From assembly GCF_007678455.1 (NCBI RefSeq), contig NZ_VEEP01000002.1, positions 43,535 through 107,534 of the forward strand: 64,000 nucleotides of DNA, written 5' to 3'. Positions 1 to 64,000 of the stretch are shown one piece after another (the first letter of the stretch is position 1; each line of letters begins with the position of its first letter). The notes below the pieces were generated by a model. That model saw only the letters and a program-made list of their open reading frames with translations, was not told the DNA's origin and ran no database searches. The translations under genes were made by a program, and so were the position numbers. The DNA comes from Cytobacillus oceanisediminis 2691 (GTDB lineage: Bacteria; Bacillota; Bacilli; Bacillales; Cytobacillaceae).

Positions 1-170
1 AGGGCACCTTTCTCTCCTTTTCGTACCCTTATACACGTGTTTCCCTTCCCATAAGGGCACCTTTCTCTCCTTTTCGTACCCTTATACACGTGTTTCCCTT
101 CCCATAAGGGCACCTTTCTCTCCTTTTCGTGCGCTTATACTGGAGTTTCCCTTCTCATAAGGGCACCTTT
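1..170. repeat. 53-bp tandem repeat array with inverted CCCTTAT/ATAAGGG arms
   Basis: AGGGCACCTTTCTCTCC begins at 1, 54, 107 and 160, an exact 53-bp period, and the array probably continues beyond the left edge. Inside each unit CCCTTAT is followed after about 18 bases by ATAAGGG, so each unit can form a hairpin. The same arm pair and period occur in the array at 25488-26450, although the spacer sequences differ. It lies just downstream of the acyl-CoA ligase that ends at 216. No coding potential is seen. Confidence 0.93.
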
Positions 171-215
171 ATGAACTAATCGCACCCACAAGCAGCACTT
201 TCCCGTTATTATTCA

Positions 216-1835
216 TTATGAATTCTGCACCAGATGGTCTTTCAATTGGTCCCTCAATGCCCGCTTCAGGAATTTTCCGACGGAGGTTTTCGGGATTTCT
301 TCCATAAACACTACATCATCTGGCAGCCACCACTTGGCGAACTGGGGTGCAATGAATTCTAGCAGCTCATCCTTGTCGACCTGACCTTTGTATTGCTCAT
401 TAAGGACGACACAGGCAATCGGGCGTTCCTGCCATTGTTCATGTGGAACGGCTACGACACTTGCTTCGAACACGGCATCATGCGCCATAAGGGCGTTTTC
501 AAGGTCAACGGATGAGATCCATTCGCCCCCGCTCTTGATTAAGTCCTTTGTCCGGTCAACAAGCTTGATGACGCCTTCTTCATCCACTGTGGCGACATCG
601 CCTGTATAAAGCCAGCCATCACGGAATGCATCTGCTGATCGTTCATCTTTATAATATTCGTCCGCAATCCATGGCCCCCGCAGCAGCAGTTCTCCCATTT
701 CTTCTCCATCCCACTTTACTTCACCATTTCCTCCGATGACTTTCATCTCCAGGCCAGGAACGAGCAGCCCCTGCTTTGAACGGATGTCGAGGATTTCATC
801 TTCCTCTAGCCCAACCTGATAGCTCTTCAAACGGGAAACTGTTGCCAGGGGAGTGGTTTCAGTCATGCCATATGCGTGCAGGAACGGGATTTTGTACTTC
901 GTTTCGAATGCTTTGATCATGCCGCGCGGTGCAGCAGAACCTCCGCAAACAATCGATCTGAGCGATGATGTATCATAGCTTCCTTTTTCAAGTTCATTCA
1001 GCAGGCCTAGCCAGATTGTCGGTACTCCTGCGGTGAAGGTGACCTTCTCCTGTTCAATCAAATCTGCCAGCAGCTTCGGGGTGAACAGCGGGCCGGGAAG
1101 CACCTGGGTCGAACCGAACCATGTCGCGGCGAAAGGCAGACCCCAGGCATTGGCATGAAACATCGGGACAACCGGCAGGACGACATCTGTTTCCGATAAT
1201 GCAGCAGTATCAGCCAGACCAAACGCGAAACTGTGGAGTACGATACCTCTATGGGAGTAAACAACCCCCTTTGGGTTGCCGGTTGTGGCTGAAGTGTAGC
1301 ACATTCCCGCCGGATCATTTTCATCTAAATCTTTTAGGAATTCAAACTCTGGACTTGATTCCCGCAATAATTCTTCATATGAATAGACAGGTTCCAATGT
1401 TGTTTCCGGCAGCTCGTCTTTGTCGGTCATGATGATATATGCTTCCACCGTTTTAAATTGATCCTTGCTCCGCTCAATCAACGGCACAAGATCCTCATCG
1501 ACAAGCAAAACCTTGTCCTCAGCATGATTGATAATATATGAGACATGCTCGGGAGATAGTCGGATATTGATCGTATGGAGCACAGCTCCCATCCCAGGTG
1601 CAGCAAAATAAACTTCCAGGTGACGATGGTGGTTCCAGGCAAAAGTGCCGACACGGTCACCTTTTTCGATACCAAGCTTTTCAAGCGCGCTGGCAAGTCT
1701 GCGGGTCCGCTCGCCAATTTCCTTGTAGGTGAATTGGTGAATACCTGATAGTGTCCTCGACACTACCTGCTTTTTCGGGAAAAACTTTTCTGCTCTTTCC
1801 AAAAGAGATCCTACTGTCAATGGAACATTCATCAT
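216..1835 (-). CDS. AMP-forming fatty acyl-CoA ligase (AlkK-like)
   Basis: Activates a carboxylic acid to its CoA thioester through an acyl-adenylate, in the cytoplasm. The 539-residue protein is full length for the ANL superfamily. The P-loop-like motif reads YTSATTGNPKG near residue 180, with Ala in place of the usual Gly after TS. It is followed by YGMTETTP and the hinge region LYTGDVATVDEEG with the A8 motif SGGEWISS. The C-terminal lysine motif is KTSVGKFLKR. The overall pattern resembles medium/long-chain AlkK-type ligases. It is the last gene of a minus-strand catabolic block, 24 bp after the CoA-transferase gene. The chain length of the substrate cannot be read from sequence. Two adjacent ATG codons could serve as start. 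Confidence 0.92.
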   Translation of the reverse strand: MMNVPLTVGSLLERAEKFFPKKQVVSRTLSGIHQFTYKEIGERTRRLASALEKLGIEKGDRVGTFAWNHHRHLEVYFAAPGMGAVLHTINIRLSPEHVSYIINHAEDKVLLVDEDLVPLIERSKDQFKTVEAYIIMTDKDELPETTLEPVYSYEELLRESSPEFEFLKDLDENDPAGMCYTSATTGNPKGVVYSHRGIVLHSFAFGLADTAALSETDVVLPVVPMFHANAWGLPFAATWFGSTQVLPGPLFTPKLLADLIEQEKVTFTAGVPTIWLGLLNELEKGSYDTSSLRSIVCGGSAAPRGMIKAFETKYKIPFLHAYGMTETTPLATVSRLKSYQVGLEEDEILDIRSKQGLLVPGLEMKVIGGNGEVKWDGEEMGELLLRGPWIADEYYKDERSADAFRDGWLYTGDVATVDEEGVIKLVDRTKDLIKSGGEWISSVDLENALMAHDAVFEASVVAVPHEQWQERPIACVVLNEQYKGQVDKDELLEFIAPQFAKWWLPDDVVFMEEIPKTSVGKFLKRALRDQLKDHLVQNS

Positions 1836-1859
1836 AACCGTCCATTCCCCTTCCGCTCA

Positions 1860-2954
1860 CTAAGAATTCTTATTTAACCTGATTTCTGCACCTAGCCACT
1901 CTTTTATAATTTCTTCTGTCTGTTCTCCTTTTTCAGGAGAGGACGTACTCTCCCGCGCTGGCAAATCGCCATGCATTTTAATTTGGCCTTCTGGCAGGAT
2001 GAAGCTCTTTTCCTTCCAATATGGATAGTCCGACAACTCGCCTGCCTCAAGGACAGGGGTCAGGCAGCAGTCAACTTCCATGCCGAATCCCGCCCACTCT
2101 GACAACGATTTGCTTTTAAACAACTGAACAAGCTCCAGGTAGACAGGATTGGATTCTTCCGGTTTGGAATAATGCGCAGGCTGCCAATCCGGATGGCCAA
2201 CAGCATGGCAAAAATTACTCCAAAATTTTGGTTCTAGAGCCCCAAGGCTGACATAGCGCCCGTCCTTGGTTTCGTAAATCCCATAGCCGATGACAGTACC
2301 GTTCAGGACTGAAACGCCATGCTGGTATCCCGTCTCTTTTTCGATCAGCACATGATTCGCCATCAGGGAAGCCATACTGTCGGCAATCGCGATACAGTGA
2401 TAGCTTCCCTCTCCAGTTCTCCCCCTTGCTACCAGCGCTGCGAGAATCCGTTCACTCGCAGCCAATCCCCCGATATAGTCGGAAAAAGTATGGGTTGGAT
2501 GAACCGGCCTTCCTGTACTGTCCTTCAACTGGGCCAAAGCCCCGCTCAAGCTCATGTAATTCAGGTCATGGCTGCCGAGTCCGCTCATTTCTCCACCTGA
2601 ACCGTAGCCGGTCACCGAGCAATAGATGATGGCCGGGTTGTGCTTTTTTACGTCCCCATAGCCAAGACCCAGCTTTTCCATCACTCCTGGTCTGAAGCTT
2701 TCAACTATGACATCCGCCTCCGCAAGCAAATCAAGGGCAAGCATTTTTCCTTCCGTCTGCTTCAAATCGATTACGATGCTTTTTTTACCGCGGTTATGGG
2801 CGTTGAAGACATATCCTTGTCCAGTGTTCCTTGCCGGGTCTCCGCCGGGTGCTTCAACCTTGACAATCTCCGCCCCAAGTTCCGCCAGCCTCAGGGTTGC
2901 AAAAGGGCCCGGGATATAATTCGTGAAGTCGACGATTTTAATACCATTCAACAT
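1860..2954 (-). CDS. CaiB/BaiF family (class III) CoA-transferase or alpha-methylacyl-CoA racemase
   Basis: Family members either move CoA between acids or epimerise 2-methylacyl-CoA through an enolate. The 364-residue length fits the racemase-like subgroup. Visible signatures are the N-terminal GIKIVDFTNYIPGPFAT, the VESFRPGVMEKLGLGY segment, SHDLNYMSLSGAL and a probable catalytic Asp in FSDYIGGLAAS near residue 160. It lies between two acyl-CoA ligase genes (18 bp from the upstream one), which fits breakdown of methyl-branched acids. Racemase versus transferase activity cannot be decided from sequence, and the specificity is inference. Confidence 0.88.
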   Translation of the reverse strand: MLNGIKIVDFTNYIPGPFATLRLAELGAEIVKVEAPGGDPARNTGQGYVFNAHNRGKKSIVIDLKQTEGKMLALDLLAEADVIVESFRPGVMEKLGLGYGDVKKHNPAIIYCSVTGYGSGGEMSGLGSHDLNYMSLSGALAQLKDSTGRPVHPTHTFSDYIGGLAASERILAALVARGRTGEGSYHCIAIADSMASLMANHVLIEKETGYQHGVSVLNGTVIGYGIYETKDGRYVSLGALEPKFWSNFCHAVGHPDWQPAHYSKPEESNPVYLELVQLFKSKSLSEWAGFGMEVDCCLTPVLEAGELSDYPYWKEKSFILPEGQIKMHGDLPARESTSSPEKGEQTEEIIKEWLGAEIRLNKNS

Positions 2955-2972
2955 GATTGAAAATCCTTTCCA

Positions 2973-4544
2973 CTAAGTCGGCTGTCCTTTTGAAAACAAT
3001 TCCTCCATTTGCTTGCGCAGCATGAATTTCTGGATTTTCCCGCTCGCATTCCGTGGCAGTGCCTCAACGAACAGATACTTGCGCGGGCGTTTGTAATTTG
3101 CCAGGCTGTCACTGTTTTTGCACCATTCATCCAACGCTTCTTCCGTTACCTGCAGATCTTTTTTCACGACAAAGGCTGTTACAGATTCACCCCAGCGGTC
3201 ATCCGGCTGCCCGACAATCGCCACATCAAGCACACCTTCATGGGCATGGAGAACATCCTCGACCTCGCGAGGATAAATATTTTCACCGCCGCTGATGATC
3301 ATGTCATCCACCCTGTCCTTCACCCACAGATAACCCTCTTCATCGAGGTAGCCAATATCACCTGAATGGTACCAGCCCTTGTACATCGCTTTTTCTGTTG
3401 CTTCTTCACGATTGAAATAGCCTGACATCATGCATGGACCATGGACGATGATTTCACCGCTTTCGCCAGGCGGAAGGACGTCTTCGGGATCGGACGGTCC
3501 ATCCTCATTCGGGCGGACAATCCGGATTTCGTGGTTCAGGCATGCCTGGCCAGCAGCACCTGCTTTTGTCAGCTGGTCTTCCTCAGAAAGAAAGGTGATG
3601 GCCGGTCCCATTTCCGTCATCCCATACGCCTGGACAAGCTTGATGCCAAGCTGATCATGGCAGGCATGGACAAGGGACGGTGCCATCGGGGCGGCTCCAT
3701 ACAATCCCAGCTTCAGGCTTTCGATATTATAGTCTGATAGCTTCTCCTGTAGAAGCATATTCCACATTGTTGGAGCGGCAAAGAACTTCGTGATTTTCTC
3801 CGAATCAATCAGCTCGAGTACTTTCTTTGGAGCGAATTGATGGAGGATGACATTGCTGCCGCCGACATGGATTCTAGGCAGGAAGGCGCAATGCAGTTCA
3901 GCGCAGTGAAACATTGGCGCAGTCACCAATCCTTTATCATTCGCACCCAGTTTAGTTGAACCGACAACAATCATACTCTGCTCAACCATATTGCGATGCT
4001 TGTGCATGACTCCTTTTGGCCTCCCAGTCGTACCGCTTGTGTACATAATTGCGTATAGGTCATTTTCATTCACTTCAACTTGAACCTGCTTCGTATCTGC
4101 CGCATTTACTTTTTCATGGTAGCTCTGGGCATAATCAGGCGTATCTTCGTCGATATACCAGAAAGAGATATGCGGGAACCTGTTTTCAATCGAAGCAATG
4201 ACCGGTTCCACCGCTTTCTCAAAAAGGACAACCTTCGGCGCAGCGTCTCCCAGGATGAACGCAACCTCTTCCCCCAGCAGCCTGAAATTGATAGGATTGA
4301 AGACTGCGCCAATCTTAGCACATGCAAAAAACGCTGTGCCCAGCTCCTCAGTATTGAAAGTGAATGTTGATACACGGTCCCCCTTCTTCACTCCTTCAGC
4401 AAGAAGCGCATTGGCGAGCCTGTTCACCTCGTCATTCCATTCACTGTACGTAAAGCGGACATTCTTGCGGACATCATAGAGGGCTTCCTTGTTCGGGAAC
4501 TTCATTACGGTCAGGTCAAAAATCTTGCCGATCGTTGTGCTCAT
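2973..4544 (-). CDS. AMP-forming acyl-CoA ligase
   Basis: A second ANL-superfamily acid-CoA ligase of about 523 residues. It has YTSGTTGRPKG near residue 175, YGMTEMGP, HSGDIGYLDEEG, the A8 motif SGGENIYPREVE and the C-terminal catalytic lysine in PRNASGKIQKF. An upstream in-frame ATG at 4550 sits one base after AGGAGG, too close for initiation. The ATG at 4544 has seven bases of spacing and is preferred. It follows the 52-bp repeat array at about 4600-4850 and is the first gene of the distal half of the catabolic block, so it may be read through from the sigma-54 promoter or have its own start. Confidence 0.92.
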   Translation of the reverse strand: MSTTIGKIFDLTVMKFPNKEALYDVRKNVRFTYSEWNDEVNRLANALLAEGVKKGDRVSTFTFNTEELGTAFFACAKIGAVFNPINFRLLGEEVAFILGDAAPKVVLFEKAVEPVIASIENRFPHISFWYIDEDTPDYAQSYHEKVNAADTKQVQVEVNENDLYAIMYTSGTTGRPKGVMHKHRNMVEQSMIVVGSTKLGANDKGLVTAPMFHCAELHCAFLPRIHVGGSNVILHQFAPKKVLELIDSEKITKFFAAPTMWNMLLQEKLSDYNIESLKLGLYGAAPMAPSLVHACHDQLGIKLVQAYGMTEMGPAITFLSEEDQLTKAGAAGQACLNHEIRIVRPNEDGPSDPEDVLPPGESGEIIVHGPCMMSGYFNREEATEKAMYKGWYHSGDIGYLDEEGYLWVKDRVDDMIISGGENIYPREVEDVLHAHEGVLDVAIVGQPDDRWGESVTAFVVKKDLQVTEEALDEWCKNSDSLANYKRPRKYLFVEALPRNASGKIQKFMLRKQMEELFSKGQPT

Positions 4545-4599
4545 TTGCATTCCTCCTAATAAAATGTCGTTTTATGCTTTTCAGAGTAGCTGTATATGG

Positions 4600-4850
4600 A
4601 AGTTCCATTGGTGACCTATTCTTTCTCTTTTCTGCTGTTTTCAGGCGCCAATGGACCTCATTGGTGACCTGTCTTTCCTTTTTCTGCTGTTTTCGGGCAC
4701 CAATGGACCTTATTGGTGACCTCTTTTTCCTTTTTCTGCTGTTTTCGGGCGCCAATAGACCTCATTGGTGACCCTTTTCCCTTTTTCCGCTGTTTTCAGG
4801 CGCCAATAGACCTTATTGGTGACCTGTTTTTCTATTTTCTGTGAACTTCG
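4600..4850. repeat. 51-53-bp repeat array with CCAAT/ATTGG hairpins
   Basis: GTGACC recurs at 4611, 4664, 4716, 4768 and 4819, giving spacings of 53, 52, 52 and 51. Each unit carries CCAATGGACCTCATTGG or a close variant (arms CCAAT and ATTGG) and a pyrimidine-rich TTTCTGCTGTTTTC tract. The array fills the gap between the thiolase gene and the downstream ligase gene inside the catabolic block. The short open frames on both strands here are repeat artefacts. Confidence 0.93.
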
Positions 4851-4876
4851 AGCATCAATGAGTATTTAGGAATCTA

Positions 4877-6031
4877 TTAATCTAACCGCTCAATTATGGT
4901 GGCGTTCGCCATGCCATGTCCTTCGCACATTGTTTGCAGGCCATATCGGCCGCCGGTACGCTCCAGTTCGTGCATCATCGAAATCATCAGGCGGGCGCCG
5001 CTTGCTCCAAGAGGGTGACCGAGCGCAATTGCCCCTCCATTCGGATTCAGCTTCGCTGGGTCTGCGCCTGTTTCCTTCAGCCATGCCATCGGGACAGGTG
5101 CGAACGCTTCATTGACTTCGAATACATCGATGTCCTCAAGCTTTAGCCCGGCTTTTTTGAGGACCTTTTCTGTGGCAGGAATCGGGCCTGTCAGCATCAG
5201 TGTCGGGTCTGAACCTACCACTACCCTGGTGTGGACCTTGAAGCGCGGTTTCAAGCCAAGCTCTTCTGCTTTTTCACGGCTCATCAACAGCAGCGCTCCT
5301 GCTCCGTCACTGATCTGGCTCGAGTTCCCTGCATGGATGACACCATCCTCTTTAAACACCGTTTTCAGCCCGGCCAACACTTCAGGTGTCGTTCCTTCAC
5401 GCGGCCCTGAGTCCTCCGTCATCGAAATCGTTTCACCATTTTCTAGTGTGACCTCCATCGGCATGATTTCTTTTTCAAAATAACCTTCAGCCTGCGCCTT
5501 CAAAGCCCGGCGGTGGCTTTCCGCAGAGAATTCATCAAGCTCCCGGCGGGTAAAACCGTATTTCTCCGCAATCCGTTCTGCTGATAGTCCTTGATGGATC
5601 ATCTCGTATTGTTCTCTTAATTTAGGACTGAAAGGGTTGGCGTCCTGGTAATTCGACCCCATTGGAACACGGGTCATATTTTCAACGCCGCCGGCAATGA
5701 CGACATCCATGTCCCCCGAAAGAATCGCCTGGGCAGCAAAATGGACTGCCTGCTGACTGGATCCGCATTGGCGGTCAATGGTCGTTCCTGGAACTTCAAT
5801 CGGGAAACCAGCAGTCAAAGCGGCTACCCTGGCAATATCTCCGGCCTGTTCTCCTGACTGTGTCACACAGCCAAAGATGACATCTTCCACCAGTCCCGCA
5901 TCAATCCCAGCCCGCTTCACAACCTCTTTCAAAACTCCTGCAGCCAGTTCATCCGGCCTGATATCCTTTAACAACCCTTTTCTCCTGCCGACAGGTGTCC
6001 TGACGGCTTCGACGATTACCACTTCACGCAT
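4877..6031 (-). CDS. Acetyl-CoA C-acyltransferase (thiolase)
   Basis: Catalyses the thiolytic last step of beta-oxidation, 3-ketoacyl-CoA plus CoA to acetyl-CoA and a shortened acyl-CoA. The 384-residue length is normal for thiolase. The nucleophile Cys lies in DRQCGSSQQAVHFA near residue 88. Other conserved segments are VNEAFAPVPMAWL, GGAIALGHPLGASGARL and a C-terminal Cys in TMCEGHGMANA, where many thiolases have CIGGGQG. It starts 31 bp after the acyl-CoA dehydrogenase stop, and a GAAAGGAAG ribosome site precedes the ATG. It belongs to the sigma-54-controlled block. Confidence 0.95.
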   Translation of the reverse strand: MREVVIVEAVRTPVGRRKGLLKDIRPDELAAGVLKEVVKRAGIDAGLVEDVIFGCVTQSGEQAGDIARVAALTAGFPIEVPGTTIDRQCGSSQQAVHFAAQAILSGDMDVVIAGGVENMTRVPMGSNYQDANPFSPKLREQYEMIHQGLSAERIAEKYGFTRRELDEFSAESHRRALKAQAEGYFEKEIMPMEVTLENGETISMTEDSGPREGTTPEVLAGLKTVFKEDGVIHAGNSSQISDGAGALLLMSREKAEELGLKPRFKVHTRVVVGSDPTLMLTGPIPATEKVLKKAGLKLEDIDVFEVNEAFAPVPMAWLKETGADPAKLNPNGGAIALGHPLGASGARLMISMMHELERTGGRYGLQTMCEGHGMANATIIERLD

Positions 6032-6062
6032 GCTTCATCTTCCTTTCTGATTTTCTGTTAGT

Positions 6063-7208
6063 CTATAATCCAAGGTTTTTAGCAATGATAGTTTTCATGA
6101 TTTCGTTTGTCCCGGCATAGATGCTGGCAACTGGAATATCACGGAATCTTCTCGCGATCTCGTATTCTTCCATATATCCATAACCGCCATGCAGCTGCAT
6201 GCAGTCCGCGGCAATTTTCCTCGCGCTGTCTGTCAGCTTCCACTTCGCCATCGATACCTTTGTGACCACATCCTTGCCCTCGATATGCTCGGCAATCAGC
6301 TGGTCAAGGAAAGCTCTGCCCATTTCGATTTCTGTCGCCATCTCAACAATCTTGAATTGCGTGTTTTGAAATTTGCTGACAGGTTTGCCAAAGGCTTCAC
6401 GGCTTTTGACATACTCTATCGTCTGCTTGAGCATGACCTCAGACGCTGTCTGTGCCGCAATCGCAACCAGAAGGCGTTCCTGCTGAAGCTTTTCCATTAA
6501 ATAGAGGAATCCCTTACCTTCCTCACCCAACAGATTCTCCTTAGGTACCCGGCAATCCTCGAATATGAGCTCTGCCGTATCCTGGCAGTGAAGCCCAACC
6601 TTATTCAGTTTCCTCCCTCGTGAAAAACCTGGTGTGTCACGCTCAACGACAAGCAAGCTGACTCCTTTATGCTTCGGGTTCGCTTTAGGATCGGTTTTAC
6701 AGGCAACGACAATCAAATCAGATTGGATGCCGTTGGTGATGAAGGTTTTTTGCCCATTTAGAATATAGTGGTCACCATCAAGGATTGCTGTCGTCTGGAT
6801 ATTCGCCAGATCCGAACCGGTACCCGGCTCTGTCATCGCAATCGCGGTAATGATCTCGCCAGTCGTACATTTTGGCAGCCAGCGTTTTTTCTGTTCATCT
6901 GTTCCATATGCGGTGATATACGGAACAACAATGTCATTATGCAGCCCTACGCCAACAAGGCCTGAGCCTACCCGCTCGAGCTCTTCATTGATGACAACCG
7001 CGAAGCCCCAGTCTACTTCACTGCCGCCGTATTCCTCATCAATATCGGGGCATAGATAGCCCTGTTCGCCCATCTTCTCCCAGAACGAGCGCGGAATCAT
7101 CCGCTCCTCCTCCCACTGGCCGTAGAAAGGATAGGCTTCCTTCTCTAAAAACTTCCTAAGCGACCTGCGGAAAATTTCATGGTCATTCGTTAAATAAGGG
7201 TGTTTCAT
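6063..7208 (-). CDS. Acyl-CoA dehydrogenase
   Basis: FAD enzyme that introduces the alpha-beta double bond into acyl-CoA, with electrons passed to ETF. The 381 residues match the family. Signatures are AMTEPGTGSDLANIQT near residue 125, GQKTFITNG, QLHGGYGYMEEYEIARRFRD, and the C-terminal IYAGTNEIM segment, where the glutamate is in the usual catalytic-base position of short/medium-chain members. It is second in the operon, 29 bp after the ligase gene ending at 7238. No ETF genes or enoyl-CoA hydratase gene occur in the window. Confidence 0.95.
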   Translation of the reverse strand: MKHPYLTNDHEIFRRSLRKFLEKEAYPFYGQWEEERMIPRSFWEKMGEQGYLCPDIDEEYGGSEVDWGFAVVINEELERVGSGLVGVGLHNDIVVPYITAYGTDEQKKRWLPKCTTGEIITAIAMTEPGTGSDLANIQTTAILDGDHYILNGQKTFITNGIQSDLIVVACKTDPKANPKHKGVSLLVVERDTPGFSRGRKLNKVGLHCQDTAELIFEDCRVPKENLLGEEGKGFLYLMEKLQQERLLVAIAAQTASEVMLKQTIEYVKSREAFGKPVSKFQNTQFKIVEMATEIEMGRAFLDQLIAEHIEGKDVVTKVSMAKWKLTDSARKIAADCMQLHGGYGYMEEYEIARRFRDIPVASIYAGTNEIMKTIIAKNLGL

Positions 7209-7237
7209 TTTTTTATCTCCCTCTTTCTATCAAACTA

Positions 7238-8761
7238 TTAAAGTTTCACTTCATTCAGTTTCTGGCGAAGCTGATATTTCAGGATTTTACCTGAAGCATT
7301 CCTCGGCAATGCTTCTTCGATGAATATATTTCTCGGAACTTTATAGCCTGCAAGTTTTAGGCGGCAAAAGCTCTTAAGCTCTTGCTCATCAACAATTGCA
7401 CCCTTCTTAGGCACAATGACCGCACAAACAGCTTCGCCCCAAACTTCATCCGGGAGTCCGATGATTGCTGCCTCAAGTACAGCAGGATGTTCATAAAGGA
7501 CTTCTTCGACTTCAATTGAATAGACATTTTCCCCGCCGGAAATGATCATGTCTTTTTTCCGGTCAACGAGTGTGATATATCCGTTTTCATCGACTGTTGC
7601 CAGATCACCGGTATAAAGCCAGCCGTCTTTGATTGTTTTTGCCGTCTCTTCGGGCTTTTTATAGTATTCTTTCATAATCGATTCGCCTTTGATGATGAAC
7701 TCACCGACAGCACCAGGCTTGATATCCTTTCCTTCTTCATCCACCACCCTGGCTTCGGTGAGGAAAGCAGCTTTCCCTCCCTTTCCCAGATGGTGTTTAT
7801 GTCCCTCAGGACCAAGCAGGATGCCGCCAGGACCCGCTTCGGTCAGGCCGCACAAATTGTAAAATTGATCAGTCCTGAATAATTCCATGCTTTTCCGGAC
7901 GAGTTCCGGGGCCATCGGTGCAGCACCATAGCCGCATCTTTTAATCGATGATAGATCGTAATCCGCAGCATTTGGGACCTGCAGCATAAAGTTGTACATG
8001 GCAGGGACCCCAAAGAAGTGGGTGATTTTATGCTGTTGAATCGCCTGCAGGGTTGTGACCGGGTGGAATTCGCGATGGATGATATGGGTTGCTCCCAGTA
8101 CGACACCTGAAATCAGGAATAAATTAAGCTGTGCCGAGTGGAACAGCGGGGCGATGTGGAGGATACGTTCCTCCTGGTTAATGGCCATGCTGATCATCAT
8201 TGTCAGGCCAACATTGAATACTCGTTTATGGTCAAACAGTGCTCCTTTTGGCCTGCCGGTCGTCCCTGATGTATACAGGATTTCAAGGTCATCATCATCG
8301 CTAACATCAATTTGTGGATCAGTGATAGTTTTTGAAAGGACATTTTCGAATGAATGATGTCCAACTGCTTTTGGGGTTCCAGTCGTGATGACATGGGCTG
8401 CATTTGTTCCTTCACCTGCTGAAGTGATGATCTCCTCGAACTCATCATCGCAAATTACCAGCACAGTCCCGGACTGTTCCAGTATGTAATGAACCTCTGA
8501 GGCTGTCAGGCGGAAATTCACCGGCACAATGACCGCCCCGATTTTAGCACCTGCAAAAAATGCAAACACAAACTGATCAGAGTTCTTCATCATTAAAGCA
8601 ATTCTATCGCCTTTGTGAATCCCCAGACTGAGCAGCCCATGGGCAAGCTTGTTCACTTCCTCATTAAACTGCTGGTACGTAAAGCTCCTTCCCTCACACA
8701 CGATCGCAAGCTTCTCTGGTGTTTTCCTGGCATTTTGCGCTAAATATGACCCAATATCCAT
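7238..8761 (-). CDS. AMP-forming acyl-CoA ligase, first gene of the sigma-54 operon
   Basis: A 507-residue ANL acid-CoA ligase. YTSGTTGRPKG lies near residue 165, with CGLTEAGPGG, YTGDLATVDENGYI, the A8 motif SGGENVYSIEVEEV and PRNASGKILKYQLR after it. An AGGGGGGAAG ribosome site precedes the ATG. It is the promoter-proximal gene of the catabolic block: a -24/-12 promoter lies 50 bp upstream at 8811-8827 and a dyad activator site at 8888-8906. This makes it the likely first committed step for the inducing acid. The acid itself is not evident from sequence. Confidence 0.93.
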   Translation of the reverse strand: MDIGSYLAQNARKTPEKLAIVCEGRSFTYQQFNEEVNKLAHGLLSLGIHKGDRIALMMKNSDQFVFAFFAGAKIGAVIVPVNFRLTASEVHYILEQSGTVLVICDDEFEEIITSAGEGTNAAHVITTGTPKAVGHHSFENVLSKTITDPQIDVSDDDDLEILYTSGTTGRPKGALFDHKRVFNVGLTMMISMAINQEERILHIAPLFHSAQLNLFLISGVVLGATHIIHREFHPVTTLQAIQQHKITHFFGVPAMYNFMLQVPNAADYDLSSIKRCGYGAAPMAPELVRKSMELFRTDQFYNLCGLTEAGPGGILLGPEGHKHHLGKGGKAAFLTEARVVDEEGKDIKPGAVGEFIIKGESIMKEYYKKPEETAKTIKDGWLYTGDLATVDENGYITLVDRKKDMIISGGENVYSIEVEEVLYEHPAVLEAAIIGLPDEVWGEAVCAVIVPKKGAIVDEQELKSFCRLKLAGYKVPRNIFIEEALPRNASGKILKYQLRQKLNEVKL

Positions 8762-8810
8762 ATAAAGCTTCCCCCCTGGTTATATTAGAAAACGCATTCA
8801 TATTTTTATA

Positions 8811-8827
8811 TGCAATAATTATGCCAA
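8811..8827 (-). promoter_or_regulatory. Sigma-54 (-24/-12) promoter
   Basis: On the minus strand the sequence is TTGGCATAATTATTGCA. It has GG and GC exactly 11 bp apart as in the TTGGCACG-N4-TTGCA consensus, differing only at the CG after GGCA. It lies 50 bp upstream of the ligase ATG at 8761 and 60 bp from a dyad enhancer site, with a sigma-54 activator gene next door. Confidence 0.88.
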
Positions 8828-8887
8828 TTTTCTAAAAATGATAAATACGGTATTTCAAGGCAGGAATCGATATGAATGTAAATCATA

Positions 8888-8906
8888 GTGTCCGGAAATT
8901 GGACAC
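8888..8906. promoter_or_regulatory. Upstream activator site, GTGTCC-N7-GGACAC
   Basis: Perfect 6-bp arms, GTGTCC at 8888-8893 and GGACAC at 8901-8906. An extra GGACA half site begins at 8914. The same TGTCC-N7-GGACA layout recurs at 14176-14194, also upstream of a sigma-54 promoter. It is inferred to bind the regulator encoded at 9183-11231. Confidence 0.8.
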
Positions 8907-9070
8907 CATGGTTGGACATATAACGAGAAGGTTAATTCGACGGAATATCGCTTATAAAATTCAGCCTGACAACTTATCGAGTAGAAAATCCTGCCTTTTG
9001 GCTCATTTAATTATAAGGAGTCAACATAATTGGTGTTAAATCAGTTTTATAATTGATCCGTTATGGATAT

Positions 9071-9176
9071 ATTAGCGATTTTTTATTTTTATTGGCGGAG
9101 TTCACAACTTTATTGGCGATTTCCAAGATTTATTTGCGAACTGGAAAAAAACACGTGTTTTTTCCAGTTCGCAAAT
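9071..9176 (-). repeat. 20-21-bp repeat array with terminator-like hairpin leader
   Basis: On the minus strand the regulator's stop codon is followed by a long inverted repeat (9131-9176; arms TTTGCGAACTGG and CCAGTTCGCAAA around an A-run, CACGTG and T-run). TCGCCAATAAA-type units follow at 20-21-bp spacing (cores at 9071, 9091, 9112 and 9132). The hairpin probably terminates the regulator transcript. Leader and units match the arrays at 34331-34500 and 41468-41590 in the opposite orientation. Confidence 0.85.
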
Positions 9177-9182
9177 GACATG

Positions 9183-11231
9183 CTATACGCTCAGCTGGTA
9201 TTTCTTTATTTTTTCATATAATCCTGAACGGCTGATCCCCAAAAGTTTTGCTGCCTTTGCCTTGTTTCCGTTTGTCTGGGAGAGGGCCTTTCTGATCGCG
9301 CCAAGCTCGGCATCTTCTGCAAGGCTGATTTGTTCGATAAGTGGGCTGGATAGTTGCGACAGTAAGTAATCCGGCAGATCCTCTGACTGTATTTTCCCAT
9401 GCTCGGCAAAGGTCATTGCGCGCTCCAGGACATTCCGCAATTCACGCACATTGCCCGGCCATTCATAGCGAAGGAGTGCTGTTTTTGCCTGTGATGAGAT
9501 GCCGGTGATGCTCGTACCCAGCATGGAGTTCAATTCTTTCATTAATTCAGTAATCAAATACTCAACATCCTGAACGCGGTCCCTCAGCGGCGGAATATTC
9601 AAGGAAATGACATTCAGTCGGTAGTAAAGGTCTTCCCTGAACTCCCCCTGCCTTACCATCTCTTCCAGGTTACGGTTTGTCGCAGCGATAATACGGACAT
9701 CGACCTTCACGCGCACATTTCCGCCTACCCTGTAAAACTCTCGCTCCTGCAGGACTCTTAGCAGTTTGGCCTGAAGGGACAGAGACATATCGCCTATTTC
9801 ATCGAGGAAAAGCGTGCCTCCATTGGCAAGGTCGAACTTCCCAATCTTGCCGCGCTGTTTCGCCCCCGTAAAGGCACCTTCTTCATAACCGAAGAACTCG
9901 GATTCTAGCAGGTCTTCAGGGATGGCTGCGCAATTGACGACAACGAATTTCCCTTCACTTCGGGCACTGCTGTTATGGATGGCATGTGCGAACAATTCTT
10001 TCCCTGTACCACTTTCACCTCTAATCAATACAGTGGATCTGCCTTTCGCTGCTTTGGCTGCACTTTTCTTTAATTTTTCCATGTAAGAATCCTTGCTGAA
10101 AATATGGTCCCATGTGAACCTGGCCGACTCGGATTTCTGCAGCTGCTGGTGGTAAAAGCTTGCCTTGTTCTCGGCTTTTTGAAGTCGCTTGAACAACTCG
10201 CTGACCTCATTCAACTGGCGGAACATCACTTTGCCAATCGCTCCGATCACCTTGCCATCCTTCTTGATGGGAATTCGATGGACAATATATCGGATACCGT
10301 TCAACTCGTTAAAGTCGCTGACTTCCGCCATTTCCGACCGGAACACATTGCCAAGCTTCAGTTGCGGAAGGACTTGCTCGACTGGTTTATATAAAACTTC
10401 TGTTTTCTCCAGGTTGAACAGTTCGAGCAATGGCGGGCTGACCATGGTGATGATGTTTTTTTCGTCCGTCATCAGGATTCCATCATATGCATTCTCGAGT
10501 GTCGTCTCGATTGTCAGCTTAAGCTTTTTAACCGTCTCGAGTTCTTCTGCCATTTTTTCAAATTCAGAAATATCCTGGAATAACAGGATTTTCCCTTCTT
10601 CATGGTTCACTGTTTCATAGGAAGAGATATGAAGAATCGATTTAAATTTTTCATAATGATGAGGAGTGTCATCTCCATTCAGCAACCCAGGAAAAATATC
10701 GCCGAGCTTCCTGGATATAATTGAATCAAGAGTCCGTCCGCTGATTTTCGTAAAAGCTTCATTTGCATAAATCATCTGCATCCTGCCGTCAGTCATGAGC
10801 ACACCGATATTGGAGTGCTGAAGGATTGTTTCAAGTTGGTCCTTGAGGGTATTCGCAGATTTTAGCAAAGCGACCACCATTTCGGTCTTGGTCAGTAAAC
10901 CGATGACTTTATCCTGTTCATCCAGCACCACGCCGGTACCAACCTTGCTTGTTTTTACAATCTGCTCGATCTCGCGATAAGGAGTGTCGATTCGAATGGA
11001 TCTAGCTTCCTTCTTTATGTATGGAAGTATTGCCGTTTCAAGGGGACTGCCTTCAAGGATCATTTGATACAAGCCGCTGCGGGTAAAAACTCCCAGAAGG
11101 TTCTTTTCAGTATCAGTAACGGGCAGGAGATTCCATTTCTTCTCCCTGAAGATTTCCACTGCCTCCTGCAAAGTTGTTGTCTCTGTGACCAGACAGTCAA
11201 CAGGGGTGACGATATCCCTGAATTCAAGCAT
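9183..11231 (-). CDS. Sigma-54-dependent CBS-PAS-PAS-AAA+-Fis transcriptional activator
   Basis: Bacterial enhancer-binding protein that remodels sigma-54 RNA polymerase by ATP hydrolysis. The 682 residues show a CBS-domain pair (about 1-115), two PAS domains (about 125-225 and 235-350), and an AAA+ domain. The AAA+ domain has Walker A GESGTGKE near 407, the sigma-54 contact loop GAFTGA near 452 and Walker B GGTLFLDEIGD. A Fis-type helix-turn-helix lies at the C terminus (ISRSGLYEKIKKY). CBS pairs often bind adenine nucleotides and PAS domains small ligands, so an acyl-CoA, acid or energy signal is plausible but unproven. Both matching sigma-54 promoters in the window control beta-oxidation genes. 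The start is supported by a GGAGGGGGG ribosome site. Confidence 0.95.
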   Translation of the reverse strand: MLEFRDIVTPVDCLVTETTTLQEAVEIFREKKWNLLPVTDTEKNLLGVFTRSGLYQMILEGSPLETAILPYIKKEARSIRIDTPYREIEQIVKTSKVGTGVVLDEQDKVIGLLTKTEMVVALLKSANTLKDQLETILQHSNIGVLMTDGRMQMIYANEAFTKISGRTLDSIISRKLGDIFPGLLNGDDTPHHYEKFKSILHISSYETVNHEEGKILLFQDISEFEKMAEELETVKKLKLTIETTLENAYDGILMTDEKNIITMVSPPLLELFNLEKTEVLYKPVEQVLPQLKLGNVFRSEMAEVSDFNELNGIRYIVHRIPIKKDGKVIGAIGKVMFRQLNEVSELFKRLQKAENKASFYHQQLQKSESARFTWDHIFSKDSYMEKLKKSAAKAAKGRSTVLIRGESGTGKELFAHAIHNSSARSEGKFVVVNCAAIPEDLLESEFFGYEEGAFTGAKQRGKIGKFDLANGGTLFLDEIGDMSLSLQAKLLRVLQEREFYRVGGNVRVKVDVRIIAATNRNLEEMVRQGEFREDLYYRLNVISLNIPPLRDRVQDVEYLITELMKELNSMLGTSITGISSQAKTALLRYEWPGNVRELRNVLERAMTFAEHGKIQSEDLPDYLLSQLSSPLIEQISLAEDAELGAIRKALSQTNGNKAKAAKLLGISRSGLYEKIKKYQLSV

Positions 11232-11316
11232 TAACTTCCCCCCTCCAGTTAAAAATTTCTGAATATTATAACTTTAATTATATAACACTGTTGGGGAAAG
11301 TACACTTATTAGCCAT

Positions 11317-11348
11317 GAAAAAACCTGCCCCCAGGTGAGGAGCAGGTG
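11317..11348 (-). terminator. Rho-independent terminator of the LysM protein gene
   Basis: Minus-strand stem ACCTGC...GCAGGT followed by six T residues, immediately after the gene ending at 11356. Confidence 0.8.
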
Positions 11349-11355
11349 ATGATTT

Positions 11356-13179
11356 TTAGCGTGGAATGGTGAGTTTCTGGCCAATATACAGGTATTTTGC
11401 CGGATCTAGATTATTTGCTTTCACAACCGCATCGATGGTTGTGCCATATTTAACACTGATTTTCCACAGTGTATCTCCACTTACAACTGTATGGATGACT
11501 TGCTGGGCAGCCGGCGGTTCCGGAGCAGTTGTCGATGGTATAGTAAGTTTCTGTCCGATATACAAATACTTGGCCGGATCCAGATTATTCGCTTTCACGA
11601 TGGCATCAATTGTTGTGCCATATTTTTGGGCAATCTTCCAGAGAGTGTCTCCTGATTGGACCGTATATACCACTGGCTGTGGTGTCGGTTCAGGTGTAGC
11701 CGGAGCTGGCACCTTCAGTTTTTGCCCAACATATAAATACTGATTTGGATCAAGATCATTCAGTGTGACGATATCGGAAATGCTGCTGTTGAACTTAGCA
11801 GCAATCTTCCATAGTGTGTCGCCGCTCGCCACGGTGTAATCAATCGTGTTAGGAACTGCCGGCGGAGTGGATTCAGCCACAAGCTCCACATCACTTACAT
11901 TGATCGTACCGGTTACACCTTCTTTGACCAGCACCTCGTACCGGCCATTTTCAACTGTTTCGGACATTAACGGGAAAGTATCGCCTTTTACAGCCGTATA
12001 TCCCTGACTCATTGGATAGATCGAAAGCTTCGCGGTCTCAGAGGTTACCCTCACTCGCTTTTCAGGCTGAAGGGCCTTGAACTCATAGCCGCCTTCAAAC
12101 CTGACTGAATCTGTAAAAGAGATATAGCCGGTGTTACTGCCTTCAATTACCATGACTTTTATAAAATAGTTTCCGTTTACGGCTTTTCCGCCATTAAAGT
12201 CGGTTCCATCCCATGTGAAAGAATGTGTTCCCGCCGGGAATGACTGACCGGCAACAACATTTTTCATATGCGCGCCAGCAGCGTTCGCAATATAGACGGA
12301 TACTTTTGCCGGCTCTGCCAATGTGAATTTCCCTGTGACCGTGCCGTTCACACCATCACCGTCCGGGCTGATGATATCAGAGGTGAAGACAGCGTCCGTA
12401 ACAACTTCTTTCAATCTCCATTGAGGTATATTGTAGTCGCCGTCCTTAATGGAGACCGTTCCTGCTTTTTGTGCTGACTGTTTCGTTGCAGGGTAGTTAA
12501 ATGCAGTCTCGATGTAGTTAAAGTAGACATCATAGGTTCCGTCCGCAACAACTCGTCCTGCCTTATCCGTTCCGTTCCAGTTTACGGAATTGCTGCCAGG
12601 CAAAAGCTTCATTTTGCTGCCAGCGTAAACTTCGGCACCATTTTGCCAGATGCTCAGTTGTACTTCAGCCGGTCGGTTCAAGTTGAAAGGAATTTGCACA
12701 TTTTCCGCTCCTCCGTATTTCGGAGAAAACATGGAAGGATTAATCGAAACCTGATCGAATAATGGCTTTGGATTCATCTCCGCCACAACGGTCAGTTTTC
12801 CGAGCGGATAACCTTGCATCTGGTTATAGCCCTGGTCTGATAAATACGCCTTTAGCTGGTATTCACCCGGAGGCAATGGAGCTTTCTTCGTATCATCCCA
12901 TGGCACCCAATCTATTCTATGTACTGTTTTAAAATCTGTACTTGATAGGTTGATTTGAGTCTGGACACCATTGCCTACCGCTAAAATATGCCCGCGAGTC
13001 GGTTCACTCGTTTTCAGCTCAAACGTAACATATCCAGGTACACTGTTTCCCTGGTACGCAACAGTTCCGGTAGATTGACTGAAAGATATGACCTCAGCCA
13101 TTGCAGAAGCGAATTGCGGGAAAGAAACTGCCGCTGTTAAGAATAAAAGCATGAAAATTCTAAAAAAATTCGTTGTCAC
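11356..13179 (-). CDS. Secreted LysM protein with FlgD-type Ig-like domains
   Basis: A 607-residue exported protein likely bound to peptidoglycan. It has a signal peptide (hydrophobic FFRIFMLLFLTAAVSF, cleavage near FASA). Two FlgD/CHU-type Ig-like modules follow at about residues 150-235 and 265-350, with VNWNGTDKAGR and FTWDGTDFNGGKAVNG. A beta-rich SH3-like stretch lies at about 370-435. Three near-identical LysM repeats (SGDTLWKI ... YVGQKL or YIGQKL) end the protein, separated by Pro/Thr linkers. No catalytic domain is visible, so a structural or adhesive wall role is more likely than hydrolysis. It starts with GTG after AGGGGA. It is a single gene between terminators. Confidence 0.9.
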   Translation of the reverse strand: MTTNFFRIFMLLFLTAAVSFPQFASAMAEVISFSQSTGTVAYQGNSVPGYVTFELKTSEPTRGHILAVGNGVQTQINLSSTDFKTVHRIDWVPWDDTKKAPLPPGEYQLKAYLSDQGYNQMQGYPLGKLTVVAEMNPKPLFDQVSINPSMFSPKYGGAENVQIPFNLNRPAEVQLSIWQNGAEVYAGSKMKLLPGSNSVNWNGTDKAGRVVADGTYDVYFNYIETAFNYPATKQSAQKAGTVSIKDGDYNIPQWRLKEVVTDAVFTSDIISPDGDGVNGTVTGKFTLAEPAKVSVYIANAAGAHMKNVVAGQSFPAGTHSFTWDGTDFNGGKAVNGNYFIKVMVIEGSNTGYISFTDSVRFEGGYEFKALQPEKRVRVTSETAKLSIYPMSQGYTAVKGDTFPLMSETVENGRYEVLVKEGVTGTINVSDVELVAESTPPAVPNTIDYTVASGDTLWKIAAKFNSSISDIVTLNDLDPNQYLYVGQKLKVPAPATPEPTPQPVVYTVQSGDTLWKIAQKYGTTIDAIVKANNLDPAKYLYIGQKLTIPSTTAPEPPAAQQVIHTVVSGDTLWKISVKYGTTIDAVVKANNLDPAKYLYIGQKLTIPR

Positions 13180-13273
13180 TCTAATTGTCCCCTGCTCTCT
13201 GATGAAATGTTATATTACAAAAATATCATATTTGTTTTCTGCATTTTCAACAACGCGAAATTTTTACCATAAG

Positions 13274-13307
13274 AAAAAGCCCTCTCCTTTGACAGGAAAG
13301 GGCTTTT
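13274..13307. terminator. Bidirectional terminator
   Basis: AAAAAGCCCTCTCC / GGAAAGGGCTTTT stem with an A-run on one side and a T-run on the other. It serves the SDR gene ending at 13310. Confidence 0.85.
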
Positions 13308-13309
13308 CA

Positions 13310-14077
13310 TCATTTCGGCTGCATCCTGATTGCTCCATCAAGACGGATTGTTTCACCGTTAAGCATTGGATTCATAATAATACTTTCAGCAAGCTGAGCG
13401 TATTCCTCCGGGTAACCAAGCCGCTGCGGGAATGGCACCATTTCTCCAAGCGAGTCCCTTGCTTCTGCCGGAAGCGAGTCGAACATTGGCGTATGGAATA
13501 GGCCGGGAGCTATCGTCATCACCCTGATGCCGTATGCAGCAAGTTCCCTTGCGATTGGCAGCGTCATGCCGACCACCCCGCCTTTTGAGGCACTGTATGC
13601 CGCCTGGCCGATCTGGCCGTCGAACGCGGCAACGGAGGCCGTATTGATGATGATTCCCCTCTCGCCGAGTTCATTGGGATCATTCTGGGACATCTGCTCG
13701 GAAGCAAGCCTGATGACATTGAAGGTTCCAATCAAGTTGATGGAAATGACTTTTGAAAACATGTCCAGCGAATGGACACCTTTTCTTGATAGCAGCTTTC
13801 CTGCAACCCCAATCCCGGCACAGTTTACCACCGTGTTAATCGAACCGAATGACTCGATTGCTTTATTGATAGCATTTCTTACTTCTTCTTCACTCGTTAC
13901 GTCTGTTTTTACGAAAACTGCCTGTTCCCCAAGTTCCTTTACAAGAGTTTCACCGCGTTCCACTGATAAATCCAGAATCGCAGCCTTTCCCCCCTGCCCG
14001 ATGATTTTCCTGACAGTCGCTTCCCCTAACCCGGATGCTCCTCCGGTAACAATCGCTTTTGTCTCGATCATTTTCAT
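13310..14077 (-). CDS. SDR-family 3-hydroxyacyl-CoA dehydrogenase (HSD17B10-like)
   Basis: Short-chain dehydrogenase of 255 residues. It has the NAD-binding [12 protein letters not shown] motif near residue 11, Asp in AAILDLS favouring NAD, NCAGIG, and the catalytic Ser-Tyr-Lys set in [11 protein letters not shown] and [10 protein letters not shown]. The C-terminal [11 protein letters not shown] and [13 protein letters not shown] segments resemble type-2 3-hydroxyacyl-CoA dehydrogenases of beta-oxidation and branched amino acid breakdown. It is transcribed alone from a near-perfect sigma-54 promoter, with a dyad enhancer like that of the operon at 8761. It would supply the dehydrogenase step missing there. 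Confidence 0.9.
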
Positions 14078-14120
14078 TTTCGCCTGACCTCCACTTTTAT
14101 AAAGTTATATTGTTATAGAA

Positions 14121-14137
14121 AGCAAGAATCGTGCCAA
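14121..14137 (-). promoter_or_regulatory. Sigma-54 (-24/-12) promoter
   Basis: The minus strand reads TTGGCACGATTCTTGCT, a full match to the TTGGCACG-N4-TTGC(A/T) consensus, 44 bp upstream of the SDR ATG at 14077. Confidence 0.95.
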
Positions 14138-14175
14138 TGCTAGTTCATTGAAAATAAAGATACTTCGAGGAACAG

Positions 14176-14194
14176 CTGTCCAAAATCAGGACAG
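14176..14194. promoter_or_regulatory. Upstream activator site, CTGTCC-N7-GGACAG
   Basis: Perfect dyad with arms CTGTCC (14176-14181) and GGACAG (14189-14194). Its geometry is identical to the 8888-8906 site. An extra GGACAC half site lies at 14210-14215. It is likely bound by the activator at 9183-11231. Confidence 0.8.
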
Positions 14195-14286
14195 TTTTTT
14201 CTGAAGAATGGACACTTTTATACTTTTGTTAGAAGGAAATTGAAATTTGAAGGTGTTTTTTTGTTTTACTATGATATTCGGCATTA

Positions 14287-14340
14287 AACCCGGTTGAAAC
14301 AAAATATATTCCCGGTTGGGGCAGATTTATTTCCGGTTGG
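14287..14340. repeat. Short 21-22-bp repeat, CCGGTTG units
   Basis: CGGTTG recurs at 14291, 14313 and 14334, each followed by an A/T-rich spacer. It lies in the 349-bp gap between the DMT transporter and the SDR promoter. Its unit sequence is unlike the other arrays but the period is close to the 20-21-bp class. Confidence 0.65.
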
Positions 14341-14387
14341 AACAAATGTTGTCTGCAAAACTAGTTATAAATAACAGTACCCCATGC

Positions 14388-14413
14388 AAAAAAAAGCAGA
14401 GCCGAAGCCCTGC
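14388..14413 (-). terminator. Terminator of the DMT transporter gene
   Basis: Minus-strand GCAGGGC-TTCG-GCTCTGC stem-loop followed by eight T residues, just after the stop at 14427. Confidence 0.88.
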
Positions 14414-14426
14414 CTCCTCAACACTA

Positions 14427-15344
14427 TTAAGCTGCATTTCGTTTCGCTCTGTTCCTGAGCATCAGTTCCTCCAGTGCTCCTGATCCGAATATGACGCCTG
14501 AGACGATGAAGATTAGGCCGAGCAAATGGGATGATGTGATTCTTTCCCCAAGGAAGATGGCAGCGAACAGGATGGATAGGAATGTATTCAAGTTCAGGAA
14601 GATTGACGCCTCGGCCGGTCCGGTTTGGCCAATGGCATAATTGTAAAGCATATGCCCTACTGCCGTAGCGAAAATCGCTGACGCAAAAAATACTCCCCAT
14701 ATTCCTGCTGAAGCATTTCCAAGGCTCGCCAATCCACCTGGCTCCTTCCATAACCCGATTAGGAACAATAAGAGTGAGCCGAAGACAAGCATATATCCGG
14801 TCAATAGACGAGGATCTAGTGTTTTCGCTGCTTTGGAAATTATGATGAAGCTTATCGCCTGCGAAACAATGGAAATAAACACATAGAAATCACCAATTGA
14901 CATGCCCGAAAGCCCTTTCTCACCTGCCAGCACAGTCAGCGCGACGCCAATACCACCGAAAATAAATCCAAGAGTCCGGACAAATGTCAGCTTTTTTCCC
15001 AGGAATAAGATAGCCATTAAAGCGGTTAATAATGGCCCCAGTCCAAGAATTAAGCCACCGTTAACAGCCGAAGTCACTTTTAATCCAATTCCCAGGAATA
15101 AATGGTGTCCAGTTACATTCAGGATGCCGCCGCCAATAATATAACTCCACTCTTTCCTTGAAGGCAGCCGGACTTTTTTAAAGAAAAAGAGAATGATAAA
15201 TACCGAGACTCCCGCAGTGAATACACGAAGTGAGGTAATCGTAATCGGCGGGAAATTCCCCACGATTACTTTAAGTCCCGTTACATTGAGTCCCCACAGA
15301 AACATGACACCGGTAAGAATCATATATATTTTTAAATTTTTCAT
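14427..15344 (-). CDS. EamA/DMT-family transporter
   Basis: About 305 residues with ten hydrophobic segments in two EamA repeats, the pattern of drug/metabolite exporters such as RhaT/YdcZ-type permeases. Export of an amino acid or metabolite is typical of the family, but the substrate is unknown. An in-frame ATG at 15362 overlaps the ribosome site. AGAAGG lies at good distance from the ATG at 15344, which is chosen. It is a single gene, with its terminator at 14388-14413. Confidence 0.88.
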   Translation of the reverse strand: MKNLKIYMILTGVMFLWGLNVTGLKVIVGNFPPITITSLRVFTAGVSVFIILFFFKKVRLPSRKEWSYIIGGGILNVTGHHLFLGIGLKVTSAVNGGLILGLGPLLTALMAILFLGKKLTFVRTLGFIFGGIGVALTVLAGEKGLSGMSIGDFYVFISIVSQAISFIIISKAAKTLDPRLLTGYMLVFGSLLLFLIGLWKEPGGLASLGNASAGIWGVFFASAIFATAVGHMLYNYAIGQTGPAEASIFLNLNTFLSILFAAIFLGERITSSHLLGLIFIVSGVIFGSGALEELMLRNRAKRNAA

Positions 15345-15609
15345 GATGTATCCTTCTTTCATTTAAACGATTAAAGCATAATTTCCATTCTACTCCTTTT
15401 TTTAAAAAGGGCAAGAGAAAGTAATGCCAATTATTTACCACCTGAATAATAAGTACCAAAAAGAAAGGAAATTTGAATCATCCCCTCGAGTAGACTGCTA
15501 GGTTAAAAGAACGGTTTCTTTTAAAATGCAGCAAAAACCGACAAAAACAGGTTTGAATACCGGAATGGTATTCCTGAGACAGATTTTTGCTTTGAAAGGA
15601 GGTGAAAGG

Positions 15610-16491
15610 ATGCACTTCCGACATTTAATCATTACTGGCTTTATTACTGGTATTGCTTTGTTGGTGCCAGACATGGTTTTTGCTGAAAAAGGGCCAAATG
15701 CCGGAAAAGGACAACAGCCTGCGGCGGCTGAGCAGGCTTCTGTGCCAGACAAGGCAGAGATTGCCAAGAACTCCGGAAAATCTCCTGCACAACCTGCGGT
15801 CAAAAACCAGCCGATTAAGAAAGAAATCGTCCAGAAACCTTTCCAGGCCAAGCCTAAAGAAAATCCGGCCGAGGCAGTGAAAATGAATGGGAATGCTTCA
15901 TCATTTAAGAAAAATGAGAAAGCAACACAGCCCAAAAACACCAATGCATCGAGGACCGGAAAAACTAATCAGGCGAAACATAAACAAAAGCCCAGCAATA
16001 ATCAAAACAAAAAAGGTGCGTTAAAATCCATACATAATGAAGATCAGTACGTGAAAGAAACAAAGCGTAAATCACCTGGTTTGGAGGAAAAGCTTGATCC
16101 TTCTAAGGAGTCTGCAGAGAAACCGTCCATAGTCAAAGTACCAGTAAAGACGGAAAGCAGAAAAATACCTCATGTGAAAAAGGATGAAAAGGATTCATCC
16201 CAAAACGAGAGGTATCCTAAAGGAGACAACCTGCCTAACCCTCCATCACGCACGAAGGCTTCAGGGGGGCCATCCGGCGACAGGACAAGTTATGGAAATT
16301 CGAACACCTTTTTAAGCGATAAATGGTTCATTTGGGATGAAACATTCCATTTAAGCCTCTTGCAGCCGTTTACGTCAAGGGTCGCTGTTTTTCAGAGCCA
16401 GTGGGTAAATGCCCCACCTTCCCCACCACCGTTAAAAGCTCCTGCTTTTTTACCGTATACCGACGCGATTGTCACGGATAACGTTAATTAA
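15610..16491 (+). CDS. Secreted lysine-rich low-complexity protein, unknown function
   Basis: About 293 residues. The signal peptide is MHFRHLIITGFITGIALLV with likely cleavage after VFA. A long disordered K/Q/P/N-rich body (such as KNQPIKKEIVQKPFQAKP) follows. The C-terminal 80 residues are more ordered, with FLSDKWFIWDETFHLSLL and a proline cluster APPSPPPLKAPAFLP. The strong AAAGGAGGTGAAAGG site fixes the start at 15610. The stop lies 13 bp before the acidic secreted protein gene, so the two are probably co-transcribed. The opposite charge of the pair suggests they may interact. I do not recognise a named family. Confidence 0.82.
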   Translation: MHFRHLIITGFITGIALLVPDMVFAEKGPNAGKGQQPAAAEQASVPDKAEIAKNSGKSPAQPAVKNQPIKKEIVQKPFQAKPKENPAEAVKMNGNASSFKKNEKATQPKNTNASRTGKTNQAKHKQKPSNNQNKKGALKSIHNEDQYVKETKRKSPGLEEKLDPSKESAEKPSIVKVPVKTESRKIPHVKKDEKDSSQNERYPKGDNLPNPPSRTKASGGPSGDRTSYGNSNTFLSDKWFIWDETFHLSLLQPFTSRVAVFQSQWVNAPPSPPPLKAPAFLPYTDAIVTDNVN

Positions 16492-16504
16492 AAGGGAGCG
16501 AATA

Positions 16505-18721
16505 ATGAAAATGAATAATTATATTAATGGAACTAAAGTTGTGAAGTCTTTTATGCTAGCTGGAGTATTGTCAATCGGAGTACTGACTGGAGGCCACTTC
16601 ACTCAGGCTGCCGGACCGGAAAAGGTAAAAGTTGAACAATCTCATAACAAACCAGCAAAGGTTCAGGTTGTTAATAAAAAGGCTAATGTAAAAGCAACTC
16701 CTGCTAAGCCTGCAGTTAAGACTCAGCCAAAAGCTGCTACAAACGGCGAAGCGAAGGAAAAAGCATCAAAGTCACAGGCTGGCATTCATGCAAGCGAAAC
16801 TGCCAAAAAGCATGCGGCTCCAAATGCAGCTGTACACACAACAACTCAACAAGCGCCTGTCGAAGATGTGAAAACTGAGGAAGTTCCAACAGAAGAAGCT
16901 GTTACTCAGGAACCTGTAGTGGAAGAAGTTGTAGAACTTGAGCCAATCATTACTGATGAAACAGAAGTTGACTCTGAATCTGAAGAAACTTCAGACACTG
17001 ATGCAGCTAAAGAAGACGAAGAGGAAATAAAGCCTAAAGCTGACACAGAAATGAAAAAGGAAGATGATGAGGATTCAGATGAAGATTCAGATGAAAATTC
17101 TGAAGAAGAGTCTAAAGACATCGACCTTGAGGCAAAAGCTACTGTAAAAACAGAAGATGATGAGGATAATGACTCCGATTCTGAAAATATCGATCTTGAT
17201 ACAGATGCAACTGTAAAGACTGAAGATGAAGATGAAGACGAAAATGACAACGAAGACAAAGATACGGAAGATAAGGTATCTCCATCTGTTGCCAACAAAA
17301 TGAAGTCTAAGGCTTTCAACGCAAGCGATGTCGCTAAAGAGAAAGCAAACGAAAATTCAGCTGTCGCGTTATCTGTTGAAGTGACTGAAGATGAGGTTAC
17401 TGAAGAAGTACCTACTGAAGAAGTTGTTACTGAAGATGAAGTGACTGAAGATGAAGTGACTGAAGATGAAGTGACTGAAGATGAAGTGACTGAAGACGAA
17501 GTGACTGAAGATGAAGTGACTGAAGATGAAGTGACTGAAGACGAAGTGACTGAAGACGAAGTGACTGAAGACGAAGTGACTGAAGACGAAGTGACTGAAG
17601 ACGAAGTTACTGAAGATGAAGTTACTGAAGAAGATGCTACTGAAGAAGATGTTACTGATGAAGTTGTTACTGATGAAGTTGTTACTGATGAAGTTGTTAC
17701 TGATGAAGAAGCTACTGAAGAAGATGCTACTGAAGATGATGCTACTGAAGAAGTAGTTACTGAAGAAGTAGTTACTGAAGAAGTAGTTACTGAAGAAGTA
17801 GTTACTGATGAAGAAGCAAAAGTATCTCCTTCTATTGCCAACAAAATGAAGTCTAAGGCTTTCAATGCCAGCGATGTTGCTAAAGAGAACGCTGACGAAA
17901 ACTCAGCTGTTGCTTTGTCTGTTGAAGTAACTGAAGATGAGGTTGCTGAAGACGAAGCTACTGAAGAAGTTGTTACTGAAGAAGTTGTTACTGAAGAAGC
18001 TGTTACTGAAGAAGTTGCTACTGAAGAAGTAGTTACTGATGAAGTTGTTACTGAAGAAGAAGCTGTTGATGAAGAAGCTACTGATGAAGAAGCTACTGAT
18101 GAAGAAGCTACTGAAGAAGTTGCTACTGAAGAAGTTGCTACTGAAGAAGTAGTTACTGATGAAGTTGTTACTGAAGAAGAAGCTGTTGATGAAGAAGCTA
18201 CTGATGAAGAAGCTACTGATGAAGAAGCTACTGAAGAAGATGCTACTGAAGAATATGCAAAAGTATCTCCTTCTATTGCCAACAAAATGAAGTCTAAGGC
18301 TTTCAACGCTAGCGATGTTGCTAAAGAGAAAGCTAACGAAAATTCAGCTGTTGCTTTGTCCGTTGAAGTAGCTGAAGAAGTTGTTACTGACGAAACTGCT
18401 ACTGAAGAAGTGACTGAGGAAGCTGTAACTGACGAAACTGCTACTGAAGAGGTAACTGAGGAAGTTGTTACTGATGAAACTGCTACTGAAGAAGTGACTG
18501 AGGAAGCTGTAACTGACGAAACTGCTACTGAAGAAGTGACTGAAGAAGTTGTTACTGACGAAACTGCTACTGAAGAGGTAACTGAGGAAGTAACTGAAGA
18601 GGCAAAAGTAAACCCATCTGCTGACAAAAAAGCTGAGTCAAAAGCTAGCTTATATGCAAGTGAAATCGCAAAGAAATTTGCTGCAATGCTTTCTGCTGTA
18701 CTTGCTGTTTTTGAGAAGTAG
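16505..18721 (+). CDS. Secreted highly acidic repeat protein
   Basis: About 738 residues, with a signal peptide ending near FTQA and a mature chain dominated by Glu, Asp, Thr and Val. Runs of VTEDE pentapeptides (15-bp repeats, about 17430-17640) and VTEEV/ATEE/VTDE variants are separated by a repeated module. The module, SPSxANKMKSKAFNASDVAKE followed by NENSAVALSVEV, occurs at about 17276-17385, 17822-17930 and 18263-18372. Degenerate forms are at the N terminus (SKSQAGIHASETAKKHA) and C terminus (SKASLYASEIAKKFA). No sortase motif or hydrolase domain is seen. It could be a cation-binding surface or matrix protein, which is inference. The AGGGAG site supports the ATG at 16505. Confidence 0.85.
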   Translation: MKMNNYINGTKVVKSFMLAGVLSIGVLTGGHFTQAAGPEKVKVEQSHNKPAKVQVVNKKANVKATPAKPAVKTQPKAATNGEAKEKASKSQAGIHASETAKKHAAPNAAVHTTTQQAPVEDVKTEEVPTEEAVTQEPVVEEVVELEPIITDETEVDSESEETSDTDAAKEDEEEIKPKADTEMKKEDDEDSDEDSDENSEEESKDIDLEAKATVKTEDDEDNDSDSENIDLDTDATVKTEDEDEDENDNEDKDTEDKVSPSVANKMKSKAFNASDVAKEKANENSAVALSVEVTEDEVTEEVPTEEVVTEDEVTEDEVTEDEVTEDEVTEDEVTEDEVTEDEVTEDEVTEDEVTEDEVTEDEVTEDEVTEDEVTEEDATEEDVTDEVVTDEVVTDEVVTDEEATEEDATEDDATEEVVTEEVVTEEVVTEEVVTDEEAKVSPSIANKMKSKAFNASDVAKENADENSAVALSVEVTEDEVAEDEATEEVVTEEVVTEEAVTEEVATEEVVTDEVVTEEEAVDEEATDEEATDEEATEEVATEEVATEEVVTDEVVTEEEAVDEEATDEEATDEEATEEDATEEYAKVSPSIANKMKSKAFNASDVAKEKANENSAVALSVEVAEEVVTDETATEEVTEEAVTDETATEEVTEEVVTDETATEEVTEEAVTDETATEEVTEEVVTDETATEEVTEEVTEEAKVNPSADKKAESKASLYASEIAKKFAAMLSAVLAVFEK
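17430..17640 (+). repeat. 15-bp coding tandem repeat (VTEDE units)
   Basis: About fourteen consecutive GTGACTGAAGAYGAA-type units inside the acidic protein gene. They differ mainly at synonymous third positions, the pattern expected of recent slippage expansion. Confidence 0.92.
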
Positions 18722-18785
18722 ACTGAAGAGAAAGCTGAAACTGTGACTGAATAAGTCATAGTTGAGTTGAAACCAATAATCATAG

Positions 18786-18820
18786 AAAGAGACTTCCAGG
18801 CAGCTGGAAGTCTCTTTTTC
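18786..18820. terminator. Bidirectional terminator
   Basis: AGAGACTTCCAG-GCAG-CTGGAAGTCTCT stem followed by a T-run, shared by the acidic protein gene and the convergent YciI-like gene. Confidence 0.9.
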
Positions 18821-18822
18821 TA

Positions 18823-19143
18823 TTAGTGGATCAGATTCCCCTTCGTTTGCGGGTTGTCCATCAGCCAGTTATTTTCCTCATTGGCGACAATCAGCTCGTT
18901 GATATCATATGTATGGTAGTACTTTTCTGTGATGAAGGGGTCTTTTTCTGTTAGTGCGATTGCTTCATCAATATCATCGCAATTCAGGATGATCATGGCG
19001 TGATCATTATTTTTGAATGGGCCGGCAATCATCAGTTGTCCTGCCTGGTTTAACTGCCTGAGATGGTCAATATGCCTTCCCAGCAATTTTGAATCCAGTT
19101 CTCCATTTCGTTTATCCTTCAGGATCACAACAAATTTACTCAT
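18823..19143 (-). CDS. YciI-like protein
   Basis: A 106-residue protein of the YciI/DGPF ferredoxin-like fold. It has the family features KFVVILKDKRNG, HIDHLRQLNQAGQLMIAGPF and a DDIDEAIALTEKDPF segment. Members are small dimeric proteins with a conserved His/Asp pair, and most are of unknown function. AAAGGAG precedes the ATG. It is a single gene, convergent with the acidic protein operon. Confidence 0.85.
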   Translation of the reverse strand: MSKFVVILKDKRNGELDSKLLGRHIDHLRQLNQAGQLMIAGPFKNNDHAMIILNCDDIDEAIALTEKDPFITEKYYHTYDINELIVANEENNWLMDNPQTKGNLIH

Positions 19144-19288
19144 CTAATAAGTACTCCTTTTATAAAATCTTCCAGTCCATTATATCATTTCCAATATATC
19201 CCGACAGCTGTAGTGCATTTCTTTGTTAAAACGGAACATAAATGGGTAAATAAAAAATAAAGGATTTGAATAAAAGGAGGCATCATCC

Positions 19289-19657
19289 ATGATCATCGTC
19301 TACATCAGCATCGCTGTCATCGTGGCTGCACTTGCTTATCTCGGATATGTTGCTTATAAAACATTTAAAGATGCTAAGCCAACCATTGACAGTCTTCAAG
19401 AGACAGCAACCCGTGTCCAGAATAAAACCAATGCGATCAAAGAAGAAACCGATTCACTTAAATTTAAACAGCAAAAGCTGATGACTGATTTTGAAAAGAA
19501 AAAGAAAGCTGTCAATACGGTTGTTTTTTCTGTAAAACAGACACCTGTTGAATTCAAGAACGCACTTGTTGCAAAACCTGTCGCCGAACTTGAACAGAAA
19601 TATAAGGCAAGACAATGGAACCGGAAGCGACGTAATCGGACCATGCAGCCACAATAA
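19289..19657 (+). CDS. DUF948-like membrane-anchored coiled-coil protein
   Basis: A 122-residue protein with an N-terminal membrane helix (MIIVYISIAVIVAALAYLG). A predicted coiled coil follows (SLQETATRVQNKTNAIKEET), and the tail is basic (ARQWNRKRRNR). The layout resembles DUF948/YoxC-type proteins of Bacillus, whose role is unknown although some are stress-linked. AAAGGAGG precedes the start, and a GGGC/GCCC terminator follows. Confidence 0.75.
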   Translation: MIIVYISIAVIVAALAYLGYVAYKTFKDAKPTIDSLQETATRVQNKTNAIKEETDSLKFKQQKLMTDFEKKKKAVNTVVFSVKQTPVEFKNALVAKPVAELEQKYKARQWNRKRRNRTMQPQ

Positions 19658-19683
19658 AACAGGGCACCCGCCCTGTTTTTTTA
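19657..19683 (+). terminator. Rho-independent terminator
   Basis: AACAGGGC-ACCC-GCCCTGTT stem with a T-run directly after the DUF948-like gene. Confidence 0.88.
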
Positions 19684-19871
19684 TTTCGCCTCTTCTTCGT
19701 GACTATCTTCCTAGATATTCCTCTCGAATAATTTCCCAACCACTCTAGATTCCTGTAAATTCAAGCGTTAGGACATCTGGACAAACATTTAGGAGTTTTG
19801 TACGATTGTCGAAATAATTTTTACTAACTATTATGTATAAATATACAAAGTAATTTTGGAGGAATACATAG

Positions 19872-22250
19872 ATGAAGTATAAAAAAATGATTTCGGGTGT
19901 TGTAGCTGCAAGTTTGCTAGCATCCTCCCCATGGACTCCGGCACTAGCTGAGTCTTTGAAGTGGAATTATGTAAATGCATATGAAGAAAGGGACGGAAGC
20001 TTATTCAACAGCGAAAACTATGACTTTATGAAATTCTCGGAAATCGGAAATAAACTTGAACAAATCGAGAAGCAATCCAATCGTGTGAAGGTGGAAGTAA
20101 AAGGACAATCATCAACCGGACAGCCTCTTTATGTCGTTACGATTGCTGCACCTGATTCCCAGGGCAAGTTTGGCAAGATCCAGGCTTTAAGAAAACAAAT
20201 GTTCAAAAACCCTGGCAAAGCACAGGACTGGATTGAAAACAATCCAGACTTCAAGGTGCCAGTCATGATCAATGGCTCTATCCATGGTACCGAATTTGTC
20301 GGCAGTGACGCGGTCATGCAGCTGATTGAGCGCTTTGCACTTGAAAATGACGAGACAACGACTGAAATCCTCGAAAACAATATTCTGATTTTCAATGTTG
20401 TCCAGAATCCCGATGGCCGGGTCGATGCTACCCGCTTCAATGGAGAAGGAATCGATTTGAACCGTGACTTCATCACCCAGTCACAGCCCGAAACCCAGGA
20501 AACCGTTTCACTGATCAAAGAATGGAACCCAATGGTCTTCCTTGATACACATGGCTATGTAAAAGGTTACGCGCCAAATAAGCAGGGTCTCATTGAGCCT
20601 TGTACCGTTCCGCACAATCCAAATTACGAATATGACCTTTACCAAAAATGGGCAATGGATCAGGCGGAAGCGATGGAAAATGAAATCATGTCCGACAAGG
20701 AAAGCTTCACCGGCAGCCTGTATCAATCGATGGTGGGAACCTATATCCCTCAACGTGATGACGCAGAAGGCTGGGATGATTATCCTCCAATCTTTACGCC
20801 AATGTATGCGATGTACCATGGTGCATATGGCCACACGCTTGAAGCGCCAACAAATGATCTTGACGGTGTCCGCTGGATGTATGATGCCATCATGGGAGCA
20901 TTGAAAAATGCCACAGAGAACAAGCAGGAAATGATCAAAGACCAGATTGAAATGTTCAAGCGAGGCATCAATTTTGATCATCCGTTCCATGACGAAGGCT
21001 TCTTCCCTACTGCCTATGTTCTGCCTGTTGATCCGGAAGATCCAACTGTAACACATAAGGCTGTTAAGCATCTGCAGAAAAACGACATCGAAGTCGTCCA
21101 AGCTTCAAAGACTTTTACGGCAGACGGAAAAGCTTATCCAAAAGGCACATACATTGTCAAAATGGACCAGGCAAAGGCGGGGCTGGCCAATACGATGTTA
21201 TGGGATGGCGAGGATATCACTGAAGATGTCGACTCCATGTACGATATTTCAGCTTGGAGCCTGCCGGAGCTATGGGGCTTTGAGGCAGTAGCTGTTCAAG
21301 ATGAACTCGATGTGACCGCAACGAAAGTGAACCAGATCCAGGAACAAGGGTCAGTTACCGGCAAAGGGCCATTCCTGATTCCAAACAGTTCTGTAAAAGC
21401 GGTTCAACTTGCCAATACGCTCATGCAACAAGGCGTCTCCGTAAAACGCGATAAAGCAGGCAATTTTTACACAGAAGCTCCCGCGAACACCATTGACTCA
21501 GCTGTAAAACAATCCGGACTGCATATCGAATCGGTAAAGGTACCTGCAGACGCAGTAGAAGTTACAAACCTTAAAGTAGCAATCCTTAAGGACGGAGGCA
21601 TGAATAAGGCCCAATCCCATTCAGGAACAAAACTTGCACTGAAACGCCTGGGTTTTGAGGTTACAGAGGTCACCCCTGCTGAAGTTGCGGAACAGGGATT
21701 GAAGGGCTTCGACGTATTCGTATACAGCGGTACCGAAGGTCTGATCGCCAAAACTCAATCACGTGCAGGAAATCAAGAATTTGGCTTCCAGAACCCAGCA
21801 CAGTATGATCTCTTCAAAACGAATGTCGAAGAATTTTTAAATAATGGCGGAAAGTATATCGCCGTCGGTGCAGGCGCCTCACTGGCGACAAAGACATTAG
21901 GCCTCACAGATAACACGGTTGTCGTTGCAGGTTACAACAGCAACGGAATCGCGAAAGTTGATTATAGCGGCGAAGGTATGACCGGCGGATATAGCGAGGA
22001 TGACCTCGGCTTCGTCTACCGTCCTGTCTGGTATGAAAATACAGGAAATGATGAAGTTGCTGCAACATTTGACGATAACTCAGACTTCTTTGTTGCCGGG
22101 CACTGGAAAAACAATCGCGCAGCTCAAGGAAAGGCAGTAATCGTTAAAGAACAGGATAAAGATGTAACGCTGATCGGACTTGAAGCTGGCTTCCGCGATC
22201 ATACAGACTACCTGTTCCGTCTCCTTTCCAACAGCATTTTTGAAAAATAA
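19872..22250 (+). CDS. Secreted M14-family zinc carboxypeptidase
   Basis: A 792-residue exported peptidase. A signal peptide with cleavage near PALA is followed by an M14 domain. Its HGTE zinc ligands are near residue 138, a third ligand His in FLDTHGY near 225, and the catalytic Glu in GHTLEAPT near 323. The C-terminal third (from VAILKDGGMNKAQSHSG) looks like a class I glutamine-amidotransferase-like or ThuA-like fold ending in GLEAGFRDHTDYLFRLL, seen in large secreted Bacillus M14 proteins. It probably trims peptides outside the cell for nutrition. TTGGAGG precedes the start. It is a single gene with its own terminator. Confidence 0.92.
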   Translation: MKYKKMISGVVAASLLASSPWTPALAESLKWNYVNAYEERDGSLFNSENYDFMKFSEIGNKLEQIEKQSNRVKVEVKGQSSTGQPLYVVTIAAPDSQGKFGKIQALRKQMFKNPGKAQDWIENNPDFKVPVMINGSIHGTEFVGSDAVMQLIERFALENDETTTEILENNILIFNVVQNPDGRVDATRFNGEGIDLNRDFITQSQPETQETVSLIKEWNPMVFLDTHGYVKGYAPNKQGLIEPCTVPHNPNYEYDLYQKWAMDQAEAMENEIMSDKESFTGSLYQSMVGTYIPQRDDAEGWDDYPPIFTPMYAMYHGAYGHTLEAPTNDLDGVRWMYDAIMGALKNATENKQEMIKDQIEMFKRGINFDHPFHDEGFFPTAYVLPVDPEDPTVTHKAVKHLQKNDIEVVQASKTFTADGKAYPKGTYIVKMDQAKAGLANTMLWDGEDITEDVDSMYDISAWSLPELWGFEAVAVQDELDVTATKVNQIQEQGSVTGKGPFLIPNSSVKAVQLANTLMQQGVSVKRDKAGNFYTEAPANTIDSAVKQSGLHIESVKVPADAVEVTNLKVAILKDGGMNKAQSHSGTKLALKRLGFEVTEVTPAEVAEQGLKGFDVFVYSGTEGLIAKTQSRAGNQEFGFQNPAQYDLFKTNVEEFLNNGGKYIAVGAGASLATKTLGLTDNTVVVAGYNSNGIAKVDYSGEGMTGGYSEDDLGFVYRPVWYENTGNDEVAATFDDNSDFFVAGHWKNNRAAQGKAVIVKEQDKDVTLIGLEAGFRDHTDYLFRLLSNSIFEK

Positions 22251-22257
22251 GCAGGCA

Positions 22258-22287
22258 AAAAAAGCATCGGGCGACCGATGCTTTTTA
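22258..22287. terminator. Terminator of the M14 peptidase gene
   Basis: AAAGCATCGG-GCGA-CCGATGCTTTTT stem-loop with A-run and T-run flanks, so it may work in both directions and slightly overlaps the end of the convergent gene. Confidence 0.88.
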
Positions 22288-22710
22288 GCTGTTTGTATAG
22301 TATTTTTCCAAAAGCAGAAAATCCCTCGTCTTTTGAATTTCAATATGGTTAGCAAGGGCGAAATCTTCAAGCTCAGCAATCAACTGACCGCTGTAAAAGT
22401 AGGCAACACCAATATTGAAGCCTCTCCTTACCTTTACCACTGCATTTTTCGTCGTCCAGCCGATCCGGCCGAACTTTACTTTTTTGATTTTCTCAGATGT
22501 AAGTATTTTTTTGTATATCATAATATTAGCGATGGTTATTTTATATTCAATCTGATGGGATGATAATGTTAAATGAAATCTCAGCAGACTAATCATAACT
22601 AAAGTAATCGGAATCAGAAATTGAAAGAACTTGTTGAAATTTGAAGAAAAAGGCATAACAACTAACAGAGAATACATTATGTATATTGGTGGCCTGCCTG
22701 AATAAGTCAT
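22285..22710 (-). CDS. Small membrane protein, unknown
   Basis: About 141 residues with two hydrophobic segments near the N terminus (YIMYSLLVVMPF and FLIPITLVMISLL). A soluble beta-rich C-terminal half (IMIYKKILTSEKIKKVKFG) follows, recalling PH-like membrane proteins of Firmicutes, though the match is weak. AAGGGGGG at good spacing favours the ATG at 22710 over the upstream one at 22728. No neighbour suggests a role. Confidence 0.65.
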   Translation of the reverse strand: MTYSGRPPIYIMYSLLVVMPFSSNFNKFFQFLIPITLVMISLLRFHLTLSSHQIEYKITIANIMIYKKILTSEKIKKVKFGRIGWTTKNAVVKVRRGFNIGVAYFYSGQLIAELEDFALANHIEIQKTRDFLLLEKYYTNS

Positions 22711-22763
22711 CTGACTCCCCCCTTGCACAAAACAATTTTACCAGATAAATCCAAATAGAGATA

Positions 22764-22798
22764 CAGAAAGGGACCACCTTTTCAGGTGATCCACTTTA
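22764..22798 (-). terminator. Terminator of the LysM-M14 gene
   Basis: GGATCACC-TGAAAA-GGTGGTCC stem on the minus strand followed by CTTTCT, just after the stop at 22799. The T-run is short. Confidence 0.6.
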
Positions 22799-23989
22799 TT
22801 AAAGGTATAAACCTGCCAGGAAGATTCCCAGGGCTTCTTCATAAATCTCATCGAACTGAGACAGTGGCAGAGGGTTGATACCGAACCCAAGCTCCACTGT
22901 GAAGCCAGGCCGGCGCCAGTCCTGGATGAACCAGTCCTTGTATCCGGCATAGCTTTCAATGGTTTTTACTGGCTGGTAGCCGCTTACCCTGGCGAATTCA
23001 TTAACCATTGCCTCCGATTCAGGCGGCTCGAGGTTTTCAAAGCCCCAGTAGATGACTTCGCCCTGGGTATGGAAGGCGAGAACCCTTGAGAAATCGCGCT
23101 TGCGTGTAAGTTCTGCCATGGCGATTGCTTCCGGCTCCGATAACGGCTTTTCGCCAACATAATCCCTTGGACCAGGCTGGCTTGGATTCCTGGCTTTTTC
23201 TTTTTCCCATTCTGCTGGGAATTGATCATTCAGGTCCACTCCTCTTATATTCGCCTTCCAGCCGCTGAAGTCCATGCTGCCTTTATTCCATTCTATTACT
23301 CTTTCATTCCATGGCTCCTCTTCAGGTGGTCCGTTGAGTACGAGGTCGACACCATCAGGGTTGACCATAGGGACAATCGACAAAGCCGTCTGGTTGTATA
23401 AGTTCAGCATTGACAGCCCTCGTATCGAGGATTGGTTTGTCAGCGCCAGAAGGTAGTCATTTAGAAACGTCATTAGGACGGGAGTAGTGATCCATTCATT
23501 CGCATGAAATGCCCCATTGTAATGGACCTTTTTATTGCCATCCCCGACCAAAGCTTCAGGAATCCTTTTTCCTAATACAGAATTTCCGATCGATGGCACT
23601 CTCATAAATGGGTATACACTTTCCAATCGTCTTAAATCATTCATCAAAGAGCTATAATCGTAATTTTTTTTACCCTGGACAATCCGCCAGGTAATCCTTG
23701 TTGGAACTTTGATCATCTGGCCAATGTACAATCCCTTTGGATTGATATTCCGATTGGCCAGCAGCAGAGCATCCACCTGGATATTTCGGCTCCGGGCGAT
23801 TTGCCAGAGAGTATCTCCTGCACGGATTCGGTAATCCACAGCGGCATAACCGGGAATCTTCACAGTCCGGCCCACAGTCAGTGCGTTCGGATCCAAATCG
23901 CGGTTGGAATCTATGATCAACTGGAGCGGGATGTTGAAAAGGTTGCTGAAATACCAAAATGAATCTCCTCTTCTCACATATATATCCAT
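22799..23989 (-). CDS. LysM-M14 gamma-D-glutamyl-L-diamino acid endopeptidase (YqgT-like)
   Basis: Cleaves the gamma-D-Glu/meso-Dap bond of muropeptides in characterised homologues (endopeptidase I type). Two LysM domains are visible, the first degenerate, RRGDSFWYFSNLF, and the second RAGDTLWQIARSR with YIGQMIKVP. An M14 domain follows with FHANE zinc ligands near residue 161, AFHTQGE near 305 and the catalytic Glu in TVELGFG near 365. There is no signal peptide, as in YqgT, so it acts in the cytoplasm or the sporulating mother cell. AGGAGG precedes the ATG. It is a single gene. Confidence 0.9.
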   Translation of the reverse strand: MDIYVRRGDSFWYFSNLFNIPLQLIIDSNRDLDPNALTVGRTVKIPGYAAVDYRIRAGDTLWQIARSRNIQVDALLLANRNINPKGLYIGQMIKVPTRITWRIVQGKKNYDYSSLMNDLRRLESVYPFMRVPSIGNSVLGKRIPEALVGDGNKKVHYNGAFHANEWITTPVLMTFLNDYLLALTNQSSIRGLSMLNLYNQTALSIVPMVNPDGVDLVLNGPPEEEPWNERVIEWNKGSMDFSGWKANIRGVDLNDQFPAEWEKEKARNPSQPGPRDYVGEKPLSEPEAIAMAELTRKRDFSRVLAFHTQGEVIYWGFENLEPPESEAMVNEFARVSGYQPVKTIESYAGYKDWFIQDWRRPGFTVELGFGINPLPLSQFDEIYEEALGIFLAGLYL

Positions 23990-24070
23990 AGTGCGCCTCC
24001 TGTTCTTTCAAAAGTTGCATCTATACATATGTATGTGAGTACCCATTGAAACTATTTCAGAAGATGAAAA

Positions 24071-24646
24071 TTAACCTGATATTTTCATGCCCCGGAGGAA
24101 GGTCTTTACTGCAAGCCTATAGCTTTCATCCAGGTCAAGGGGCATTCCAAAGCCGCCTTTCTGTTCGAGAGAAGCGAAACCGTGCATGAGGCTCCTTAAA
24201 CCGCGCACTGCATGAATGGCTCCCTCGTCTGACAAACTAGAGGGCTGGATTGTGGATATGACAAGCCTGACAATTCTCTCGCCAGCATGATTGACTTTTT
24301 CATCTGAATGATCGGGAGCCGACAATGCAAATTCATAAAGGCCGGGATTTTCCCTGGCAAAAGATAAATAGGCATCTGTTATCGCCAAAACTGATTCCTC
24401 ACCTGGAGACTTTTCCAATGCTTCAGCCTCAAGTCCGTTATACAGTTTTTCAAGTGAAAACAGAGCGAGTTCCCTTTTGATTCCTGGAAGACCATCAAAA
24501 TGGTTATATAACGATGGTGGTTTGATATTAAGTTTCTTTGCCAGCAATGCAAGCGTTACTTGATCACTTCCCTGCTCATTCGCAAGCTGAGCTGCTGCCA
24601 TTACAATGGTCTTTTTATCGAGTGCGATTTTCGGTCTTGGTGACAT
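24071..24646 (-). CDS. TetR-family repressor with WHG-type C-terminal domain
   Basis: A 191-residue regulator. The N-terminal helix-turn-helix is TLALLAKKLNIKPPSLYNHF (residues about 32-51). The C-terminal ligand domain has the LRGLRSLMHGFASLE pattern of the WHG subgroup. It follows the MBL-hydrolase gene by 3 bp and is almost certainly co-transcribed with it. Two 21-bp dyads in front of the operon (25385-25405 and 25409-25429) are its probable operators, giving autorepression. The ligand is unknown, perhaps the hydrolase substrate. Confidence 0.9.
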   Translation of the reverse strand: MSPRPKIALDKKTIVMAAAQLANEQGSDQVTLALLAKKLNIKPPSLYNHFDGLPGIKRELALFSLEKLYNGLEAEALEKSPGEESVLAITDAYLSFARENPGLYEFALSAPDHSDEKVNHAGERIVRLVISTIQPSSLSDEGAIHAVRGLRSLMHGFASLEQKGGFGMPLDLDESYRLAVKTFLRGMKISG

Positions 24647-24649
24647 TTC

Positions 24650-25366
24650 CTAAACTCCTTTGTTCCGTAAAAATTCTTCTGCCTTTTGGATAGCTTTTTC
24701 AATGAGAGCCACAGGTCCACGAAGCAATTCCCCATGGCCTACAGCCAGAATTGCTGGTTTTAGCTCGAGAACTTTTTCCGCGCTTTGCAATGCCAGTTTC
24801 CTGTTCCATGTAGCCATCGCCGGAAAAGGAAACCATGGTACTGTCACACCAGATACAGCTATTCCCCCTCTTGTCTGGAAGGCGTCACCTGCAATTAGGG
24901 AGTTTGTTCTTTTATCCAGGAAAGACATTGATCCAGGTGTGTGTCCTGGTGTTTCAAATGCGATTAATGAGCCGATTTCATCCCCTTCGCTGAGGAATAC
25001 ATCAGGCTTTATGTTAATGTTCTTCGGTACTCCTCCTCGAATCGGTGTCTGAGGTTCAGATGGGTCAAGTGAGGTATCACCGGCAAGAAGGCGTGAATCA
25101 CGGACAGAGATATAAACTGGGACATCAAGCTTTTCCTTCAATTCAGCAAGTGCTCCAATATGATCGCTGTGAGCATGGGTCAAAACAATCCTTTTGATCG
25201 GTTTCCCAATTTGTTCTGCAGCATGCAAAATTGGTTTGGCACTGTTCGGAAGAGCTGCATCAATTAAGGTCAGCCCTTCCTCTTCCTCGATAAAATAACA
25301 ATTTACCGGGAAAATTCTTGGCATGAATGTTAACTGGTATAGAAAACCCTCTTTGATTACCCTCAT
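24650..25366 (-). CDS. Metallo-beta-lactamase-fold hydrolase
   Basis: A 238-residue MBL-fold enzyme with the metal motif THAHSDHIG near residue 60, ETPGHTPGSM, LIAGDAF and the C-terminal VGHGELLRG His. This is the pattern of glyoxalase II/lactonase-like proteins, but the substrate cannot be read from sequence. It is the first gene of a two-gene operon with the TetR repressor, which suggests induction by its own substrate. The start is supported by GGAGGGG. Confidence 0.88.
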   Translation of the reverse strand: MRVIKEGFLYQLTFMPRIFPVNCYFIEEEEGLTLIDAALPNSAKPILHAAEQIGKPIKRIVLTHAHSDHIGALAELKEKLDVPVYISVRDSRLLAGDTSLDPSEPQTPIRGGVPKNINIKPDVFLSEGDEIGSLIAFETPGHTPGSMSFLDKRTNSLIAGDAFQTRGGIAVSGVTVPWFPFPAMATWNRKLALQSAEKVLELKPAILAVGHGELLRGPVALIEKAIQKAEEFLRNKGV

Positions 25367-25384
25367 TTGAAACCCCTCCAGCGT

Positions 25385-25405
25385 AAAACTAATATCATTA
25401 GTTTT
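25385..25405. promoter_or_regulatory. Putative TetR operator 1
   Basis: Perfect 9-bp inverted repeat AAAACTAAT-ATC-ATTAGTTTT just upstream of the MBL-hydrolase ATG. It overlaps the expected promoter and leader. Confidence 0.75.
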
Positions 25406-25408
25406 ATT

Positions 25409-25429
25409 TTAACTAATGCTGTTAGTTAA
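25409..25429. promoter_or_regulatory. Putative TetR operator 2
   Basis: Inverted repeat TTAACTAA-TGCTG-TTAGTTAA, with the same ACTAA/TTAGT half sites as operator 1 and centred 24 bp from it. Confidence 0.72.
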
Positions 25430-25487
25430 ATCAATCTTTATTTGGTAAAATATATAATTAGTAACCTTATGTGGATAGATTAACCTG

Positions 25488-26450
25488 CAGAAGGGGATCT
25501 CCCGGCCTGAATAGTACCCTTATGGGGACGGTTTCGCCTGCATAAGGGTATCTCCCGGTCTGATTGGTACCCTTATGGGGATGCTTTCGCCTGCATAAGG
25601 GTATCTACCGACCTGAATGGTACCCTTATGTGGACGGTTTTGACTGCATAAGGGTATCTACCGGCCTGAATAGTGCCCTTATGCGGATGCTTTTGCCTGC
25701 ATAAGGGTATCTACCGGCCTGAATAGTACCCTTATGGGGAGGGTTTCACCAGCATAAGGGTATCTCCTGGCCTGAATGATACCCTTATGGGGATGCTTTC
25801 GCCTGCATAAGGGTATCTACCGACCTGAATGGTACCCTTATGGGGAGGTTTTTGCCTGCATAAGGGTATCTACCGGCCTGAATGGTACCCTTATGGGGAC
25901 GGTTTTGACTGCATAAGGGTATCTACCGGCCTGAATAGTGCCCTTATGCGGATGCTTTTGCCTGCATAAGGGTATCTACCGGCCTGAATAGTACCCTTAT
26001 GGGGACGGTTTTGACTGCATAAGGGTATCTACCGGCCTGAATAGTGTCCTTATGCGGATGCTTTTGCCTGCATAAGGGTATCTACCGGCCTGAATAGTAC
26101 CCTTATGGGGACGGTTTTGACTGCATAAGGGTATCTCCCAATTAGAATGGTACCCTTATGGGGACGGTTTTGACTGCATAAGGGTATCTCCCAATTAGAA
26201 TGGTACCCTTATGTGGACGGGTTTGCCTGCATAAGGGTATCTCCCGGCCTGAATGGTACCCTTATGTGGACGGTTTTGACTGCATAAGGTTATCTCCCGG
26301 CCTGAATGGTACCCTTATGGGGATGCTTTCGCCTGCATAAGGGCATCTACCGGCCTGAATAGTACCCTTATGTGGACGGTTTTGACTGCATAAGGGTATC
26401 TCCCGATTTGAATAGTACCCTTCTGTGGATAGAGCAACCTACATAAGGAT
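25488..26450. repeat. 53-bp tandem array of ATAAGGGTA/TACCCTTAT arms (about 19 units)
   Basis: ATAAGGG recurs every 53 bp from 25541 to about 26441 (18 copies, the last degenerate), with another degenerate copy at the left edge. In every unit TACCCTTATG pairs with the following GCATAAGGGTA, so 10-bp arms flank a 15-17-nt spacer such as GGGACGGTTTTGACT. The other spacer (TCTACCGGCCTGAATAG) is about 17 nt. Unit variants alternate (TTTTGACT or TTTCGCCT), suggesting some duplications in blocks of two. It fills the 1.1-kb gap between the MBL/TetR operon and the amino acid transporter. No gene is seen inside. Confidence 0.97.
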
Positions 26451-26538
26451 ATCTTCCAAAAGAAAAATACGGTTAAAAACTTTTCGATCATCGCCAAAAA
26501 AGAAGCCCACCTTCAAGCGGGCTTCCCTTCCTTCCGTC

Positions 26539-27261
26539 CTATAAAACCTTACTTAAGAAAGCCTTCGTCCGCTCGTGCTGTGGGTTTTCGAAAATTTCCT
26601 GCGGCTGGTTCTCTTCTATGATCAGCCCGCCGTCCATGAAGATGACTCTGTCACCGACTTCTCTGGCGAAGCCCATTTCATGTGTGACAACGACCATGGT
26701 CATTCCTTCCCTGGCCAGCTGCTTGATGACTTCGAGCACTTCTCCGACCATTTCCGGATCGAGGGCGGACGTTGGTTCGTCGAACAGCATGATTTTTGGT
26801 TCCATTGCGAGGGCGCGGGCGATGGCCACTCGCTGTTTTTGGCCTCCTGACAGTGAGTCCGGATATGCTTCCGCTTTTTCACCAAGTCCTACTTTTTTCA
26901 GCAGCTCGATTCCTTTGGAACGTGCCTGCTCTACCGAAACCCCACGCACCTTGAGTGGCGCCAGCATGATATTCTCAAGCACTGTCTTATGAGGAAACAG
27001 GTTAAAATGCTGGAACACCATCCCGACTTCCTCGCGCACTTTGTTGATATTGATTCCTTTATCGGTAATGTCCACTCCTTCGATTTTCACATGGCCTGCA
27101 GTGATGGTTTCGAGGAGGTTAATACAGCGAAGGAAGGTTGATTTTCCGGAACCCGATGGCCCGATCACCACAACAACCTCCTGCGGCTGGACGACTACGT
27201 TTATTCCATTCAACACCTTGTGGCTTCCAAAAGATTTTTCCAAATCAGTCACTGTGATCAT
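26539..27261 (-). CDS. Polar amino acid ABC transporter, ATP-binding subunit
   Basis: A 240-residue ATPase of the HisP/GlnQ type. It has Walker [10 protein letters not shown] near residue 35, a Q-loop in [12 protein letters not shown], the signature [15 protein letters not shown], Walker [15 protein letters not shown] and the switch His in VVTHEMGFA. The start at 27261 overlaps the permease stop by an ATGA, showing translational coupling. An upstream in-frame extension to 27357 lies inside the permease gene and is rejected. Confidence 0.95.
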
Positions 27262-27914
27262 TCCGTTTTCAGCCTTCTTTCTAGCAGATTTAATAAAAAG
27301 CTTAACGAAAGTGTCAGGATCAGGTAAATCACTGCTGCGGTGAGGTACGGCTCCCAAACCCGATAATATTGCCCGGCCATCGCCCTGCCCCAGTACATGA
27401 TTTCCGGCGTCGCGACGATAGCCGCCAGTGAAGACTCTTTGATCAGCACGATGAATTCATTTCCAAGCGGCGGAATCATCCGTTTGAATGCCTGGGGAAG
27501 AATGACATATCTCATCGCCTGGACGTGTGTCATCCCAAGCGAACGGGCAGCCTCCATCTGGCCGCGGTCGATCGATTGGATGCCGGCACGGAAAATTTCT
27601 GCGATATAGGCTGCCGCATTCAGTGACAAGGCAATGATGGTAGCGGCAATCCCGTTTGTTTCTCCAAGAAACATCGGGACTACCCCAAAATGGATTAGCA
27701 GGATCTGGACAAATAACGGGGTCCCGCGAAAGAAAGTGATATACCAAACAAATGGCCAGGCCAGCAGCTTCCGGCGCTGCATTTTGCCAAGTCCAATGAA
27801 CAAACCGAGGATTGTCCCAATTAAAATTCCTGCCAATGAAAGCCCGATGGTCAACAGCGTACCTTTTACCAGATAAGGAGAGTATTCAATAATAATATCA
27901 AAACGAAAATCCAT
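27258..27914 (-). CDS. Polar amino acid ABC transporter, permease
   Basis: A 218-residue inner-membrane subunit of the HisM/GlnP family with about five membrane segments. The EAA loop reads [23 protein letters not shown] near residue 130, where it docks with the ATPase. The N-terminal [20 protein letters not shown] is typical of the family. GGGGGG precedes the ATG. It lies 153 bp after the binding-protein gene, with an attenuator hairpin in the gap. Confidence 0.95.
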
Positions 27915-27977
27915 AGCTTGCCCCCCAACGCCCCTGGTCCGGAGCGGATTTTTTCATAGGCTGTCCCGCCTGATAAA

Positions 27978-28012
27978 AAAATGCGTAACGCTGTGTTAAG
28001 AGTTACGCATCT
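27978..28012 (-). terminator. Intra-operon attenuating terminator
   Basis: Minus-strand ATGCGTAAC-N12-GTTACGCAT stem followed by seven T residues, between the binding-protein and permease genes. It probably lowers permease/ATPase expression relative to the binding protein. Confidence 0.85.
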
Positions 28013-28023
28013 TTGCAGTTTCA

Positions 28024-28090
28024 TAGATTTCAGGTTTTACTTTAATACCTTATCTTGATTTCAGGTTTTACTTTGATGCCTTATTTTGTT
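28024..28090 (-). repeat. Tandem duplication of the binding-protein 3' end
   Basis: The last codons and stop of the binding-protein gene (CAAAATAAGGCATCAAAGTAA) are copied directly downstream as a diverged 33-bp repeat, CAAGATAAGGTATTAAAGTAA. Both are followed by AACCTGAAAT. Confidence 0.8.
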
Positions 28091-28898
28091 CTGCCTTCAG
28101 CATTTCGATGTTCGGCTTCTGGCCGAACCATTCCTGATAGACTTTCTCATAAGTGCCGTTCTCGACGATTTTCTTGATGGCTTTATCAAAGTCCGCTTTC
28201 AGATCGGTTCCTTTTGGAAAAAGGATGCCGTAGTATTCAGCATCGAAACTGCCGCTGTCTTCGATGACCTTTAACTTTTCATCCGGATTGTTCTTCGCAT
28301 AGACTTCAACAACTCCATTGTCTGCCACGACTGCATCCGCTCCGCCTGAGAGCATTTCCATGATTGCCAGGTTGTTATTATCGAATTTCTTGATGTCCTT
28401 ATTGTTTTTTCCCAGCAGTTTATCCATTGCTTCCTGCCCGGTGGTCCCGTTCTGAACAGCCACTACCTTGCCTTTCAAATCTGCGGCGCTTTTGATGTCG
28501 CTGTCTTCGCGGACAAGGATTTTATTGGTGGACAGGAAATATGGCAATGAAAAATCATAAGTCTGCTTTCGCTCGTCATTGATGGAGATAGACGATACGG
28601 CAAGGTCGGCGCGGTTGCTGCCAATCTCAACGAAAATTGGATCCCAGCCGACATTATCGAACTTTAGTTCATAACCTGCTTCCTTCGCTGCGGCCTTCAG
28701 AAAATCAACGTCGAAACCAACAATCTTGTCGCCCTCCATATATTCAAATGGTGCGTATGCTGCATCGGTTACGACCCTGAGTTCCTTTTTCCCGGTACCA
28801 TTCGTTTCGCTTGATTCGCTTGATTCGCTTGAGCCGCATGCTGACACAACAAGCGCTGCAATTGCCATCATGATCATGGCAAAGAATCTTTTTCTCAT
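28068..28898 (-). CDS. Polar amino acid ABC transporter, substrate-binding lipoprotein
   Basis: A 276-residue SBP-family-3 protein. The lipobox ALVVSACGSS has the anchored Cys near residue 21. The family motifs AAYAPFEYMEGDKIVGFDVDF, NVGWDPIFVEIGSNRADLAV and LKGKVVAVQNGTTGQ are present. The KIVGFDVDF type resembles glutamine/arginine/cystine-type binding proteins, but specificity is not certain. The gene order SBP-permease-ATPase on the minus strand is standard. GAGGGGG precedes the ATG. Confidence 0.94.
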   Translation of the reverse strand: MRKRFFAMIMMAIAALVVSACGSSESSESSETNGTGKKELRVVTDAAYAPFEYMEGDKIVGFDVDFLKAAAKEAGYELKFDNVGWDPIFVEIGSNRADLAVSSISINDERKQTYDFSLPYFLSTNKILVREDSDIKSAADLKGKVVAVQNGTTGQEAMDKLLGKNNKDIKKFDNNNLAIMEMLSGGADAVVADNGVVEVYAKNNPDEKLKVIEDSGSFDAEYYGILFPKGTDLKADFDKAIKKIVENGTYEKVYQEWFGQKPNIEMLKAEQNKASK

Positions 28899-28979
28899 TC
28901 CTAATGCCCCCTCTTGTAAAAAACGTACAAAACTTTACTAATTTATATGAGGGCGATGAGGCTTGTATTACTCTAAAAG

Positions 28980-29000
28980 AGGATAAGAAAAACTTATCCT
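28980..29000. promoter_or_regulatory. Dyad in a divergent intergenic region
   Basis: AGGATAAG-AAAAA-CTTATCCT, with perfect 8-bp arms, lies between the divergent SBP and VOC genes. It could be an operator. A terminator is less likely because no transcript ends here. Confidence 0.4.
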
Positions 29001-29073
29001 TATTTATTGATAACCCGTCATTTCCTTATGCTTCTGACAAGAATAAAATAGGAATAGATAAGGAGGGATTCAT

Positions 29074-29445
29074 ATGACTTATAAATTTAAAGCGATTGAC
29101 CATGTACAGCTTGCAGCCCCGAAAGGCACTGAAGACCAGGCAAGGAAATTTTTCAGTGGGATATTAGGTTTTGAAGAGATCGAAAAGCCTGCTGAATTGA
29201 AAAAGCGCGGCGGCGCCTGGTTTCAATTCGGCTCCTGCCAGATCCACGTTGGGGCCGAGGCGGATTTTGTTCCTGCAAAGAAAGCCCACCCGGCGTTTGA
29301 AGTGGAGAATATTGAAGAGTTAAAGAAACATCTGTCTGGATCCGGAGTGGATTACCTCGAAGACGACAAATTACCAGGCGCAAACAGGATTTATGTTTCT
29401 GACCCGTTTGGCAATAGAATTGAATTGCTTGAGTGGGTAAGCTAA
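29074..29445 (+). CDS. VOC-family (glyoxalase/dioxygenase-fold) protein
   Basis: A 123-residue protein with the paired beta-alpha-beta-beta-beta pattern of the VOC superfamily. It has IDHVQLAAPKGTEDQARKF at the N terminus, a possible metal ligand His in CQIHVGAEAD, and YVSDPFGNRIELLEW with the C-terminal Glu ligand. The enzyme reaction cannot be assigned. AAGGAGGG precedes the start. Confidence 0.85.
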   Translation: MTYKFKAIDHVQLAAPKGTEDQARKFFSGILGFEEIEKPAELKKRGGAWFQFGSCQIHVGAEADFVPAKKAHPAFEVENIEELKKHLSGSGVDYLEDDKLPGANRIYVSDPFGNRIELLEWVS

Positions 29446-29465
29446 TCCGAGAAACCCGCCTTTGC

Positions 29466-29506
29466 TTGCTGTATTGGTTTTCAATACAGCAAAATTTTGG
29501 TATAAT
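29466..29506 (+). promoter_or_regulatory. 11-bp inverted repeat and -10 box upstream of the MFS gene
   Basis: Arms TTGCTGTATTG (29466-29476) and CAATACAGCAA (29482-29492) are perfect, and TATAAT follows at 29501-29506. The dyad covers the -35 area of the MFS promoter and may be an operator. It also sits 20 bp after the VOC stop and could terminate that transcript. Confidence 0.6.
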
Positions 29507-29552
29507 ATTTAGAAAAGCGAAATATTCGTACTGAGAAAGAAGTGTTGATGGT

Positions 29553-30767
29553 ATGACCCAGCAGCAAAAGGCGAAACGTAACCTGATGATCATGTGGTTC
29601 GCCAATTTCTTCATCGCAGGCAGTATGACAATGGTAATGCCTTTCCTCTCCTTATACATTGAGTCGTTTGGAGATTTTTCGGAAACATATGTCCAGAACT
29701 GGTCAGGCCTTACATTCAGTATCACATTCGTTACAGCTTTTCTCTTCTCTCCCATCATCGGAAGGCTGGGAGACCGATTCGGACGTAAGAGAATCCTGAT
29801 TTTCATGGCCTTTGGGATGGGATTATCTGTCTTCCTGCTCGGTTTTGCTTCCTCGGTGTGGCAGCTATTTTTACTTAGAATGTTCATGGGCTTGTTTTCA
29901 GGCTTCATTCCGGTATCACAGGCACTCGTTTCAACACAGACGCCAAAGGAACAGGCCGGAAAAGTACTGGGAACCCTGCAAACAGGCAGTATCACAGGAT
30001 CATTGCTTGGTCCGATGATCGGCGGTGTCCTGGCCGACTCTTTAGGCTATGCGACAACCTTCCAATCAACATCTGCCTTTATCATCCTGTCCGGATTGCT
30101 TGTTTTCCTGGTCATGGAATATAGAATTGATATAAAAAAGGGCAGCAAAACAAATTACAGCCGCAAAGAAGTGGTTCAGCATATCTTCAGAAATCCAATC
30201 ATGGTCAACGTCCTGCTCATGTCCATGCTCGTGCAAATTGCCCATTTCAGCATCCAGCCTATCCTCTCCCTGTATGTCGGTGAGCTCCATGGCCATGAAA
30301 ACCTGGCATTCTATTCTGGCATTGCCTTTTCGGCAGCTGGTCTCGGCAATCTGCTGATGGCCCGGAAATGGGGACAGATTGCAGACAGAATTGGCTATAT
30401 AAAAATCCTTGTCCTCCTCCTGTTTTTATCTGCGATCATCTATCTGCCAGGCGGCTTTGTCACGAATATTTGGCAGCTCGTCCTGATTCGGTTCATGCTA
30501 GGAATCACAATCGGAGGCATCATCCCTGTAAGGGTTGCCTATATCAGGCAGGAAGCTCCGGTCGCAATGCAGGGCGAAGTGCTTGGCTATAACACAAGTC
30601 TCCGCTTCTTCGGGAACATCATCGGCCCTGTGCTCGGCGGCTTCCTTTCGGGTTACCTTGGTTTCACGTCGGTGTTCGTCCTTACGAGCGGTCTTCTGCT
30701 TGTAAGCGGACTTGTCCTGTTCGCGTCGATGCAGCGGAATCCGCAGTTCGTAAGGGATACTTTTTAA
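29553..30767 (+). CDS. MFS transporter, multidrug-efflux type
   Basis: A 404-residue major facilitator with twelve hydrophobic segments and the motif-A loop GRLGDRFGRKRIL after segment 2. A motif-C-like glycine-rich segment follows (GSITGSLLGPMIGGVLAD). This resembles the DHA1 drug:proton antiporters. The gene is single, preceded by a TATAAT box with a dyad (29466-29492) that may bind a repressor or activator, and followed by a terminator. The substrate is unknown. Confidence 0.9.
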   Translation: MTQQQKAKRNLMIMWFANFFIAGSMTMVMPFLSLYIESFGDFSETYVQNWSGLTFSITFVTAFLFSPIIGRLGDRFGRKRILIFMAFGMGLSVFLLGFASSVWQLFLLRMFMGLFSGFIPVSQALVSTQTPKEQAGKVLGTLQTGSITGSLLGPMIGGVLADSLGYATTFQSTSAFIILSGLLVFLVMEYRIDIKKGSKTNYSRKEVVQHIFRNPIMVNVLLMSMLVQIAHFSIQPILSLYVGELHGHENLAFYSGIAFSAAGLGNLLMARKWGQIADRIGYIKILVLLLFLSAIIYLPGGFVTNIWQLVLIRFMLGITIGGIIPVRVAYIRQEAPVAMQGEVLGYNTSLRFFGNIIGPVLGGFLSGYLGFTSVFVLTSGLLLVSGLVLFASMQRNPQFVRDTF

Positions 30768-30771
30768 TATG

Positions 30772-30807
30772 GAAAAGACTGGATCTAACGGATTCAGTCT
30801 TTTTTTC
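30772..30807 (+). terminator. Terminator of the MFS gene
   Basis: AAAGACTG / CAGTCTTT stem with a T-run of seven, right after the MFS stop. Confidence 0.85.
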
Positions 30808-30892
30808 ATAGTGCACTGTTTTTCACCCGGCAATCAGGGAAGTATTTACATAGGAGAGTAAGTTTGAGGCAGAATACTCTTATTACATACTG

Positions 30893-31690
30893 ATGGCGGG
30901 TGGTTTTAATTTGGAGGTACAAGCGCTGCAAGAGGTTGAGAAACTGGCCCTGAAAAAGCATAAGATTTTCAGGCAGAGCAAAATTCGCTATCTCGCAAGG
31001 GCGGCTTTGGCGTCGATGTTCATTGGCTTTGGAGTAATTGTTGCGTTCAAGACAGGGAATCCATTTTATATGGAACACTCGCCCTTTGCCTACCCTATAG
31101 CTGCCATTACCTTCGGTGCTGCGATCATCCTGATTGCATATGGTGGTGGAGACCTGTTCACAGGGAATACCTTCTATTATACGTTCGCCGCACTGAGGAA
31201 AAAGATGGCATGGGTGCAGGTGACAAGGATGTGGATTTTCAGCTATATCGGCAATATCATCGGCGCCGCTGCGTTTGCTTTTTTGATCTACACAACGGGA
31301 TTGTTTGATGATCATTCAGTGAATGGATTCTTATTGAGCGTCGCTGAAAAAAAGACACTCGCGCCAACCTCAGAGCTATTTTTCAGGGGGATTCTCTGTA
31401 ACTGGCTCGTCTGCCTGGCCTTCTTTCTGCCAATGTCGATGAAGGGCGACGGCGCAAAAATGTTCGCTATGGTGTTTTTCGTGTACTGCTTCTTCATTTC
31501 GGGGTATGAGCACAGCATCGCCAATATGTGTACCTTTGCGATCAGTATGGTTCTCGACGATCCTCAGTCTGTCACCTTTGCGGGTGTGATCCATAATCTG
31601 ATCCCGGTGACGATTGGCAACCTGATCGGCGGCGGAATCATGATGGGCTGGATGTATTACTATGCGAACTTGCCGTTTTTTGAAGAATGA
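30893..31690 (+). CDS. Formate/nitrite transporter (FNT) family channel
   Basis: A 265-residue FNT-family protein (FocA/NirC fold, pentameric anion channel) with six membrane segments. The first signature loop is GGGDLFTGNTFYY near residue 87, and the second half holds GILCNWLVCLAFF and GYEHSIANM with the conserved central His. It moves formate, nitrite or hydrosulfide in known members. The presence of an anaerobic-type redox operon in the window is suggestive only. The ribosome site before the ATG is weak, so the start is less certain. Confidence 0.9.
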   Translation: MAGGFNLEVQALQEVEKLALKKHKIFRQSKIRYLARAALASMFIGFGVIVAFKTGNPFYMEHSPFAYPIAAITFGAAIILIAYGGGDLFTGNTFYYTFAALRKKMAWVQVTRMWIFSYIGNIIGAAAFAFLIYTTGLFDDHSVNGFLLSVAEKKTLAPTSELFFRGILCNWLVCLAFFLPMSMKGDGAKMFAMVFFVYCFFISGYEHSIANMCTFAISMVLDDPQSVTFAGVIHNLIPVTIGNLIGGGIMMGWMYYYANLPFFEE

Positions 31691-31704
31691 GTGTTTGAAA
31701 AAAG

Positions 31705-31745
31705 AAAAAGCCGGATTTGGGTCGCTGCCAAATCCGGCTTTTTCA
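31705..31745. terminator. Bidirectional terminator
   Basis: AAAAAGCCGGATTTGG-N7-CCAAATCCGGCTTTTT, with an 11-bp GC-rich stem, shared by the FNT gene and the convergent ABC permease gene. Confidence 0.92.
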
Positions 31746-31753
31746 CTTGCTGA

Positions 31754-32758
31754 TCAATGCTTCTGCTTATAATACGTGATTCCCAGGGCAAATGCCAGCA
31801 CGGTTCCCTTCACGATATCCATCGCATAATATGGCACGGACATCATCACAAGGCCATTTTGCAAAATGCCGATCAGCACTGCCCCGATGAAGGTTCCGAA
31901 TGCGTTCGGCTTGCCGGCCCCGAGGACGGAAAAGCCGATAAAGGCGGCGGCTACGGCATCCATTAAATACGGTGAACCCGCATTGATTTCTGCGGTCATG
32001 ACGCGGGAAGCCAGAACGATTCCGCCAACTGCCGCAAATAGGGCAGAAAACAGATAGGCAGCTGTTTTATAGCGGTTGACCGGGATGCCTGAAAGTCTTG
32101 CCGCTTCCTTGTTCCCACCGATGACATACATATAGCGGCCATGCTTTGTATAGGTCAGAAAAATATGGACGATGATCACGGCAACAGCCATGATCAGAAT
32201 AATCCACGGAACCTGCCCTATTTTTGCAAAGAACGGGCTAATCGTGCCTGTTGAAAAATTGCCATCAGGCAGAATCATATTTTCTGAGACCGTCGCGCCC
32301 TTTGTATACGTCAGCGCCGTTCCCTGGATGATGAACATCATCGCAAGTGTCATCAGCATGTCCGGAATCTTTAGCTTGACGATCATCAGCGAATTAAGTG
32401 CACCCACAATCAAGGCTGCCGCGATCGCGGATAAAACAGCAATCAGGGTGTTCTGCGAAAACCAGACGAACATCGAGATGACAACCGCATTGGATAACGA
32501 GGCCACAGAACCGACCGATAAATCAAAGCCATCCACCGTAAGGGAAATGGTGATGCCGATCGCGATGATCGTCACGATGGAGATCGACCTTAAGATATTG
32601 ACGACATTATCACCGTTGATAAAACTTGGGTTCGCAGCCGCGAAGACAGCGATCAGCACAAAGATCGTCAAGATCGTCCCGTATTTGTAAAGGAACTGGA
32701 ATAGCTCAAATGCCTTTTTCGGCGGCGTTTCCTGCTGCAATGGGAGTTTGGCTTCCAT
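31754..32758 (-). CDS. Ribose-type sugar ABC transporter, permease
   Basis: About 334 residues, RbsC/BPD_transp_2 family, with eight to ten membrane segments. Typical motifs are IAIGITISLTVDGFDLSVGS, NSLMIVKLKIPDMLMTLAMM and GKPNAFGTFIGAVLIGIL. AGGAGGCAGATAGG places the start at 32758, one base after the ATPase stop. A longer in-frame extension to 32935 runs through the ATPase gene and is rejected. It is the third gene of the SAM-riboswitch-controlled transporter operon. Confidence 0.93.
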   Translation of the reverse strand: MEAKLPLQQETPPKKAFELFQFLYKYGTILTIFVLIAVFAAANPSFINGDNVVNILRSISIVTIIAIGITISLTVDGFDLSVGSVASLSNAVVISMFVWFSQNTLIAVLSAIAAALIVGALNSLMIVKLKIPDMLMTLAMMFIIQGTALTYTKGATVSENMILPDGNFSTGTISPFFAKIGQVPWIILIMAVAVIIVHIFLTYTKHGRYMYVIGGNKEAARLSGIPVNRYKTAAYLFSALFAAVGGIVLASRVMTAEINAGSPYLMDAVAAAFIGFSVLGAGKPNAFGTFIGAVLIGILQNGLVMMSVPYYAMDIVKGTVLAFALGITYYKQKH

Positions 32759-32759
32759 C

Positions 32760-34256
32760 CTATCTGCCTCCTGTTGAATAAAATAATAGTTCTTCTTCCG
32801 TTGTTTCGGCGGTTTCGAGTTCCTTGACCGGTTCACCATCATAGAGTACGTAAACCCGATCCGTGATGCCGACGATCTCTGACAGTTCGGAGGAAGCATA
32901 GATGATTCCCTTCCCCTCAGCTGACAGTTTCGCAATCAGCTCGAAAATATCTCTTTTCGCGCCTACATCGACACCCTTGGTCGGCTCGTCAAAAATATAC
33001 ACATCGGCATCGGCAAGCAGCCATCTGCCAATCGCCACCTTCTGCTGGTTCCCGCCAGATAAGTTTTCAACTTTGGACGACTCTGATGGAGTCTTGATGC
33101 CGAGTGCTTTTATGTATTCCTGCGCTGTGTTCTTTTCAGACCGCCGGTCGATAAAACCAAATAGTTTGGAGAACTTTTTTAAGCTGACGGCTGTCAGGTT
33201 GGAGCTGACCGATTCTGCTACCAGGACACCTTCCTTACGGCGCTCTTCCGGAACCAGCGCCAGTCCGCTTTTTACTGCCGCATGCGGGCTCGTCAGTTTG
33301 AGTTCTTTTCCATTAAGCCTCACTGTGCCGCCAACAGTTGGTGACGCGCCAAAAAGCGCTTTGCACAGCTCCGTCTTCCCGGCACCGACCAGGCCGGCAA
33401 TCCCGACAATCTCCCCTGCTTTTACATGAAGCGAAGTGTTTCTTACTTTATCCCCATCCGATAGGCCTGCCACTTCAAGCAATTGATTTCCGAATATATT
33501 GGATCTTGCCGGAAACTGATCTTCCATCCTCCGGCCGAGCATATATTCAATCACTTGCGGTGGATCTACTTCCGCAGTTTCCCTCTTTGCAATGAACTCG
33601 CCATTCCTCATGATCGTAAGCTCATCGCATAATTCAAAGATTTCCGGCATCCGGTGGGAAATGAAAATGATCCCTACATTCCTTCTAGCCAAATCGCGGA
33701 CAATCCGGAACAGTTCCGATGTTTCGATATGGCTGAGCGGAGCGGTTGGTTCGTCAAGGATCAGAAATGAGCAATTGCTTGAAATCGCGCGAGCAATCAA
33801 AACAAGCTGTTTTTCCGCGAGCGTCAGTTCCCCGGCAAGCTTTTTAACAGGTAGCTTAAGGTTCATGCCTTTAAGAATGTCTTCTGCCTGCTGAAACAAC
33901 TGCTTCCAATTCATCCAGTGCCTGTTGTCCAAATTCTGAACCGTTTGATTGAGCATGATATTCTCGCCCACTGTAAGCGACGGGATGATGGCTGTATCGA
34001 CCTCCTGGTAGACTGTCTGGATTCCGAGCTTTTGCGCATGTGCTGGCTTCCTAATTTCCGCATACTCGCCATCAAACTGGATTTCTCCCGTGTAATGATC
34101 ATGCGCGCCGGAAAGCACCTTCATCAATGTAGACTTGCCTGCGCCGTTCGCGCCGATCAATGCGTGGATCCTGCCAGTTTCCGTATTGAAATCCACACCG
34201 TTCAGCGCCCTTACGCCGGGAAACTCAATACTGATGTTTTTCATTTCAAGTATCAT
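32760..34256 (-). CDS. Ribose-type sugar ABC transporter, duplicated ATP-binding protein
   Basis: A 498-residue RbsA/MglA-type ATPase with two nucleotide-binding domains. Half one has GANGAGKST near residue 36, LTLAEKQLV and FLILDEPTAPLS. Half two has GLVGAGKTE near 290, the signature LSGGNQQKVAIGRW and YIFDEPTKGVDVG. The degenerate signature in half one is normal for the family. It drives uptake of a pentose-like substrate. It lies 271 bp after the binding-protein gene, and the gap holds a hairpin and a 20-bp repeat array. Confidence 0.94.
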   Translation of the reverse strand: MILEMKNISIEFPGVRALNGVDFNTETGRIHALIGANGAGKSTLMKVLSGAHDHYTGEIQFDGEYAEIRKPAHAQKLGIQTVYQEVDTAIIPSLTVGENIMLNQTVQNLDNRHWMNWKQLFQQAEDILKGMNLKLPVKKLAGELTLAEKQLVLIARAISSNCSFLILDEPTAPLSHIETSELFRIVRDLARRNVGIIFISHRMPEIFELCDELTIMRNGEFIAKRETAEVDPPQVIEYMLGRRMEDQFPARSNIFGNQLLEVAGLSDGDKVRNTSLHVKAGEIVGIAGLVGAGKTELCKALFGASPTVGGTVRLNGKELKLTSPHAAVKSGLALVPEERRKEGVLVAESVSSNLTAVSLKKFSKLFGFIDRRSEKNTAQEYIKALGIKTPSESSKVENLSGGNQQKVAIGRWLLADADVYIFDEPTKGVDVGAKRDIFELIAKLSAEGKGIIYASSELSEIVGITDRVYVLYDGEPVKELETAETTEEELLFYSTGGR

Positions 34257-34288
34257 CCGTGTTCCCCCTCCCTTCCATTCTGCAAAGC

Positions 34289-34316
34289 AGACACTCTCTT
34301 TTGTTTGAGAGTGTCT
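34289..34316. other. Hairpin between binding-protein and ATPase genes
   Basis: AGACACTCTC-N8-GAGAGTGTCT has perfect 10-bp arms. No strong T-run follows on the minus strand, so it may be an mRNA-stabilising or weak attenuating hairpin. Confidence 0.6.
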
Positions 34317-34330
34317 GTCTTGTTTCTCTT

Positions 34331-34500
34331 AACTGGAAAAAATCGCACAGAATTTCTAGTTCGCTATAAAAATTAGAATCTCGCTATATAATCGATAAAG
34401 TCGCTATATAATTGGAAAACTCGCTATATAATCGAAAAAGTCGCTATATAATTGGAAAACTCGCTATATAATCGAAAAAGTCGCTAAAAAAGTCGTTATA
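34331..34500 (+). repeat. 20-bp tandem array TCGCTATATAAT with hairpin leader
   Basis: The leader AACTGGAAA...TTTCTAGTT (34331-34360) is followed by TCGCTATA units starting at 34361, 34381, 34401, 34421, 34441 and 34461, then degenerate units. The period is exactly 20 bp. Spacers CGAAAAAG and TGGAAAAC alternate from 34401 onward, giving a 40-bp super-period. It lies inside the transporter operon. Confidence 0.95.
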
Positions 34501-34527
34501 AAACTTATCAGACAACCCTTTCAATGG

Positions 34528-35628
34528 TTATTTCTTATAGTGATCCTTCAATTTTTTCATCCAATCTTCTAAAAATGCATCCGATTTGCCCCATTCGTCG
34601 ATGATTTCTGCGAGGTTGGCCATGTTAACTGGATTTTTTGACTGCTGAAGCTCTTCCTGTGATATCAGTGTGGCTTCAAGGTCATAAGCTGCAGGTGTTT
34701 CTTCGCCAGCCAGCTTTTTCGCCAGCAATCTCATATTCACTTCACCAATCAGCTTCGGATCAACGGCTGCTGTGTATTTCCATGGGCTGCCTTCTCCCTG
34801 GATTTCCTGAAGGTCAGCATTGGAAACATCAATTCCGTAAATCTTGATTTCATCGCGGCCAGCTTCCTTAATGGCACGAGCTGCGCCAATCGCAAATGCA
34901 TCCCATGTCGCGAAAATCGCGTCAATTTCCCCTTTTGGATGTTTGTTTAACATCGCTGCAACTGCATTCTGCGTTTGTACACTTGTATCGGCTGCGGCAA
35001 CTCCAAATCTCTCAACCTCTTTGATTCCAGGGTTTGCCTTCAGCGTTTCCTGGTAAACTTTATTTCTTCTGACCATCGGCGGGAAGCCATCGACCCAAAG
35101 GTAAACGATATTCGCTTCACCATTTTGGTCCTTCACAAGCTGGTCGAGTGCCTGGGTTGCCAGTGCTTCGTCATCCTGGGAAGTAAGTGTGACTCCTTCA
35201 ACCTGCGCCAGATCGGGATTTGAATCGAATGTCACGACACTTTTGCCCTTATCCGTCAATTTTTTCACATCATTAACCGTTGCGGCATCATCTCCGTGGG
35301 AAATGATGAATCCATCATAGTCCTGCTGCAGCCCCTGGTTGATGGCGTCATGGAATTTTGCTGTATCTCCGTTAGCGGTGAAAACGTCCACCTTGAAGCC
35401 AAGCGCCTCCCCTTCTGCCTTCGCTCCGGCTAAAAACTGCGCAGTATGATCATCTCCGCCAATCTTGCGGATGACTTTGATTTTGACTTCCTCACCTTTT
35501 GCAAAACGCTCCGGAACTCCCTCAACAGGACCGCTTGCCGTCTTCGTTTCTCCACCGCCGCAGCCCGTCAGCAGCAATGCTGAAGCCACCGCCGTTAAAA
35601 ACACCTTTTTAAATCCAACTCTTTTCAT
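34528..35628 (-). CDS. Ribose-type ABC substrate-binding lipoprotein under SAM-riboswitch control
   Basis: About 366 residues, periplasmic-binding-protein-like (Peripla_BP_4) fold. The lipobox LLLTGCGGG has Cys near residue 23, and the body has DGFIISHGDDAATVNDVKKL, VVTFDSNPDLAQVEGV, IDAIFATWDAFAIGAARAIKEAG and KIYGIDVSNADL. It captures a sugar-like ligand outside the cell. Because an S-box riboswitch precedes it, a ligand tied to methionine or SAM recycling such as methylthioribose is the best guess. An in-frame ATG at 35634 is too close to AAGGGGG, and the one at 35628 has good spacing. Confidence 0.92.
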   Translation of the reverse strand: MKRVGFKKVFLTAVASALLLTGCGGGETKTASGPVEGVPERFAKGEEVKIKVIRKIGGDDHTAQFLAGAKAEGEALGFKVDVFTANGDTAKFHDAINQGLQQDYDGFIISHGDDAATVNDVKKLTDKGKSVVTFDSNPDLAQVEGVTLTSQDDEALATQALDQLVKDQNGEANIVYLWVDGFPPMVRRNKVYQETLKANPGIKEVERFGVAAADTSVQTQNAVAAMLNKHPKGEIDAIFATWDAFAIGAARAIKEAGRDEIKIYGIDVSNADLQEIQGEGSPWKYTAAVDPKLIGEVNMRLLAKKLAGEETPAAYDLEATLISQEELQQSKNPVNMANLAEIIDEWGKSDAFLEDWMKKLKDHYKK

Positions 35629-35668
35629 CTGCATTTCCCCCTTAATGTGTCTGCTCAGCTAACCCAAA

Positions 35669-35698
35669 TAAAAAAACCTCTCCAGAAAAGAGAGGTTT
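35669..35698 (-). terminator. Riboswitch expression-platform terminator
   Basis: Minus-strand AAACCTCTC-TTTTCTG-GAGAGGTTT stem followed by a T-run, between the S-box aptamer and the binding-protein gene. Its 5' arm overlaps sequence able to pair with the aptamer 3' side. Confidence 0.9.
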
Positions 35699-35730
35699 CG
35701 AACGCAAAATGATGAAAAGGTCAGATTCCT

Positions 35731-35835
35731 CTCTTATCTTCCAAAACATATCGTTTTGCAGGATTTAGCACCAATTCCTGATGGAACGGTTGCCGGGCGT
35801 CATAGGGCCAGTCCCTCTGCCACTCTTGATAAGAG
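35731..35835 (-). promoter_or_regulatory. SAM-I (S-box) riboswitch aptamer
   Basis: The minus strand has the S-box hallmarks in order. P1 is CTCTTATC at 35828-35835, paired with GATAAGAG at 35731-35738. Then come the AAGAGTGGCAGAGGGA box, CTGGCCCTATGACGCCCGGC, CAACC, the GGTGCTAAATCCTGC segment and the closing P1 strand. Binding of SAM should favour the downstream terminator and switch the transporter off. Confidence 0.95.
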
Positions 35836-35951
35836 AATTTCGTTATTAAATTAATCTGGCAAATTGATAAACTTTACTTTAAACTCCTGTAATCATATTG
35901 TCAATACTATTATGAAAATTAAATTTATATTCCTAGAAAAGCGTCTCAAAA

Positions 35952-35985
35952 AAAAGAAGACCCCCAAATCCGGGAATCTTCTTTT
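35952..35985 (-). terminator. Terminator of the dynamin-like GTPase gene
   Basis: AGAAGA ... TCTTCT stem with a C/G core and an A-run on the plus strand (T-run on minus), just after the stop at 35991. Confidence 0.75.
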
Positions 35986-35990
35986 CAAAA

Positions 35991-38735
35991 TCAACCTCTG
36001 CCCGCTGCGGTCATCCATTCAGACTGACGAAGTTTCACTTCATAAAGCGTCAATGGATCGCGGTACAATTCCGGGTTGACTCTCAATTTTTCCAATTCAT
36101 TTTTACCGTGTTCGATTTCGTTCTTAGCTTCTTCTACAGATTCTTCTAGAACAATGAAAGGCTGTTTGAAGAACAAGTTCACATCGCGTTCAATCGATTT
36201 CTCGAAGATCTCGAATTGCTGCAGGAATTTCTTGGCGATGGTTACGCCAATTTCATAATAATCCTCTGTCTCCAGATAGGATTTATACCTGTTATAAAGC
36301 ATCGTATTGTTTTGCGGCAGCACGCCAAGCAGCTTTCCTGCGCTTTTCAGGAAAAAGGCTTGAGGGGTCGAACGATTCATGATGTTAGCCTTCTCATAGT
36401 GTACCCCATTCGTCATTCGATCCCCGTCACGGCGCCAGTCATCGAGTACCCTGAAGTCACAGTCAAGGCTGATCCGTTCTTCTCCGTACATCGAGTTAAA
36501 TCCCTCTGCCATTTCGTCCAGATAATTCTGGCTCTGGTCAAACTCATCTTTCGAAAATTGGATCCAGTCATTCAAATCGGAATGGAACTTTGGCAATACT
36601 GTTTTTTCCAGATATTCTTCGATTCGCTTGTTCATTTCCTGGTCCATTTCCGAATGGATTTTACCAAAATCACTATCCTCCGTCACCAAGTCAGAGCAGC
36701 TGCGCAGTAATTCTGGAACCTTCTCGATGATTTCCGCACGCGTTTCATCCTTGATTTTACGGAATGACTTCTGGATAGAGCGTGACTTTTCCTCTTCAAT
36801 ATCGCCTAACTGATTGATGGCACCATTCAGCTTGCTGACCATTTCTTCATTCCAACTGATGGACTCCATATGGTTATTTTCAATTTCAACCCGCTTATCG
36901 AGCAAATACGTGATCGCTCGTCTGACAAAGAACTGCAGTTTCGCAGTGCGTTCCTGGTCAAGGTCGACTGCGTTTCTAGTTGTTTTAATAAAATTGGAGA
37001 AATCCTTCAGCTGCTGGGCATTATCGTAATTGGATGAGAAGGCGAACATTTTTGCATCCGGATAGTATTGGCTGACCTCTGCCCATGTCTGGTCGAAAAC
37101 TTCCGTCGCTTCCTGCTGTCCGTATATCACATCAATCTTATTCAACAGGAAGTGAATGTTCAGATCCGGGAAAAACTCTGATATTTTCCCGAGTATATCC
37201 CTTTCTTTTTCCGTAAAAGGATCACTCGCATTAAGAACGAACAGCAGACTATCGGCAAATCTCAAGTAATTATAGAGCGGATGCCTATCATAGTTATTTC
37301 GGTTGACCCCCGGAGTATCAATCAACGCCAGGTCATGATCGCGCAGGAATGGGAAGTCTGCCTTGAAATCAATGATGGTTTCATTCTTATGATTCTTGCG
37401 GCTGACACCTGCTGCCTCCTTGAAGTCCTCAACATCCGTGATCTGTCTTATTTCCGTATCAGTTATTTCATGGGCTGCCGGGTTTTCCTGATCCATGAAA
37501 CGGATGACCGCTGCAGTCGGAGCAGTAAGCAATTTTTCGCCCACGATCGTGTTGACGAAGGAAGACTTTCCATTGCCTGACACGCCGGCGACCAGCATAT
37601 TATGGATATTGGACTCGTGTAACTCCTCGACCATCCACTTAATCTTGTTGCCAACCTCAATCCCATGCTCTTCTGCCCATTTGATGATCGACTCGAACAA
37701 CATCATGCTATCCTTATAGCCATCATGGTACTCATTCGAGTTCAGGACTAATGTCTCTGCATCATGTATCGCCGAAGCCGTAATCGATCCTGGAAATACC
37801 TCATTCCAGGCAATGATGGATGACGCTGCGACAAGGCTGTTCACCGGGCTTGTTATTTTCAGCCAGTTGGTCAGCAATTCCGGGATCAGCGGCGATATTT
37901 CCTTGATCAGCATGTCTCCATTAATCAATTCGAAATAGCTTTCCTGATAGACCGCTGAAAGCTCTGTCCAGCCATCTCTCCTGTTTCCGTCCATCCCGCT
38001 GAATAATTGATTGAATTCCCTTAACCATGCCATGTAGGTGCTTTCGTTCCGGTAGCTTTGCCATAAGGATACAGCGAGCTGTTCAAACCGGCTTCTGTCC
38101 ACCTGGAATAACACGGATAATGCCTCGTTAAAATAGTCAGGGGCGAACTGGGCGGTGCGTCCCTGTTCAACATACTGGGTCAAGATATCAAACCATTTTG
38201 CCGAACCAGTCCGGATTCCCTCATTGACAGCAAGCTCGACCGCATTTCCCCAGTCATTTTGCTCCTCGAAAAACGAACGGGCGATTTCGGTCACACCTGG
38301 ATAATCCGGATCAAGTGCTACAGCTTTTTTGATGACAGCAACTGCTTGATCGAGCTTTCCCTGCTCTATATAAAGTGATAATAGCTGCAGGCCGCTCTCG
38401 ATTTTCAGTACATCGCTTTCTGTCTCAATCGAAAGGAACAGCTCTTCCGCCGATGTCAGAAGGCCAAGCTCCAGGAACGCATCCCCCATGTTCTTTTTTG
38501 CCCAGGGCTCCAGCTCATTCGTGATGTTTTCCCATTTAAAAATCGCCGCTTCATAGTCTTTATGGTGAAAATAGACCTCCCCCTGCGCAAAACGGATGTT
38601 TGCCAAGTCAGGCATATCATTCTTCTGCTCGGCAAGATAGAGCTCTCCAAGTACCTGGACTGGGTGTGTCCTGTTACCTGAATCCATATAGGTTTCAAAA
38701 TACGACTTATTGATTAATTGCTCTTCAAATGTCAT
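35991..38735 (-). CDS. TPR-containing dynamin-like GTPase
   Basis: About 914 residues. The N-terminal third looks like tetratricopeptide-type helical repeats (such as EVYFHHKDYEAAIFKWENI and LSLYIEQGKLDQAVAVIKKA). A dynamin/YjeQ-like GTPase domain follows, with G1 GVSGNGKSS near residue 387, G3 DTPGVNRNN and G4 NKID near 530. The C-terminal part is long and helical (EEKSRSIQKSFRKIKDETRAE ... QQFEIFEKSIERDV), as in membrane-remodelling dynamins. It differs from the double DynA of Bacillus. GGAGGAAAG supports the ATG at 38735 over 38765. Function is unknown, and membrane stress or phage defence is only a possibility. Confidence 0.85.
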   Translation of the reverse strand: MTFEEQLINKSYFETYMDSGNRTHPVQVLGELYLAEQKNDMPDLANIRFAQGEVYFHHKDYEAAIFKWENITNELEPWAKKNMGDAFLELGLLTSAEELFLSIETESDVLKIESGLQLLSLYIEQGKLDQAVAVIKKAVALDPDYPGVTEIARSFFEEQNDWGNAVELAVNEGIRTGSAKWFDILTQYVEQGRTAQFAPDYFNEALSVLFQVDRSRFEQLAVSLWQSYRNESTYMAWLREFNQLFSGMDGNRRDGWTELSAVYQESYFELINGDMLIKEISPLIPELLTNWLKITSPVNSLVAASSIIAWNEVFPGSITASAIHDAETLVLNSNEYHDGYKDSMMLFESIIKWAEEHGIEVGNKIKWMVEELHESNIHNMLVAGVSGNGKSSFVNTIVGEKLLTAPTAAVIRFMDQENPAAHEITDTEIRQITDVEDFKEAAGVSRKNHKNETIIDFKADFPFLRDHDLALIDTPGVNRNNYDRHPLYNYLRFADSLLFVLNASDPFTEKERDILGKISEFFPDLNIHFLLNKIDVIYGQQEATEVFDQTWAEVSQYYPDAKMFAFSSNYDNAQQLKDFSNFIKTTRNAVDLDQERTAKLQFFVRRAITYLLDKRVEIENNHMESISWNEEMVSKLNGAINQLGDIEEEKSRSIQKSFRKIKDETRAEIIEKVPELLRSCSDLVTEDSDFGKIHSEMDQEMNKRIEEYLEKTVLPKFHSDLNDWIQFSKDEFDQSQNYLDEMAEGFNSMYGEERISLDCDFRVLDDWRRDGDRMTNGVHYEKANIMNRSTPQAFFLKSAGKLLGVLPQNNTMLYNRYKSYLETEDYYEIGVTIAKKFLQQFEIFEKSIERDVNLFFKQPFIVLEESVEEAKNEIEHGKNELEKLRVNPELYRDPLTLYEVKLRQSEWMTAAGRG

Positions 38736-39033
38736 GACTTTCCTCCGACCTCTCGATAATATCAATCCATAAAAAGAGCCCTCAGACTCCTTCAGGCATG
38801 AAAAATTGTTTTAGATAACTATTCTTTTTCCCTTTTGCGGCTTGCACTCAAACCTTATCATTGTATTCTATCAAACTATTTTTCATTCCATATTTCAGTA
38901 AGCTTTCAGTTGTGCAACAAGACCTGAAAAATATGTAATTTTTTTAATAAAACATCCAGTAATTTGGCAGTTCCTGTCGGATTATAAGGGACTTATATAT
39001 CTTTCGTACTATAATTTATCTTTCTGGGGATTA

Positions 39034-39076
39034 AATGAAGTTTGTCACACCGCTCATAGGGCAAAATCATTATAAT
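39034..39076 (+). promoter_or_regulatory. Candidate FNR-type promoter
   Basis: AATGA-AGTTTG-TCACA (39034-39049) has one perfect and one partial FNR half site. TATAAT follows at 39071-39076. The box centre would be about 41.5 bp upstream of the expected start near 39083, the class II activator position. Confidence 0.6.
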
Positions 39077-39109
39077 GAAAGGTACAAGACGACCGAAAAG
39101 GAGATTGTT

Positions 39110-39619
39110 ATGCTGACTTTAAAAATAATGGGCACTCCCAGCGACCATATTGCATCAGAACATATAAAAAACCAAACTGTGATCATGAACAATAAAACAC
39201 TTGCCACCATCAAGGGAACAGGAAATGAAGTGGAATTCCACATCGATCCATATCTGGACCTGGATGAATTCCAATTTTTGCGGGATATCGTCATGGAGTT
39301 AAGCTACGGGAATGAAGATGCCATTGATGAAAGAGGCTGCCAGCTCGGCTACCTGGAGAATGGAGAAAAGGCCTTCTTAATTAAAAATTGGGAAGAGTGG
39401 AAAGCGTTCCTGATGAAAGCGAAGCTCCGGACGTTAGAAGGCCAAAACGTTCAGGCTTTGAACGAAGCAGGCGAGGAGCTCGGGGCCGGGATTCTGGCCG
39501 AGTACGAAGTCGAAGCGAGCCCATTCCGGATTAGGAGCTGTACCTTGATTACCTTGTTTGGTGAAAGGAAATTCGAAGGGGACAATATCCGAATTGTGCC
39601 GACTAACCAGTTCGGTTAA
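39110..39619 (+). CDS. Conserved-looking protein of unknown function
   Basis: About 169 residues, soluble, acidic, with no signal peptide or membrane segment. Segments such as EVEFHIDPYLDLDEFQFLRDIVMELSYGNE and IRSCTLITLFGERKFEGDNIRIV suggest a mixed alpha/beta fold. I do not recognise the family. AAGGAGATTGTT before the ATG at 39110 makes the upstream start at 39035 unlikely. It converges with the redox operon and has an FNR-like promoter, so a role in low-oxygen conditions is a possibility. Confidence 0.7.
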   Translation: MLTLKIMGTPSDHIASEHIKNQTVIMNNKTLATIKGTGNEVEFHIDPYLDLDEFQFLRDIVMELSYGNEDAIDERGCQLGYLENGEKAFLIKNWEEWKAFLMKAKLRTLEGQNVQALNEAGEELGAGILAEYEVEASPFRIRSCTLITLFGERKFEGDNIRIVPTNQFG

Positions 39620-39624
39620 ACAGA

Positions 39625-39655
39625 AAGAGCAGCGGTTCACCCGCTGCTCTTCTTA
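39625..39655. terminator. Bidirectional terminator
   Basis: AGAGCAGCGG-TTCAC-CCGCTGCTCT stem between two convergent genes. Confidence 0.85.
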
Positions 39656-39868
39656 GTTTTCCTTTTGCAGCTCATCGATCAGCTGCTTCGTCCGTTTTGC
39701 ATTGCCTTCGGCGAAATTCTCCAGACGTTCCTTCAGTTCAGGATCGTCATGGACGCGCTCGGCCGTGATCAGGTAGGTCCTCATCAAATCTTCTTCCATT
39801 TGGACCGTGTTTTCCAAAACATCCTCAATGCTTTCCTTTTGGCTGTCTTGATGAAAAGGATTCTTCAT
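39653..39868 (-). CDS. Small acidic helical protein, unknown
   Basis: A 71-residue soluble helical protein rich in Glu and Lys (MEEDLMRTYLITAERVHDD and LIDELQKEN). The start has an AAAGGGAGGATTGAG site, so it is likely real. It lies 54 bp after the small membrane protein gene, at the distal end of the redox operon. No family was recognised. Confidence 0.65.
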   Translation of the reverse strand: MKNPFHQDSQKESIEDVLENTVQMEEDLMRTYLITAERVHDDPELKERLENFAEGNAKRTKQLIDELQKEN

Positions 39869-39922
39869 CTCAATCCTCCCTTTTAGATTGAAAGAAACTC
39901 TCCTTTTATCTTCGCCGGCAGA

Positions 39923-40120
39923 TTACTTTTTATACTCTGCCTTCCTCCACATGAAGAAAGCAGTTGTCGCCAAAATCGTGGAAATCAAAGCGACGATCAC
40001 CGCGCCGTATACACGCTCATCTTCCTGGCCATAATATCCCTCAATCGCGTTCGAGAGGGCGACGACATTGACTGCAAGGAACAGGAAAATCGAGAAGAAT
40101 GCTGCTCTTTTTTTATCCAT
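39923..40120 (-). CDS. Small two-helix membrane protein of the redox operon
   Basis: A 65-residue protein with two membrane helices (FFSIFLFLAVNVVALSNAI and VYGAVIVALISTILATTAFF) and a basic C-terminal end. Its start overlaps the Rieske stop by 8 bp, which implies translational coupling and perhaps a small subunit or assembly role in the same complex. No family was recognised. Confidence 0.75.
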   Translation of the reverse strand: MDKKRAAFFSIFLFLAVNVVALSNAIEGYYGQEDERVYGAVIVALISTILATTAFFMWRKAEYKK

Positions 40121-40640
40121 GCCTTACTTCCCTCCCAACTGCAAACACCTTTCCATCCTTGATTTCAAGCAGGATTTTCGGAAGCTCTCGCTGCGGAGGT
40201 CCTGCCATCGGCTGGCCGCTGTCTACATTGAAATAGCCTTTGTGGCATGGGCAGAGAAGGACATTTTCCTTATGCTCGTAAAAAACAGGGCATTGCAGGT
40301 GTGTACATTTATTGTTGTAAGCGACGAATTTGTCGTCCGGCGTCCTGACAAGAATCGCCGGTTCATTCTTCGTCGGGTAGTTGAAGTTCCTGGATTCGCC
40401 GATTGCCAGGTCATTGATATCGGTGATTTCGACACGTTTGACTTCACCGTTTTCATCGCGCAGGAAGGTGAAGATTCCAAATGGAGTCGTCGCCAGTCCG
40501 ATCGCGACAGTTGCGCCAAAGGAAGCCTTCAGAAACGCCCTTCTGTTTAAGTGGACGTCGTCTTTCCTGTTCAGGTTATCGATCAGTTTGATCATATCTT
40601 TATCATCTTCATGATGGTTCTGCTTTTTATCCTCACTCAT
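40113..40640 (-). CDS. Rieske [2Fe-2S] protein with twin-arginine signal anchor
   Basis: About 175 residues. The N-terminal NRRAFLKASFGATVAIGLAT has a twin-arginine motif and a membrane helix. The two cluster boxes CTHLQC and CPCHKGYF are spaced as in cytochrome bc/b6f Rieske proteins. It would carry electrons on the outer membrane face. AGGAGG spacing favours the ATG at 40640 over 40646. It follows the Mrp-type gene by 18 bp and overlaps the small membrane protein gene. Association with a molybdoenzyme operon rather than a bc complex is unusual. Confidence 0.9.
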   Translation of the reverse strand: MSEDKKQNHHEDDKDMIKLIDNLNRKDDVHLNRRAFLKASFGATVAIGLATTPFGIFTFLRDENGEVKRVEITDINDLAIGESRNFNYPTKNEPAILVRTPDDKFVAYNNKCTHLQCPVFYEHKENVLLCPCHKGYFNVDSGQPMAGPPQRELPKILLEIKDGKVFAVGREVRHG

Positions 40641-40658
40641 GGCCATATCCTCCTGTTC

Positions 40659-41399
40659 CTAGAGCTGAAACTTCGCATCGATTTTTTCTGCCAAGTTCAA
40701 GTATTCCTTGAATAGCGCAGTGTTTTCCGCAGCAATCGCAGGCGTCTCACTGTTCTCATCCGCTTCCTGGATCGGCAGCTGCCCCAATAGTTCCGTGCCC
40801 AGCTGTGCTGCCAGCTCCTCGCCGCCGCCTTTTCCGAAGATGTAGTATTTTTGGTCGCTGTCTTCAGGCTTGAAGTAAGACATATTCTCGACTACACCGA
40901 TAACTTCATGCTTGCTCTTGATCGCCATCGATCCTGCGCGTTCCGCTACGAAAGATGCTGCTTTATGAGGCGTCGTCACAACGATTTCCTTGCTCTGTGG
41001 AATCATCAGGTGCATATCAAGCGCGACATCTCCGGTGCCAGGAGGCATATCAAGAATGAAATAATCCATTTCACCCCACAGCACATCCTCGGTAAAATGC
41101 TGAATCATTTTTCCAAGCATCGGTCCGCGCCAAACGATCGGTTCATTGTCCTTCACCAGGAAACCCATAGACATCACTTTAATTCCGTTCGATTCAACCG
41201 GGATGATCTTTCCGTTGAACGTTTTTGGCTTTGTATCTATATTCAGGATTTTCGGTACACTGAATCCATATATATCAAGGTCGATGATCGCCACTGACTT
41301 GCCAAGCTTTTGCAATGCAAGCGCAAGATTCACTGATAATGAAGACTTGCCGACTCCGCCTTTTCCGCTTGTCACCGCCAAGACATTTCCTTTTAACAT
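40659..41399 (-). CDS. Mrp/NBP35-type P-loop ATPase
   Basis: A 246-residue deviant-Walker ATPase. It has [10 protein letters not shown] near residue 11, [13 protein letters not shown], the switch segment [19 protein letters not shown] and [20 protein letters not shown]. It lacks the N-terminal MIP18/DUF59 domain of typical Bacillus Mrp (SalA). Family members act as Fe-S cluster carriers. Lying between the ferredoxin-subunit and Rieske genes, it may mature the metal clusters of this operon. The canonical CxxC near the C terminus is not evident. A repeat array lies directly upstream. Confidence 0.9.
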
Positions 41400-41467
41400 T
41401 TGAAAGCACCTCTTTTTTTGGATGGGTTATTATTCCCTACCTTATCTAAAATTGCTTGAAACCCTTT

Positions 41468-41590
41468 AATGGAAAAAATCGCTGATTATTTCCAGTTCGC
41501 CAATAACCATGTGGTTTTCGCCAATAAAATCAAATTCTCGCCAATAAACCTGTGAAAAGCGCCAATAAAATTGGATTATCGCCAATATCG
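41468..41590 (+). repeat. 20-21-bp array CGCCAATAAA with hairpin leader
   Basis: The leader TGGAAAAAATCGC...TTTCCAGTTCGC is followed by CGCCAATA units at 41498, 41519, 41539, 41560 and 41580 (spacings 21, 20, 21, 20). The leader is homologous to that at 34331-34360 and to the reverse complement of 9131-9176. It lies inside the redox operon. Confidence 0.93.
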
Positions 41591-41659
41591 CTAAAATCCG
41601 TTCAAAAATAGAGCCGGCCCTAATGAACTTAGCGCTCTTTTCCGGCCGGCTGCATTAAA

Positions 41660-42211
41660 TTAAGATTGTGAATCAGTATAAACACCGAAGAATTCAGGCA
41701 CGTAATCCCATTTATTGCCCTCTTGAGGCTTTTTGCCTTCTACAAGATTCATCTGGGTGCGTTTTCTGCGCAGCTGCTGCATTTCATCGAAGTCGATGAA
41801 GCGGATCGCTTCACTTGGACAAACAGACGCACACATTGGCGCGATATCGTATCGGGTTCTGTCATAGCACATATCGCATTTGTACATTTTGTTCTTCTCG
41901 AAGTCGAATTTCGGAATACCGAATGGGCAGCCGAATGTACAATTGCGGCAGCCGATACACTTCTCTTCCATCGCGGAAAGCACGACGCCTTCATCCGTGA
42001 TCTGGATCGCATTTGCCGGGCAGACGCGAGCACATGCAGGGTCTTTACATTGCATGCACAGCATCGGGAAGGTCTGGCGTGATTCGGTAAAATCAACATA
42101 TTCTACATAGTTCCGTTCTTTTGCATCATGGTCTCCGCACTCACGGCAGGCTGCCTGGCAGGCACGGCATCCGATACAGCGTTCAAATTCAAGGTACATT
42201 ATTTTATTCAT
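41660..42211 (-). CDS. Four-cluster [4Fe-4S] ferredoxin-type electron-transfer subunit
   Basis: A 183-residue protein of the DmsB/NarH-like small-subunit family. Four cysteine groups are visible: CIGCRACQAAC, CMQCKDPACARVCP, CIGCRNCTFGCP and CDMCYDRTRYDIAPMCASVCP. It should bind four [4Fe-4S] clusters linking the membrane quinol site to the molybdenum subunit. It starts 14 bp after the catalytic gene, and AGGAGG precedes the ATG. Confidence 0.93.
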   Translation of the reverse strand: MNKIMYLEFERCIGCRACQAACRECGDHDAKERNYVEYVDFTESRQTFPMLCMQCKDPACARVCPANAIQITDEGVVLSAMEEKCIGCRNCTFGCPFGIPKFDFEKNKMYKCDMCYDRTRYDIAPMCASVCPSEAIRFIDFDEMQQLRRKRTQMNLVEGKKPQEGNKWDYVPEFFGVYTDSQS

Positions 42212-42225
42212 AATGGCCGTTCCTC

Positions 42226-44355
42226 CTATTTAGTCAGTTTTTCAAGTTTTACAGCACAGACTTTAAATTCAGGCATCCGTGAGATTGGATCCAATGCCGG
42301 GCTGGTCAATTGGTTGACAGCCAGCTTTTTGCCCCAGTGATAAGGGACGAACATCGTATCTTTGCGGATTGCTTTCGTTATTTTTACCGGAGCGATCATG
42401 TCGCCGCGCGGAGTGGTAAGCTTCACTCTTTCGCCATTCTCGATCTGGTACTGGCTGGCCAGTTCAGGATGCATCTCTACGAATGGCTCAGGACATTGCT
42501 CCTTCAGGAAGTCGACGCGTCTTGTCTGGTTTCCTGAAAGGTAATGGAATACGACACGGCCTGTAGTCAGCCAAAGGGGATATTGTTTTGACTGCACTTC
42601 TGCAGGCCCTCTGTAGTCACAAACTGCAAGATTCGCTTTGCCGTCTGGTGTTTCGAATTTTTCTTTGAACATCGAAGGAGTTCCCTGATGATCAAGTGCA
42701 GGCGCTGGCCAGAAAACACCGTCTTGTTCATCGATCTTTTCGTATGTGACACCATAGTAATCGGCTTTGCCGCCCTTTGATGCAAGACGAAGTTCATCGA
42801 AGATTTCTCTTGGCTCGTTATATTGGAAGTGCTGGCCTTTACCAAGACGTTCAGCAATCAGGCTCATGATCTCCCAGTCTGGTTTGGATTCACCGATCGG
42901 ATCCACTACTTTGCGGATGTGGATGATCCGGCCTTCGGTATTCGTCGTTGTTCCTTCATCTTCTGCCCATGTTGTTGCAGGAAGGACCACATCTGCCAAC
43001 TCTGCAGTCTCAGAAAGGAAGAAATCATTTACCACTAAGAAATCAAGGTTTTCAAGCTGTTCTTGCACATAGTTGATATTTGGTGATGATACAACCGGAT
43101 TTGAGCAAATGACATGAAGTCCGCGAATCGTCTTCGCTTCCATCAGGTGGAACATTTCATAAGCGGATACACCTGGCTGCGGCATATCTTCCGGCTTGAT
43201 GCCCCAAACTCCTGAAATGTACTCAACTGCTTTAGGATCAGTAAGCTTGCGGTAACCAGGAAGCAAGTCAGCTTTCTGGCCATGTTCACGTCCACCCTGG
43301 CCATTTCCCTGTCCTGTAAAAGTGGCAACACCAGAAGCAAATTTGCCGATCTGGCCGCGCAATAATGCCATGGATGTGTAAAGACTTACGTTATCAACAC
43401 CTGCTGTCTGCTGTTCCGCTCCGCGAGCGAACATCACGACTGAACGAGGTGACTTTCCAAAGATGTGTGCAGCTTTGATGATTTTTTCTGCTGCGACACC
43501 AGTAATTTCCGATGTATATTCTGGCGTGAATTTAGCCGTCATTTCTTTCAATTCGTCGAAATTATTGCAGCGCTCCTGGACATATTCGTGATCCACATAA
43601 TCATGTTTGATCAGCAAGTGCATGATTCCATTTGCTAAAGCAGAGTCTGTTCCAGGAAGAAGATCCAGGTGTACATCAGCAACTCTTGCAGTTGCAGTTT
43701 CACGCGGATCGGCAACAATGAGCTTTGCGCCTTTGTCCTTCGCTTTCCAGAACCACTGGATACTAGTAGGGTGACATTCTGCAGTGTTAGAGCCAGCCAT
43801 GAAGAAGCAGTCGCTATGCTCGAGTTCCGTCCATGGAAGCGATGATCCACGGTCAATTCCAAGTGTCTTATTGAATCCCCCGGCAGCCGAACTCATGCAG
43901 TAGCGGCCATTATAATCGATATAACGAGTGCCCAGTCCGACACGTGCGTACTTTCCTACCAGGTAGCATTTTTCATTTGTCATCGACACACCGCCATACA
44001 CAGCGAGCGCATCCTTGCCGTATGTTCCCTGGATTTCTTTATACTTTCTTTCGATTAAATCAAGCGCTTCTTCCCAAGAGGATTCTACAAATTTGCCATT
44101 TTTTTTGATTAAAGGACGCTTGATGCGATCCGGGTGATCAATAGTCTGATAAGCAGTAACCCCTTTAGGACACATCTTCCCTCTGGTCAGCACCCAGTCA
44201 TAACGCGGCTCCACACCCATGACCTTATTCGTTTTTTCATCAACACGGATGTGCATCCCGCACTGCATTCCGCAGTAGCAGCAATGGGTTGTGACTAATT
44301 TTTCGCCTTTCCGAATCTGGTTCTTGACGCCTTCTTTAACGAGAAACTGGCTCAT
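42226..44355 (-). CDS. Molybdopterin oxidoreductase, Nas/Nap-type catalytic subunit
   Basis: A 709-residue bis-MGD enzyme. The N-terminal [4Fe-4S] motif THCCYCGMQCGMHI...KMCPKG (residues about 24-62) and the probable Mo-ligand Cys in NGRYCMSSAAGG near 153 match assimilatory and periplasmic nitrate reductases. GSNTAECHPTSIQWFW, GQGNGQGGREHG and DFFLSETAELADVVLPATTWAEDEG are typical of the group. No signal peptide is seen, so it faces the cytoplasm. The partner genes (membrane cytochrome b-like, ferredoxin, Rieske) point to a respiratory enzyme. Nitrate is the first guess, but another oxyanion is possible. The ATG overlaps the upstream gene by 20 bp. Confidence 0.9.
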   Translation of the reverse strand: MSQFLVKEGVKNQIRKGEKLVTTHCCYCGMQCGMHIRVDEKTNKVMGVEPRYDWVLTRGKMCPKGVTAYQTIDHPDRIKRPLIKKNGKFVESSWEEALDLIERKYKEIQGTYGKDALAVYGGVSMTNEKCYLVGKYARVGLGTRYIDYNGRYCMSSAAGGFNKTLGIDRGSSLPWTELEHSDCFFMAGSNTAECHPTSIQWFWKAKDKGAKLIVADPRETATARVADVHLDLLPGTDSALANGIMHLLIKHDYVDHEYVQERCNNFDELKEMTAKFTPEYTSEITGVAAEKIIKAAHIFGKSPRSVVMFARGAEQQTAGVDNVSLYTSMALLRGQIGKFASGVATFTGQGNGQGGREHGQKADLLPGYRKLTDPKAVEYISGVWGIKPEDMPQPGVSAYEMFHLMEAKTIRGLHVICSNPVVSSPNINYVQEQLENLDFLVVNDFFLSETAELADVVLPATTWAEDEGTTTNTEGRIIHIRKVVDPIGESKPDWEIMSLIAERLGKGQHFQYNEPREIFDELRLASKGGKADYYGVTYEKIDEQDGVFWPAPALDHQGTPSMFKEKFETPDGKANLAVCDYRGPAEVQSKQYPLWLTTGRVVFHYLSGNQTRRVDFLKEQCPEPFVEMHPELASQYQIENGERVKLTTPRGDMIAPVKITKAIRKDTMFVPYHWGKKLAVNQLTSPALDPISRMPEFKVCAVKLEKLTK

Positions 44356-45505
44356 CGATTTTTTCCTCCTTCAAATCCTGGTCGATTCCGTAAAACTCTT
44401 CCGAGCGCTTCTTGCTGAAGCCTGATATATGAATTCCGTTATTGGTGCTGACTGGTCCGTATGGATTGCCTTTTGGAGCTTCAAGATTCATTTGCTTCAT
44501 TGCCCTCATCCTGCGTCGGCAGCCTGTGCAATAATCTGATAGATATGATCCGTCCGCTAACTGAAGATCGAAATTCTGGCTTTTTAAAATCGCCTGGACA
44601 TCCGCAATCTGGTCGTCATTGCTGTATGGCTGTCCGCAGCTCTTACATGATTTCGTATCCACTTTGATCACCTCTTGATAACTCATTGGTACTGCTGTAG
44701 CCAGCGGCCTGATCGGCACGTGGAATAGTTTTCCGAATGGGAAGTACATCAGCATGATGATGACTGTAACCTGGTGGACCAGCGACATGTAATGGTGCAT
44801 CCAGCCATCAAGGAATGTGTAAAGCACTGTCAGGATTAATCCTGTTACTGTAACTGACAGCAGAATGATCAGTGGTAAAATGTCGAACTCGAAACGTTGT
44901 GTAACTTTTACATCGTAGTTGGTGACTCTTCGATAAAGCGCCATCGCTGCACCAATCAAGACCATGATTGCGCCAATATTCAATCCGTTATAGACGATTT
45001 CCGCGAAAAGTCCGTGGGCTGCCATTGTAATGGTTGGCATATCGAAGACGATAATCTGGTATGTTTCCGAATCGATCAAGTCGAAGCGCATCCATCCAAA
45101 CGTCAACCCGAAAGTGATACCGAATGAAATGATGCAGCCCCATGAAATCATCAAGTGCTGGATGCCGCGGTAAAATCCGCGCTGAAAAATGAATTTCTGC
45201 AAGATGATGTTATCGATTAATGTTTTGACTAGCGCTTTTGAATTACGTTTCATTCTTTCTTTATTAAAAAGGTTCTCAACACTTCGCTTAGCTACTCTGT
45301 TCGTCGCTTTCCGCCACATCCAGAAGCTCATCCTGATTGAAAGCCCGATGGCAAATACTGCTGACGAAATTGCATATCCTAGAAGCGCCATGTCAATATG
45401 GACAAACTTCGAGGTCGAATACCACATTGAGAAGAATAATATCATCACAGCGACAAAGGAATACATGCTTGTTTTGGAGTAAAAGGATTTTTCGAATTTG
45501 TACAA
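44336..45505 (-). CDS. Membrane cytochrome b-like subunit with C-terminal CxxC zinc-ribbon-like tail
   Basis: About 389 residues with six hydrophobic segments. Histidines that could bind heme b lie in GIQHLMISWGC, AAHGLFAEI and WMHHYMSLVHQ. A soluble tail carries CKSCGQPY and YCTGCRRRMR, two CxxC pairs suited to a metal site. It resembles quinol-oxidising subunits (NarI/heterodisulfide-reductase-like). GGGAGGTAGCAAAG lies seven bases before a TTG at 45505, the preferred start. The first possible start at 45541 lacks a ribosome site. It is the first gene of the redox operon, downstream of an FNR-type box. Confidence 0.85.
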   Translation of the reverse strand: MYKFEKSFYSKTSMYSFVAVMILFFSMWYSTSKFVHIDMALLGYAISSAVFAIGLSIRMSFWMWRKATNRVAKRSVENLFNKERMKRNSKALVKTLIDNIILQKFIFQRGFYRGIQHLMISWGCIISFGITFGLTFGWMRFDLIDSETYQIIVFDMPTITMAAHGLFAEIVYNGLNIGAIMVLIGAAMALYRRVTNYDVKVTQRFEFDILPLIILLSVTVTGLILTVLYTFLDGWMHHYMSLVHQVTVIIMLMYFPFGKLFHVPIRPLATAVPMSYQEVIKVDTKSCKSCGQPYSNDDQIADVQAILKSQNFDLQLADGSYLSDYCTGCRRRMRAMKQMNLEAPKGNPYGPVSTNNGIHISGFSKKRSEEFYGIDQDLKEEKIDEPVSR

Positions 45506-45667
45506 CTTTGCTACCTCCCTGTAAATCGTTTCCGATTTCAAAAATCATCTTATCATGGAAAAACAGTCAAAAAAGGCTTAAATTGTAAACACTTTGTGAA
45601 TAGTGAAAAATTGATTTAATAATGTTTTTTACAACCCCAATCATCACTGTGAACCGTTTATACCTAA

Positions 45668-45710
45668 ATCTTAAGGGAGCAAGATTAAAAGATATGTGAA
45701 GTCCGTCACA
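45668..45710 (-). promoter_or_regulatory. FNR/CRP-type box and -10 element of the redox operon
   Basis: TGTGA-AGTCCG-TCACA (45695-45710) is a perfect TGTGA-N6-TCACA dyad. On the minus strand TAAGAT (45668-45673) sits where a -10 box would be if the dyad is centred at -41.5. A leader of about 155 nt would precede the TTG at 45505. Confidence 0.8.
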
Positions 45711-45804
45711 CCATCATGAGTGGACACAAAATCGTAATAAATTTGTGCGGTAGTTAACAATCTGGCAGTCCCCCCCTCTCTTTAAGTAGACTTTGTAGCC
45801 TGTA

Positions 45805-46012
45805 TTTGACGATAATTAATGGTTCCATTGATTTATCCGCACATTATCTCCTTTTATGTGACGATAATTGATGGACACCCTGATTTATCCGCACATTTTC
45901 TCCTTTTATGTGACGATAATTGATGGACACCCTGATTTATCCGCACATTTTCTCCTTTTATGTGACGATAATCGGTGGTTCCCTTGATTTATCCGCACAT
46001 TATTGTTTTATG
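45805..46012. repeat. 52-bp tandem array, GACGATAAT/ATTTATCCGCACAT units
   Basis: GACGATAAT begins at 45808, 45860, 45912 and 45964, exactly 52 bp apart. The arms TTATCCGCACAT and ATGTGACGATAA are near-complementary (10 of 12), separated by TTTTCTCCTTTT-like spacers. It lies in the 0.67-kb gap between the divergent redox operon and the AcuI-like gene. Confidence 0.95.
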
Positions 46013-46178
46013 TCCTACCGAAATTCGAAGTTAAGTTCCGGCCTTGCAACTCCCATCAAAAGAAATTCGTTTCTTTTTAATAGTTGATAAAATGGTTTGT
46101 CCCATTAAGTTGAGTTATTAGTAGCCAGGCAAAGTTTTCCTTATACTAGAACTATCAAGCCAAGAAAGGTTGGGAGTT

Positions 46179-47168
46179 ATGGACAATTTCAAAGCTTTTA
46201 TGGTGAACAAAAATGAACAAAATTTTTCTGCTGAAGTGAAGACGATCCGATTGGAGGATCTGCCTGCAGGAGATGTGCTGATCAAGGTGGCCTACTCCAG
46301 TGTCAACTTTAAGGACGGGCTTGCAAGCATCCCGAACGGCAAGATAGTCAGGTCCTATCCTTTCATCCCTGGAATCGACCTTGCCGGGACAGTTGTTCGT
46401 TCTGACGACAGCCGCTTCAATGAAGGAGATGAAGTGATTGCGACCAGCTATGAGATAGGGGTTTCCCACTATGGCGGATACAGCGAGTATGCGAGGATTC
46501 CGGGGGACTGGATTGTCCCATTGCCTGAAGGTCTTACTTTAAAAGAAGCAATGGTTTTCGGAACAGCCGGATTTACGGCAGCCTTGTCTGTCCACCGACT
46601 GGAAGAAAACGGCCTGACTCCGGAAAAAGGCAAGGTGCTTGTGACAGGAGCAAGTGGAGGTGTCGGAAGCGTCGCTGTGGCGATGCTTGCCAAGCGAGGC
46701 TATCATGTTGTAGCGAGCACAGGAAAAGAATCAGAACATGAATACCTTCGAAAAATTGGCGCCACAGACATCATCAGCCGTGAAGAGTTAGTCGGGGAAA
46801 AGATAAAGCCTCTTGATAAGCAGCTATGGGCAGCTGCCGTCGATCCGGTTGGAGGCAAGACATTATCGGCCATCCTCAGCAAGCTTGAATACAACGGTTC
46901 AGTTGCAGTCAGCGGGCTGACTGGCGGAACAGATGTCCCAGCAACGGTGTTCCCGTTCATCCTAAGGGGAATCAATCTCCTTGGCATCGATTCCGTTTAC
47001 TGCCCAATGGAAACGAGAAAGCTTCTATGGCAGCGGATGGCAACAGATTTGAAGCCCGCAGGAATGCTGGAAACCATTAATAATGAAGTGTCATTAGAAG
47101 AATTGCCTGGCGTCCTTACCAGCATCTTAAAAGGCGAAAACCGCGGCCGAACGATTGTGAAGATGTAA
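46179..47168 (+). CDS. AcuI/YhdH-type quinone oxidoreductase (acryloyl-CoA reductase-like)
   Basis: About 329 residues, medium-chain dehydrogenase/reductase superfamily without zinc ligands. It has VAYSSVNFKDGLASIPNG, FGTAGFTAALSVHRLEENG and the NADPH site VTGASGGVGSVAVAMLAKRGY. Also present is DPVGGKTLSAILSKL, with GINLLGIDSVYCPMETR near the C terminus. The YhdH/AcuI subgroup reduces acryloyl-CoA with NADPH, detoxifying it in propionyl-type metabolism. The ATG at 46179 after AAAGG is preferred to a TTG nine bases upstream. Single gene. Confidence 0.92.
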   Translation: MDNFKAFMVNKNEQNFSAEVKTIRLEDLPAGDVLIKVAYSSVNFKDGLASIPNGKIVRSYPFIPGIDLAGTVVRSDDSRFNEGDEVIATSYEIGVSHYGGYSEYARIPGDWIVPLPEGLTLKEAMVFGTAGFTAALSVHRLEENGLTPEKGKVLVTGASGGVGSVAVAMLAKRGYHVVASTGKESEHEYLRKIGATDIISREELVGEKIKPLDKQLWAAAVDPVGGKTLSAILSKLEYNGSVAVSGLTGGTDVPATVFPFILRGINLLGIDSVYCPMETRKLLWQRMATDLKPAGMLETINNEVSLEELPGVLTSILKGENRGRTIVKM

Positions 47169-47171
47169 AAA

Positions 47172-47213
47172 AACAGCCCAAATCCGGTCAATAACAGGGT
47201 TCGGGCTGTCTTT
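47172..47213 (+). terminator. Terminator of the AcuI-like gene
   Basis: ACAGCCC ... GGGCTGT hairpin with an inner ATCC/GGGT pairing, followed by CTTTAAT. It lies directly after the stop. Confidence 0.7.
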
Positions 47214-47261
47214 AATCCATTTAATTTTTCTACTGTGCTGCAAGCTCTTTGAATCTACTTT

Positions 47262-47897
47262 TCAACTTTGTGCAGCAAGCTCCTGTGAATCTACTTTTGC
47301 CAGATGACCACAGTCATTCAGGAACAGCACTGCTTTTCTCCCGTTTTCATTCACCTTCAGCAAATGGATTCCTGTGTCTCCTGTCGGGAAATAGACATCA
47401 CTGGATACAGGCAGGTTTAAAAATGCTCTCAGGAGATTGGAGATCATACCGCCATGCGAGACAATTGCGATTCGCTTCCTGCCTTCGCTTTCAGCAAGAA
47501 TCTTTGAAAATACCGTCTGGGCCCGAAAGAGGAATTGAAGCTCAGATTCCCCTTCCTCGATCGGAACATGCGGCTTTCTTCCGCCCTCTGGTTCTGGATA
47601 GCGAAGCTTGGCCTCAGCAAATGGAAGACCGGCCAAAACTCCATTATTGAATTCTCTTAATCCATCATCCTCAATCACAGCAATACCGGTTTCCCCGCTG
47701 AGGATTTCTGCTGTTTCCCTTGCACGTTTCAATGTGCTCGACCAGATTACTTCCGGCATATATTTTTCCTTTACGACAACAGCCATTTCCTTAGCCTGCC
47801 TGCGGCCATGGTCCGTCAGCAACAGATCTGCCCGCCCTTCATGGACCTGCAGAATATCTCCTTCCGATTCGCCATGCCTGATCAATAGAATTTCCAT
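47262..47897 (-). CDS. Histidine phosphatase family protein (phosphoglycerate-mutase-like)
   Basis: A 211-residue branch-1 histidine phosphatase. The catalytic LIRHGESEGD at residues 5-14, LTDHGRRQA, the WSSTLKRARETAEIL Arg-containing segment and the second His in AIVSHGGMISNLLRA are present. It dephosphorylates small phosphomonoesters, with the substrate unknown. AAAAAGGG before the ATG is adequate. Single gene. Confidence 0.9.
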   Translation of the reverse strand: MEILLIRHGESEGDILQVHEGRADLLLTDHGRRQAKEMAVVVKEKYMPEVIWSSTLKRARETAEILSGETGIAVIEDDGLREFNNGVLAGLPFAEAKLRYPEPEGGRKPHVPIEEGESELQFLFRAQTVFSKILAESEGRKRIAIVSHGGMISNLLRAFLNLPVSSDVYFPTGDTGIHLLKVNENGRKAVLFLNDCGHLAKVDSQELAAQS

Positions 47898-47967
47898 TTG
47901 CTCACCCTTTTTCCAATCATTTCAACTATCAATTCTTCATAAACGGCTGAATTCCTTTTTAGGGGAA

Positions 47968-48002
47968 ATAAAAAAGACTCACATCAAATGCGAGTCTCAT
48001 CA
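47968..48002 (-). terminator. Terminator of the split ThrE exporter operon
   Basis: GACTC-GCATTTGATGT-GAGTC hairpin on the minus strand followed by TTTTTTATT, just after the stop at 48007. Confidence 0.7.
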
Positions 48003-48006
48003 ATCA

Positions 48007-48450
48007 CTATTTTACCGGCCCCAGGTTTGACCTTCTGATCACCTGGTTGATCACTTCAGAAAAAACAAGGCCAACCGCAATCGCTCCGGATATCATCGAT
48101 GCCTTCGCAGCCAAAGAAAGGGCAATGTCATAATCATTCTCCACAAAATGCCTCATCGCATCATACGCCAGCCCACCCGGAACAAGCGGAATAATCCCGG
48201 CGACGCTAAATATGATAATTGGCATCCGATATGCCTTCGCGAACATCTGGCTGACAACTGCAATTAAAAATGAGGCCATCAATGTCGCAAAAATGGTACC
48301 GAATCCATTTGTATCCAATGCAAAATAAACAATCCAACCGACCATCCCGGAAATTCCGCACTTGACCAGGGATTCCCTCGGTGCGTTAAAAATGATTCCG
48401 AACGCTGCCGAGGCAATAAAACTCGTAATTAGCTGCTCTATATAAACCAT
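48007..48450 (-). CDS. Threonine/serine exporter, C-terminal half (ThrE_2/YjjB-like)
   Basis: A 147-residue membrane protein with four to five hydrophobic segments (LITSFIASAAFGIIF and IIIFSVAGIIPLVPGGLAY). It corresponds to the DUF3815/ThrE_2 half of ThrE-type amino acid exporters. The other half is encoded 15 bp upstream, the usual split YjjP/YjjB arrangement in Firmicutes. GGAG precedes the ATG. Confidence 0.9.
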   Translation of the reverse strand: MVYIEQLITSFIASAAFGIIFNAPRESLVKCGISGMVGWIVYFALDTNGFGTIFATLMASFLIAVVSQMFAKAYRMPIIIFSVAGIIPLVPGGLAYDAMRHFVENDYDIALSLAAKASMISGAIAVGLVFSEVINQVIRRSNLGPVK

Positions 48451-48465
48451 CGCTTTTTCTCCAGT

Positions 48466-49224
48466 CTACAAGAAAGATAAAATTGCTGCTATACCTGAGC
48501 CGATCGCAAACGCCGTCAACAGCGCTTCTGCTCCTTTTGACAATCCAGAAACCAAGTGGCCAGCCATCAGGTCCCTGACTGCGTTCGTGATAAGCAGGCC
48601 GGGCACAAGAGGCATCACTGACCCAATGATGATCTTATCAAGCTCCTGGCCGAGTCCGAATTTCACAAAGAAAAAGGCGATCATCCCGATAAAGAAAGAC
48701 GACAGGAATTCAGCAAAGAATTTTACCGGAACAATCCTGTGAAAATAAACGACCAGGAAATAGCCGATTCCTCCTGCGGCCATAGAGGGCAGGAAATCGA
48801 GCCAGTTGCCGAGGAACATGATGGTGAAACAGCCGCTTGCAATGGCAGCCCCGATGATTTGGACCTTAAACGAGTAGGCTAGATTCGCTTCCTCAATCTC
48901 CTCAAGGAGCCTGCATGCTTCCACAAGCCCTACCTCGCCGCTGCTGATTTTTCGTGAAACAGCGTTGACCATGGCCACTTTCCTAAGGTCCGTTGTCCTG
49001 TCAGAAATCCTTACAAGCTTCGTCCTCTCGGGGCCGACACCTTCTACGGAAAAAATGATCCCGGTCGGGGTGACATAACTATGTGTCTTGTCGATGCCGA
49101 GCGCAGAAGCCATCCTCGACATCGTATCCTCGACGCGATACGTTTCCGCGCCGCTTCGAAGCATGATTTTCCCGGCCAACAAACAGGCCCGCATCACTTC
49201 AAATGTTTGATCTTGATTATCCAT
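48466..49224 (-). CDS. Threonine/serine exporter, N-terminal half (ThrE_1/YjjP-like)
   Basis: About 252 residues. The soluble N-terminal domain has the family signature MLRSGAETYRVEDTMSRMA and THSYVTPTGIIFSVEG, and about five membrane segments follow (IIGAAIASGCFTIMFLGNW). With the next gene it should export threonine, serine or small dicarboxylates. A GTG at 49236 is in frame, but the ATG at 49224 has GAGG at suitable spacing. Confidence 0.9.
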   Translation of the reverse strand: MDNQDQTFEVMRACLLAGKIMLRSGAETYRVEDTMSRMASALGIDKTHSYVTPTGIIFSVEGVGPERTKLVRISDRTTDLRKVAMVNAVSRKISSGEVGLVEACRLLEEIEEANLAYSFKVQIIGAAIASGCFTIMFLGNWLDFLPSMAAGGIGYFLVVYFHRIVPVKFFAEFLSSFFIGMIAFFFVKFGLGQELDKIIIGSVMPLVPGLLITNAVRDLMAGHLVSGLSKGAEALLTAFAIGSGIAAILSFL

Positions 49225-49302
49225 AATGAACCTCACATACCAATCCGTACGTTGTAAATTTCTTTATCAGTTTAAATCAAAAGAGTGCATATTAGCAACC
49301 AT

Positions 49303-49335
49303 AGAAAAAGCCAGCCACGAAAAGGCTGACTAATG
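49303..49335 (-). terminator. Terminator of the MFS gene
   Basis: AGTCAGCC-TTTTCGT-GGCTGGCT stem on the minus strand followed by TTTTC. Confidence 0.8.
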
Positions 49336-49337
49336 TC

Positions 49338-50537
49338 TCAGGAAACAGCTTCCTTCGGCTGGCAAACTTCCTTTTTAGGTTTGCCTTTGATAATCGTCAG
49401 AATCAGGGCGAATACCACAAAACCACTTGAAATCTGGAACAAGGTTCCCAGATCAACATATTGCGCCAGAACCCCGAAAAACAGTCCGCTTAAACCAATC
49501 CCAAGGTCAATGGATGAAAAGAACATCCCATTGGCCACTCCACGACGGTTTGGCGGTGTCATCGATAACGTCCATGATTGCAGGGTTGGAATCAATGAAC
49601 CGAATCCAATCCCAAACAATACGCCGGCAAAAGCAATCATCATATTGGAGTGAGCAAATGAAAGTACCCACATGCCAGCAAACGTAATACTGATCGTTAA
49701 AATAACAAGCCCGACAGGTCCTTTTTGGTCAAACCATTTTCCGGCTACCGGACGTGATAATGAAGCAAGAATCGCATTGCACAGATAGAATAAGAAGATT
49801 TGATCAATCCCGCGTTCCTCGCCAAATATAACGATGAAGGTAACAATCGTTCCATATCCGAGGTTGATCAGCAATGTCAGCATCGCTGGGAACCATCCTG
49901 ACTTTTCAACAAGCGAACCAAGATAAGAGAATTTTAAATCTTCCTTGTTCGTGTTCAGAACCTGTTCAGGTGTTTGATAATGAACGGTTCCGAGCAGCAC
50001 AAGGGCAATGACACCAAGTGCACCAGAAATGTAAATCAGATTGTCAAATGACGTTACTTGAAATAAGAATATCCCAAGGCTCGGCGCAATGATCATCCCG
50101 ATCGTGATGGATAGGCCGTAATATCCCATCCCTTCTCCAAGCCTGGAGTTCGGAATCACATCTACCGCTGCCGTGCCGTTGACAGTCGTAGACCATCCCC
50201 AGGCTAATCCATGCAGCAGCCGGACAGCCAGGAAAATGATCACCACCTGTGACAGTGGATATAGGAATGTAATGAGCAACAGCATGACAGCTCCGATCAA
50301 AACGAGCGGCCTTCTGTGTTTATATTCAAGCATGAATCCAATGAACGGCCTGCTCAGCACGGCCCCAATTGAAAATAAGGCGGTAACCAGACCGATTTCC
50401 GTTCCATTCGCACCAATCGATTTTATATAAGGCGGCAATGTCGGTATGAGCATCTGGAAGGACATGAATACAAACAGGTTTCCGACCATCAGCTTTATGA
50501 ATGAAGAGGTCCATAATGGCTCTTTTGTTTGTGACAA
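49338..50537 (-). CDS. MFS transporter
   Basis: A 399-residue major facilitator with twelve hydrophobic segments. The motif-A-like loops are RPFIGFMLEYKHRRPLVLIG and RPVAGKWFDQKGPVGLVIL, and VNGTAAVDVIPNSRLGEGMGYYG is typical of staphylopine/arabinose-type drug efflux members. Start is TTG after AAGGGGAG. The substrate is unknown. Single gene between terminators. Confidence 0.88.
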   Translation of the reverse strand: MSQTKEPLWTSSFIKLMVGNLFVFMSFQMLIPTLPPYIKSIGANGTEIGLVTALFSIGAVLSRPFIGFMLEYKHRRPLVLIGAVMLLLITFLYPLSQVVIIFLAVRLLHGLAWGWSTTVNGTAAVDVIPNSRLGEGMGYYGLSITIGMIIAPSLGIFLFQVTSFDNLIYISGALGVIALVLLGTVHYQTPEQVLNTNKEDLKFSYLGSLVEKSGWFPAMLTLLINLGYGTIVTFIVIFGEERGIDQIFLFYLCNAILASLSRPVAGKWFDQKGPVGLVILTISITFAGMWVLSFAHSNMMIAFAGVLFGIGFGSLIPTLQSWTLSMTPPNRRGVANGMFFSSIDLGIGLSGLFFGVLAQYVDLGTLFQISSGFVVFALILTIIKGKPKKEVCQPKEAVS

Positions 50538-50612
50538 ATTGTTTCTCCCCTTTACCTATTTCTGTGAACGGAGGCAGGCTAATTATTGAAATGCTTCTCC
50601 ATTAAAAAAACA

Positions 50613-50639
50613 AAAAATCTTCCGCACGAGAAGATTTTT
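50613..50639 (-). terminator. Terminator downstream of the DUF421 gene
   Basis: AAAAATCTTC-N7-GAAGATTTTT perfect stem followed by a minus-strand T-run. It lies about 165 nt after the stop at 50805. Confidence 0.75.
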
Positions 50640-50804
50640 CATGTATTTCGCATTTCTAAATAGTAGCACATTCCACTACAATAATGAAGGGGGAAATTTG
50701 TTTTACAAAAGCTAAATTTGATTGTTCCTGTACTAACACAAAGTTTATCCGTAATCCTGTTGCCCTAAATGGTCTATTCGTCCAAACCTGATCAGAAAGA
50801 GCTT

Positions 50805-51404
50805 TTACTGAAGATATTTTGGATTGTCCTTGCTATGCGATTCATTCAATTCTTGAAAAATATCCGCCTTTGCAGGTTCCTGGTTGGCTTCCATCTTCAT
50901 AACCATTGCTGGAAGGTAATCATTCAGGATTTTCCTGAACTCACCAACTGTCAATGGCTTCGCATCATCCGTGAGTTCATATCCAAGTTGGCCGTTCGGT
51001 TCAATCGTTGCGAATTTCACATCTTTCATTTTGGCAATCCCTTTATTCCTCAATCTCATCTCCAGTTGGTCGACCGTGAGTCGCATTTTTTTCATCATTT
51101 TCGTATTTAACTGGCCATTCTGGATAATGATCTTCGATTTTCCGGTGATGAATTTTTCAAAAGAATTAAACTTAAGCTCCAAATATTCAATAATGATAAT
51201 AGCCGCAACAAAAATAGCTGCCCCCGCGATTGCCTTCCACATGCTTTTCTCTACTATAGGCTGGACGATGATGGTCCCAAGCGAGATCATCACTACTGTT
51301 TGTGCCAGTGTCATTTGCGAGATCGACTTCCTGCCCGCAATTCTTAACAATAAAATGCCTGAAAGGATCAAAAAAGTCGTTTTCCAAATAAAAGTGAAAT
51401 CCAT
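50805..51404 (-). CDS. YetF-like DUF421 membrane protein
   Basis: A 199-residue protein of the YetF/DUF421 family. Three N-terminal membrane helices (TFLILSGILLLRIAGRKS and AIAGAAIFVAAIIIIEYL) are followed by the DUF421 domain, with GKSKIIIQNGQLNTKMMKK, RLTVDQLEMRLRNKGI and FATIEPNGQLGYEL. Family function is unknown, and several members are spore-related. AGGAGG precedes the ATG. Confidence 0.88.
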   Translation of the reverse strand: MDFTFIWKTTFLILSGILLLRIAGRKSISQMTLAQTVVMISLGTIIVQPIVEKSMWKAIAGAAIFVAAIIIIEYLELKFNSFEKFITGKSKIIIQNGQLNTKMMKKMRLTVDQLEMRLRNKGIAKMKDVKFATIEPNGQLGYELTDDAKPLTVGEFRKILNDYLPAMVMKMEANQEPAKADIFQELNESHSKDNPKYLQ

Positions 51405-51468
51405 AAGCGCCTCCTAAAAAGTTGCTACCCTTAATTTTCTCCATAGAAGGCCATATTATGAGCAAAAA

Positions 51469-51490
51469 CGGCACTCCAAGGGAATGCCGT
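51469..51490 (-). terminator. Terminator of the OsmC-family gene
   Basis: ACGGCATTCC-CT-TGGAGTGCCGT stem on the minus strand with a T-run. Confidence 0.85.
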
Positions 51491-51501
51491 CAGGATCATT
51501 A

Positions 51502-51963
51502 TTAAAATGCTTGTTTCACCGGTTTTTCAATGACAATATTTGTTCTTGATACATTCACTGGATTGGCAATCGTATCATCTACAGGGCAGATTTTAGCAAT
51601 GAAATCTGCAAGTGCCCTGATTTTCTCTTCTGGAGATGGTGATTTTATAAAGTAGGTATAACGAATATTCGAATAGCCGCGGCGTACATCGGATTTATTC
51701 ATGAAACCATCGGTATCAAGATCACCTTCCAATTCAACGCGGAAGTCCTCGAGTTCCACCCCGAACTTGTGGCTGTATACACGCGCTACGATTGATTGAC
51801 ATGCCCCCAATGCACCAAGTAGCATTTCAACCGGATTCATCCCCTGGTTGGTCCCGCCTAAATTTTCAGGCTCATCGATCGTGATGTGAAAGCCCCTGGC
51901 CTGGACATCAACCTTTACCCCTTCCTGCAGTGACGCTGTGGCTTTAAAAATTTCTTTTGGCAT
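51502..51963 (-). CDS. OsmC/Ohr-family protein
   Basis: About 153 residues. OsmC-fold proteins are thiol peroxidases for organic hydroperoxides or relatives. The motifs GMNPVEMLLGALGACQSIVARVYSHK (one conserved Cys) and AKICPVDDTIANPV (second Cys) form the expected Cys pair. AAGGAGGGAATGTC fixes the start at 51963. An in-frame extension to 52110 has no ribosome site. Single gene. Confidence 0.9.
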   Translation of the reverse strand: MPKEIFKATASLQEGVKVDVQARGFHITIDEPENLGGTNQGMNPVEMLLGALGACQSIVARVYSHKFGVELEDFRVELEGDLDTDGFMNKSDVRRGYSNIRYTYFIKSPSPEEKIRALADFIAKICPVDDTIANPVNVSRTNIVIEKPVKQAF

Positions 51964-52184
51964 GACATTCCCTCCTTTATATTTACATCTCCATTTTCCT
52001 CTTTCTTTAGCCGGTTTCCTTCTCAAAACAGCTAAAGACACAAAAGAGTCGAGAAGCTTTGAACAAATTGTGAAAAGGTGAACATTATCAGAATCAAAAA
52101 GTTTTCCCAACCTGTTTAAGGTTTCTTGCTAACTTGGGCTGGTTAAATTTAAATGTACGAATTTTCAAAATCAAAGGAGGACCT

Positions 52185-53517
52185 ATGAAGAAGTTTAGTG
52201 TCATTGCACTCGCACTCATGTTATTCAGTTTGGTTTTATCCCCCTCATTCTCCAGCCCAAAGGCATCCTTGCTTACAGCAGAACTGGACCCAAAGGTCGA
52301 ACGCCTGCTGGCCAATCCTTTGAGCAATGAAGAAGTTGAACTCATCATTACTTATAAAGACATGCCAGTACTCTCGGATATCAAGCTTTTGAAATTATTA
52401 GGTTTCCAAGTGAATCCCTTCAGCGAACTTCCGATTGTAGCGGTTAAAGGGAAGATTGGTCTTGTCAATGAATTGCTCCTTACAGCAACCAATATTCTCT
52501 CAATTTATGCGAATGATGATCTGCAATATTTCCTTCGAGACAGCAGGGCACTCATCGGCACAGAAGCTGTTTGGAATGACCTTGGTTTTACTGGAAAAGG
52601 AGTTACTGTAGCGGTAATCGACAGTGGCATTGATGCTACCCATCCAGATTTGCAGTATGGTGAAAAGGTCGTCCAGAATGTAAAATTCGTTGTCGGAGAC
52701 CTTTTTTGGCAATCAGCCTCTTTACCTTGAGAACCAGCTGAACACAGACACCACCTCTGGCCATGGCACCCATGTTGCTGGAACGATTGCGGGAAGCGGG
52801 ACCTCTAGCGACGGCCTGTATAAAGGAATTGCACCCGATGCAAAATTAGTCGGTCTTGGTGTTGGCGAAGCCATCAACATCCTTTGGTCACTGGAGGCTT
52901 TTGATTATGCCATCAAGAATCAAGAAAAGTACGGAATCGACATCATCAGCAACAGCTGGGGCTCAACCGGGGAATACTCTCCTGACCATCCGATCAATGT
53001 CGCTTCCAAAAAAGCGCATGACGCAGGTATGACCGTTGTGTTTGCCGCTGGGAATGAAGGTCCAGAAGATAATACGCTAAACCCATACTCTGCGGCTCCC
53101 TGGGTCATCAGTGTGGCGGCTGGAACAAAGGATAAACAACTAGCCGACTTCTCATCACGCGGTGTTGCAGGAGATGAATTCCTGCATCCTGATATCACGG
53201 CTCCAGGTGTAGATATCGTGGCAACCCGTTCTTCCACTGGACTTGTCATGAATCTATTAGGTACCGTAACCGATGTTTCATATATTGAAGCGACTCACCT
53301 GCCTTTCTATACAACTTCAAGCGGCACAAGCATGGCCGCACCCCACATATCGGGTGTCGTTGCCTTGATGAAGGAAGCAAACCCTGCTCTCGGCCCGGAT
53401 CAGGCACTTGAACTGATGGTCCAAACAGCTGACCCGATGCCTGATTACCAGCCGCATGAAGCTGGCGCAGGCTATGTGAACGCTTATGAAGCAGTCCAGG
53501 CAGCTCTCATCAAGTAA
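52185..53517 (+). pseudogene. Secreted subtilisin-like serine protease with +1 frameshift
   Basis: Both halves of an S8 protease are present in different frames. Frame one (52185 to about 52707) gives a signal peptide (MKKFSVIALALMLFSLVLSP), an inhibitor-type propeptide and the catalytic Asp in VAVIDSGIDATHPDL. Frame two (about 52700 to 53517) gives the catalytic His in SGHGTHVAG and Ser in SGTSMAAPHISGV. They are joined at the run TTTTTT at 52702-52707: with five T the reading becomes VVGDLFGNQPLYLEN and the gene is intact. Sequencing error, slippage-tolerated gene or genuine pseudogene cannot be told apart here. AAAGGAGG precedes the start, and a terminator follows. Confidence 0.9.
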
Positions 53518-53556
53518 AAGTTACTGCTCTAACAAGTAATGAAAAAAATAAATCCG

Positions 53557-53587
53557 ACTCCTCCTCGATACCGGGGAGGAGTTTTTC
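53557..53587 (+). terminator. Terminator of the subtilase gene
   Basis: ACTCCTCC ... GGAGGAGT stem followed by TTTTTC. Confidence 0.88.
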
Positions 53588-53685
53588 ATCTGGCGAATTC
53601 CAGTTATGCAGGCACCTCTTGTATTTCTGGCCAAGATAGGTTAGGTTTAAGGAAAACCTGAATATTCAGAAAGGGGATGCTTTGG

Positions 53686-55338
53686 ATGCTTGATTGCCAG
53701 GATGAGGTTTTATTTTATACAAAACAGCTTGTGAACATCGGGAGCATTGTCAATACAAATGGAGAGAACGAAATTGCCCAGGCACTTTATACGATGATTT
53801 CATCGTTTCCTTATTTTATAGTGAATCCAACCCACGTCATCAAACCGCAAACTCAGAATGATGTGCTTGAACGGTATAATGTACTGGCTTTTGTAAAAGG
53901 AACAAAGGGCAGCAGCAATCGGACCGTCATTCTGATGGGACATCTGGATACGGTCGGGATTGATGATTTCACACAGCTTGCCGGCCTTGCGTTCAATCCT
54001 GATGAACTTCTTGTAGAGCTTAAAAAAGAAAAATTGCCTACTCATGTCAAGGAGCAAGCAGAATCAGGCGATTGGATGTTTGGCCGCGGGGTGCTGGATA
54101 TGAAAAGCGGGGTTGCCTCCAATCTTTATCTGTTGAAGTATTATTCAGAGCATCCGGATGAACTCGAGGGAAATCTTGTCTTCTTGGCAGAATGTGATGA
54201 GGAAGACAGTTCATACGGCATCCTTTCAGCAGTAAAAGACTTGAACGCCTGGAAGGAAGAGCATGACTTTGAGTATATTGCCCTGATTAACAGTGATTTC
54301 GTTTCACCAAGGTTTCCCGGTGACAGGAATCGCTATATTTATAAGGGAACGGTCGGGAAGCTTTTGCCTTCATTTTTTATAACGGGGGCCGAAACCCATG
54401 TTGGGTCAGCGTTCGAAGGCCTGGATCCAAATCTGATCGCTGCTGAATTGACCAGGCAAATCGACTATAATCCTGAACTCTGCAATGAGGCTTTCGGGGA
54501 AACAACCATGCCGCCAGTCTCATTGAAGCAGACGGACCTTAAGCCCAACTACACCGTGCAAACGGCGCTGGCCGCTTATGTATATTACAATTTTTTCATT
54601 CATTCCTGGACACCAAAGGATGTTCTTGAAAAATTGAAGGAACAGGCCAGCATTGCTTTTGCAAATGGCTTAGAGCTGTACGAGGAACGCTACAAGCATT
54701 TCTGTAAAATGAGCGGCGAGCCTTGCAGGGAACTACAATGGCAGCCGCGGGTGATGACATTTGAAGAGATGGAAAATGAACTGATCAAGATGCATGGTTC
54801 TGAATACACAGCCCATATGGTGGAGTTCAAGGAAAACCTGCTACTGGATGCGACACTTGACCTGAGGATGTACGCTGCAAGAGTTGTTGAGGAAGCATGG
54901 AAGTGGATGCCAGATCAGAGTCCGGCAATCATCGTCTTCTACTCCTCGCTTTATTCGCCAAGAATTGAAGTCAATGGTAAGACCGAGGATGAACGAAATT
55001 TGATTGAAGCCCTGGATGCGGCTGTTAAGATTGTTCAGCCTGAATATGACGAATCCATCGTTGTCCGCAATTTCTTTCCTTATATATCCGATATGAGCTT
55101 TGTCGCCTTGAGTGATGATGACGAAGCATTGGATGCTGCATCCCGCAATAACCCAAGCTGGGGAACGAAATTTTTTGTGGACTACCAGGAAATTCGTGAA
55201 CTGAATGTCCCAGTCGTTAACATCGGGCCATACGGGCTGGATGCCCATAAACGCTATGAACGGATGGAAATAGACTATTCTGTCAGAATCGTCCCTAATC
55301 TCACCAATGAGGTCATCAAGAATCTATTGGCAAAATAA
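53686..55338 (+). CDS. rocB: M20-family peptidase, RocB-like (arginine utilisation)
   Basis: About 550 residues. It belongs to the M20 metallopeptidase superfamily, with the RocB-type extended insert. The metal site residues are in GHLDTVGIDD near residue 85, GRGVLDMKSG near 133 and ECDEEDSS near 169. In Bacillus subtilis rocB is part of the sigma-54-dependent arginine catabolic rocABC operon. Here it stands alone and no -24/-12 promoter was found, so regulation may differ. The ATG at 53677 overlaps the AAGGGG ribosome site, so 53686 is chosen. Its exact reaction is not established in the family. Confidence 0.82.
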   Translation: MLDCQDEVLFYTKQLVNIGSIVNTNGENEIAQALYTMISSFPYFIVNPTHVIKPQTQNDVLERYNVLAFVKGTKGSSNRTVILMGHLDTVGIDDFTQLAGLAFNPDELLVELKKEKLPTHVKEQAESGDWMFGRGVLDMKSGVASNLYLLKYYSEHPDELEGNLVFLAECDEEDSSYGILSAVKDLNAWKEEHDFEYIALINSDFVSPRFPGDRNRYIYKGTVGKLLPSFFITGAETHVGSAFEGLDPNLIAAELTRQIDYNPELCNEAFGETTMPPVSLKQTDLKPNYTVQTALAAYVYYNFFIHSWTPKDVLEKLKEQASIAFANGLELYEERYKHFCKMSGEPCRELQWQPRVMTFEEMENELIKMHGSEYTAHMVEFKENLLLDATLDLRMYAARVVEEAWKWMPDQSPAIIVFYSSLYSPRIEVNGKTEDERNLIEALDAAVKIVQPEYDESIVVRNFFPYISDMSFVALSDDDEALDAASRNNPSWGTKFFVDYQEIRELNVPVVNIGPYGLDAHKRYERMEIDYSVRIVPNLTNEVIKNLLAK

Positions 55339-55496
55339 TTTGCAGGTGCCTTGTTCCGGCACCTTTTTTGTATAAACATAGCCGAACACCTCTTGTTTTT
55401 CAGCTTTTTTCTTATTACTATATAGTTCAGTGGAAATATATTATAGTAATCATTAAAATAAACATAAGAGACTGAACAAAGGAAAGGCTGATTTAA

Positions 55497-57155
55497 TTGG
55501 AAGAAAACTCGAATTTTATAAAAACGATCATTAAGGAAGATTTGGAGAGCGGCAAGCGTGATACAGTCGTGACCCGATTCCCTCCAGAACCAAACGGATA
55601 CCTACATATCGGTCATGCAAAATCGATCGTCATCAACTTCGGGCTCGCAGATGAGTTCGGCGGCAAGACAAACCTCCGTTTTGATGACACGAATCCGCTG
55701 AAAGAAGATCAGGAGTACGTGGATGCCATCAAGGAAGACGTCGAATGGCTTGGTTATGAATGGGAAGGCTTGTTCTTTGCATCTAACTATTTCGATGAAA
55801 TGTACGACCGTGCTGTCCTTTTGATCAAAAAAGGATTGGCATATGTCGATGATTTATCGGCAGATGAAATCAGAGAATATCGCGGCACCCTGTCTGAGCC
55901 TGGCAAGGAAAGCCCCTACCGCAATCGTTCGGTTGAAGAGAACCTTGAACTGTTCGAACGCATGAAGAATGGCGAATTTGCCAATGGGGAGAAAGTATTG
56001 CGCGCAAAGATTGATATGTCTTCACCAAATATCAATCTTCGTGACCCGGTCATCTACCGAATTTCGCATGCTACACACCATAACACTGGTGATAAGTGGT
56101 GCATCTATCCGATGTACGCGTTTGCCCATCCGATTGAGGATGCAATCGAAGGCGTTACCCACAGCTTGTGCACAACCGAGTTCGAAGACCAGCGTCCTCT
56201 ATACGATTGGGTTGTACGTGAAACCGAAATGGAAGCAACTCCGCAGCAAATCGAGTTTGGCCGCCTGAACCTGACAAACACAGTCATGAGCAAGCGCAAA
56301 CTGAAGCAGCTTGTTGAAGAAAAGTATGTCGATGGCTGGGACGACCCACGCCTGCCAACAATCTCCGGTTTGAGAAGACGCGGCTTCACGCCAGAAGCAA
56401 TCCGTGAATTCGTAAAAGCAGCTGGCGTTTCAAAAGGATATTCAACCGTTGATGCACAGATGCTTGAGCATTTTGTCCGTGAAGACCTTAAGCTGAAGGC
56501 CCCGCGTACGATGGGTGTGCTTCGTCCATTGAAAATTGTCATCACGAACTATCCTGAAGGCGAAGTCGAATGGCTTGATGCAGAAATCAATCCTGAAAAC
56601 CCGGAAATGGGCACACGCAAAATTCCATTCTCCCGCGAGATTTATGTTGAGCAGGACGACTTCATGGAAAATCCTCCAGCGAAGTACTTCCGTCTCTTCC
56701 CTGGCAATGAAGTCCGTTTGAAGCACGCTTACTTCATTAAGTGCAATGACGTAGTTAAAGATGAAAATGGTGAAGTGGTTGAGCTTCACTGCACATATGA
56801 TGTAGAAACAAAGAGCGGATCTGGCTTTACTGGCCGCAAAGTAAAAGGAACTCTTCACTGGGTTGACGCAACACATGCGCTTCCTGCAGAATTCCGCCTG
56901 TATGAGCCGCTGATTCTTGACGATGAAGAAGAAAGCGCAGACGAAGCCGAGAACAAATCCTTCCTGGATCAGGTAAATGAAAAATCCCTGGAAATCCTGA
57001 ACGGATTTATCGAGCCAAACATGAAGGACGCCCAGCCGCAGGACAAATTCCAGTTCTTCCGCCACGGCTACTTCAACGTCGATCCGAAACACACGACAGA
57101 AGACAAGAAAGTCTTCAACCGGATTGTATCGCTTAAGAGCTCGTTTAAGCTTTAA
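55497..57155 (+). CDS. glnS: Glutaminyl-tRNA synthetase
   Basis: Charges tRNA-Gln with glutamine. The 552-residue class I synthetase has [15 protein letters not shown] (HIGH motif near residue 37), [39 protein letters not shown] and VMSKRKL (KMSKS equivalent near 263). An anticodon-binding beta-barrel C-terminal region follows. The start codon is TTG after AAAGGAAAGG. Most Firmicutes make Gln-tRNA through GatCAB amidation, so this gene is of the gamma-proteobacterial/eukaryotic-derived GlnRS type and may be a transfer. A terminator follows. Confidence 0.96.
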
Positions 57156-57171
57156 AAATATGTAGATAATG

Positions 57172-57210
57172 GCCTCCCCGGGTGCGTGTTTGATTCGGGG
57201 AGGTTTTTTA
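57172..57210 (+). terminator. Terminator of glnS
   Basis: CCTCCCC ... GGGGAGG stem followed by TTTTTT. Confidence 0.9.
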
Positions 57211-57290
57211 TGGTTAAAATTGATGGAGGATGGCGACAAGCCGGCCTAGTGGTGGATTTTCTACCGAAGATCTTAGGAAAACGGTTGGAT

Positions 57291-58070
57291 TTTGACAACT
57301 TTAACCTGTTTGCCTTCGTACCTGTCAAAATAACGACGGGTTCTTGACAGCTTTTCTCTACTTCACCTCAGACCTGTCAAAATAACGACCGATTCTTGAC
57401 AGCTTTCTCCTGCTTCTCTTCTAACCTGTCAAAATAACGGCGGGTTCTTGACAGCTTTTCTCTACTTCACCTCAAACCTGTCAAAATTACGGCTGTTTCT
57501 TGACAGCTTTACCGTACTTCCCCTCGAACCTGTCAAAATAACGACGGGTTCTTGACAGCTTTTCTCTACTTCACCTCGAACCTGTCAAAATAACGACCGA
57601 TTCTTGACAGCTTTTCTCTACTTCACCTCAAACCTGTCAAAATTACGGCTGTTTCTTGACAGCTTTACCGTACTTCCCCTCAAACCTGTCAAAATTACGG
57701 CTGTTTCTTGACAGCTTTACCGTACTTCCCCTCAAACCTGTCAAAATAACGGCGGGTTCTTGACAGCTTTTCTCTACTTCACCTCAGACCTGTCAAAATA
57801 ACGACCGATTCTTGACAGCTTTTCTCTACTTCACCTCAGACCTGTCAAAATAACGACTGATTCTTGACAGCTTTCTCCTGCTTCTCTTCTAACCTGTCAA
57901 AATAACGACTGATTCTTGACAGCTTTCTCCTGCTTCTCTTCTAACCTGTCAAAATAACGACTGATTCTTGACAGCTTTCATATGTTACACTTCAAACCTG
58001 TCAAGATAACAACGGATTCTTGACAGCTTTCTCCTATTACACTTTAAACCTGTCAAAATAACGGAAAATT
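57291..58070. repeat. 52-bp tandem array with CTGTCAA/TTGACAG arms (15 units)
   Basis: CCTGTCAA recurs about every 52 bp from 57321 to about 58048, with 15 copies counted. In each unit CTGTCAA is followed after 15 nt by TTGACAG and after another 23 nt by the next CTGTCAA, so every arm can pair left or right. Internal variants (AACGACGGG, AACGACCGA, TTACGGCTG) recur in blocks. It occupies nearly all of the 1-kb gap between glnS and the GNAT gene, with no coding sequence seen. Confidence 0.97.
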
Positions 58071-58188
58071 AATACCAGGTTCTTGCTTCACCCTTCAGAG
58101 TTGATCGAGACAGCCTTTCTCTTTTTAAAGGAAATCTGCTTTTAATCTAGAATATAATTAAGCAACCAATTTTTCAGAGGTGGGTATT

Positions 58189-58686
58189 ATGGAAATTCGA
58201 CGATTAAATGGCGGGGATGCAGAGAGTTATCGAGCCCTTCGTCATGAGGCCTTGCTAAAGAATCCCGAGGCGTTCGGTTCTAGTTATGAAGATGAAAAAG
58301 GTAACGAAGCTTCACATTACAGGCAAAGGCTTGATAATAAATTAACTTATACATTTGGCGCTTTTGAGGAAGGTCAGCTGGTTGGGGTCGTTACCCTCGT
58401 TCCAGAGGGAAAAGTTAAGCTGAAGCACCGGGCCAATATTTTTGCCATGTATGTGACCTCCTCACAGAGAGGCAGAGGTATTGGCAAGGCACTTGTAAAA
58501 ACAGCCATTCAACAGGCGCAAGAGTTAAACAGTGTTGAACAGATCCATTTGACAGTTACCTCAAGCAATGAACCGGCAAAAAAACTTTATGCTTTCCTTG
58601 GTTTCAAAGCATATGGAGTCGAAAAGAACGCCCTGCGGATTGATGGGACATATTATGATGAAGATTTAATGGTGTTATTTTTATAG
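58189..58686 (+). CDS. GNAT-family N-acetyltransferase
   Basis: About 165 residues. The acetyl-CoA motif A is IFAMYVTSSQRGRGIGKALVK (Q/RxxGxG/A in QRGRGIG near residue 100), followed by IHLTVTSSNEPAKKLYAFLGF, which is motif B. The start is taken at the ATG 58189 after AGAGGTGGG, three codons inside a possible GTG. The acceptor is unknown. Confidence 0.9.
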   Translation: MEIRRLNGGDAESYRALRHEALLKNPEAFGSSYEDEKGNEASHYRQRLDNKLTYTFGAFEEGQLVGVVTLVPEGKVKLKHRANIFAMYVTSSQRGRGIGKALVKTAIQQAQELNSVEQIHLTVTSSNEPAKKLYAFLGFKAYGVEKNALRIDGTYYDEDLMVLFL

Positions 58687-58710
58687 AAGGCCAATCTTGG
58701 CCTTTTTTTC
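58686..58710 (+). terminator. Terminator of the GNAT gene
   Basis: AAGGCCA-ATCT-TGGCCTT stem with a T-run. Confidence 0.88.
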
Positions 58711-58776
58711 ATGTTTATTTTTCGCTAAAAAAGGAAGTAGGTAAAGGATGAGGTTTTTACTGAAAGGAGAATGCTC

Positions 58777-59127
58777 ATGTTTTTAGATGCTTATGTTAAC
58801 CAGAAGGTTCAGGTTAAACTGAAAAATTTCCCCGAAAATATGATTGGCGAAATTACCGGAATCTTTCAGCCAGATGAATGGTACCTGGTAAAACTGGTCC
58901 ATGCCGAGAGTATGGGGATTTGGGTTGAAAACCCTTGCTATAAACGAACGCCAGTCCAGAAGGAAGATGGCACGGTGATTCCTACCGAAGATCAGGTCGA
59001 AGAAACCTGCACCACGCATATGTTCCTTCGCTGGGAGTACATTGCATCCATAATTACCTTTCCTGATTCCGATCCCAAGGCTGACAAAAAAGCCAAGCTT
59101 ATTGGGTTCCAGCCAGATATTGATTAG
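58777..59127 (+). CDS. Small soluble protein, unknown
   Basis: About 116 residues, soluble and beta-rich (VNQKVQVKLKNFPENMIGEIT and WYLVKLVHAESMGIWVENP), with THMFLRWEYIASI near the C terminus. The first segment suggests a small barrel such as an Sm-like or KOW-type fold, but this is a guess. AAAGGAGAATGCTC favours the ATG at 58777 over 58771. No recognised family. Confidence 0.75.
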   Translation: MFLDAYVNQKVQVKLKNFPENMIGEITGIFQPDEWYLVKLVHAESMGIWVENPCYKRTPVQKEDGTVIPTEDQVEETCTTHMFLRWEYIASIITFPDSDPKADKKAKLIGFQPDID

Positions 59128-59136
59128 AAAAAACAA

Positions 59137-59165
59137 AAACGCTGCCGAAAATCCGGCAGCGTTTC
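59137..59165. terminator. Bidirectional terminator
   Basis: AAACGCTGCCG-AAAAT-CCGGCAGCGTTT stem shared by two convergent genes. Confidence 0.92.
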
Positions 59166-59172
59166 TTCATTT

Positions 59173-61560
59173 TTACTTAAAGATTAACACTTTACCCACT
59201 GTGCCGTCAGCGCTTTGACCTACTACACGGAATTTCAAGCCGTAAGTAGACACGTTGCGGCCAGCGTCAACCATTCCAGGATTGCTGTAATCTGCGCTAT
59301 CATCAAATAGTGGATTACGCTTCGTATAGTTGTCCTTCATTGTAAACTGACCTGGATAGTTCAAGAACATCTTTTCGGACTTTTCAAGTCCAAATGCAGC
59401 ATCGTGTACTTGATATCGAGTAGAAGCTACAGCTCCATCACTCCAATAATTAGTATGCTGGTCTGCATCCACAACTCCCAGATAACCGTCTCCAGGGTGT
59501 ACACCTGTCCAGTTGTTGTCATAAGATTCATCAACATACCATACGACTAAACCTGGATCGTAAGACATAATTGAAGCTCCACGACGAATATTTTTCAAGC
59601 CTTCATCGACGCCATTATGTGATCTCCACTCAAGAAGATAATAATGATCAGTGGTATACTTTCCATCATGCTTTTCAAACCCATTTAATGAAAATTCAGC
59701 TTCTCCTTCAGCACCATCAGAGAAAACTTCATTTCCATCTGCCGTTACCTTGATGTTATCAGCAAAGAATCCATCTAAATTAGATCCCCAGTCTGTCATG
59801 TAACGTAGTTGAAGCTGGATTTCCTGGCCCGCAAACTTACTTAAATCAATTGTTTCGTGTACCCAGCCATCACTTGATCCAGTATAGCCAGGAAGATTTT
59901 CTTTAATTGCTGGATATCCATTTGGATCCAATGTAGATGTAGTTCGACCGCTCGATAAAGACTCCCATGTTTCCCCACCATCAGTCGATACTTGAACCAT
60001 GGCATAATCCCAATCTTTCTCTATATTGTACCAAGCATCAAAATCAAGAGTTGCAGCATTGGCACCAGTTAAATCGATCGTAGCGAACATCTTGTGATCA
60101 ACTTCATCACCTTTGCCACCATAGTATTCAAATGATCCTTCTGCAGGTTTGTTCAATACGTTCACTTTATCAGGAAGGTTTACTCTTACTGCATCGTTAT
60201 TAGTTCCCTTAGTAACACCTTCGTCAAGTAAAATATTTGTGCCTGCACTTGTAATATCTTCAGAGTTCAATGTTGTCCCACTTAACCAATTACCACCATG
60301 CCATTCCTGAAGTTTTTCCTTTGCATATGGGCTGAATCCTGGAGGCTCTGTCCCACCAATCTTGCCTGCCCAGCTGCCGCTTGCCATAACTGACCAGTAA
60401 GCAACAGCCTCACCGGCACCAGTGTACTGAGTATCATATTCATCCGGCAGTCCTAAATCATGGCCGAATTCGTGAATGAAGACGCCAGCTGCTCCATCTT
60501 CCGGTTCGATGGTGTAATCATACGCGCCTAATGCACCCCCAAAACGATCACTATTGGAAGATCCGCCTGGAACACCAACTAATCCACCAAGATTCCAACG
60601 ATGTGACCAGATTGCATCCCCACCAAGTGAGCCGCCACCTGCTTCTTCACCGACACCTGAATGAATGACCATTAAGTGGTCAATGATACCATCTGGTTCG
60701 TTGTAAACACCGTCTCCATCATAGTCGTCGCGATCCCATACGTCATATTCACTCAAGTCAACATTAGGATCTTGGCCAGCTTTTTTAAGTGCTTCATAAA
60801 CTAACGTACGTGGACGGGCATCACTGCCATCTGGAGCCGGGTAATTACCGCCATAATATGCTGCCGGATGATCAGCTGTGTACCACCCAGCCACTTCACC
60901 ATCAACTGTATAGCTGCCACCTGATTGTTGTTCATAATACTGTTTCATAGAGACGAATTTCTCACCATTTGGACCTTCGTATCCATCTTTACCAAACACC
61001 ATACTTTGGAAATGATCATCAGAATAATCTTTGTAGTAAAAACCTGTTTCTTCTGGTGTTATAGAATTATGTTTATAGTCTGGAAAGTCGATTTTAAGGA
61101 TAAGAACCTTATCTGATCGAACTTCACCGTTGTAACCCTCTTTTTCAACACTATCCACAGTATTCTTCTTAGCCTGTCCGAGTTTATTTCCTTTGCCTTT
61201 AGTCAGGCTATCGCTATTTGGTTTTTCCGTACCTTTTTTAAGCTGTCCAAGAGATTCAGGCAATTTATCCTTGGTTTTACCAGCGTTAGCTGCCTTTTCT
61301 TTCAAATACTTCTGCAATCCCTTTTCCGCCTCAGCAGGAGTTGCATCCTTCGCAATCTTTCCTTCTTTCTTCAACATTTCTATCAATCTCTCATCGTTTG
61401 CGATGCCTAAATCGATTGGTGCTCCTCCGTTGGCCTGGTAGCCTGGTTTTTCAACCGCTTTGACTGTAGCTGGTCCAGCAGACGCGAATGACAGAGTGCT
61501 TGCAAGCATTGCAGTCATCGTAATGCTTGATAGGACCTTTAGACCTAAATTTTTCTTCAA
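59173..61560 (-). CDS. inhA: Immune inhibitor A, secreted M6 zinc metalloprotease
   Basis: A 795-residue exported protease. Homologues cleave antibacterial peptides, matrix proteins and spore-surface components. Signal peptide MKKNLGLKVLSSITMTAMLA is cleaved near FASA. A propeptide of about 100 residues follows. The M6 domain has HEFGHDLGLPDEYD near residue 364 (HExxH plus a third ligand downstream). It is followed by jelly-roll/MAM-like and VEG-type C-terminal regions with DWGSNLDGFFADNIKV. GAGAGGGG before the ATG is a good ribosome site. The upstream 256 bp are AT-rich. Single gene. Confidence 0.95.
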   Translation of the reverse strand: MKKNLGLKVLSSITMTAMLASTLSFASAGPATVKAVEKPGYQANGGAPIDLGIANDERLIEMLKKEGKIAKDATPAEAEKGLQKYLKEKAANAGKTKDKLPESLGQLKKGTEKPNSDSLTKGKGNKLGQAKKNTVDSVEKEGYNGEVRSDKVLILKIDFPDYKHNSITPEETGFYYKDYSDDHFQSMVFGKDGYEGPNGEKFVSMKQYYEQQSGGSYTVDGEVAGWYTADHPAAYYGGNYPAPDGSDARPRTLVYEALKKAGQDPNVDLSEYDVWDRDDYDGDGVYNEPDGIIDHLMVIHSGVGEEAGGGSLGGDAIWSHRWNLGGLVGVPGGSSNSDRFGGALGAYDYTIEPEDGAAGVFIHEFGHDLGLPDEYDTQYTGAGEAVAYWSVMASGSWAGKIGGTEPPGFSPYAKEKLQEWHGGNWLSGTTLNSEDITSAGTNILLDEGVTKGTNNDAVRVNLPDKVNVLNKPAEGSFEYYGGKGDEVDHKMFATIDLTGANAATLDFDAWYNIEKDWDYAMVQVSTDGGETWESLSSGRTTSTLDPNGYPAIKENLPGYTGSSDGWVHETIDLSKFAGQEIQLQLRYMTDWGSNLDGFFADNIKVTADGNEVFSDGAEGEAEFSLNGFEKHDGKYTTDHYYLLEWRSHNGVDEGLKNIRRGASIMSYDPGLVVWYVDESYDNNWTGVHPGDGYLGVVDADQHTNYWSDGAVASTRYQVHDAAFGLEKSEKMFLNYPGQFTMKDNYTKRNPLFDDSADYSNPGMVDAGRNVSTYGLKFRVVGQSADGTVGKVLIFK

Positions 61561-61816
61561 ATTCCTACCCCTCTCCTTAAATGGATTTCAGAATATTTAG
61601 TGCAATACTATTTTAGCAAGTAAACTTTCAATTTACAATATTTTAAATTATCAAATCATTCAACTTTTTTCGCGCAAACTTTCCATATAACTACTAAAAT
61701 CCTCATATAATAGTCCTATAATTCGACATTATAAATTTTAGACTTACGAAACTATTTAATTTTTAAAATAATTTGTATAATGAAGAAAAAGAACTATTAT
61801 TCTTGGAGGTCTCCCT

Positions 61817-62761
61817 ATGATAAAAGTTGGAATCATTGGCCTTGGTGCAATTGGCCAGCGTTTGATAAAAGGGTTTCAGGAGCACGCTGAAACTGAAATT
61901 GCGGTGGTGTGCGACACGTTGGAAGAAAGGGCAAATGAGGTTGCGGCGGAGTTGGGCGATGTACCGGCATTCACGAACCATAAAGAAATGCTTGTAAAGA
62001 CTGATTTGGACCTGGTGTATGTTGCGGTGCCTCCGAAATTTCACCATGCCGTTGCGTCAGATGTAATTCAAAAAGGGATACATATTTTGTGTGAGAAACC
62101 GCTGGCCAATTCGGCAGAGGAAGCTGAGAGTCTATTAAAACAGGCACAGGGTGCGGGTATCGTCCATGCAATGAATTTCCCGCTGAATTACAGTGCCGGC
62201 AGCAGGACTTTTGAAAAGTTAATCAAGGAAAACTACGTGGGAAAACTGAGAAGAGTTCAACTGAAGATGCACTTTCCTGAATGGCCGCGCCCGTGGCAGC
62301 AGAATGCCTGGGTTGCAAGCAAGGAGCAGGGCGGCTATGTACTTGAGGTGGGCGTCCATTTCATCCAGCAAGTGCAGAAGATTTTTGGCGCAGTCGCAGT
62401 AAAGAATGTCCAATTACAATTTCCTGAAGACCCAAAGGCTAGTGAGATTGGAATTTTAGCTATCCTGGAATTAGCTGACGGGACTCCAGTGCTGATTGAT
62501 GGCATGAGCCAAATCGCCGGCAAGGAGGAAATTACCTTTACGGCTTCCGGCAGTGAAGGAACGTTATCATTGCTGAACTGGGGGCAGCTGGAGGGCGGCA
62601 AGCTTGGCGAAGAGATTCTGGCTTTGCAAGCTGATGATTCCCTGACAGATTCATTGATTGATCACCTTATAAAAGCTGTAAAAGGTGATGATGCTACGAT
62701 CATTGATTTTGCTGCAGGGTATGATACACAGGTCGTATTGGAGCAACTGCGGAAAGGCTGA
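61817..62761 (+). CDS. Gfo/Idh/MocA-family NAD(P)-dependent oxidoreductase
   Basis: A 314-residue oxidoreductase. The N-terminal Rossmann motif is VGIIGLGAIGQRLIKG. CEKPLANSAEEAESLL is the conserved EKP signature near residue 95, and VLEVGVHFIQQVQKIFG gives the C-terminal domain His. Substrates in the family are sugars, inositols or dihydrodiols, and the one here is unknown. GGAGG precedes the ATG. Single gene with terminator. Confidence 0.9.
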   Translation: MIKVGIIGLGAIGQRLIKGFQEHAETEIAVVCDTLEERANEVAAELGDVPAFTNHKEMLVKTDLDLVYVAVPPKFHHAVASDVIQKGIHILCEKPLANSAEEAESLLKQAQGAGIVHAMNFPLNYSAGSRTFEKLIKENYVGKLRRVQLKMHFPEWPRPWQQNAWVASKEQGGYVLEVGVHFIQQVQKIFGAVAVKNVQLQFPEDPKASEIGILAILELADGTPVLIDGMSQIAGKEEITFTASGSEGTLSLLNWGQLEGGKLGEEILALQADDSLTDSLIDHLIKAVKGDDATIIDFAAGYDTQVVLEQLRKG

Positions 62762-62793
62762 GAGCGCGATTGCCGCGCTCTCTTTTTTTTTAG
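62761..62793 (+). terminator. Terminator
   Basis: GAGAGCGCG-ATTGC-CGCGCTCTC stem with a long T-run after the Gfo/Idh/MocA gene. Confidence 0.92.
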
Positions 62794-62927
62794 GCTCTTT
62801 TCTCAAACTTTGTTGCTATTGACTACTAAATTGGATTGAATGACCTAGTTTTCTTTATAAAATTCAGGCTTATTATGAGAAAAGAGCTTGCACACTTAAA
62901 AACGAACTGCAAAATTGCTTATAGCAC

Positions 62928-62953
62928 GTTAAAATCGGCTTTAAGATTTTAAC
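62928..62953. other. Inverted repeat GTTAAAATC/GATTTTAAC
   Basis: A perfect 9-bp dyad with an 8-nt spacer (GGCTTTAA) in the gap between a terminator and the Nudix gene end. There is no T-run, and its role is unknown. Confidence 0.6.
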
Positions 62954-62995
62954 AACAATCTTTACGAAAACAGCCTTTTTTTATATTCTCCTTCC

Positions 62996-63490
62996 CTATA
63001 CTTTCCTCCATCCCTCATCCCATTGAAACGCCGTCTTCTCACTACCCGTTCCAGTAAAAATACTCTCTGGATAAGGCAGGGCCAATTCCGGCCTATTTTC
63101 CGCGCTGAAGTAACGAAGTTCGTCCGTCTCACTGTCGATGGGATTGTGTTCACCGCCTCTTACCTTGCAGTCAAACACAAACACCACATACTCGACTTTG
63201 TGGCCGTTAGGGTATTGGTAGCGAAAGTCTTTGCCGCCAAAGACACCCAATATTAATTCAGGGACAACATGGAGACCTGTTTCTTCCCACACTTCTCGGA
63301 CTACAGCCTCCGCAGGTGCTTCGCCTGGTTCAATTGCTCCTGCCGGAAGGCTCCATTTCTCTCCATTGCCTTTATTCTGGAACAGAATCTCTCCTGCTCC
63401 GTTCCTGATGATTCCCGCCACGCTTGGCATGAAGATAAGTTCGCTTCCCACTTTCCTTCTAATCTCTTGATAATACTCTGACATTCCCAT
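62996..63490 (-). CDS. Nudix hydrolase
   Basis: A 164-residue Nudix hydrolase. The Nudix box GAIEPGEAPAEAVVREVWEE followed by TGL matches Gx5Ex7REUxEExGU. It probably removes pyrophosphate from a nucleoside diphosphate derivative. The substrate is unclear. MGMSEYYQEIRRKVG has two possible Met starts, and the first is kept because GGTGG lies at suitable spacing. Confidence 0.9.
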   Translation of the reverse strand: MGMSEYYQEIRRKVGSELIFMPSVAGIIRNGAGEILFQNKGNGEKWSLPAGAIEPGEAPAEAVVREVWEETGLHVVPELILGVFGGKDFRYQYPNGHKVEYVVFVFDCKVRGGEHNPIDSETDELRYFSAENRPELALPYPESIFTGTGSEKTAFQWDEGWRKV

Positions 63491-63623
63491 TTATATCACC
63501 ACCTGAATATCCATTCGCCACCGCTCCAATTTTTCCTTCTTCTGATAAAACCTTTCACCCACGGCATTCACCTACATACTTTATAGAGAATTTATTATGA
63601 ATAAAAATAAGGAGTGTGCCCGT

Positions 63624-63995
63624 ATGAACCCTTATCAGTATTACAACCCAAAGTATTACGACCCGTATACACACTATGATTTTGGTTATCACGCACAGCA
63701 ACAGAATTTTCACGACTTTGACCGACAGCCTGCCCTTGAACGCCGAGTGAACCAGCTTGAACGGCAGTTCCAGGTTCAGAAGACAGAGCTTGACAGACAA
63801 AATAAAGAAATTGCCCGCCAAAACAGGGAGATTGCCAGAATCAATAAGGAAATCAGCCGTATTAACAATGAAATTGCCCGCTTGAATCAAAATGACGAGC
63901 GCCATACCCGCCGTCTAAACCGGTTGAACCAAAGGCTCCGTGCGGTTGAGAACCGACTAAATATCCCATTCCAGGCTACGGATGGTGAGTTTTAA
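63624..63995 (+). CDS. Coiled-coil protein with Tyr/Asn-rich N terminus
   Basis: About 123 residues. The first 40 are rich in Tyr, Asn, His and Pro (MNPYQYYNPKYYDPYTHYD), like spore or capsule surface proteins. The rest is a coiled coil with repeated IARxNKEI/IARLNQN heptads. AAGGAG precedes the ATG at 63624, better than that at 63597. It is probably a spore coat or surface protein, which is inference. Confidence 0.75.
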   Translation: MNPYQYYNPKYYDPYTHYDFGYHAQQQNFHDFDRQPALERRVNQLERQFQVQKTELDRQNKEIARQNREIARINKEISRINNEIARLNQNDERHTRRLNRLNQRLRAVENRLNIPFQATDGEF

Positions 63996-64000
63996 TAACA

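What the first reader, a model, noticed from the sequence alone, without database searches (positions are those of the whole stretch)
25488..26450. Intergenic arrays of unrelated sequence share a 51-53 bp period and alternating inverted arms
Seen directly: five arrays (1-170, about 4600-4850, 25488-26450, 45805-46012, 57291-58070) have different unit sequences but near-constant spacing. Each is built so that an arm and its complement alternate along the DNA (ATAAGGGTA/TACCCTTAT, CTGTCAA/TTGACAG, CCAAT/ATTGG, TTATCnGCACAT/ATGTGACGATAA). A constant period with a changing sequence suggests selection on geometry (about five helical turns, or a hairpin-spacer-hairpin chain) rather than one mobile repeat. 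Each arm can pair left or right, so the RNA or supercoiled DNA has two alternative folds. Possible roles are DNA-binding platform, transcription insulation or supercoil absorption. All are inference.
Basis: partly seen in the sequence, partly recalled or inferred. Interest (0 to 1): 0.88.

Follow-up and report, generated by a model that had tools for sequence, protein, structure and literature searches.

The report
Constant-length intergenic repeat ladders in Mesobacillus
Between the genes of this bacterium lie rows of short DNA repeats whose letters change from place to place and species to species while the repeat length stays at 52-53 bases; the class is already published without a known function, and the new part here is that rows keep their positions across relatives while their sequence, and at one place even their length class, is replaced.

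Summary
Tandem Repeats Finder finds all five arrays, period 52 or 53, in a Mesobacillus-like genome. They belong to a published, unexplained class: Bacillus tandem repeats of constant 52 nt or 20-21 nt with variable sequence (Subirana & Messeguer 2021, PMC8161180), which names species of this genus. Not all five are unrelated: 1-170 and 25459-26429 are one family.
New here: (1) arrays occupy 9 of 48 gene gaps compared over up to 14 genomes and stay there while units are rewritten; at the focal site 3 genomes have 53-bp arrays and 9 have 21-bp arrays. (2) Arms are better conserved than spacers; arm spacing and period hardly vary. (3) Arms carry fixed mismatches and no compensatory change, which speaks against selection for pairing, although 52-class arrays do fold strongly. 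(4) Most 20-bp arrays inspected share a 33-34-bp palindromic cap. (5) Length changes are rarer than substitutions predict.
Most likely: helically phased rows of half-sites for a cooperatively binding chromosomal protein. Binder and function are unproven. Gene-orientation rules failed.

The parts
25459..26429 (+). Focal F1 array, 18.3 units of 53 bp: GAATNGTACCCTTATG-N16-CATAAGGGTATCTNNC-N5; end units degenerate
1..170 (.). F1-type array, 53 bp, 3.2 units (cut by window edge); same family as the focal array
4606..4841 (.). F3 array, 52 bp, arms ATTGG/CCAAT, between a thiolase gene and an AMP-binding (acyl-CoA synthetase-type) gene; site occupied in 7 of 10 genomes
45803..46003 (.). F4 array, 52 bp, arms ATGTGACGATAA/TTATCCGCACAT, divergent gene pair; site occupied in 4 of 14 genomes
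57320..58063 (+). F2 array, 52 bp, arms AACCTGTC/GACAGCTTT, after a tRNA-synt_1c (E/Q class) synthetase gene; site occupied in 13 of 13 genomes with both flanks mapped
34361..34486 (+). 20-bp array TCGCTATA..., second class (20-21 bp); unit core is TCGCCAATA in four relatives
34331..34364 (+). 34-bp palindromic cap AACTGGAAA...TTTCTAGTTCGC at one end of the 20-bp array
41497..41587 (+). 20-bp array TCGCCAATAAA..., unit core is TCGCTATA in two relatives
9088..9139 (-). short 20-bp array TTTATTGGCGA...
14289..14346 (.). degenerate 21-bp array; site occupied in 10 of 12 genomes

Best explanation
The arrays are members of the published constant-length tandem repeat class of Bacillus. I read them as DNA-level ladders: each 52-53-bp unit carries, in the families with clear arms, two short, related but non-identical half-sites in inverted order, repeated every 5 helical turns; the sister class carries one site every 2 turns (20-21 bp), often behind a palindromic cap. 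Successive units thus present the same face of the helix, so that a chromosomal DNA-binding protein could bind cooperatively and build a filament or bridged complex at chosen intergenic sites, acting as a local nucleoid or transcription-boundary element. Shown: period, fixed spacing, conserved arms, fixed arm mismatches, deficit of length changes, retention of sites across relatives with replacement of units and at one site of the length class, cap. Inferred: the protein, cooperative binding, helical phasing as the reason for the length, and the boundary or nucleoid role.
For: Period 52/53 in several families of one genome; F1 53 and F2 52 each held at many loci. Length change in 19 of 421 neighbour steps against 2786 substitutions, while array-free intergenic DNA has 0.09-0.18 indels per substitution. 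Arms more conserved than spacers, with core spacing exact in 383 of 407 (F1; each unit read on both strands) and 105 of 106 (F2). Site retention: 13/13, 13/14, 12/13, 11/12, 10/12 at five sites. Length-class difference at the focal site. Steps counted in 20-bp ladders behind caps: 20 (163) or 21 (64), with 19 and 22 also allowed by the script; cap 34 bp in 86 and 33 bp in 4 of 90 hits. Arms not selected as pairs. The inverted pair TGTC/GACA occurs in 9 of 35 unit families of several species; shuffles reach at most 4 for this pair and 6 for any pair.
Against: No binding protein is known or was sought. The distance between arms inside a unit differs between families (loops 15/15, 11/17, 9/25; 16/5 in F1), so two rigidly spaced half-sites cannot be a general rule, and 8 of 15 clusters show no significant arms. 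Only lengths near 2 and 5 turns occur, which phasing alone does not explain. Site retention can also be simple descent. 52-class arrays fold strongly as RNA, and their transcripts have been reported in B. coagulans (PMC8625621, passages). The indel test leans on TRF, which favours regular arrays. The length-class difference is seen at one site.
Confidence: 0.45

Rival explanations
1. Neutral satellites: arrays arose once per family, spread by recombination, and evolve by unequal exchange; length is constant because units are copied whole, and sites persist by descent.
For: End units are more degenerate than inner ones (0.80 v 0.85-0.90); within-array identity 0.82 v 0.65 between species at one site, i.e. 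concerted evolution; F1 and F2 are dispersed families.
Against: Arms stay conserved while spacers diverge; indel deficit; several unrelated families share the same period here and, in print, in many species (PMC8161180); the focal site has an array of one class or the other in 12 of 13 genomes.
Confidence: 0.25
2. RNA or hairpin elements like REP/BIME: the arrays act in transcripts as hairpins that block exonucleases, tune expression between operon genes or terminate transcription.
For: 31 of 40 arrays of the 52 class have fold z<-2 on both strands. Two window sites lie between same-strand genes with no terminator-like hairpin found before the array (34361 and 4606). Published RNA-seq reads from 52-nt repeats in B. 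coagulans (PMC8625621, passages).
Against: No compensatory changes at variable arm pairs and fixed mismatches; F1 polarity shows no rule against gene direction (own 7 opposite, 1 same; G121 4 opposite, 7 same); 28 of 46 gene ends facing a 52-class array have a terminator-like hairpin before it (background 187 of 370, so not distinctive; my finder misses long-loop ones); the 21-bp class does not fold (0 of 7 tested).
Confidence: 0.2
3. A molecular ruler: an enzyme that copies or integrates units of fixed size (CRISPR-adaptation-like) makes the arrays, and length reflects that machine and not use.
For: Constant length with changing sequence; polar cap, with no cap found to have ladders on both sides; cap itself of near-constant length with a variable middle.
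Against: Spacers are similar within an array, not unique; end units are degenerate, unlike one growing end; no such enzyme gene was met, but none was searched for.
Confidence: 0.08

Closest known systems
Constant-size 52-nt and 20-21-nt tandem repeats of Bacillus (Subirana & Messeguer 2021, PMC8161180, whole main text read, supplements not; their 2020 J Bacteriol paper PMC7549362 not held)
   Same: 51-53 nt and 20-21 nt periods, several sequence families per genome, non-coding, short signals and their reverse in one repeat, selenatarsenatis/boroniphilus/subterraneus named
   Different: Its main text reports partial conservation between strains; it does not report site retention across species with unit and class replacement, fixed arm mismatches, the cap, or the recurrent TGTC/GACA arm pair
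REP/BIME elements (features recalled)
   Same: Dispersed intergenic inverted motifs in alternating orientation
   Different: Exact 52-53 bp period in long tandem arrays, many unit families, no pairing covariation
CRISPR arrays (features recalled)
   Same: Short repeats at constant spacing
   Different: Spacers repeated with variation, not unique; dozens of loci per genome
Plasmid centromere iterons such as parC of pSK41 (recalled, no call)
   Same: Helically phased tandem sites for a cooperatively binding protein, about 20 bp
   Different: Chromosomal, many loci, no partition protein shown

Membership tests
52-nt constant-length tandem repeats (PMC8161180) | repeat length 51-53 nt, at least 4 repeats | tested here: met
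   all five have period 52-53; three have >=4 units (4.5, 18.3, 14.3), the others 3.9, and 3.2 cut by the window edge
52-nt constant-length tandem repeats (PMC8161180) | several families of different sequence and equal length in one genome | tested here: met
52-nt constant-length tandem repeats (PMC8161180) | non-coding | tested here: met
   one array (L084 17755) fell inside a doubtful ORF but not
52-nt constant-length tandem repeats (PMC8161180) | short signals and, often, their reverse in the same repeat | tested here: met
   significant in 7 of 15 clusters
52-nt constant-length tandem repeats (PMC8161180) | transcribed (reported for B. coagulans) | not testable with these tools
   no RNA-seq
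20-21-nt constant-length tandem repeats (PMC8161180) | 20-21 nt period with one short signal kept in the units | tested here: met
REP/BIME | hairpin maintained by compensatory change (recalled criterion) | tested here: not met
   F1 160 oriented units, no pair beyond shuffles; F2 14 genomes, fixed C-C mismatch
REP/BIME | associated RAYT transposase gene | not tested
   no search made
CRISPR | unique spacers between identical repeats | tested here: not met
   spacers recur within arrays
CRISPR | cas genes | not tested
   no cas search made

The most novel reading that the evidence does not exclude
Two interchangeable kinds of helically phased DNA ladder (2-turn with a palindromic nucleation cap, 5-turn with paired half-sites) mark fixed intergenic boundaries of the Mesobacillus chromosome, and one cooperative protein, or a fast co-evolving family of them, reads the spacing more than the letters, so that ladders are rewritten without losing their site.
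Probability: 0.2. Interest if true: 0.85.

Novelty: new member of a known kind. Interest (0 to 1): 0.52.

Why it matters
The class was reported in print with a strict length and no settled explanation. Site retention with replacement of units, conserved half-sites with fixed mismatches, and a cap element give concrete, testable handles: a bait for protein pull-down, a deletable site occupied in all 13 genomes with both flanks mapped, and a spacing mutant that separates letters from geometry. If the ladders bind one protein, bacteria have a satellite-like system in which length is read before sequence.

Tried and rejected
Gene-orientation rule: the window alone suggested no convergent sites, and own-genome F1 arrays ran opposite to genes (10:1, non-independent rows included; 7:1), but G121 gave 4:7 and convergent arrays exist (9 of 37; background gaps 96 of 610), so I dropped it. 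The last tally lumped 'conv' with 'co'; I use. Replication-strand polarity: confounded with gene direction, lists cut, not resolved. Terminator adjacency: 28 of 46 v 187 of 370, not distinctive. A leader shared by F1 arrays: none seen, the commonest 10-mer in the flanks occurs at 3 loci. G.U strand test for RNA: G.T exceeds A.C at outer1 (54 v 8) and outer2 (23 v 8) but the reverse holds elsewhere (outer4 A.C 31, G.T 2; inner1 21 v 11), so undecided. Mobile carriage: the focal array finds no record in the plasmid and phage collections. The 42-bp repeat of gene 16469-18721, scored as '21' at a convergent gap, is coding and was dropped. The own 9088-9139 array (score 58) was listed in neither nor. 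21-bp arrays between genes 12 and 13 of G115, G028, G003 and G112 lie in gaps over 2.5 kb and were left out. Orthology of G121 F1 loci by two-sided blastn mostly failed because array DNA itself matched; one case, L138 14887, has an array-free gap in the own genome. Cohnella 51-bp arrays (L040, L044, L047) have open frames and may be coding. In the shuffles arrays of both orientations were mixed, so I repeated them on the oriented set. In one search I missed the cap of the L095 array, seen.

Full report
Setting. The window lies in contig C221 of a 4.9-Mb assembly. Its nearest named relatives are Mesobacillus records. Genes are conserved in order across the genus members compared.

Observation. 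TRF confirms five arrays of period 52 or 53. They sit between ORFs. In 20 other stretches of the genome the non-coding periods are 52 or 53, or 20-21 and its double, plus multiples and a few two-copy matches. Ten of the 20 stretches were picked without knowledge of arrays (4 arrays of the 52 class in 200 kb); ten were picked because F1 had hit there. Among the 57 loci, which were found by a protein and not by arrays, 52-bp arrays also occur in L034 (uncultured Bacillaceae) and L045 (Bacillus litorisediminis); 51-bp arrays in three Cohnella loci have open frames and may be coding.

Prior knowledge. The class is published: PMC8161180 (whole main text) reports tandem repeats of constant 52 or 20-21 nt and variable sequence in Bacillus, short signals and often their reverse in the same repeat, and species of this genus. 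It leaves function open: a nucleoid protein platform or small RNA. PMC8625621 (passages) reports RNA-seq reads from them in B. coagulans. The 2020 source paper was not held. PMC6749651 was seen in a listing only. So the core of the finding is known.

Families. The five window arrays are four families. F1 (53 bp) has 62 matches at 13 places; F2 (52 bp) 154 matches at 34 or more places, the list being cut. The exact F1 pattern occurs in 16 of 21 genomes of the genus and, once each, in 6 of 130 other genomes of the family.

F1 anatomy. Fifteen arrays (18 bins, three arrays being split; one is the G085 ortholog of the focal array) oriented alike share GAATGGTACCCTTATG-N16-CATAAGGGTATCTTTC-N5. Core spacing is 25 in 383 of 407 pairs, counting both strands. 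Arm columns average 0.94-0.95 conservation over 16 bins (14 arrays) against 0.65 for the 16-nt spacer. The two arms differ at fixed places: the set was oriented by outer position 3 (G facing T), and position 5 is then T facing T in 135 of 160 units. Unoriented, Watson-Crick pairs at these two positions are 28 and 25 of 192 against 92.5 and 94.4 in shuffles. On the oriented 160 units no arm pair is better paired than shuffles; the best is outer6, 99 v 96.6, reached by 102 of 500. F2 beside the tRNA-synthetase gene behaves alike: AACCTGTC holds in the consensus of all 14 genomes listed and GACAGCTTT in 13 (G127 differs by one letter), with a C facing a C in all 14, while two different spacer types occur; offset 24 in 105 of 106, period 52 in 106 of 110. 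Pairing is therefore not what is kept; two non-identical half-sites are. Avoidance of perfect hairpins could also explain the mismatches (inference).

Folding. Against that stands that 52-class arrays fold: 31 of 40 with z<-2 on both strands, median -4.5; the 20-21 class 0 of 7 tested.

Length. Between neighbours 402 of 421 steps equal the period, 19 do not and 3 more steps were unclear, with 2786 substitutions in the equal steps; array-free intergenic DNA between relatives has 0.09-0.18 indels per substitution. The deficit remains several-fold if each substitution is taken as counted twice, but TRF selection of regular arrays biases it.

Sites. I mapped window genes on 13 relatives. Of 48 gene gaps, 9 carry an array in some genome; a tenth, the convergent gap 11|12, is a coding repeat and was dropped. 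Occupancy: 45|46 13 of 13; 31|32 13 of 14; 18|19 12 of 13; 26|27 11 of 12; 8|9 10 of 12; 2|3 7 of 10; 5|6 6 of 10, where the own 9088 array fell below the cut; 34|35 4 of 14; 15|16 1 of 12. At the focal site 18|19, G000, G085 and G057 have F1 while G078, G115, G121, G028, G127, G112, G091, G108 and G096 have 21-bp arrays; G003 keeps about two degenerate 21-bp units by eye, and G000 and G057 a possible remnant (ACGGTTAAAAA). At 31|32 the unit core TCGCCAATA is TCGCTATA in G057 and G127; at 26|27 TCGCTATA is TCGCCAATA in G028, G003, G108 and G096; the period stays near 20. Descent can explain retention; it does not by itself explain replacement at the same place.

Cap. Eight of eleven 20-bp arrays inspected in the own genome begin with a palindrome AACTGGAAAAAA-N-ATTTCCAGTTCGC (some copies degenerate) that runs into the first unit; one more (L082 13007) has a partial copy and two (L078, L083) have none; the L095 array, with cap and a third unit core TTCGCGGAAT, was recognised only. 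The exact pattern occurs in 20 of 21 genomes of the genus and in none of 130 others. Of 90 cap hits, orthologs and both readings of full palindromes included, 86 are 34 bp and 4 are 33; 56 are followed by a counted ladder of two or more units. Of the 34 without, 22 are the opposite reading of a cap with a ladder; of the other 12, those printed include caps followed by degenerate or variant units, and four (L171, L178) I did not inspect. No cap has ladders on both sides. Counted steps are 20 (163) or 21 (64). F1 arrays share no such cap.

Across species. Some of these families are related, so independent cases are fewer, about six by my reading.

Context. In 37 arrays of the 52 class with both flanks known, 25 lie between co-directional, 9 convergent and 3 divergent genes; gene gaps overall are 415, 96, 99 of 610 (the G121 loci were chosen for F1, and genes are called by my own script). 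F1 polarity against genes: own 7 opposite, 1 same; G121 4 opposite, 7 same. Hence no orientation rule.

Reading. What both classes share is not folding but a site repeated near whole helical turns (2 x 10.5 = 21, 5 x 10.5 = 52.5; inference). The likeliest use is a ladder for a cooperative DNA-binding protein; boundary or nucleoid function is inferred. Neutral satellite evolution, RNA hairpins and a copying ruler remain open, in that order.

Noticed in passing
window 35731-35835 (-): SAM riboswitch (RF00162, 97.7 bits) ahead of a gene with weak similarity to RbsB; a 20-bp array sits between this gene and the following RbsA-like ATPase gene.
   Followed up: no
window 25385-25428: Two AAAACTAAT..ATTAGTT palindromes just ahead of the MBL-fold gene; similar 24-bp repeats stand at that position in several Paenibacillus and Cohnella loci, an ordinary operator by the look.
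   Followed up: no
window 16469-18721: Gene with 15- and 42-bp coding repeats whose copy number varies between relatives.
   Followed up: no
window 9136-9172; L082 5231; L165, L166: 20-bp array caps lie next to the end of genes whose C-terminus looks like a sigma-54 activator (window gene 9183-11231, below the model's cut-off; the others by eye).
   Followed up: partly
G085 versus G000, sites 18|19 and 26|27: Copy number differs by two units within one species (18.3 v 16.3 and 5.3 v 3.3 units).
   Followed up: no
L021: The record titled Chryseobacterium sp. ISL-80 holds Mesobacillus-like sequence (92% MBL protein, F1 array); the title is probably wrong.
   Followed up: no
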